21,591 bases of DNA from a virus, in IMG/VR virus record IMGVR_UViG_3300021961_000729, positions 1 to 21,591 of that record; one strand, written 5' to 3'. Of the stretch, positions 1 through 21,591 are shown piece by piece (the first letter of the stretch is position 1; each line of letters starts with the position of its first letter). The notes beneath the pieces were generated by a model, which made no database searches, was not told where the DNA came from, and saw nothing but the letters and a program-made list of their open reading frames with translations. The position numbers were made by a program, and so were the translations under genes.

Positions 1-159
1 ACAGGTGTGATAACAACAACTGACTTTGGTGGAGCATCTACAACTGCAACAACTTATAATTTTACAATCAGAGCAACAGATGCTGAAGGTCAAACAGCAG
101 ACAGAAGTTTTAGTTTGACATCATCATTTGGTGCAACAGGAGGAGCACAGTTTAACTAA
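1..159 (+). CDS. phage tail protein, C-terminal fragment (5' end outside window)
   Basis: Frame 1 is open from the first base and ends with TAA at 157-159, giving 52 residues of a larger protein. The visible part is Thr/Ser/Gly rich and contains the stretch YNFTIRATDAEGQ, typical of the last strands of a cadherin/He_PIG-like Ig fold found in phage tail and adhesin proteins. It ends Gly/Ala rich. The stop overlaps the next start by one base (TAATG), so the two are translationally coupled in the tail operon. Assignment as tail/adhesin rests on this fold signature and on the adhesin-like neighbours; the rest of the protein is not in the window. Confidence 0.7.
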   Translation, partial: TGVITTTDFGGASTTATTYNFTIRATDAEGQTADRSFSLTSSFGATGGAQFN

Positions 160-1466
160 TGGCTAGTACATATTTAACAAGAACAATGAGTGGTGGTAGT
201 GCAACAACTACAAAATTTACTATTTCAGTTTGGGTAAAAAGAGCAGGTTTAAATAATGATACAATAGTGTCTTGTTCTAATGATTATTGTTATCTTGGTT
301 TTAATAGTGGTAATAAATTATTTTTAGAATTGCATGATATTGATAATGTTAGATTAAGAACTAATGCTTTATTTAGAGATACTAATGCTTGGTATCATAT
401 AGTTGCTTCATACGATAGCACACAATCCACAGCTTCCGATAGAATGAAACTTTATGTAAATAATGAACAAATCACAAGTTTTAATGTTGCAAATTATCCA
501 AGTCAAAACTATGGAGCAGGTTTTGGTGGTAATTTACAACATTCTGTAGGTCGTAGAGAAATAGATGATTCAGAGTATTTTAGTGGTGTAATATCTCATC
601 TCCATCTTTGTGCAGGTTATACTTATGATGCTTCAGCATTTGGAGAATATGATGCTAATGGTGTTTGGAAAATTAAAACAGATGTAAGTGTAACTTATGG
701 AACTAATGGTTTCTTTATTTTAAAAGATGGTAATAGTGTTACTGACGAATCTGGTAATGGTAATAACTTTACAGTTGCAGGTGGTACATTAACTAAAACT
801 GAAGATTCTCCTTCAAATGTTTTTCCTACATTAATGGTTATTCCAAGAACTGATGCTGTAACAACAAATCCTCAATTATCAAATGGTAATACAACAGTTA
901 ATTTTGCAGATACTGTTCGTTTTACTAATGTTGTAGGTTCTATTGCTTGTAAAGGTAAATATTATTGGGAAGTTAAAGCAACAGGTTTTTCTGCAACTAC
1001 CACAACAGGTCATATTGGATTAACAAATTTATCTACATATGATAATGGCAATATGGCTAATTTCTATATTGGATATAGAGATGATGGAGTAAAAAATAAT
1101 TATGGAACAACAGCAAGTTATGGAGCTAGTTATGGAAGTGGAGATATAATAGGAGTAGCTTTTGATAGTGCAACTGGAACTATTTGGTTTTCTAAAAATG
1201 GCACATGGCAAAATTCTGCAACTATTTCTGAAATAGCAACAGGTACTACAACTAATTCAGCTTATACAGGATTATCTACAAGTGTTGATTGGCAACCAGT
1301 AATTATAAATTACGATAATAGATTGGCAAATGTAAACTTCGGCAATGGCTACTTCGGAACTACAGCAGTAGCTAGTGCAGGAACTAACGCAAGTGGTATA
1401 GGAATATTTGAATATGATGTTCCAACAGGTTATACTGCTCTTTCAACCAAAGGATTAAATTTATAA
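159..1466 (+). CDS. receptor-binding/tail adhesin with LamG-like and SPRY domains
   Basis: This 435-residue protein has two beta-sandwich parts. Residues about 18-190 look like a concanavalin A/LamG jelly roll (FTISVWVKRAG, NAWYHIVASYDS, MKLYVNNEQI). Residues about 265-420 look like a SPRY domain (GKYYWEVKATG, GDIIGVAFDSATGTIWFSKNG, WQPVI). The tail ends with EYDVPTGYTALSTKGLN, common at the end of marine phage adhesin chains. Such domains bind glycans or proteins, so a surface-exposed receptor-binding or fibre role on the virion is likely. It starts in TAATG overlap with the upstream tail gene. No catalytic residues for glycan cleavage are apparent. Domain assignment is by motif reading; the receptor is unknown. 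Confidence 0.8.
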   Translation: MASTYLTRTMSGGSATTTKFTISVWVKRAGLNNDTIVSCSNDYCYLGFNSGNKLFLELHDIDNVRLRTNALFRDTNAWYHIVASYDSTQSTASDRMKLYVNNEQITSFNVANYPSQNYGAGFGGNLQHSVGRREIDDSEYFSGVISHLHLCAGYTYDASAFGEYDANGVWKIKTDVSVTYGTNGFFILKDGNSVTDESGNGNNFTVAGGTLTKTEDSPSNVFPTLMVIPRTDAVTTNPQLSNGNTTVNFADTVRFTNVVGSIACKGKYYWEVKATGFSATTTTGHIGLTNLSTYDNGNMANFYIGYRDDGVKNNYGTTASYGASYGSGDIIGVAFDSATGTIWFSKNGTWQNSATISEIATGTTTNSAYTGLSTSVDWQPVIINYDNRLANVNFGNGYFGTTAVASAGTNASGIGIFEYDVPTGYTALSTKGLNL

Positions 1467-1524
1467 TGGCTTTACATTCGTTACACTCATGCAAAGAAAT
1501 TAACAATAAGGAGATAGTTTAGTC

Positions 1525-2553
1525 ATGGCTTATACTACAATTAAAAAACCTTCTGATTATTTTAATACTGTTCTTTATACAGGAGATGCTACATCTGACA
1601 GAACTATTACTAATAATTTTGCAACTGAATTTTTATGGTTAAAAGAAAGAAATGGAACAGATAATCATCAATTATGGGATAAAGTCAGAGGAGATGGTAA
1701 AAGATTACAATCTAATTTAACAAATGCAGAATCTGACACAGGAACATATATTGCGTTAACATCAAATGGATTTAAAGTTGATGGTGGAACTTATAATAAT
1801 AGTGGTTCTCAATATGCGGCTTGGCAATGGTTAGCAAATGGCACAGGTTCATCAAACACAGATGGAAGCATAACCTCAACTGTTAGTGCTAATACGACAA
1901 GTGGATTTAGTATTGTGTCTTATACAGGTACAGGAAGTAATGCTACAGTAGGTCATGGATTAAATTCTGTGCCTAAAATTGTTTTAACAAAAAATAGAGA
2001 TACTGCCGATAATTGGTTAATGTATAATGCAAGTACAGGAAATACAAAAGCATTATACTTAAATGAAACCTATGGTACAGGTACTTCATCAGCTTACTGG
2101 AATAATACATCTCCAACAAGTTCAGTTTTTAGTGTAGGTACTGAAGTTCCAATGAATAAAAGTGGAGACTCAATAATTGCCTACTGCTTCGCAGAAGTTA
2201 AAGGCTTCAGCAAGTTTGGTTCTTATACTGGTAATGGTTCTACTGATGGTACATTTTGTTTCACAGGATTTAAACCTGCTCTTATTATAGCAAAAGAAAC
2301 AAATGAATCTGGAGATAACTGGGTAATGTTTGATAACAAAAGAGATGGTTTTAATGTTAATAATGATGAACTATATCCAAACTTAACAAATGCAGAAGCA
2401 GATGGTGCTACTAATGCCTATGTAGATTTATTATCCAATGGTTTTAAATGGAGAAGTACAGCTACTAATAAAAATCAATCTGGTTCAACATACATCTACA
2501 TGGCATTTGCCGAAGAACCTTTAGTGGGAGATAACCCAGCTACTGCAAGGTAG
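1525..2553 (+). CDS. DUF7483-like phage adhesin with repeated jelly-roll units
   Basis: A 342-residue protein preceded by a good AAGGAG site at about 1510. It is built of about three related beta-rich units. The first (residues about 33-105) has FLWLKERNGTDNHQLWDKVRG and a later LTSNGFKVDGG. The second (about 148-225) has PKIVLTKNRDTADNWLMYNA. The third (about 250-330) has PALIIAKETNESGDNWVMFD and LLSNGFKW. Each unit ends in an aromatic strand such as AWQWLANG or YCFAEVKGFS. This pattern is that of DUF7483 proteins from marine phages, generally placed with tail fibres. It probably works with the upstream LamG/SPRY protein in host attachment. The internal repeats are seen directly; binding specificity cannot be inferred. 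Confidence 0.75.
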   Translation: MAYTTIKKPSDYFNTVLYTGDATSDRTITNNFATEFLWLKERNGTDNHQLWDKVRGDGKRLQSNLTNAESDTGTYIALTSNGFKVDGGTYNNSGSQYAAWQWLANGTGSSNTDGSITSTVSANTTSGFSIVSYTGTGSNATVGHGLNSVPKIVLTKNRDTADNWLMYNASTGNTKALYLNETYGTGTSSAYWNNTSPTSSVFSVGTEVPMNKSGDSIIAYCFAEVKGFSKFGSYTGNGSTDGTFCFTGFKPALIIAKETNESGDNWVMFDNKRDGFNVNNDELYPNLTNAEADGATNAYVDLLSNGFKWRSTATNKNQSGSTYIYMAFAEEPLVGDNPATAR

Positions 2554-2620
2554 TTATGGAATTATTTAATTTAAACCTTGCAGAGAATGAAACTTCGTTT
2601 CAAGCAACAGCGAAGTAACA

Positions 2621-2836
2621 ATGAAATTTGTATTAGCATTTACCATGTGTTCTGCGATCACAAGTTTTTGCAATAATACTGTTACAGTTAATCCACCATA
2701 TAACACTTGGACCCAATGTGTAGTAGCTGGCTCCGAATTAACTATTCGTTTTGCTGAATTAAAAGAAAAAGAAATTAACGATCAAAAACTATATATTAGT
2801 TATTTTTGTAATGAAATAGAGGCGGATGATGTTTGA
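2621..2836 (+). CDS. small secreted Cys-containing protein
   Basis: 71 residues. The N-terminus (MKFVLAFTMCSAITSFC) is a short, hydrophobic signal-peptide-like segment. The mature part is polar, with Cys33 and Cys63 able to form a disulfide, and ends acidic. Small exported proteins of this shape occur beside lysis genes in marine phages. It begins the lysis/small-gene cassette and its end overlaps the next small gene. A role as a periplasmic lysis accessory (spanin-like) or superinfection factor is possible, but no lipobox with a convincing context and no spanin signature is seen. Function unknown. Confidence 0.65.
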   Translation: MKFVLAFTMCSAITSFCNNTVTVNPPYNTWTQCVVAGSELTIRFAELKEKEINDQKLYISYFCNEIEADDV

Positions 2837-2951
2837 TAATTTTATGAAAGATTGGGATGAATTAGTTGATTTAAAAAAATCATTGGCAAATTTAAAAAAA
2901 GAAATAAAAAAGTTTAAAGATAAATTTTTTAAAAATCTTAAAAGAAAATAA
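2829..2951 (+). CDS. small basic coiled-coil protein
   Basis: A 40-codon gene, ATG at 2829 and TAA at 2949-2951, with a purine-rich GAGGCGG directly upstream inside the end of the preceding gene (8-base overlap). The product is mostly Lys, Phe and Leu in heptad-like order (DWDELVDLKKSLANL, then a Lys-rich stretch), predicting one amphipathic helix. No membrane segment or signal peptide. It lies between the secreted protein and a coiled-coil/TM protein in the same polarity, so it is probably translated with them. Real-gene evidence is the coupled start, ribosome site and non-random composition; function is unknown. Confidence 0.5.
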   Translation: MFDNFMKDWDELVDLKKSLANLKKEIKKFKDKFFKNLKRK

Positions 2952-2961
2952 AGGAACTCTT

Positions 2962-3198
2962 ATGCCTAGAAAAAAGAAATCTATTACACCTTCCGAGCAA
3001 GTTGGGTTCCGACTATCCTCTCATGAAAAAGTTTGCGCAGAAAGAATGAAAACTTTATTCAAAGCTATCGATGAAATGAGACAAGATATTAAAGATTTAA
3101 GACAAGATGTAAACAAGGGAAAAGGCGCTGTAAATGTATTAATCTTTTTAGCAGGCTCAATAGCAGCTATTATAGGTTTCTTTAAGTGGGGTAATTAA
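2962..3198 (+). CDS. coiled-coil protein with C-terminal membrane anchor (XhlA/holin-accessory-like)
   Basis: 78 residues, preceded by AAGGAA. The Lys-rich N-terminus is followed by a heptad helix (residues about 24-55, MRQDIKDLRQDVNKG) and then one hydrophobic helix (57-74, VNVLIFLAGSIAAIIGFF) ending KWGN. A cytoplasmic coiled coil followed by a C-terminal transmembrane helix is the architecture of XhlA-like and other holin-accessory proteins. Position before the endolysin supports a lysis role, but sequence identity to a named family cannot be judged by eye. It could alternatively be a structural anchor protein. Architecture is certain, function inferred. Confidence 0.6.
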   Translation: MPRKKKSITPSEQVGFRLSSHEKVCAERMKTLFKAIDEMRQDIKDLRQDVNKGKGAVNVLIFLAGSIAAIIGFFKWGN

Positions 3199-3215
3199 CT
3201 AATGGGGTTATTCTT

Positions 3216-3521
3216 ATGGCAGCTAAGAATATTAAGGGTTTAGTTTGTGAGCTAAAGGCACAAACAAAGTTTGCCAACAATCCAGATTTAATTGTTTTTA
3301 TTCCTCTTGGTGGCTTGGGTCCTATTGATCTAGTTACTATCAATAAAAAAACTGGCGAATATCAAAGCTATGATGTGAAAGCTTTGAACCGTAGAAAAAA
3401 AGGTATTAAATTTACTAATCGTTTAGGTCAAAAAGTAAGACGTAATCCTGGTGGTAAAATCACTAGACCTTTGACTAGCCTTCAAAGAAAATTAGGTGTA
3501 AAAATAATATATGAAGATTAA
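3216..3521 (+). CDS. PD-(D/E)XK superfamily nuclease (resolvase-like)
   Basis: 101 residues with the order of a minimal PD-(D/E)XK nuclease: Glu12 in VCELKAQ, Asp38 in GPIDLVTI, and Asp53-x-Lys55 in YDVKAL, followed by a basic C-terminal half (NRRKKGIKF, KVRRNPGGK). This is the arrangement in Holliday-junction resolvases and small Hje-type endonucleases. Its end overlaps the lysozyme start by 11 bases. It is unusual that a DNA nuclease lies inside the lysis cassette; it may serve to debranch DNA before packaging, since it would be expressed late with tail and lysis genes. Fold assignment is from motif spacing; substrate is inference. Confidence 0.65.
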   Translation: MAAKNIKGLVCELKAQTKFANNPDLIVFIPLGGLGPIDLVTINKKTGEYQSYDVKALNRRKKGIKFTNRLGQKVRRNPGGKITRPLTSLQRKLGVKIIYED

Positions 3522-3936
3522 AGAAATTATAAAAGAACATGAAGGTTTTCGCGACCAAATCTATTTATGCTCAGAAGGTTTTAAAACTATTGGTTATGGT
3601 CATAAGGTAACTGAACAAGATAACTTTGAAGATAATCATATTTATAGTAAAGAGTTATTAGAAGAAGTATTTGAAGATGATTTTGGTAAAGCAAGACGAG
3701 CTGCGCTCCGATTAACTAATCATCTCGATATTGCAGAAGATGCAATTGATGTTATTACATCTATGGTATTCCAACTTGGAGAAGCTGGTGTATCTAAATT
3801 TAAAAATATGTTTTCTGCTTTAGAAATACCAGACTATTCAGAAGCAGCTGAACAAATGCTAGACTCAAAGTGGCACATGCAGACTCCCAATCGTTGCCAG
3901 GAGCTAGCCAACATAATGAGGAATTGTGATTTATGA
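3511..3936 (+). CDS. T4-type lysozyme (endolysin, GH24)
   Basis: 141 residues that align without gaps to the T4 lysozyme N-terminus: Glu11 (KEHEGFRDQIY) and Thr26 with the TIGYGH signature at 26-31. It hydrolyses the MurNAc-GlcNAc bond of peptidoglycan. At the T4 Asp20 position this protein has Cys20 (YLCSEGFKTIG). T4 lysozyme with Cys20 is known to remain active, and an E-D/C-T triad is accepted for this family, so the enzyme is probably functional. There is no signal peptide or SAR segment, so it should need a holin for export. Its stop overlaps the start of the holin-like gene (ATGA). A ribosome site is embedded in the end of the nuclease gene. Confidence 0.9.
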   Translation: MKIKEIIKEHEGFRDQIYLCSEGFKTIGYGHKVTEQDNFEDNHIYSKELLEEVFEDDFGKARRAALRLTNHLDIAEDAIDVITSMVFQLGEAGVSKFKNMFSALEIPDYSEAAEQMLDSKWHMQTPNRCQELANIMRNCDL

Positions 3937-4313
3937 TGCCATGGAATTTAATAGGGATGGCTCTAAAAACTGGAGCTAAACTTTATTCTGATAAACAAAA
4001 AACAAAAGAAGCTTTATCAGAAGCTAGACTACTTCATGCAGAGAAGATGAGACGTGGGGATATTGAATTTTCGGGAAAAGTATTTGAGCATCAGAAGGGA
4101 GACTGGAAAGATGAGTTTGTACTTTTAACCGTTTCAAGTCCCCTGTTTCTTCTGGCTTATTCAGTATTTGCTGAAGATGAAGACATCCAGGCAAAGATAG
4201 ATTTATATTTTCAAAAACTCCAGGAGATGCCTTGGTGGATAGTTTCATTATGGATTTCTATAGTGGCTGCAATCTATGGAATAAAAGCAACCGACCTAGT
4301 GAGGAAAAAATAA
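3933..4313 (+). CDS. holin-like membrane protein (GTA/3TM holin type)
   Basis: 126 residues with a hydrophobic N-terminus (MMPWNLIGMALKTGAKLY), a charged linker, and two clear membrane helices at about 62-79 (FVLLTVSSPLFLLAYSVF) and 100-116 (PWWIVSLWISIVAAIYG), then a Lys-rich tail. The pattern of a DEF/DEY segment leading into the first helix and a PWW/PLWY element before the last helix resembles the 3TM holin family of gene transfer agents and marine phages. It starts in ATGA overlap with the lysozyme stop (two consecutive ATG codons, 3933 and 3936), as holin and endolysin genes often do. It would form the inner-membrane pore that releases the lysozyme. Family name is inferred. Confidence 0.65.
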   Translation: MMPWNLIGMALKTGAKLYSDKQKTKEALSEARLLHAEKMRRGDIEFSGKVFEHQKGDWKDEFVLLTVSSPLFLLAYSVFAEDEDIQAKIDLYFQKLQEMPWWIVSLWISIVAAIYGIKATDLVRKK

Positions 4314-4314
4314 T

Positions 4315-4431
4315 ATGTCTAAATACGCACCTATGAGTTTTGTTAGTCAATATAGTAAAAAGAAACCTAAAGTTAAAAGAACAATTAAAACAAAAAAAAG
4401 CTATGGCAAAAATAAAATTCGATATAAGTAA
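4315..4431 (+). CDS. very small basic protein (38 residues)
   Basis: ATG at 4315, directly after the holin-like stop, and TAA at 4429-4431. The product is Lys/Arg rich (MSKYAPMSFVSQYSKKKPKV and onward), without membrane or Cys motifs. The GAGGAAAAAA sequence at the end of the upstream gene can serve as ribosome site. Its last 29 bases overlap the next small gene in another frame. Small, very basic proteins are common in late regions of marine podoviruses and may bind DNA or RNA, but no function can be assigned. Coupled start and ribosome site support expression. Confidence 0.5.
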   Translation: MSKYAPMSFVSQYSKKKPKVKRTIKTKKSYGKNKIRYK

Positions 4432-4546
4432 GCAACCACATGAACGTATACCAAAAACTACTAGTATTGGTAGAAGACCTAAAAAGTCTAGTATGAATAA
4501 ATCAAAAAAACGTTCATGGAAAAAATATAAAGGACAAGGCAAATGA
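4403..4546 (+). CDS. small basic protein (47 residues)
   Basis: I take ATG 4403 as start (MAKIKFDISKQPHERIP), not the upstream TTG, because it gives a normal MAK start. The product is strongly basic with the C-terminus KKYKGQGK, an ending seen in many tiny phage proteins. It overlaps the preceding gene by 29 bases and the next by 4 (ATGA). No strong Shine-Dalgarno is visible, only an A-rich run, so translation may depend on coupling. Function unknown. Confidence 0.5.
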   Translation: MAKIKFDISKQPHERIPKTTSIGRRPKKSSMNKSKKRSWKKYKGQGK

Positions 4547-4743
4547 TAGACAAATTTTTTTATTGGTTATTTAGTTCAGTCGATAAAATGATGATGCAAG
4601 TAGATAAGATATTGATACCTAAACCTAAAAGAAAAAAAAGAAACCGTTGCAAGATTTGTCATTGCAAATGTCATTGTAAAGATGGATTACATTCACATTG
4701 GTATGATAAAGATTTATGTGTTTGTGATACTTGTAGACACTAG
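4543..4743 (+). CDS. small Cys/His-rich probable metal-binding protein
   Basis: 66 residues. The N-terminal third is amphipathic (MIDKFFYWLFSSVDKMMMQV), followed by a Lys/Arg patch and a Cys/His cluster: CKICHCKCHCKDGLHSHWY then CVCDTCRH. Eight Cys and several His within 30 residues predict binding of one or two Zn ions. It starts in ATGA overlap with the gene before. The hydrophobic/aromatic N-terminus could associate with the membrane. No family recognised. The dense Cys pattern and coupled start make it a likely real gene. Confidence 0.55.
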   Translation: MIDKFFYWLFSSVDKMMMQVDKILIPKPKRKKRNRCKICHCKCHCKDGLHSHWYDKDLCVCDTCRH

Positions 4744-4751
4744 GAGCTGCT

Positions 4752-4916
4752 ATGAGAGATACCAAGTTTCTTGAAAGTTATAAAAAAAATTCTGAAAAAA
4801 AATCTAAAGAGATGAAATTGTTTAAGTCTCTTAAAAAAGAAGTTAACTATGGAGCTAATGGTACTCAAAAATATGTTATTAAAAAGGGTCCCAATAAAGG
4901 AAAGATTGCAGAATGA
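4752..4916 (+). CDS. small basic protein (54 residues)
   Basis: ATG 4752 is preceded by TAGGAG at 4741-4746 at ideal spacing, which overlaps the previous gene's stop. The product is Lys rich (FLESYKKNSEKKSKEMKLF) with a C-terminal KYVIKKGPNKGKIAE. No membrane or zinc motif. The stop overlaps the next start (ATGA). Function unknown; another member of the string of tiny late genes. Confidence 0.55.
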   Translation: MRDTKFLESYKKNSEKKSKEMKLFKSLKKEVNYGANGTQKYVIKKGPNKGKIAE

Positions 4917-5107
4917 AAATTGATCTTAAATGGATAGTGGGTTTTATTGGCAGCGCATTGTTTGGTTTATGTACTTGGGTCCTGGTATCTATTGTAGATT
5001 TGAAAGAAGATACTAACTTTATTAAAGGTGAATTGTTTGGAATAGATAAAGCTATTGGTAGGGTTTATAATTATATCAATAACAATAACAACAGTCCTGC
5101 AGAGTAA
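4913..5107 (+). CDS. small single-pass membrane protein
   Basis: 64 residues with one N-terminal membrane helix (about 8-27, WIVGFIGSALFGLCTWVLVS) and a polar C-terminal part ending in an Asn-rich tail (YNYINNNNNSPAE). The N-in, one-helix topology and location at the end of the lysis cassette would suit an i-spanin or pinholin-type accessory, but there is no long coiled coil. It starts in ATGA overlap and ends with TAA at 5105-5107, immediately abutting the leftward HNH stop at 5108, leaving no room for a terminator between the two converging units. Confidence 0.55.
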   Translation: MKIDLKWIVGFIGSALFGLCTWVLVSIVDLKEDTNFIKGELFGIDKAIGRVYNYINNNNNSPAE

Positions 5108-5725
5108 TTACATTTTTTTCCAATACTTAGTATTATAAAAAGCTTCGTTGTGTCCTGGAATAAATTTGTTAGATTTTAAAATATTATCTTTAGCAGTTAA
5201 TATATCTAAATTATTAGGTACATGTAAACCACAAACATAATCATTTTTTAAAGGTATAATATGGTCAACATGATAACCAGGTTTTCTTTTCTTATATATC
5301 TCTCTCATTTGTTTTATTTCTTTTGGTCCAACCCATTTAGGTATTGCTCTTAATTTTCTAGCATGTCTTAAAGCAATACTAGAACTTCTAACTCTTTTAC
5401 CATTATCAGTATTATAATATTTTTTAAGAACTTGTTTTCTTCTTCCACTTTGTTTGTATTTTTTTATAAATAATTTTCTAGCAGGATTGTTCATTTTAAA
5501 TTTATTCCTGCATTTAATAGAACAATATTTTTTATGTTTTCTCCAAGATGTATCTATAAAAATTACATTACAAATTTCACAATTTTTTTTTATTTTATCA
5601 GGTAATATTCTTTTTGAATTTTTATCTCTAATTTTTTTACATTGAGAACTACAATATTTTTTTATTAAATTATTTGTATTATCAATAAATTTTTTATTAC
5701 AAATTAAACAATTATTTTTTTCCAT
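5108..5725 (-). CDS. HNH endonuclease with two N-terminal zinc ribbons
   Basis: 205 residues. The C-terminal half has a full HNH signature: YHVDHIIPL (His152, Asp154, His155), GLHVPNNLDIL (His168, Asn172) and Asn181, as in McrA/homing-type HNH nucleases that nick or cut DNA with a metal ion. The N-terminus holds two zinc motifs of identical spacing, C-x2-C-x15-C-x3-C at Cys6/9/25/29 and Cys49/52/68/72, followed by a basic helix. The gene looks even more A/T-rich than its neighbours, lies last in the leftward unit, and overlaps the upstream gene by 14 bases. Free-standing HNH genes of this type are mobile in phages; a packaging role seems less likely because it is far from the terminases. Confidence 0.85.
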   Translation of the reverse strand: MEKNNCLICNKKFIDNTNNLIKKYCSSQCKKIRDKNSKRILPDKIKKNCEICNVIFIDTSWRKHKKYCSIKCRNKFKMNNPARKLFIKKYKQSGRRKQVLKKYYNTDNGKRVRSSSIALRHARKLRAIPKWVGPKEIKQMREIYKKRKPGYHVDHIIPLKNDYVCGLHVPNNLDILTAKDNILKSNKFIPGHNEAFYNTKYWKKM

Positions 5726-6008
5726 CTTTTAAAAACTTCTCAATCATTTGTTTATACGGTGGTTTGTTTTGCCAATCCGTTTCTAAAGTAGAGATATGCG
5801 CCATCTCAGCATTAAGTTTTAAATCGTGAACAAAGTTACAATACTTATCAAAGCAACTGCCATCCTTACCATTATGACAGAAATATCGAATAACACGGGT
5901 AGGCTCAAACTTTGGACTAGCTATCCACCCACCCATGTTAGAATACAAACCTTTATTGCAGTAAAGACAATTGCCAACATACAATTCAAGTTCTTTTTTT
6001 TTAACCAT
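5712..6008 (-). CDS. small Cys-rich probable zinc protein
   Basis: 98 residues. Cys14/Cys17 (GNCLYCNKG) and a second group Cys44, Cys52, Cys57 with His45 (YFCHNGKDGSCFDKYC) suggest one zinc site. The rest is polar and alpha-helical at the C-terminus (PPYKQMIEKFLKDGKK). It overlaps the XRE regulator stop by 8 bases and the HNH start by 14, consistent with one polycistronic leftward message. No family recognised. Confidence 0.6.
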   Translation of the reverse strand: MVKKKELELYVGNCLYCNKGLYSNMGGWIASPKFEPTRVIRYFCHNGKDGSCFDKYCNFVHDLKLNAEMAHISTLETDWQNKPPYKQMIEKFLKDGKK

Positions 6009-6345
6009 TTACAATATCTTGTTTAGGTTTTAAATTACCTGCAAATATAATTGCATTATCTTGTTCTTCCTTGGTTAAGAAAAAACTTTCTAATGGTTTA
6101 TTTAAGATTTTAGAAAAAGCATAACCTACTAAAAAAGGTATCTTGTTATTTTTTTTTCTATCTAAAGACTCATACTTTTGAATTTGTTGATATGAGTATC
6201 TTTGACCTAGAAATTTAGTTAGCTTATCTGCTAATCGCATCTGTGTCATTTTTCTTTCTAATCTAAATTTTTTTAGATTATAGGACGTAGCTTGAATATA
6301 TTTAGTACAAGCTTCACTATCGTATGCTAGATGTTTACTAGACAT
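6001..6345 (-). CDS. XRE-family HTH transcriptional regulator (candidate phage repressor)
   Basis: 114 residues with a lambda-repressor-like HTH over about residues 22-95: NLKKFRLERKMTQMRLADKL, then YSYQQIQKYESL (recognition helix and following turn), IPFLVGYAFSKILNKPLESFF. There is no peptidase S24 domain, so it is not a self-cleaving CI protein. Unlike in lambda, it lies nine bases downstream of the integrase, near the end of the leftward unit, not at the divergent control region. It is the strongest candidate for the protein that binds the TTGAC-N5-GTCAA sites, although the Cro-like protein at 11900 is an alternative. Repressor versus activator cannot be told from sequence. Confidence 0.8.
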   Translation of the reverse strand: MSSKHLAYDSEACTKYIQATSYNLKKFRLERKMTQMRLADKLTKFLGQRYSYQQIQKYESLDRKKNNKIPFLVGYAFSKILNKPLESFFLTKEEQDNAIIFAGNLKPKQDIVNG

Positions 6346-6354
6346 TTTGGCTCC

Positions 6355-7398
6355 TTAGTTTATTAGTTTATTAAATATACCATCGACTCTAATATTATTT
6401 CTTGTTTGTCTTTGGTAATACTTCCTAAAAGTTTTTAAGTCTTCCCAACCATATCGATCTCTAAATTCTTTTTCAGATAAGATATTGCTATCGAAAACTA
6501 AACTGGAAGAAAGTTTTCTAAATGGACTTAGTCCACCTTGCCAAGCAATCCCAAGAGACTTTGCGAGTTTTTGAGTATGATACTTGACCTGGCTTTTAGA
6601 AATATTGAACAACCTATTGTTAGATAGGTTAAGTAATTTTAAACTTTTAATTAATGTGATTACTTCCATTGTAATATCTACAGTTCTAAATCCTGCTATA
6701 GTTTTAACAGACCCTGGTTCAAAGACATTATCATTGTCTAAAGTATTCTGTATGGTCCAAGTATTATTTTTGAAATCATCATAACAGGCAGCCAACAGCT
6801 CATTGGTTCTGGCTCCAGAAACTAATGCTAAAGAATATAAAGTTTTATATTTTAAATTAGACTCAGATTGAATTAGTAATTTAGCATCTTGAACTGTTGT
6901 ATAAAATTCATTTTTAATTTTATTTTTTTTACTGGTAGGCACCTTAGTTCTATAATCTAATATCTTAACACAATCCCCAATGTCATAATCTAAGTCTCTG
7001 ATGTACTTTATAATCATTCTAAAGACAGCAATAATATCTTTATAAGTTTTGGCAGACAAAGGCTGCATAGTGGTGCGAGAAACCGCCATAGAAAGCTTTT
7101 TAAGGTAGTTGTTTAAGAAATCTGAGTATTTGTATGTATTAATTGGAACGTTAAAAATTAGGGGTTCTATGTGGCAGGAAACGATTTCTTGGTATCTTTG
7201 TCCAGTATGTTTCTTAATTATGCCATTGTTTACTTGGTTCTCTATATTTTTGTTAAATAAATTAAAAGCTTGTGTAAAATCTATAGTGCTTGGTTTGGTT
7301 GTCCAGGCGATCGCTTGATCTTTAGTATCAAATGACGCGAGGGTCTTGCGACCCTCATCGTATACTTTGTATTTGGTTCCGTTTTTTCTAATAAACAT
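6355..7398 (-). CDS. int: tyrosine integrase
   Basis: 347 residues. The N-terminus has an arm-binding-type beta region (KYKVYDEGRKTLASFDT), followed by a SAM-like core-binding domain (about 40-150) and the catalytic domain. Catalytic residues: Arg197 (VSGARTNELL), Lys232 (GSVKTIAGFRTVDI), Arg294 (LSPFRKLSS) and nucleophile Tyr327 (WEDLKTFRKYYQR). The HxxR box reads SPFR, with Ser291 for His, and the second His is Trp318, as in Cre. It would catalyse site-specific integration and excision, implying a temperate phage. It is packed between coding genes with no gap for an adjacent attP. The adjacent regulator is co-directional. Confidence 0.88.
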   Translation of the reverse strand: MFIRKNGTKYKVYDEGRKTLASFDTKDQAIAWTTKPSTIDFTQAFNLFNKNIENQVNNGIIKKHTGQRYQEIVSCHIEPLIFNVPINTYKYSDFLNNYLKKLSMAVSRTTMQPLSAKTYKDIIAVFRMIIKYIRDLDYDIGDCVKILDYRTKVPTSKKNKIKNEFYTTVQDAKLLIQSESNLKYKTLYSLALVSGARTNELLAACYDDFKNNTWTIQNTLDNDNVFEPGSVKTIAGFRTVDITMEVITLIKSLKLLNLSNNRLFNISKSQVKYHTQKLAKSLGIAWQGGLSPFRKLSSSLVFDSNILSEKEFRDRYGWEDLKTFRKYYQRQTRNNIRVDGIFNKLIN

Positions 7399-7718
7399 TA
7401 GTCTTCAGTTCTGTCGTGAATTGCTACTGGACTACTAGAGCCTTGTAGTTTTTCTACAGCATCACAAAATCTAGCATCAGAAGAATAAGCAAAGTTACCA
7501 CCAAACATAAACCATTTACCTTTACGAGTTTCTTTAAGTGGAACTATCTTTGCTGTATTAGGTAAGTTACCTTCTACAAGTAATGCAGCAGGAATTTTTT
7601 TCTCTGGTTCAAAAGGACCAGGAACATTTACAAGACACAATTCGTGTGTCTTAGATGAAATTCCTCCATTTGTGCAATCACCTAAATTCCATTTATATAT
7701 GTTTACGTGTAATCCCAT
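7398..7718 (-). CDS. conserved phage hypothetical protein
   Basis: 106 residues, beginning MGLHVNIYKWNLGDCTNGGI and containing LCLVNVPGPFEP and WFMFGGNFAYSSDARF. This resembles a small protein found in many environmental phages with the same order of CTNGGIS, vNVdGPFEP and MFGGNY.ySSDsRF elements. No catalytic site is evident; a small globular beta protein is likely. It overlaps the integrase start by one base, so the two are coupled. Function unknown. Confidence 0.7.
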   Translation of the reverse strand: MGLHVNIYKWNLGDCTNGGISSKTHELCLVNVPGPFEPEKKIPAALLVEGNLPNTAKIVPLKETRKGKWFMFGGNFAYSSDARFCDAVEKLQGSSSPVAIHDRTED

Positions 7719-7720
7719 GG

Positions 7721-7948
7721 TTATATTCCTCCTTGTGCTGATTGTTTAAGATTAAATTCGGCAGTACATTTTTTACAACTAAATAATGGATTAGACTCAC
7801 ACTCAATTAGTTCTGTAAGTTTTAAAACTGGTTTATCAAAAACCCAGTTACCATTTTCTGATTGTGAAAATGTATCTGTAAATCTAACATCAATCCCATC
7901 TGGGTGATAAGTTAGATTATCACTTTTACATTCTGGACATTTTATCAT
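7721..7948 (-). CDS. zinc-ribbon protein
   Basis: 75 residues with Cys4/Cys7 (MIKCPECKSDN) and Cys58/Cys61 (FSCKKCTAEFN), the two knuckles of a zinc ribbon split by a beta-rich insert. A strong GGGAGGAAT lies five bases before the ATG, inside the end of the small membrane-protein gene. Zinc ribbons like this bind nucleic acid or proteins; no specific family is recognised. Two bases separate it from the following gene. Confidence 0.65.
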   Translation of the reverse strand: MIKCPECKSDNLTYHPDGIDVRFTDTFSQSENGNWVFDKPVLKLTELIECESNPLFSCKKCTAEFNLKQSAQGGI

Positions 7949-7949
7949 T

Positions 7950-8063
7950 TTATATTCCTCCCTGTGTTGACCATTGATGTAATATTCCTAAACCTATTGC
8001 AACAAAACCTAGTACAAAAATTATGTAAAGAACTAAGTATTGTTTGAAAGTTGGTTTTTTCAT
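7950..8063 (-). CDS. small single-pass membrane protein (37 residues)
   Basis: ATG at 8063-8061 overlaps the previous gene's TAA by one base (TAATG) and the gene stops at 7950. The product, MKKPTFKQYLVLYI and onward, has one membrane helix (about 9-29, including IIFVLGFVAIGLGIL) and a short tail HQWSTQGGI whose codons double as the ribosome site of the next gene. Positive N-terminus predicts N-in topology. Exact fit between two genes and the coupled start support it as real. A membrane-associated early function such as superinfection exclusion is possible but unsupported. Confidence 0.6.
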   Translation of the reverse strand: MKKPTFKQYLVLYIIFVLGFVAIGLGILHQWSTQGGI

Positions 8064-8551
8064 TAGGCTTTTTTCTTTAGTCTTCTTGAACCAAATATTT
8101 TACCTGCTTCCAACTTCCAGTATTCGATGGGACCACCAATACAACTTTCTGTTAATGAGAACCCTACATCTTCTGCAATGTAGCAATTGTAAATCGGTGT
8201 GTTTCCAAATTCTACAATCATGTAATCACCAACACTTGTACTTCTGTGTCCGTAAGTTTTGCCTTTGATAACTGGTAAATCTTTTTTAACAGTTATGTTA
8301 GGACTTTTGTCTACGTTGAAGTCGTACTGTCGACCAATTGCATCACCGTTACTCCAACTGTCTTCGATGTTTTGTGTGGCTCTCCAAACATCTTCAAGTA
8401 CAGCTTTAACATCTACAGTTTCATCTGATAAATATTTTTTATAAGTGTCAGTTGGTTCATAGTTTGGGTCATAGTTTGCAATGTAAACTGGTTCATCTTC
8501 GAACGCAGCATGTATGACTTGTATGTTTGTTATTTTTAAGTTTGCTGTCAT
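8063..8551 (-). CDS. conserved phage hypothetical (YodL-like C-terminal motif)
   Basis: 162 residues. The N-terminal half (IQVIHAAFEDEPVYIANYDP) is followed by an acidic helical region and a C-terminal element GHRSTSVGDYMIVEFGNT then CYIAEDVGFSL. The RSxSVGD-x(n)-GF pattern resembles YodL/antirestriction-associated domains in phages and conjugative elements, where the role is unsettled. The C-terminus is very basic (GSRRLKKKA). Starts in TAATG overlap with the upstream zinc protein and preceded by GGAG. The family link is a guess from a short motif. Confidence 0.6.
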   Translation of the reverse strand: MTANLKITNIQVIHAAFEDEPVYIANYDPNYEPTDTYKKYLSDETVDVKAVLEDVWRATQNIEDSWSNGDAIGRQYDFNVDKSPNITVKKDLPVIKGKTYGHRSTSVGDYMIVEFGNTPIYNCYIAEDVGFSLTESCIGGPIEYWKLEAGKIFGSRRLKKKA

Positions 8552-8787
8552 TATTGTACTCCTATGTTTTTTTCATATTGATACATTGGAAAAATTTTCT
8601 CATTCCAATCAGAAACTTTGATTGCATCAAATTTTTCAACTAAATTATTGTAACCGTATCTAACTCCTCTGTGAGCAGCGCATTGAATGTTACAATAAAT
8701 ACCACCATAAGTATCTTGGTCTTTAGTAAAAGCAGTACCGCAATACTCACAAGCATTAACATTTGGTTTCTGTTTGTGTATATCCAT
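8551..8787 (-). CDS. small zinc-finger protein
   Basis: 78 residues from the ATG at 8787, which I prefer over upstream in-frame ATGs (8838, 8802). GGAG at 8800-8797 sits nine bases upstream, and the longer start would overlap the operator-like palindrome at 8832. It holds Cys13/Cys16 and Cys32/Cys36 (ACEYCGTAFTK, IYCNIQCAAHRG), a C-x2-C-x15-C-x3-C motif of exactly the spacing in the HNH protein. The C-terminal part is helical with aromatic residues. First gene after a non-coding gap, so probably the first gene of a separately promoted leftward message. Confidence 0.65.
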   Translation of the reverse strand: MDIHKQKPNVNACEYCGTAFTKDQDTYGGIYCNIQCAAHRGVRYGYNNLVEKFDAIKVSDWNEKIFPMYQYEKNIGVQ

Positions 8788-8960
8788 ATTTTTTTTCTCC
8801 ATTGTTAGTTGATTACCTTCTAACATAGTTATTGACATTTAGTCAACAGGTATCTGTGATTGTTTATCAAGAAATGTTACGAAATATTTTTAAAAAAGTA
8901 CAAAGAACCCTTAGCAAGTAAATGAATTTTTACAAGTTGTGCGCTACTTTTTAAGAAAAC
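8788..8960 (-). promoter_or_regulatory. intergenic region with leftward promoter candidate
   Basis: A 173-base gap in the leftward gene series, the only sizeable one between 5108 and 10641. It is AT-rich, holds the TTGAC-N5-GTCAA palindrome at 8832-8846, and read leftward offers TTGACT as a -35-like element within that palindrome. No convincing -10 at 17 bases is seen, so the exact promoter is uncertain. No strong terminator for the upstream genes is apparent. Confidence 0.45.
8832..8846. promoter_or_regulatory. operator-like palindrome, copy A (TTGACATTTAGTCAA)
   Basis: Perfect 5-bp inverted repeat TTGAC/GTCAA around ATTTA. The same arrangement occurs at 14831-14845 and, with one mismatch, at 11866-11880, always upstream of a leftward gene. 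The left half doubles as a -35-like TTGAC on either strand, so a bound repressor would block RNA polymerase. Confidence 0.6.
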
Positions 8961-9158
8961 TTAGTATTCTAGTTGTTTTCTTTGGTCCTGTAGCTGGACT
9001 ATATCCACTAACTTTTCGTTAGCTTGTTTAGCAAGAGCCAGAGTATTTACTGGATAATACCCCATTTTATTTTTTTCCTTGCTTATCCTTGAGAGAAGAT
9101 TTTTCCTTTGCTTTTCTGCTTGAATGATCTTCTCTGTTAGCTGCTGGTATATCGACAA
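8961..9158 (-). CDS. small helical protein with TTG start
   Basis: 65 residues, helical and charged (YQQLTEKIIQAEKQRKNLL, later LVDIVQLQDQRKQLEY), probably a coiled coil. The start is TTG at 9158, eight bases after an excellent AAAGGAGGT (9175-9167), which makes this start convincing even though it lies 92 bases inside the upstream gene in another frame. Function unknown. It is the last gene before the non-coding gap with operator copy A. Confidence 0.65.
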   Translation of the reverse strand: MSIYQQLTEKIIQAEKQRKNLLSRISKEKNKMGYYPVNTLALAKQANEKLVDIVQLQDQRKQLEY

Positions 9159-9333
9159 TCTGGTTTACCTCCTTTACGGTTGATTTAATAAATCGTAAAT
9201 CATCTTGTTTAACAACGCAGCTTGCGTTATCTGGTGGAGTTTGCATCAGAGCTAATTGCTCAACAGAATTAGAAGTGGTTTCAAAAGAAACGGTACATTC
9301 ATAGTCCCATCTTTTTACAAATTTATTCACCAT
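9067..9333 (-). CDS. hypothetical protein overlapping the next gene
   Basis: 88 residues. The N-terminal part looks folded (RWDYECTVSFETTSNSVEQL), while the last 30 residues are Lys/Ser rich and low in complexity (SSRKAKEKSSLKDKQGKK), as expected where the reading frame is constrained by the overlapping gene at 9158. Starts with ATG overlapping the DUF3310 gene by 11 bases. No family recognised. Confidence 0.55.
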   Translation of the reverse strand: MVNKFVKRWDYECTVSFETTSNSVEQLALMQTPPDNASCVVKQDDLRFIKSTVKEVNQIVDIPAANREDHSSRKAKEKSSLKDKQGKK

Positions 9334-9577
9334 ATTCTATTTCTAGTATGATTTTTAAACATTGTATAGCTTTTTTAATATCCTGCGCACCATTCTTTTG
9401 TTTATGTCTGCAAGTATATTTTATAATATTTCCTTCTAACCAAGGTAATTTATTTCTTACATTAAATTCTGCGGGTTGAATAACAAAACCCTGGTAATGT
9501 GTTCCACCTTCCTGGGTCTGTAATGATTTTAAAGAATTGTTATGCTTCTTGCGGTCGCTGGTATTCTTGCTATCCAT
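9323..9577 (-). CDS. DUF3310-family protein
   Basis: 84 residues with the DUF3310 signature in order: GGTHYQGFVIQPAEF (about 24-38), LPWLEGNIIKYTCRHKQKNG (about 44-63) and DIKKAIQCLKIILEIEYG. The family is widespread in phages and sometimes labelled nucleotide-kinase-like, without proven biochemistry; it resembles small all-helical MazG-like folds. The charged N-terminus (SKNTSDRKKHNN) is encoded in a 49-base overlap with the LexA-like gene. It lies in the early leftward recombination and DNA-metabolism block. Confidence 0.85.
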   Translation of the reverse strand: MDSKNTSDRKKHNNSLKSLQTQEGGTHYQGFVIQPAEFNVRNKLPWLEGNIIKYTCRHKQKNGAQDIKKAIQCLKIILEIEYGE

Positions 9578-9741
9578 TTTCTTTTTTCTAAATTTAAAAC
9601 AATTTTGTGAACGTGAGACCTAGTCTTCATATTATGCGCCACCATGATCTCTTGATACGATGGCGCATACCCGTGTTTTTCAATATACGATTTAATCCAT
9701 TGATAGATTTTACTATGTTGTTGAGTTAAACCGTATTTCAT
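9529..9741 (-). CDS. LexA-type winged-helix DNA-binding protein
   Basis: 70 residues matching only the N-terminal DNA-binding domain of LexA: LTQQHSKIYQWIKSYIEKHG, YAPSYQEIMVAHNMKTRSHV (recognition helix) and LEKRKWIARIPATARSITI (wing). There is no autoproteolysis domain, so it cannot respond to RecA by self-cleavage. It might compete with host LexA for operators or act as a small phage regulator. It is flanked by recombination genes and overlaps DUF3310 by 49 bases. Confidence 0.8.
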   Translation of the reverse strand: MKYGLTQQHSKIYQWIKSYIEKHGYAPSYQEIMVAHNMKTRSHVHKIVLNLEKRKWIARIPATARSITIL

Positions 9742-9743
9742 AT

Positions 9744-10043
9744 TTAAATAAAGTCTTCCGCTGCAGCTGCACTATAGGCAGGCTTAGGCGCAAAACCTTG
9801 TTTCTTATTGGTATCAGTTTGAGTAATTGTAATCTTAACTGAACCATCTTCTTGTTTATAACCCGAAGCTTGGCACCAAACATCTTGACCATTTAATTTA
9901 ATGGTAAAATTCTTAGGAACCATAGTGCCTTTTTTCGACATATGATTAACTAAGACCAAGTCTGGATGTTTTTCCTCGGTTTTTTTAGGATTTTTCTGCA
10001 TTGTAAATGAGCAGACATATCCTGGTTTTGGATTAAATGACAT
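9744..10043 (-). CDS. putative single-strand DNA-binding-like protein
   Basis: 99 residues, beta-rich (PGYVCSFTMQKN, KNFTIKLNGQDVWCQASGY, SVKITITQTD) with a disordered Ala-rich tail ending AAAAEDFI. A small beta-barrel-like core plus an acidic/aromatic-aliphatic tip recalls SSB proteins, whose tip recruits partner enzymes. It is preceded by GGAGGA and overlaps the Rad52-like candidate by 11 bases, a usual place for a phage SSB. There is no clear OB-fold signature by eye, so the call depends on context and tail shape. Confidence 0.45.
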   Translation of the reverse strand: MSFNPKPGYVCSFTMQKNPKKTEEKHPDLVLVNHMSKKGTMVPKNFTIKLNGQDVWCQASGYKQEDGSVKITITQTDTNKKQGFAPKPAYSAAAAEDFI

Positions 10044-10641
10044 TATTGTCCTCCAATTGTTGTTGTTTCACCTGTATTTCTGCAAAAAAATCTTTTGCAT
10101 AGCCAGGGTTTTCTTTTGATAAAGCTTCTAAGAAGTTTGCATACTTGCCTATCAGTTTATCAAAACTGGTTTTATCTTTAGCAGATAAAATATTTTTTCT
10201 AACTTCATCTTTAATAGATGTAACATTAGTTTGTGGTTTAGTTGTTGGTTGTGTTTTTATTTTTGATTTTACTTTTTTTAAATCTAATTCTTCAAATGAT
10301 AAAACATCTCCATGTAACTGGAGAGCTTTTAAAATAGCTCTATCGATTGCGCGCTTTTCTGCAACAGCTACAAAGTATGCAAATCCATTATTATCTGGAT
10401 GCGCTTCTCCTAAGCTTGAATATTTTTTATTAGTATGTTTAATAGTTGCAGTACCTTTGCAAACAATAAAACGAATTTTACCATCAGCTACTTTAAGATC
10501 AACGTCTGTTTCAATACCATAATAATTAGCCATCTTTTCAATATCTTTATGATACAAAGCAACTTTGCCATTATCTAAATGATAACATTGATTATCGTTA
10601 ATTAATTGTTCTAAGTATTGTTTGGGAGTTATATTATTCAT
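10033..10641 (-). CDS. putative single-strand annealing recombinase (Rad52/Sak-like)
   Basis: 202 residues. Residues about 56-120 hold KIRFIVCKGTATIKHTN, SSLGEAHPDNN and AYFVAVAEKRAIDRAILKAL with LHGDVLSFEEL. The beta hairpin followed by an A-E-K/T-R-A-x2-R-A helix is the pattern of Rad52/Sak-type annealing proteins and related phage proteins. The C-terminal third is a Lys/Thr linker and helical tail. It is downstream of a RecB-like exonuclease and upstream of a small SSB-like protein, an exonuclease-annealase-SSB order that supports recombination. No Shine-Dalgarno precedes the ATG; instead a stem-loop ends 12 bases upstream. Confidence 0.55.
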   Translation of the reverse strand: MNNITPKQYLEQLINDNQCYHLDNGKVALYHKDIEKMANYYGIETDVDLKVADGKIRFIVCKGTATIKHTNKKYSSLGEAHPDNNGFAYFVAVAEKRAIDRAILKALQLHGDVLSFEELDLKKVKSKIKTQPTTKPQTNVTSIKDEVRKNILSAKDKTSFDKLIGKYANFLEALSKENPGYAKDFFAEIQVKQQQLEDNNVI

Positions 10642-10653
10642 AATTAGTTAGTG

Positions 10654-10691
10654 CTGTGGGATGTTAGAAAATGAAAAAAAACACCCCACAG
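10654..10691 (-). promoter_or_regulatory. stem-loop in the leader of the annealing-protein gene
   Basis: Inverted repeat CTGTGGGATGTT (10654-10665) / AACACCCCACAG (10680-10691) with a 14-base loop. In the leftward RNA all 12 positions pair, one as G-U; in the rightward RNA the same position is an A-C mismatch, so the structure fits the leftward transcript. It lies 12 bases before the ATG at 10641, where no ribosome site is visible, so it may control translation or mRNA stability. There is no U-run directly after it, so it is not a standard terminator. Confidence 0.5.
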
Positions 10692-10694
10692 ATC

Positions 10695-10775
10695 AGAGCC
10701 AGATGTAATGTTAACTAACCAAGGGAGAGAGATAATTATTAGAAAACATAAACTAATAATTATTCTGTTGGCTCT
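10695..10775 (-). other. nested inverted repeats in the 175-base gap between exonuclease and annealing protein
   Basis: AGAGCCA (10695-10701) pairs with TGGCTCT (10769-10775) and encloses a perfect 11-bp inverted repeat ATAATTATTAG / CTAATAATTAT (10732-10742, 10753-10763) with a 10-base loop. With the adjacent stem-loop at 10654-10691 this gap seems to be a structured leader or processing region in the leftward message. A 68-codon frame crosses it, but I regard that as fortuitous. Confidence 0.4.
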
Positions 10776-10816
10776 AATTTTGTTATTACCAAAATTATAT
10801 TTACTTTTAAATAAAT

Positions 10817-11482
10817 TTATTTGGTAGATATTAAAAGGTTTTCGTTCCATAATTGTTCTGCTACTGGTTTGTGTTCTTCATCCCATTTAAAATTAGATAA
10901 ATCTAAATTTACATCATTGGTCCACAAGTGAGTGCCACAATGTCTTTCCGCCAGGCGCTCCCTTCGTAAACATGTTTGCCTAATTTTAAGTGCAATTTTT
11001 TTTAAGTAATCTGGTTGAAGTTGAGGACAATTTTCTTTTGTATAAATTTTATATCCATCTTCATTAACCATTAATAGATAAGGTTCAAGTTTAGTTGCAA
11101 AATAATAAAAAGCAGTTTGTAAATAATAATCATCAAAAGGTTTTAATTGAACAATACTAAAACTTGGTGAGCCATCTGATTTATATTTACCTGTTCTTTT
11201 TCTCCATTTAGTTTTAATTTCAATAAATTTTGTATCATCACATAAATCTATTTGACCCGATACTGGAAGTTTACATCCAGGAAATTTATGTTTAACTGGT
11301 TTTTCTGCAAGGATGTTGCCTGATAAACCTATTTCCTCAATACCTTTAATCGTTTGTTCTAATACTTGTAATAAATTTTCTTTATTGTTTTTATATTCAT
11401 ATTCATCAAACTCATTTAATGGTTTGTAAGTATCATAAGCTGCAGTTGCTAATTTAAATATTTCTTCTTTTTTAGCTGTCAT
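10817..11482 (-). CDS. RecB/Cas4-like PD-(D/E)XK exonuclease, C-terminal catalytic part
   Basis: 221 residues from the ATG at 11482. The catalytic core is complete: Asp79 in SGQIDLCDD, Glu88-x-Lys90 in FIEIKTKW, and a QxxxY motif from Gln122 (YYLQTAFYYF), as in RecB/AddB/lambda-exo-type nucleases. The preceding helical part (KLATAAYDTYKPLNEF, LEQTIKGIEEIG) matches the middle of longer phage RecB-like nucleases, whose N-terminal part is here in the separate gene at 11780-11472. An AGAGGA lies 11 bases before the ATG. The open frame continues upstream of the ATG, leaving a +1 frameshift possible. It probably resects DNA ends for the annealing protein. Confidence 0.75.
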   Translation of the reverse strand: MTAKKEEIFKLATAAYDTYKPLNEFDEYEYKNNKENLLQVLEQTIKGIEEIGLSGNILAEKPVKHKFPGCKLPVSGQIDLCDDTKFIEIKTKWRKRTGKYKSDGSPSFSIVQLKPFDDYYLQTAFYYFATKLEPYLLMVNEDGYKIYTKENCPQLQPDYLKKIALKIRQTCLRRERLAERHCGTHLWTNDVNLDLSNFKWDEEHKPVAEQLWNENLLISTK

Positions 11483-11780
11483 CGAATTTAGTGTCCTCTG
11501 TTTTAAAAAATTGTTTTTTATTTTTATTATAAATTTTCTTTGCAAATATTTGTGCTACTGCTTGACCTATTGTTGCGCCTGCAATCATTTTAGCATTTGG
11601 TTTAAAATCAGCTCTCTCTTTTTCTGTTAAAAAAAAATATTTAAAACAAAATATATCATCTGTTAAATTTATTTGAGAAGGTGAATGATGGTTCCATTTA
11701 TAAAATATAGACCAATCTGGAAGCTCTGTTTCTATGTTTGATTTCTTTAAAATTTCTTTTAATTTATTTTCAACATTCAT
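11472..11780 (-). CDS. RecB-like exonuclease, N-terminal part (split gene)
   Basis: 102 residues containing HHSPSQINLTDDIFCFKYFF and ADFKPNAKMIAGATIGQAVA. In phage RecB-like nucleases the conserved start is SxSQINLF...KYxY followed by NPAMxxGTAVE, so this is the expected N-terminal domain with the conserved helix that lines the active site. The frame ends at 11472, 11 bases past the start of the catalytic part in another frame. Either two subunits assemble one enzyme, ribosomes shift frame in the A/T-rich overlap, or this is a mutation or sequencing error. No Shine-Dalgarno is visible before ATG 11780. Confidence 0.65.
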   Translation of the reverse strand: MNVENKLKEILKKSNIETELPDWSIFYKWNHHSPSQINLTDDIFCFKYFFLTEKERADFKPNAKMIAGATIGQAVAQIFAKKIYNKNKKQFFKTEDTKFDDS

Positions 11781-11829
11781 TAAACAAACTAATAACCAAA
11801 TGAAAACTATCAGTAAACAATAAATGAAA

Positions 11830-11854
11830 TATATTCGCTTGCTGAGTGAATATA
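11830..11854. promoter_or_regulatory. 25-bp pseudo-palindromic operator candidate
   Basis: TATATTC at the left and GAATATA at the right are perfect inverted arms; inside, CTT/GAG positions continue partial symmetry around a GC-richer centre (GCTTGCTGAG). The size, imperfect symmetry and position over promoter-like elements suit an XRE/Cro dimer site. I saw only one copy. Confidence 0.5.
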
Positions 11855-11865
11855 ATTTAATTTGT

Positions 11866-11880
11866 TTGCCAATTTGTCAA
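11866..11880. promoter_or_regulatory. operator-like palindrome, copy C (TTGCCAATTTGTCAA)
   Basis: Differs from the perfect TTGAC-N5-GTCAA form by one base (C for A in the left arm). It lies between the divergent genes, 20 bases before the Cro-like start codon, and its right arm read leftward is a consensus -35 TTGACA. Confidence 0.5.
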
Positions 11881-11899
11881 AAAGAATTATAAGCAAAAT

Positions 11900-12100
11900 A
11901 TGCAACTTAATAAATTTAGAATTTCTAAAAAACTAACCTACAAAGGTTTAGCTGATCTGATTGGTTTACAAAGTAAAACTGCATCCAGTACCGTTCATCG
12001 TTGGTGTACTGGTTCTAGAATACCTAGACCTAAAATGTTGGATAAAATAAAAGCAGCTACAAAAAATAAAGTAACTATAAAAGATTTTTATGAAGTTTAA
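11900..12100 (+). CDS. Cro-like XRE HTH regulator
   Basis: 66 residues, almost entirely one HTH domain: NKFRISKKLTYKGLADLIGL, then SSTVHRWCTGSRIPRPKMLD (recognition helix VHRWCTGSR) and AATKNKVTIKDFYEV. It is the first rightward gene from the divergent control region, the position of cro in lambdoid phages, and is small enough to be only a DNA-binding dimer. It overlaps the next gene by 11 bases. It may bind the nearby palindromes and oppose the XRE regulator encoded near the integrase. Confidence 0.8.
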   Translation: MQLNKFRISKKLTYKGLADLIGLQSKTASSTVHRWCTGSRIPRPKMLDKIKAATKNKVTIKDFYEV

Positions 12101-12344
12101 AAAATTTGTTTTAATTACATGGGAAGACATTTGTGCTTTTAATGATTGGAAAAATTTAGACGCAGCAAAAAAAGATAATGTTGCGATTTGTTATAGTGCA
12201 GGCTTTATTATTGAAAAGAATAAAAAAAACACAATTATTTGTTCTGATTGGTCAAACGATACGGAAGGAACTGAAGTAGGTAATCGTAATGTTATTCCTA
12301 ATTCTGTTATAAAAAAAATTGAAGTTTTGTATGAATATAAATGA
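12090..12344 (+). CDS. hypothetical early protein
   Basis: 84 residues (start FKKFVLITWEDICAFNDW, then VAICYSAGFIIEKNKKNTII and IPNSVIKKIEVLYEYK). Probably a small alpha/beta protein; no motif or membrane segment. Coupled to the Cro-like gene by an 11-base overlap and to the next gene by 14 bases. The pattern VGxIIEexdexIxIaxxwx...IPrxxI recalls small conserved phage proteins of unknown role that occur near regulators. Confidence 0.6.
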   Translation: MKFKKFVLITWEDICAFNDWKNLDAAKKDNVAICYSAGFIIEKNKKNTIICSDWSNDTEGTEVGNRNVIPNSVIKKIEVLYEYK

Positions 12345-12510
12345 ACGTTTAAATGATAAAGGACCCGATGATCTTGAAGCTAAACAATTAGTTTCAGAAA
12401 AAGAAGCTGCTGAGTTAAAAAAAATTATTGATTTAAAAGACAAAGCAATTGAAGAACTTACAGAAAAAATTAACAGAAAGCTTAACAATCTCAGAGAAAA
12501 AGGTCTTTAA
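12331..12510 (+). CDS. small coiled-coil protein
   Basis: 59 residues from ATG 12331 (MNINERLNDKGPDDLEAKQL). From residue about 17 it is a continuous amphipathic helix rich in Glu, Lys and Leu (EKEAAELKKIIDLKDKAIEE), a likely dimeric coiled coil. Overlaps neighbours at both ends, with an upstream TTG as a less likely start. Function unknown. Confidence 0.5.
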   Translation: MNINERLNDKGPDDLEAKQLVSEKEAAELKKIIDLKDKAIEELTEKINRKLNNLREKGL

Positions 12511-12631
12511 GTGCGTTAAGTGCAGTAAAACTGCAGTTATAATTGATGAAAAAGAATATTATTGTGGTGAGCATTATTGTATTAAGCATAACATTCCAGA
12601 AAGATATGGTTTAGAATTATGGCGCGTTTAA
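12449..12631 (+). CDS. small zinc-finger-like protein (start uncertain)
   Basis: 60 residues if started at TTG 12449. The meaningful part is FKCVKCSKTAVIIDEKEYYC followed by GEHYCIKHNI, with Cys22/25/39/44 able to bind zinc. The N-terminal 20 residues overlap the coiled-coil gene in another frame, and no ATG or GTG lies between them and the Cys motif, so either the TTG is used, or the Cys part is made by frameshift from the coiled-coil gene. It overlaps the next gene by 13 bases. Confidence 0.45.
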   Translation: MKNLQKKLTESLTISEKKVFKCVKCSKTAVIIDEKEYYCGEHYCIKHNIPERYGLELWRV

Positions 12632-13011
12632 ATTATTTTAATATCGGAGATCACTTCAGCGAGTACCATAGAAAGTTTGATGGTCTGGCAGGATTAGATT
12701 TGGATTTTATTGAGATTTGTAAAAAGTGCCAGGAGCCGCTGGCTATGTTTGAGACCGCGGTTGATAAAGGTCAAACCTATAAAACTACCACAGTTACCGA
12801 GAAAATTGCAAGAGCTTGTAAAGTACCATCATTCCTGGTTTTTTATACCCCTGGTTTAGCTCACGATGAAGTTACTCAATTTCGCATTAAGAAGCTCACA
12901 CCTGCCGAAAGTGAGCTGAGGGTCATGGAACCCCTAGAATTTATAAAGATGCTAAAAATACTGCAGGAGAGGCACAGCAATGAGTGTGTTTTAGCGGAGG
13001 TACCGTTTTGA
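12619..13011 (+). CDS. conserved phage hypothetical protein
   Basis: 130 residues. Features: YFNIGDHFSEYHR, DLDFIEICKKCQEPLAMFET (with CxxC), TVTEKIARACKVPSFLVFYT, and a C-terminal TQFRIKKLTP and EPLEFIKMLKILQER. The order Asp-Phe-(Ile)-Glu, then a hydrophobic strand ending in Glu, then the VPSFLVFY strand looks like a small restriction-endonuclease-like fold, as in phage proteins with LDFVExCxxCxxPLAxxE, but the usual ExK is ETA, so activity is doubtful. Sits just before a replication-type HTH gene and is coupled to it. Confidence 0.6.
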   Translation: MARLNYFNIGDHFSEYHRKFDGLAGLDLDFIEICKKCQEPLAMFETAVDKGQTYKTTTVTEKIARACKVPSFLVFYTPGLAHDEVTQFRIKKLTPAESELRVMEPLEFIKMLKILQERHSNECVLAEVPF

Positions 13012-13562
13012 GTTTCTTTGTAGCTGATGAAAGTATTTTAAAAAGCGAAAGATTAACCCCATCTGATAAGTTGGTTTATTTTGGTTTGGTTAGTTTTTAT
13101 AATCGTAAAACTAAGGTTTGTTATCCTAGGGTTCAAACGATAGCAGACAGGGTCGGGTTGTCTAAACTGACGGTGTACCGTTCCATTGCCAGACTAAAAA
13201 AGCTTAATATTATCCAGACTAAAAGAAAACAATCTACACTAGAATATAAGCTGCCATTACATGAGAATTTACTTAGTAATTCGAGAGTTATCAAATTTTA
13301 TAACTCTGAGTTATCAAATGTTATAAGTATTAATAAAACCAAAGTAATTAAACCATATAGTAATTATAATTATAGAAATAACTATTCTCAGAATAGCACC
13401 TACCTGCCAAGCCAGAATAAAGATATTGAGTTTCAAGGTATTAAATTAAAGTTTTACGCATCGGAAGGTTTGCTCGATCAATTCCGTGGCTCCGATGGTT
13501 TTGAATATACTAAGAATAGGTTAAACGGAGATATTAAAAAAAAAACTAAAAAATTAGCCTAA
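13008..13562 (+). CDS. HTH_36-type DNA-binding protein, replication initiator-like
   Basis: I start this gene at TTG 13008, which overlaps the previous TGA and follows GGAGGT (12996-13001) by six bases; the upstream ATG at 12984 lacks such a site. The 184-residue product has a wHTH at about residues 17-78 (LTPSDKLVYFGLVSFYNR, CYPRVQTIADRVGLSKLTVY, RSIARLKKLNIIQTKRK), the HTH_36 form common in phage O-like replication proteins and in plasmid initiators. The rest is Asn/Tyr rich, then a basic tail. A replication role fits the rightward early position; a regulator is the alternative. Confidence 0.65.
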   Translation: MSFFVADESILKSERLTPSDKLVYFGLVSFYNRKTKVCYPRVQTIADRVGLSKLTVYRSIARLKKLNIIQTKRKQSTLEYKLPLHENLLSNSRVIKFYNSELSNVISINKTKVIKPYSNYNYRNNYSQNSTYLPSQNKDIEFQGIKLKFYASEGLLDQFRGSDGFEYTKNRLNGDIKKKTKKLA

Positions 13563-13612
13563 TGCTTGCTAAACTTTAAATTTTAAAATAAGAATGAATA
13601 ACTATATTTAGT

Positions 13613-13873
13613 ATGCCTGGTCGTAACAAACTACTAAAGCAATGTGAAAGTTACACCAGGGGTTCTAATTTTACGGTACGTTGCAGATGTAAGGGTAATT
13701 TGATGAAAACAGGTCATTACCGTTGCAAGTATCATGCAGGGATGTCTACTGGTCCAACTTCAATTTCTGGACAGTTGAAATCTTTAAAAAACTTACCACA
13801 ATATAAAAACAAAACAGATGAGTACATTTTAGATGCAATTAGAAAAAATAGAAAATATTATCGAGAAGCTTGA
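13613..13873 (+). CDS. HGG-motif phage protein
   Basis: 86 residues with Cys11, CRCKGNLMKTGHYRCKYHAG followed by MSTGPTS. This is the small phage family with a Cys cluster and an HGGxSTGP motif, here HAGMSTGP, usually found next to the small terminase gene. It probably binds zinc through Cys23/25/37 and His residues. The C-terminal helix (DEYILDAIRKNRKYYREA) is encoded in a 41-base overlap with the small terminase. Biochemical role unknown; co-location suggests packaging or late regulation. Confidence 0.7.
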   Translation: MPGRNKLLKQCESYTRGSNFTVRCRCKGNLMKTGHYRCKYHAGMSTGPTSISGQLKSLKNLPQYKNKTDEYILDAIRKNRKYYREA

Positions 13874-14228
13874 AAACGGTAAAACTTTAACTGAAATTTG
13901 TAAGGATAAAAACTATCCTTCTCTTTCTGTGGTTTATCGTAAAATGCGTGAAGACGATCAATTTCATAAAAGAATTATGAAAGCACGTGAGATTGGAACG
14001 TTTACTATCCTTGACCAAATACACGAGATGTTAAGTAAACCTCAAGACCCTAAATACTTTCAACAGACTCGAGAACTAGCGCACCACGCAAGATGGTTAG
14101 CATCTAAGTTAGCTAGTGGTATTTTTGGAGATAAGGTTAAACAGGAAATTAAATCAGATAATACAATTACGATTAGTTGGGGAAGACCCCAGGAGCCTAA
14201 AGAGGCTCCCGAGGTAATTGAGGGTTAG
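13833..14228 (+). CDS. terS: terminase small subunit (Sf6-like)
   Basis: 131 residues. An N-terminal HTH (ENGKTLTEICKDKNYPSLSV, VYRKMREDDQFHKRIMKAR) is followed by a helical oligomerisation core (HEMLSKPQDPKYFQQ, HHARWLASKLASGIFGDKVK) and a short acidic tail. The DARKW-like HARWLASKLA and GDKV elements are typical of Sf6-type small terminases, which form rings that recognise phage DNA and hand it to the large subunit. The gene overlaps the HGG-motif gene. Its TAG interlocks with the stop of the leftward gene (TTAG at 14225-14228). Confidence 0.82.
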   Translation: MQLEKIENIIEKLENGKTLTEICKDKNYPSLSVVYRKMREDDQFHKRIMKAREIGTFTILDQIHEMLSKPQDPKYFQQTRELAHHARWLASKLASGIFGDKVKQEIKSDNTITISWGRPQEPKEAPEVIEG

Positions 14229-14788
14229 ACTAAATTATTTTTTTTGTAACATGCGTTAATGTTCTGCGCGATAGCTAGATTGATTTGATTATTAATCTTT
14301 TTTTGTTCTTCTTCTCTAGCTTTTGTCTCTGGTGAGTTTGCGTCTGCTTTCATTCTTGCTAAGTCTGCAAGGTCTGAAAGATTGTATTCACCTCTTTTTT
14401 CTACTGTCCAAGTTACTTTACTCATAACGTGGTTAATTGCTTTGATATTACATACTTGTTTTTTCTGTAAATCTGACAATTTATTGTAGTCAATTGTTTT
14501 TAAAGATTGCTCTACTTGTTGAGTTGTTGCATGTTTTCCAAAACCAGTAGACTTAACATGTCCATTGTCTGCAATGTATAAAAGCAAAACAGCTTCATAA
14601 GTAGATTTTTTTGGTTTACACCATTGGTTGTTTTTTGGATTTAAAGTAGCATAACAAAATCTATCACCATGTTTTGTAGTTTCTACCCAATAACGTCTTT
14701 TAGTCTTTAATCTAAATCCCCAAGGGTAATTATCAACTTCTATAGAGTTTTCGAAGCTGTCCTTGTTGTAAATGTATGATTTAGTCAT
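14225..14788 (-). CDS. conserved phage hypothetical, leftward gene within packaging module
   Basis: 187 residues containing YPWGFRLKTKRRYWVETTKH, GDRFCYATLNPKNNQWCKPK and KKSTYEAVLLLYIADNGHVK. The same order (YPxGFrLrT.iRYWiEt, GqRfvxqTlNPKTxxWNKPKkSTY) recurs in diverse marine phages, with no assigned role. The gene runs against its neighbours, has its own upstream region with the palindrome at 14831 and a good AAAGGAG site, and converges on terS with interlocked stops. This makes it moron-like or a separately regulated early gene. It would be transcribed antisense to terS if it read through. Confidence 0.7.
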   Translation of the reverse strand: MTKSYIYNKDSFENSIEVDNYPWGFRLKTKRRYWVETTKHGDRFCYATLNPKNNQWCKPKKSTYEAVLLLYIADNGHVKSTGFGKHATTQQVEQSLKTIDYNKLSDLQKKQVCNIKAINHVMSKVTWTVEKRGEYNLSDLADLARMKADANSPETKAREEEQKKINNQINLAIAQNINACYKKNNLV

Positions 14789-14830
14789 TGATTTTCTCCT
14801 TTATTAGTTATAATCTTAATCTAGTTATTT

Positions 14831-14845
14831 TTGACAAAATGTCAA
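14831..14845. promoter_or_regulatory. operator-like palindrome, copy B (TTGACAAAATGTCAA)
   Basis: Perfect TTGAC-N5-GTCAA palindrome in the 117-base gap between the leftward gene and the rightward small gene at 14906. Read leftward it supplies TTGACA/TTGTCA as -35, with TTATAA-like sequence 17-18 bases downstream of TTGTCA. Rightward, TATAAC at 14887-14892 could serve as a -10 for the late genes, so it may influence both. Confidence 0.6.
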
Positions 14846-14905
14846 TCCATGATTGTTAAAATAATTAATAAACAAATGTTACAAAATATAACAAGGAGAA
14901 ATTAA

Positions 14906-15055
14906 ATGGCTAAAGTAAAAGGTCTTTATGCAAATATTCATGCAAAAAGAAAACGTATTGCTGCAGGCTCTGGTGAAAGAATGAGGAAGCCAGGAACTAA
15001 AGGCGCACCAACTAGAAAACAATTTCAAAGAGCTGCTAAAACTGCTAAAAGATAA
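14906..15055 (+). CDS. small basic phage protein (49 residues)
   Basis: ATG 14906 follows AAGGAG by seven bases, and the stop is at 15053-15055. The product (MAKVKGLYANIHAKRKRIAA, then GERMRKPGTKGAPT) belongs to a recognisable class of small, very basic phage proteins with GLYANIxAKRxRIxAGSGExMRKPGxKGAPT, common in marine podoviruses and siphoviruses and found near packaging genes. High Lys/Arg content suggests nucleic-acid binding. It starts the rightward packaging/head unit after the interruption. Confidence 0.7.
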   Translation: MAKVKGLYANIHAKRKRIAAGSGERMRKPGTKGAPTRKQFQRAAKTAKR

Positions 15056-15057
15056 TA

Positions 15058-15327
15058 ATGAGAAAAGAACATAAAAATCCTAAAGGTGGTCTCTCTCAAC
15101 GTGGTAGAGATTATTTTAAAAGAACTGAAGGTGCTAATTTGAAAGCTCCAGTTAAATCTGGAACTAATCCTAGACGCGTTAGTTTTGCAGCTAGGTTTGC
15201 GGGGATGAAGGGACCCATGAAGAATGATAAAGGAGAGCCAACGAGATTAGCTCTTGCTTTAAAAGCTTGGGGGTTTGGAAGTAAAGAGTCAGCAGCTAAG
15301 TTTGCTGCTAATAACAAGAAGGCTTGA
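15058..15327 (+). CDS. DUF6321-like small protein
   Basis: 89 residues with KGGLSQRGRDYFKRTEGANL, KAPVKSGTNPRRVSFAARFA and GPMKNDKGEPTRLALALKAWG. This sequence pattern is the DUF6321 family of small basic phage proteins. Similar elements occur in many marine phages next to terminase genes. Role unknown. Starts two bases after the previous stop. The next 269 bases carry no gene. Confidence 0.75.
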   Translation: MRKEHKNPKGGLSQRGRDYFKRTEGANLKAPVKSGTNPRRVSFAARFAGMKGPMKNDKGEPTRLALALKAWGFGSKESAAKFAANNKKA

Positions 15328-15596
15328 TTGTTGGTTTTTTTGGTAGAGAAGACAAGGTCTCGCGCGTGTGTTATGGAGTACGAACAAAACAAGAACACAC
15401 AAACAAGACACAAACAATAAATAAAAGATAAGATAAATAAAAGTTTATCGCGGGTATTGTATCTGAGACACAATCTATAGCATGTAAAAATGCAACATTG
15501 TGTTGCAAAAATGCCACTATACCCGCTAAACTGGTCGCAGGTCGCAAGATATATATATCCCGACCTGTTGACACAGACACACAGAGACAAAGAACT
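15328..15596. other. longest non-coding interval, between DUF6321 gene and the terminase operon
   Basis: 269 bases. The first part (about 15375-15443) is an A/C-rich strand with many AACA/ACAA repeats; the second part (15444-15567) is a set of inverted and direct repeats listed separately. A consensus-like TTGACA at 15568-15573 lies 24 bases before the next ATG without a matching -10. There is no convincing terminator; only a weak CAAG/CTTG hairpin before a T-run near 15341. Confidence 0.6.
15444..15567. repeat. clustered inverted/direct repeats; candidate packaging site, structured leader or att region
   Basis: Outer stem: TTTA-(TC)-GCGGGTAT (15444-15457) with ATACCCGCTAAA (15519-15530), 12 bp with a two-base bulge. 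Inside it: TGCAACA-TTG-TGTTGCA (15491-15507), ATTGT/ACAAT (15456-15460, 15470-15474) and direct repeats AAAAATGC (15486, 15507). Next to it: tandem GGTCGCA x2 (15533-15546), then a 30-base palindrome with arms CAGGTCG (15538) and CGACCTG (15561) around GATATATATATC (15548-15559). The cluster stands between packaging genes and is locally GC-richer at its arms. Confidence 0.6.
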
Positions 15597-15800
15597 ATGA
15601 AAAACAAAAAACCTAAAATAGACAAAAACTTAACAACACTTGCATTTGTAGATAAAGAAACTAATAGTCTAGTTATACATGTTCATGGTTTTGAAAATTC
15701 TGATATTGCAGAAGCTTTTGCAAGTTATCTATTAACTAAGTCTGGCATGAGTTATGAAACAGCAAACAATTTATTTGATTGTATACCAACGATACATTAA
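15597..15800 (+). CDS. conserved small hypothetical protein
   Basis: 67 residues from ATG 15597 (MKNKKPKIDKNLTTLAFVDK), containing SLVIHVHGFENSDIAEAFAS and KSGMSYE. I prefer this ATG because the upstream in-frame part would lie in the repeat cluster. Small alpha/beta protein like those found immediately before terL in many marine phages. Its TAA overlaps the large terminase start (TAATG), showing translational coupling. Function unknown. Confidence 0.65.
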   Translation: MKNKKPKIDKNLTTLAFVDKETNSLVIHVHGFENSDIAEAFASYLLTKSGMSYETANNLFDCIPTIH

Positions 15801-17074
15801 TGCACATAGAGTTATATACACCTAGACCCCAACAACAAGAACTTCACGACTTGCTAGACAAACATAGATTTGCGGTTCTTAACTGCCACCGAAGATTTGG
15901 TAAGACAGTTTGTATTTTAAATCATTTAATCAAAGCCGCGCTTATGCACCCTTTGCCAAACCCAAGGTTCGCATATGTGGCTCCAACTTATAAGCAAGCT
16001 AAATCTATTGCATGGGATTATATAAAACAATTTACTGCTAAGATACCTAACACAAGATACAATGAAACAGAATTAAGATGCGATTTACCTAATGGTTCTC
16101 GTATAACATTGTTATCGAGTGAGAACGCAGAAAGCATAAGGGGTATATTCTTAGACGGGGTGTGTATAGACGAGACAGCGCAAGTAGACCCTAAACTTTG
16201 GAATGAAATTTTAAGACCTGCATTATCAGATCGTAAGGGGTTTTGTTATTTTATAGGTACTCCTGCTGGCATGCAAAATTTTTTTTACGAAATTTATCAA
16301 CATGCTATGAAAGATGAGAAGTGGCTAGCATTTACAGCTCCAGTATCTAAAACTAAAATTATTGACCAGGAAGAATTAGATGCTGCCTTAGCTCAAATGG
16401 GTGAAGCTAAATATAAACAAGAATTTGAATGTGATTGGATTGCCAACATCGAAGGTTCCATATATGGCAATCTGGTCAAGCAAGCAGAAGAAAAAAATAG
16501 AATAACTAGAATTGATTATGACCCTGCACTTCCAGTTAATACAGTTTGGGATATAGGAGTAGGAGACTCAACCGCTATTATCTTTTATCAATTATTAGGT
16601 AACACAGTAAGAATTATTGATTATTACGAAAACAATCGTGAAGGTTTACCGCATTATGTAAATATCATAAAACAAAAAGATTATGTGTATGAGCATCATT
16701 ATGCACCGCATGATATTGAAGTTACTGAATTTAGCCTAGGTAAAACCAGGCGCGAGGTCGCTTATCAACTGGGTATTAATTTTAAAATTTTACCAAAATT
16801 ACCATTAGAAGACGGTATTCATGCTGCTAAAATGATATTTCCTAGAGTTTATATTGATCTTGAAAACTGCCGACCATTAATAGATGCGCTTAGACATTAT
16901 CATAGAAAGTATAATGAGAAGATGAGAATGTTCTCCAACAAGCCAATTCACGATTGGAGTTCCCATGCTAACGATGCTTTTAGATATATGGCAATTGCAA
17001 TTGATGAGTTGCCAAATCAAAAAAATTTGAATAAAAGATTTCCTAATGCTATATCAGAATATAAAATTTTATAA
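15800..17074 (+). CDS. terL: terminase large subunit
   Basis: 424 residues from ATG 15800, in TAATG overlap with the upstream gene. ATPase domain: Walker A CHRRFGKT (29-36), Walker B FLDGVCIDE (Asp124-Glu125), coupling motif YFIGTPAG. Nuclease domain (RNase H fold): Asp251 (VWDIGVGDSTAI), Asp305 (YAPHDIEVTEF) and Asp392 (HANDAFRYMA). Complete motor and nuclease motifs indicate an active packaging enzyme that pumps DNA into the prohead through the portal encoded downstream. The 424-residue length is within the normal range. The terL-portal order is standard. Confidence 0.95.
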   Translation: MHIELYTPRPQQQELHDLLDKHRFAVLNCHRRFGKTVCILNHLIKAALMHPLPNPRFAYVAPTYKQAKSIAWDYIKQFTAKIPNTRYNETELRCDLPNGSRITLLSSENAESIRGIFLDGVCIDETAQVDPKLWNEILRPALSDRKGFCYFIGTPAGMQNFFYEIYQHAMKDEKWLAFTAPVSKTKIIDQEELDAALAQMGEAKYKQEFECDWIANIEGSIYGNLVKQAEEKNRITRIDYDPALPVNTVWDIGVGDSTAIIFYQLLGNTVRIIDYYENNREGLPHYVNIIKQKDYVYEHHYAPHDIEVTEFSLGKTRREVAYQLGINFKILPKLPLEDGIHAAKMIFPRVYIDLENCRPLIDALRHYHRKYNEKMRMFSNKPIHDWSSHANDAFRYMAIAIDELPNQKNLNKRFPNAISEYKIL

Positions 17075-17084
17075 GGAATAAATA

Positions 17085-17306
17085 ATGGGATTTTTAAAAC
17101 CAAAGATACCTGCACCACCCCCACCTCCTCCACCAGCGCCAGAACCGCCAAGTTTTGAGGATGAGGAAAGAGAACAGGAAGCTAGGGAAAAAATGGAAAA
17201 AATTATGCGTGCTAGAAAAGGACGAAGATCAACTATTCTTACAGGTCCTGGTGGTCTAGCAGATGATGAAGAAAAAATTAAAAAGAAAGTTTTGTTAGGA
17301 GAATAA
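17085..17306 (+). CDS. Pro-rich small protein with GRxxTILT C-terminal motif
   Basis: 73 residues: N-terminal MGFLKPKIPAPPPPPPPAPE, an acidic helix (FEDEEREQEAREKMEKIMR), and the motif GRRSTILTGPGGL...KKKVLLGE. Small proteins with a poly-Pro segment and a C-terminal GRxSTILTGxxGL...KKxLLG motif are common next to T7-like portal genes. Their role is unknown; they may be minor virion or assembly proteins. Shares its C-terminal motif with the next gene. Confidence 0.7.
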   Translation: MGFLKPKIPAPPPPPPPAPEPPSFEDEEREQEAREKMEKIMRARKGRRSTILTGPGGLADDEEKIKKKVLLGE

Positions 17307-17307
17307 A

Positions 17308-18003
17308 ATGGCAAGACAAGATAGAGACTCACAATATGGAGGAGGTTCTTATTCCTCTGCATCTAATCGATCTGGTCGAACACAAAGTTATGGTGGTGGA
17401 GATAATAATCGAGAAACTTATCGAACATCTACTACATATCAAAAAAGTGTAACTCCAACAGTATTACAAAAAAGTAAAGAACAATTAGAAAAAGATAAAA
17501 TAAAAAAACAAATGGAAGATTTTGCAAACTATACTTATCAAGAACCAAAGTTTATGCCTTCTATTGCTGGAAAAATTTTTTCAAAATTATTTGGTGAAAA
17601 AAGTTTTGAAGTTAATAAAGCATATTACACAAAAAATGTTATTGGCAAAACTAATCCAATAACAGGCAAAGCTTATGCAGGTTCTATAGAAGACTTTCAA
17701 AGTTATATGAGAGGTAGAGGTATGGGAACCTTAGATGCAATGGGAAGAACTGTACCACAGACATCAAGACGTGATGATCGAAGAATTATAAATCAAGTAC
17801 AACAAGCAGCTGTTAATCAAGCACCTGCTGGACCTACAACTTCAGAAATGAGTTTATCAACTGCTGCTTTTGATACAGAAAGAACTGCTGCACAAGAAGC
17901 GCTTGCTGTTAAAAAACGTGGTAGAAAAGAAACAATATTAACAAGTACAACTGGTTTAGGTAGCACTTCACCAATTGTTGCAAAAAAAACTTTGCTGGGT
18001 TAG
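17308..18003 (+). CDS. hypothetical virion/assembly protein with GRxxTILT C-terminal motif
   Basis: 231 residues. The N-terminal 60 residues are Gly/Ser/Arg/Tyr rich and probably disordered (DSQYGGGSYSSASNRSGR). The middle has a folded section (FANYTYQEPKFMPSIAGKIF, YAGSIEDFQSYMRGRG). The C-terminus GRKETILTSTTGLG ... VAKKTLLG repeats the ending of the preceding protein. Starts one base after the previous stop. Placement between terL and portal and the shared motif suggest a head-assembly partner; no enzymatic motif. Confidence 0.65.
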   Translation: MARQDRDSQYGGGSYSSASNRSGRTQSYGGGDNNRETYRTSTTYQKSVTPTVLQKSKEQLEKDKIKKQMEDFANYTYQEPKFMPSIAGKIFSKLFGEKSFEVNKAYYTKNVIGKTNPITGKAYAGSIEDFQSYMRGRGMGTLDAMGRTVPQTSRRDDRRIINQVQQAAVNQAPAGPTTSEMSLSTAAFDTERTAAQEALAVKKRGRKETILTSTTGLGSTSPIVAKKTLLG

Positions 18004-18012
18004 GAGGAATAA

Positions 18013-19590
18013 ATGCAAGTAACACCTAAAGCAAAAATGATATTAGAGAGATATGCTTCTCTTAGAACTGAAAGACAAAATTGGGAAAGTCATTGGCAAG
18101 ATGTTGCTGATTATATGTTACCTAGAAAAGCAGATATTACTAAAAATAGAAGTAAAGGTGATAAGAGACATGAATTAATTTTTGATGGTACAGCAACTCA
18201 TGCTTTAGAATTATTAGCTGCATCTTTACATGGTATGTTAACCAATACAGTTTCACCATGGTTTTATTTAAAATACAAAAATGATGAATTGAACCAAGAA
18301 GATGAAGCAATGGAATGGTTAGAAGATTGTACTAGAGTTTTAAATCAAGCTTTTAATAGAAGTAATTTCCAACAAGAAATTTTTGAATTATACCATGATC
18401 TAATTGCTTTTGGTACAGCAGCTCTATTTATAGCAGAAGATGATGAGAATGAAATTAGATTTAAAAATATTCATATTTCAGAAATTTATATAACTGAAAA
18501 CGAAAAAGGTAATGTTGATAGCTTAACTCGTAAATTTAAAATGCAAGCTAAAAACATTTACAATGCTTTTCCAAATGTTCAATTGCCAGAAGAATTAGAA
18601 AAAAAAATTAACAATGCTCCATATGATAATATAAATATTATTCATAGTGTTTACCCTTCAACAGAATATGGAAATAATAAATATGTTTCTTGTTATGTTC
18701 ATGAAGACTCTGGTTTTTTATTATCTGAAAAAGGCTTTAAAGAATTTCCTTATGCAGTTCCTAGATATTTAAAATCATCAAACGAAACATACGGTAGAAG
18801 TCCAGCAATGAACGCATTACCAGATGTTAAGATGTTAAATTTAATGTCTAAAACTTCTATTAAAGCTGCACAAAAACAAATCGACCCACCATTAATGGTT
18901 CCTGATGATGGCTTTCTGATGCCAATTAGAACGGTGCCTGGCGGATTAAATTATTACAGAGCTGGAACCAGAGAAAGAATTGAACCATTAAATATTGGTG
19001 CAAACAATCCTGTGGGTATTCAGATGGAAGAACAAAGACGAGACGCAATCAGACAAAACTTTTTTGTTGACCAACTAATTTCCGTACAAGGACCACAGAT
19101 GACTGCAACAGAAGTTATTCAACGGAATGAAGAAAAAATGAGAATACTAGGTCCCGTGCTTGGTAGACTTCAATCGGAATTATTACAGCCATTAATCACA
19201 AGATGTTTTAATATATTACTTAGAAATAATAAATTTAAAGAAATTCCAGATTTTATTGGTAATCAAAATATTGAAATTGAATATGTGTCTCCACTTGCTA
19301 AAGCTCAGAAAACTGGTGAATTAAATTCTTTAATGAGAGGTATTGAAATTATGGGGTCTTTACAAAATGTTGCTCCTGTTTTTGATTACTTAGATACAGA
19401 TAATTTGGTTAATCATATTAAAGATGTATTAGGTATTCCTGCAAAAATTTTAAGATCAAAAGGTGAAGTTCAACAAATTAGAGCTGAACAACAAAATCAA
19501 ATGATGCAACAACAAGAAATGCAGCAAGAAATGCAGCAAGCAGAATTAGCAAACAAAGCTGCACCATTGGCTAAGGTTTTAAGTGAATAG
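18013..19590 (+). CDS. portal (head-to-tail connecting) protein, T7-like
   Basis: 525 residues preceded by AGGAGG. Features typical of the bacteriophage head-to-tail connecting family: LRTERQNWESHWQDVADYML (about 16-35), DGTATHALELLAASLHGMLT, FGTAALFIAEDD, YGRSPAMNALPDVKMLNLMS, QIDPPLMVPDDG, MTATEVIQRNEEKMRILGPV (about 372-391), and a Gln/Met-rich C-terminal helix. It forms the dodecameric DNA channel at the capsid vertex. Length agrees with podoviral portals. Its end overlaps the next gene by 8 bases. Confidence 0.93.
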   Translation: MQVTPKAKMILERYASLRTERQNWESHWQDVADYMLPRKADITKNRSKGDKRHELIFDGTATHALELLAASLHGMLTNTVSPWFYLKYKNDELNQEDEAMEWLEDCTRVLNQAFNRSNFQQEIFELYHDLIAFGTAALFIAEDDENEIRFKNIHISEIYITENEKGNVDSLTRKFKMQAKNIYNAFPNVQLPEELEKKINNAPYDNINIIHSVYPSTEYGNNKYVSCYVHEDSGFLLSEKGFKEFPYAVPRYLKSSNETYGRSPAMNALPDVKMLNLMSKTSIKAAQKQIDPPLMVPDDGFLMPIRTVPGGLNYYRAGTRERIEPLNIGANNPVGIQMEEQRRDAIRQNFFVDQLISVQGPQMTATEVIQRNEEKMRILGPVLGRLQSELLQPLITRCFNILLRNNKFKEIPDFIGNQNIEIEYVSPLAKAQKTGELNSLMRGIEIMGSLQNVAPVFDYLDTDNLVNHIKDVLGIPAKILRSKGEVQQIRAEQQNQMMQQQEMQQEMQQAELANKAAPLAKVLSE

Positions 19591-19807
19591 AAAAGATATA
19601 ACTGAATTAACAAAAACATATCAAAGAATTTTTAAGTCTGAAGATGGTAAAACTATTTTAGAAGACTTAGAAAAAAGATGTAACGTGCATAACACTTCAT
19701 TTTCAAATGACCCACACGAAACATCTTATAGAGAAGGACAAAGACAAGTAGTTCTTTTCATTAAATCAATAATAAATAAAAACCCTAAAGGAGAACAAAA
19801 TGAGTAG
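19583..19807 (+). CDS. Bbp19-like small virion protein
   Basis: 74 residues from GTG 19583, inside the end of the portal gene. Contains YQRIFKSEDGKTILEDLEKR, then DPHETSYREGQRQVVLFIKS. This is the Bbp19-like domain (YxxvFxtpeGkrVLeDL...dPhxtayrEGqR.vvl.I) located between portal and scaffold genes in podoviruses. Probably a small structural or assembly protein. The stop overlaps the scaffold ATG, with an AAAGGAG just upstream serving the scaffold gene. Confidence 0.8.
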   Translation: MNRKDITELTKTYQRIFKSEDGKTILEDLEKRCNVHNTSFSNDPHETSYREGQRQVVLFIKSIINKNPKGEQNE

Positions 19808-20636
19808 CGAAAACCAGGTAGCGGAACAACCGTCTGATAATAATGTTACAGAGTTAAACAATACACCACCAATACAAGAACAAATTGCAAATTGGAAAGA
19901 TAGTTTACCAGATGATTTAAAAAGTGAAAAAGCTTTAGATTCAATTCAAGATATTTCTGGATTAGCAAAATCTTATATTCATGCACAAAAAATGATTGGC
20001 ACAGATAAAATTCCTGTACCTAATAAATATGCAACAGATGAAGATTGGCAAATGGTTTATGATAAGTTAGGCAGACCTAAAAGTGCTGATGAATACCAGT
20101 TTCAATTAAAAGATAATTCAAACATTGATGAAAATGCTTTAAAGGGTTTTAAAGAAACCGCTCATAAGAATGGTTTGTTACCTAATCAAGCTGAAGCGAT
20201 TATGAATTTTTATAACGATATGACACAAAATTATATTGACGATTTAAATTCAAAATCAGAACAAGCTAGAATGAACGCACAGCAATCTTTAAAAAAAGAA
20301 TGGGGTGCTGCATATGACAATAAACTCAAAAATGCTCATACCATTGCTAGCAAATATTTAAATAACGAATTTGCTTTTTTAACTTTATCTGATGGAACTA
20401 AGATTGGCGATCATCCAGAGTTTATTAAAGCTTTTGCTAATATTGCAAATGACTTAGGTGAAGATAAATTAGTATCAGCTCAAGGACCACAATATATGAC
20501 TCCTGCAGAATTGGATAAACAAATTGCACAATTGCAACAACCTGGTTCTGCATACTGGAATAAAAATCATCCAGGTCATGCTTTAGCTGTTCAAGAGGTT
20601 CAAGATTTACTTGCTTTAAAACACAACTCAGTATAG
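19800..20636 (+). CDS. capsid assembly scaffolding protein
   Basis: 278 residues, acidic and mostly helical. Contains NWKDSLPDDLKSEKALDSIQ, DISGLAKSYIHAQKMIGTDK, IPVPNKYATDEDWQMVYDKL GRP in the centre, LKKEWGAAYDNKLKNA, and a C-terminal ALDKQ/ELDKQIAQLQQPGSAYWN-type helical segment. The KSYIxAQKMIG-DKIPVPNK-ATDEDW-KLGRPxxxDEY series is common in scaffold proteins of T7-like marine phages. It guides prohead assembly and then leaves the head. Position directly before the capsid gene supports this. Confidence 0.88.
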   Translation: MSSENQVAEQPSDNNVTELNNTPPIQEQIANWKDSLPDDLKSEKALDSIQDISGLAKSYIHAQKMIGTDKIPVPNKYATDEDWQMVYDKLGRPKSADEYQFQLKDNSNIDENALKGFKETAHKNGLLPNQAEAIMNFYNDMTQNYIDDLNSKSEQARMNAQQSLKKEWGAAYDNKLKNAHTIASKYLNNEFAFLTLSDGTKIGDHPEFIKAFANIANDLGEDKLVSAQGPQYMTPAELDKQIAQLQQPGSAYWNKNHPGHALAVQEVQDLLALKHNSV

Positions 20637-20782
20637 TAAATTTGAATAACGGATAATCGAAAGACCCGTTTGGCATTTTGGAAAGACAAAAGACCGAGAG
20701 GTTTAAAATCTAGGACGACCCGTAAGGACAATCAACCGATTATTTTAACATTAACACAACACAAAAAAAGGAGACATAAATT
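20637..20782 (+). promoter_or_regulatory. 146-base structured leader of the capsid gene
   Basis: The only large gap between head genes. GGATAATCG (20651-20659) can pair with CGATTATTT (20737-20745) using two G-U pairs, closing most of the leader. A competing hairpin AACGG (20648) / CCGTT (20666) uses the same left bases, and GACCCGT occurs twice (20663, 20717). It ends in a strong AAAGGAG before ATG 20783. No consensus promoter is evident. It may stabilise or process the abundant capsid mRNA. Confidence 0.45.
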
Positions 20783-21591
20783 ATGTCAACTCAAATAACT
20801 ACAGCATTTGTAGAACAATATTCTTCAAATGTTACTATGCTTGCTCAACAAATGGGGAGTAAGCTAAGACCAGCTGTTGATGTCGAAACGATCAGAGGAA
20901 AAAATGGTTTCTTCGATCAAATCGGTGCTACTGCAGCTGTTGCTAGAACAACAAGACACGGCTCTACCCCACAAGTAGATACCCCACACTCTAGAAGACG
21001 GGTTACACTTGCGGATTACGAATGGGCTGACTTGATTGACGACCTAGATAAAGTAAGAATGTTAATTGACCCTACATCTGCTTATGCAAAAGCTGCGGCT
21101 GCTGCAATGGGTAGAAGTATGGATGATGTTATCATTACTGCTTTAGGTGGTTCAGCTGACACAGGTGTTGCTGGAGGAACTGCGGTTGCTCTACCTTCAT
21201 CTCAAAAAACTTCAACAGCAAACCAAACTGATGGTTTAACTGTTGCTAAGTTATTATCAGCTAAATACATCTTAGATAATAATGATATAGACCCATCAAT
21301 GAAAAGATACATTGTGTGTGGTCCTAAACAAATCCAAGATTTGTTAAACACTACTGAAGTTAAATCTTCTGACTTTAATACAGTTAAAGCTTTAGCACAG
21401 GGTGATATTAACTCATTTATGGGTTTCAATTTCATTATGTCTACTAGACTTAACTTCGATGCTACAAACACAGACGACAGATTATGCTTTGCGTTTACTG
21501 AAGATGCAGTAAAATTAGCAATCGGTTCTGATGTTAAAGCTAGAATTGATGAAAGAAACGACAAGTCTTATGCTACTCAAGTATACTATTC
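20783..21591 (+). CDS. major capsid protein (3' end outside window)
   Basis: The first 269 codons are present, running off the window. Contains TAFVEQYSSNVTMLAQQMGS, KNGFFDQIGATAAVARTTRH, DTPHSRRRVTLADYEWADLI, DLDKVRMLIDPTSAYAKAAA and MGRSMDDVIITALGG. This matches the phage capsid family of T7-like and related marine podoviruses, which has an HK97 fold. It follows the scaffold gene and has a strong ribosome site, as expected for the most abundant virion protein. An open frame on the other strand within it is not a gene. Confidence 0.93.
   Translation, partial: MSTQITTAFVEQYSSNVTMLAQQMGSKLRPAVDVETIRGKNGFFDQIGATAAVARTTRHGSTPQVDTPHSRRRVTLADYEWADLIDDLDKVRMLIDPTSAYAKAAAAAMGRSMDDVIITALGGSADTGVAGGTAVALPSSQKTSTANQTDGLTVAKLLSAKYILDNNDIDPSMKRYIVCGPKQIQDLLNTTEVKSSDFNTVKALAQGDINSFMGFNFIMSTRLNFDATNTDDRLCFAFTEDAVKLAIGSDVKARIDERNDKSYATQVYY

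Follow-up and report, generated by a model that had tools for sequence, protein, structure and literature searches.

A conserved gapped palindrome as the likely operator of a regulator, an integrase operon and a cargo slot in an integrase-bearing, HTVC010P-like pelagiphage

The window analysed here (the whole stretch of DNA, 21.6 kb in length) is a fragment of an integrase-bearing, HTVC010P-like pelagiphage. Only the integrase-like gene points to a possible temperate lifestyle of this phage. Its product showed tblastn similarity of 23-33% to integrase reading frames of the type found in the relative L038, and since no Pfam match was obtained, the assignment relies on homology and position. The operon to which it belongs is transcribed leftward and begins with a gene that varies among relatives (Table 1). 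Meanwhile, the rightward early operon starts with a small Cro-like protein that matches PHROG repressor families and scores 23.5 bits to the Pfam family HTH_3 (cut-off 23). The AlphaFold model of this protein is all-helical with five helices (pLDDT 85), and comparison with the PDB retrieved XRE-type regulators (C proteins, P22 c2, 434 Cro and P2 C), each at a weak E-value. The protein is thus predicted to adopt an XRE/lambda-repressor HTH fold. A third unit lies in the packaging module, where a single leftward gene occupies an exchangeable slot. Homologues of this cargo gene (34-90%) occur in viral contigs, and it is replaced or absent in relatives; regarding function, cargo matched uncharacterised PHROG families only, with no convincing Pfam or PADLOC match.

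Table 1. Coordinates of the genes, candidate operators and candidate promoters in the window
Feature	Position	Strand	Basis or context
XRE protein adjoining the integrase	6001..6345	-	phrog_3/phrog_8 regulators
Putative phage integrase, S1 operon	6355..7398	-	homology and position
First gene of the S1 operon	8551..8787	-	GGAG ribosome site upstream
Tentative S1-operon promoter, TTGACT - 17 nt - TTAGAA (weak -10)	8818..8846	-	read by eye
S1 candidate operator, TTGAC-ATTTA-GTCAA	8832..8846		upstream of leftward operon 8787->5108 (integrase, XRE)
Recombination operon	8961..11780	-	nuclease, annealing protein, LexA-DNA-binding-domain protein (9529-9741), others; transcribed divergently to the HTH gene
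S2 candidate operator, TTGCC-AATTT-GTCAA	11866..11880		on promoter of HTH gene; imperfect left arm
Predicted HTH-gene promoter, TTGCCA - 16 nt - TATAAG	11866..11893	+	layout shared with distant relatives
Cro-like HTH protein of 66 aa, proposed to bind the operators as their regulator	11900..12100	+	opens the rightward early operon
Small terminase (TerS), bounding the cargo slot on the left	13833..14228	+	PF20901, E 6.5e-21; phrog_1482
Cargo gene, 187 aa	14225..14788	-	exchangeable slot between TerS and TerL
Predicted cargo promoter, TTGACA - 16 nt - TAGATT	14818..14845	-	10/12 matches; -35 within S3
S3 candidate operator, TTGAC-AAAAT-GTCAA	14831..14845		at promoter of cargo gene 14788->14225

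The original prediction had placed a palindrome, TTGAC-N5-GTCAA, in three intergenic regions, and its coordinates and sequences were confirmed: TTGACATTTAGTCAA at S1, TTGCCAATTTGTCAA at S2 (the one-mismatch form TTGCC-N5-GTCAA) and TTGACAAAATGTCAA at S3. The word spans 15 bp, with arms of 5 bp each that lie about one helical turn apart, a size and spacing that suit an HTH dimer. Its abundance is above chance. The exact motif occurs twice in the window against 0.07 expected from dinucleotide-preserving shuffles (n=100), none of which reached two, and allowing one mismatch yielded four sites against 0.75 expected, a count also reached by none of the 100 shuffles. The fourth of these sites, TTGACTAGCCTTCAA at position 3471, lies inside a gene. 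At up to two mismatches the window holds no excess (7 sites vs 12.7 expected), indicating that only near-exact sites matter. In a de novo control, which accepted any exactly repeated palindrome with 5-bp arms containing at least two G/C, a spacer of 0-8 and a wholly intergenic location (1,144 bases), TTGAC-N5-GTCAA was the sole motif returned, and none of 150 Markov shuffles returned any. Taken together, the exact, one-mismatch and de novo controls rule out a chance palindrome.

Each site had also been described as preceding a leftward gene. This stands for S1 and S3. S2 does precede the leftward gene starting at 11780, but it also sits on the rightward promoter of the HTH gene, and this is the best-conserved promoter at the site: it runs up to the start codon (ATG) of that gene, and its layout of -35 box, 16 nt and TATAAG recurs in distant relatives. 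A leftward -35/-10 match is present at S2 in the window, with a -10 that is not conserved; a reading of S2 as essentially a site of the leftward gene is not supported. The expected start point of the rightward transcript falls at the ATG, suggesting that the HTH message may be leaderless. The promoter proposed at S1 is not found by a consensus scan.

If the palindrome were a dispersed operator, it should be kept at the same places in relatives, and this is what we found for all three sites. Among the close relatives compared (11-13 per site), all 10 arm positions are invariant at each of S1, S2 and S3, the arms of S1 in 11 clade members and those of S2 in 13, while only about half of the flanking columns are (67/150, 58/124 and 51/100). 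Even the mismatched C of S2 is kept in clade relatives. Beyond the clade, about 76 contigs with a homologue of the 66-aa HTH protein (42-100% identical) share the word TTRNC-N5-GNYAA. It marks the HTH promoter, precedes the integrase operon (S1) and follows the small terminase gene (S3). In 76/76 of these HTH-family contigs, the 80 bp preceding the HTH gene include a site with no more than one mismatch, compared to 11.5% of random windows. The spacer is equally specific: a length of 5 gives 164 sites in these contigs, and any other length only 3-35. Many copies inside genes would have spoken against an operator; instead, 150 of the 164 sites are at S1, S2 or S3, with about three sites per contig in the window clade. 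The S1 site before the integrase operon was recovered in relatives from several groups, some relatives having tandem pairs of sites 31 bp apart where those of the window are single.

The distribution of the motif has limits. HTVC010P-type lytic phages possess an HTH homologue (31-39%), yet the motif is not enriched in them, meaning that the HTH protein does not always imply the operator and ruling out these phages as carriers of the same one. AT-only palindromes are found upstream of their HTH gene instead. A scan of viral DNA for TTGAC-N5-GTCAA-N7-GATTG, whose spacing matches that of neither S1 nor S3, returned unrelated contigs only. A search of sequenced bacterial genomes confirmed no member of this HTH family. 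A TerL search led to a contig from a SAR11 single cell that includes a related phage region, in which no HTH match, operator or cargo was detected.

The identity of the binding protein can be approached through covariation. Operator arms vary together with the recognition helices of the HTH protein and of CI, and not with the XRE or LexA-like proteins. Sets rich in TTACC/TTGCC are associated with the HTH helix A29-[TA]-T-[TI] and the CI helices (I/V)VT(V/I)NRW or PVT(V/T)(H/Y)RW, and TTGAC/TTGTC sets with the HTH helix [SGEHQ]-[ST]-T-[VI] and CI DKTT(I/V)NRW, a correspondence that stems from few independent lineages and in which the arm types overlap (at S3, TTACC lineages also have TTGAC halves, and at S2, TTGTC lineages also have GGTAA halves). 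The relative L198 is informative in this respect. Its integrase end (99% to L038), its LexA-like protein and the right flank of its S1 are still of the L070 type, but its HTH/CI module belongs to the other type, and the S1 sites have switched along with that module. Some relatives, L038, L070 and L095 among them, encode a CI-like protein divergently from the HTH gene and have a site where CI begins. The window and its clade have no CI gene in the interval 11780-11900, and CI is also missing from six other relatives (L084, L097, L087, L090, L203 and L236); operator and HTH gene are retained in all of these.

The absence of CI from the window clade means that some repressor is needed, and the XRE protein, also put forward originally as a binder, might be that lysogeny repressor, with the HTH protein binding elsewhere or being secondary. 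Its gene adjoins the integrase in relatives wherever the region is covered, and as its operon is headed by S1 it could autoregulate. We consider this improbable: its presumed recognition helix (QQIQKYE in the window, QQ(I/V/T)QK in general) is nearly invariant across lineages with differing operator arms, the operator is always found at the HTH gene, and the window protein has weak family matches only. Binding by the LexA-DNA-binding-domain protein is very unlikely. In some bacteria the LexA box is likewise a gapped palindrome that looks much the same, the protein matches the domain family PF01726 (E 1.3e-11) and a homologue is found in nearly every relative covering the recombination operon; however, this protein of 70 aa has no dimerisation domain, and L197 and L198 share the L070-type LexA-like protein over the stretch compared, yet carry the other operator type.

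The S3 site revealed a further property of the system, which the original prediction did not see: the gene starting at 14788 is an exchangeable cassette and travels together with its operator. The S3 operator accompanies the cargo in 20/20 genomes that have an insert and occurs in 0/16 that have none, and this joint state requires at least six label changes on a TerS/g13613 tree. Four sister pairs (L200/L202, L070/L094, L209/L084 and L216/L207) differ by one inserted block that holds both operator and cargo. In L003, L008 and L011, S3 is kept though the gene behind it is replaced, and the operator-promoter is found ahead of cargo genes. We rejected the cargo gene as a motif carrier independent of the phage regulator: contigs having only its homologue lack the exact window motif, and L043, with both, is a window-clade fragment. 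Judging from these sequences, the operator appears to come and go with a swappable gene, and new genes would seem to arrive already wired to the phage switch.

These observations also bear on readings that involve no dedicated DNA-binding regulator. The word could be just a strong -35 box, palindromic by accident, as TTGACA can be read in either strand and lies over predicted -35 boxes. There is little chance of this, given that the two arms are retained exactly 5 bp apart, even as non-consensus TTACC/TTGCC arms and in tandem pairs, and that S3 operators are missing where cargo is missing. An RNA hairpin, acting as attenuator or processing site, is the least credible reading of all. The S1 and S3 words do fold weakly (-3.0 and -3.4 kcal/mol), but S2 does not (0 kcal/mol) though it is conserved with its mismatch, on which ground we rejected the hairpin; in addition, the sites overlap -35 boxes and lie upstream of the expected transcripts.

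Based on these findings, we consider it likely that the palindrome is a Cro/CI-type operator defining a regulon. In the CI-less clade of the window it is most probably bound by the 66-aa HTH protein, which would autoregulate and repress the S1 and S3 units. The proposal that a phage repressor operator unites separate units, including the leftward gene of the packaging module, is supported by the conservation of the sites, by their not being scattered inside genes and by arm/helix covariation. The HTH protein would be made first, from the rightward early promoter, and would bind the imperfect S2 on its own promoter, probably more weakly, resulting in autoregulation. It would also bind the perfect sites S1 and S3, overlapping the -35 box, so that the integrase/XRE operon and the cargo gene would be repressed. 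The sequences show where the sites lie, that they are conserved, that operator and cargo occur jointly and that the arms covary with the HTH/CI helices; from this we infer binding, timing, and repression rather than activation. Unrelated genes would be swapped in the slot behind TerS, and as each sits behind a copy of the operator-promoter, new cargo would come under phage control. More tentatively, these pelagiphages may have lost CI and now depend on one Cro-like protein of 66 aa as their sole switch, combined with a standardised slot behind TerS for cassettes that already carry the phage-specific operator.

This organization is reminiscent of the CI/Cro systems of lambdoid phages (lambda OL/OR, 434 and P22 c2), in which a small HTH regulator is first in the rightward early operon and palindromic operators lie over its own promoter and over leftward early promoters; the divergent CI-like gene of some relatives extends the likeness. 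Yet lambdoid operators form three-site clusters, whereas the window has one operator per promoter, its clade has no CI gene, and a further operator, placed among the packaging genes, would govern an exchangeable gene. An operator-controlled accessory gene among late structural genes is also known from the immI region of P22 (mnt/arc/ant), but immI is a second immunity region with its own repressors, while the cassette described here consists of operator and gene only and appears to use the main regulator of the phage. Repressor sites dispersed at separate units are shared with the C1 operators of P1 and the stoperators of mycobacteriophage L5, which are asymmetric and numerous; those of the window are palindromic, three in number and all at promoters. 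Finally, the cassette resembles phage morons, which are insertions of a gene together with a promoter of its own, in being self-contained, lying between conserved late genes and being present or absent among close relatives, with the difference that its promoter carries the phage-specific operator that would wire it into the regulon.

HTVC010P-like phages are among the most abundant known marine viruses, and the understanding of lysogeny in their SAR11 hosts is poor. We found no described operator for HTVC010P-like phages in the open-access papers that could be searched. With a defined operator and a likely regulator, the lysis-lysogeny switch of these phages becomes amenable to direct testing, and the operator predicts from sequence alone which genes are under control of the switch. 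The slot beside TerS is a place from which accessory genes can be harvested, and natural module swaps offer a test of how operators are rewired when the phage regulator is replaced.

The window (G000, an IMG/VR fragment that forms one virus record, 21,591 bases long) encodes a TerL with 57–63% identity to the large terminases of HTVC010P-type pelagiphages. Together with its integrase-like gene, this makes the window a relative of these phages that bears an integrase. The palindrome TTGAC-N5-GTCAA, originally predicted to be a dispersed phage repressor operator, was confirmed in place at all three sites: S1 and S3, which are perfect, and the one-mismatch form S2 (TTGCC-N5-GTCAA). The exact motif occurs twice in the window versus 0.07 expected, and four times when one mismatch is allowed versus 0.75 expected. 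An open search for any repeated arm and spacer in the 1,144 intergenic bases returned this motif as its sole result, and none of 150 shuffles yielded any motif.

Operators and genes of the window
Feature	Coordinates	Strand	Remark
Leftward operon	8787->5108	-	Integrase, XRE
XRE protein	6001-6345	-	
Integrase-like gene	6355-7398		
S1	8832-8846		Before integrase/XRE operon
Leftward recombination operon	11780->8961	-	
LexA-like protein, 70 aa	9529-9741		In recombination operon
S2	11866-11880		Before HTH gene
Rightward early operon	begins 11900	+	HTH, replication-initiator-like protein, TerS
HTH, 66 aa, Cro-like	11900-12100	+	
Leftward cargo gene (g14225)	14788->14225	-	Followed by TerL and head genes
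S3	14831-14845		At cargo gene promoter

The operator reading had been staked on conservation at the same positions, and among 12 close relatives, retrieved by a search with the HTH protein, every covered site was retained in place. The arm columns are invariant (10/10) at each of the three sites, compared with only about half of those in the flanks, and the spacer sequence varies freely at S2 and S3. The C that breaks the palindrome of S2 is also invariant, indicating that S2 is a maintained variant rather than a decayed copy. To the right of S1 and S3 (8850-8895 and 14846-14895) lie further conserved words common to both, GATTG and AATGTTACnnAAT, at differing spacings, which may be a second binding site.

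Profile searches extended the comparison to some 76 contigs encoding an HTH homologue (42–100% identity). The relaxed motif TTRNC-N5-GNYAA, with at most one mismatch, was present in the 80 bp preceding the HTH gene in 76/76 contigs versus 11.5% of same-size random windows. Outside the window clade, most relatives also have a CI-like gene, which is transcribed divergently from HTH, and there is a site at the start of CI. When strict arms were counted at spacers 0 to 12, spacer 5 accounted for 164 sites, against 3 to 35 for each of the others. The spacer-5 sites are located at S1, in the HTH/CI intergenic region or behind TerS in 150 cases; the remaining 14 include three S1 sites whose contigs yielded no marker gene and five sites just past the CI end, adjoining the leftward recombination operon. 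A further operator, TTACC-N5-GGTAA, lies between CI and this operon in L206, L207, L208, L216 and L217 (e.g. L207:8090) and probably puts the operon under the same control. The exact window motif is absent from contigs having only a g14225 homologue, and the motif is not enriched in five HTVC010P-group phages. Some 40 bp ahead of the HTH homologue, HTVC010P, HTVC034P, Lederberg and HTVC204P display AT-only palindromes, e.g. GTATATATAC or GTTATATATAAC, which may represent a different type of operator in these lytic phages.

Two contigs, L067 and L070, carry a complete tRNA-Pro(TGG) adjoining the XRE/integrase genes (2537-2613 and 3107-3183, respectively), a likely attachment site. L240, a 399-kb SAR11 single-cell contig (uncultured Pelagibacteraceae AG-892-J03), contains a related phage region that may be a prophage and that lacks this HTH, the operator and the cargo.

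Operator and cargo are gained and lost together behind TerS. Where the gap there measures 600 bp or more, one or two operators are present in all 20 genomes; where it is short, none is present in any of the 16. On a tree built from TerS and the preceding gene, the minimum number of changes in the state of this slot is six. Four sister pairs agree in sequence to about the TerS stop, after which one member has an extra block of roughly 0.6–1.8 kb containing an operator, a ribosome site and a gene. Genomes with two cassettes (L080, L084, L222) have two operators. The cassette genes are largely unrelated to one another and mostly without functional assignment, and they point leftward in the window clade but rightward in other genomes; within the window clade, L003, L008 and L011 display a different gene behind an unchanged S3.

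Both XRE and the Cro-like HTH had been put forward as candidate binders, and the comparison points to HTH, plus CI where present, rather than XRE. In lineages where TTACC/TTGCC arms abound, the HTH helix reads A29-[TA]-T-[TI]; in lineages with TTGAC/TTGTC arms, residue 29 is S, G, E, H or Q and residue 32 is V or I. The CI helices change in parallel. The XRE helix QQIQKYE is almost constant among lineages. Contig L198 is a natural module swap: it shares 99% identity with the L038 type at its integrase end, and its S1 right flank is nearly identical to that of L093, yet it carries an HTH/CI module of the other type, and the S1 sites changed along with that module. The LexA-like protein, a LexA DNA-binding domain alone (PF01726), is retained in almost every relative's recombination operon; its L197/L198 version matches that of L070 across the compared stretch, despite different operators. 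CI is missing in the window clade, L084, L097, L087, L090, L203 and L236, all of which retain HTH and operators. Few independent switches and overlapping arm types make this case for HTH/CI strong, short of proof. AlphaFold predicts for HTH an XRE-type domain of five helices (pLDDT 85); the best PDB matches, all of weak E-value, include restriction-modification C proteins, P22 c2, 434 Cro and P2 C.

Of the predicted promoters at S2, the best conserved faces rightward (TTGCCA, 16 nt, TATAAG), a layout that recurs in relatives whose HTH protein is only 48% identical. Its expected start falls on the HTH gene's ATG and a ribosome site is absent, thus the HTH message is likely leaderless. Both divergent early genes, starting at 11780 (leftward) and 11900 (rightward), appear to have conserved -10-like boxes ending at the start codons, with no ribosome site, which suggests leaderless messages for both. 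The leftward consensus match at S2 in the window (TTGACA-17-AATTAT) has a -10 that is not conserved in the alignment. S3 is overlapped by a predicted leftward promoter, TTGACA-16-TAGATT, and a weak candidate promoter was read by eye at S1, where the promoter scan detected none.

Based on these findings, we postulate that HTH, as the first product of early transcription, would occupy S1 and S3, as well as S2, where binding is probably weaker because the site is imperfect. By covering the -35 box, it would shut off the integrase/XRE operon and the cargo gene, and at S2 it would limit its own expression. Such a set would act like the Cro/CI operators of lambdoid phages; however, CI and operator clusters, two usual lambdoid features, are missing in the window clade, hence its membership in that class is qualified. 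What stands out against lambdoid Cro/CI sets is the operator-tagged cassette.
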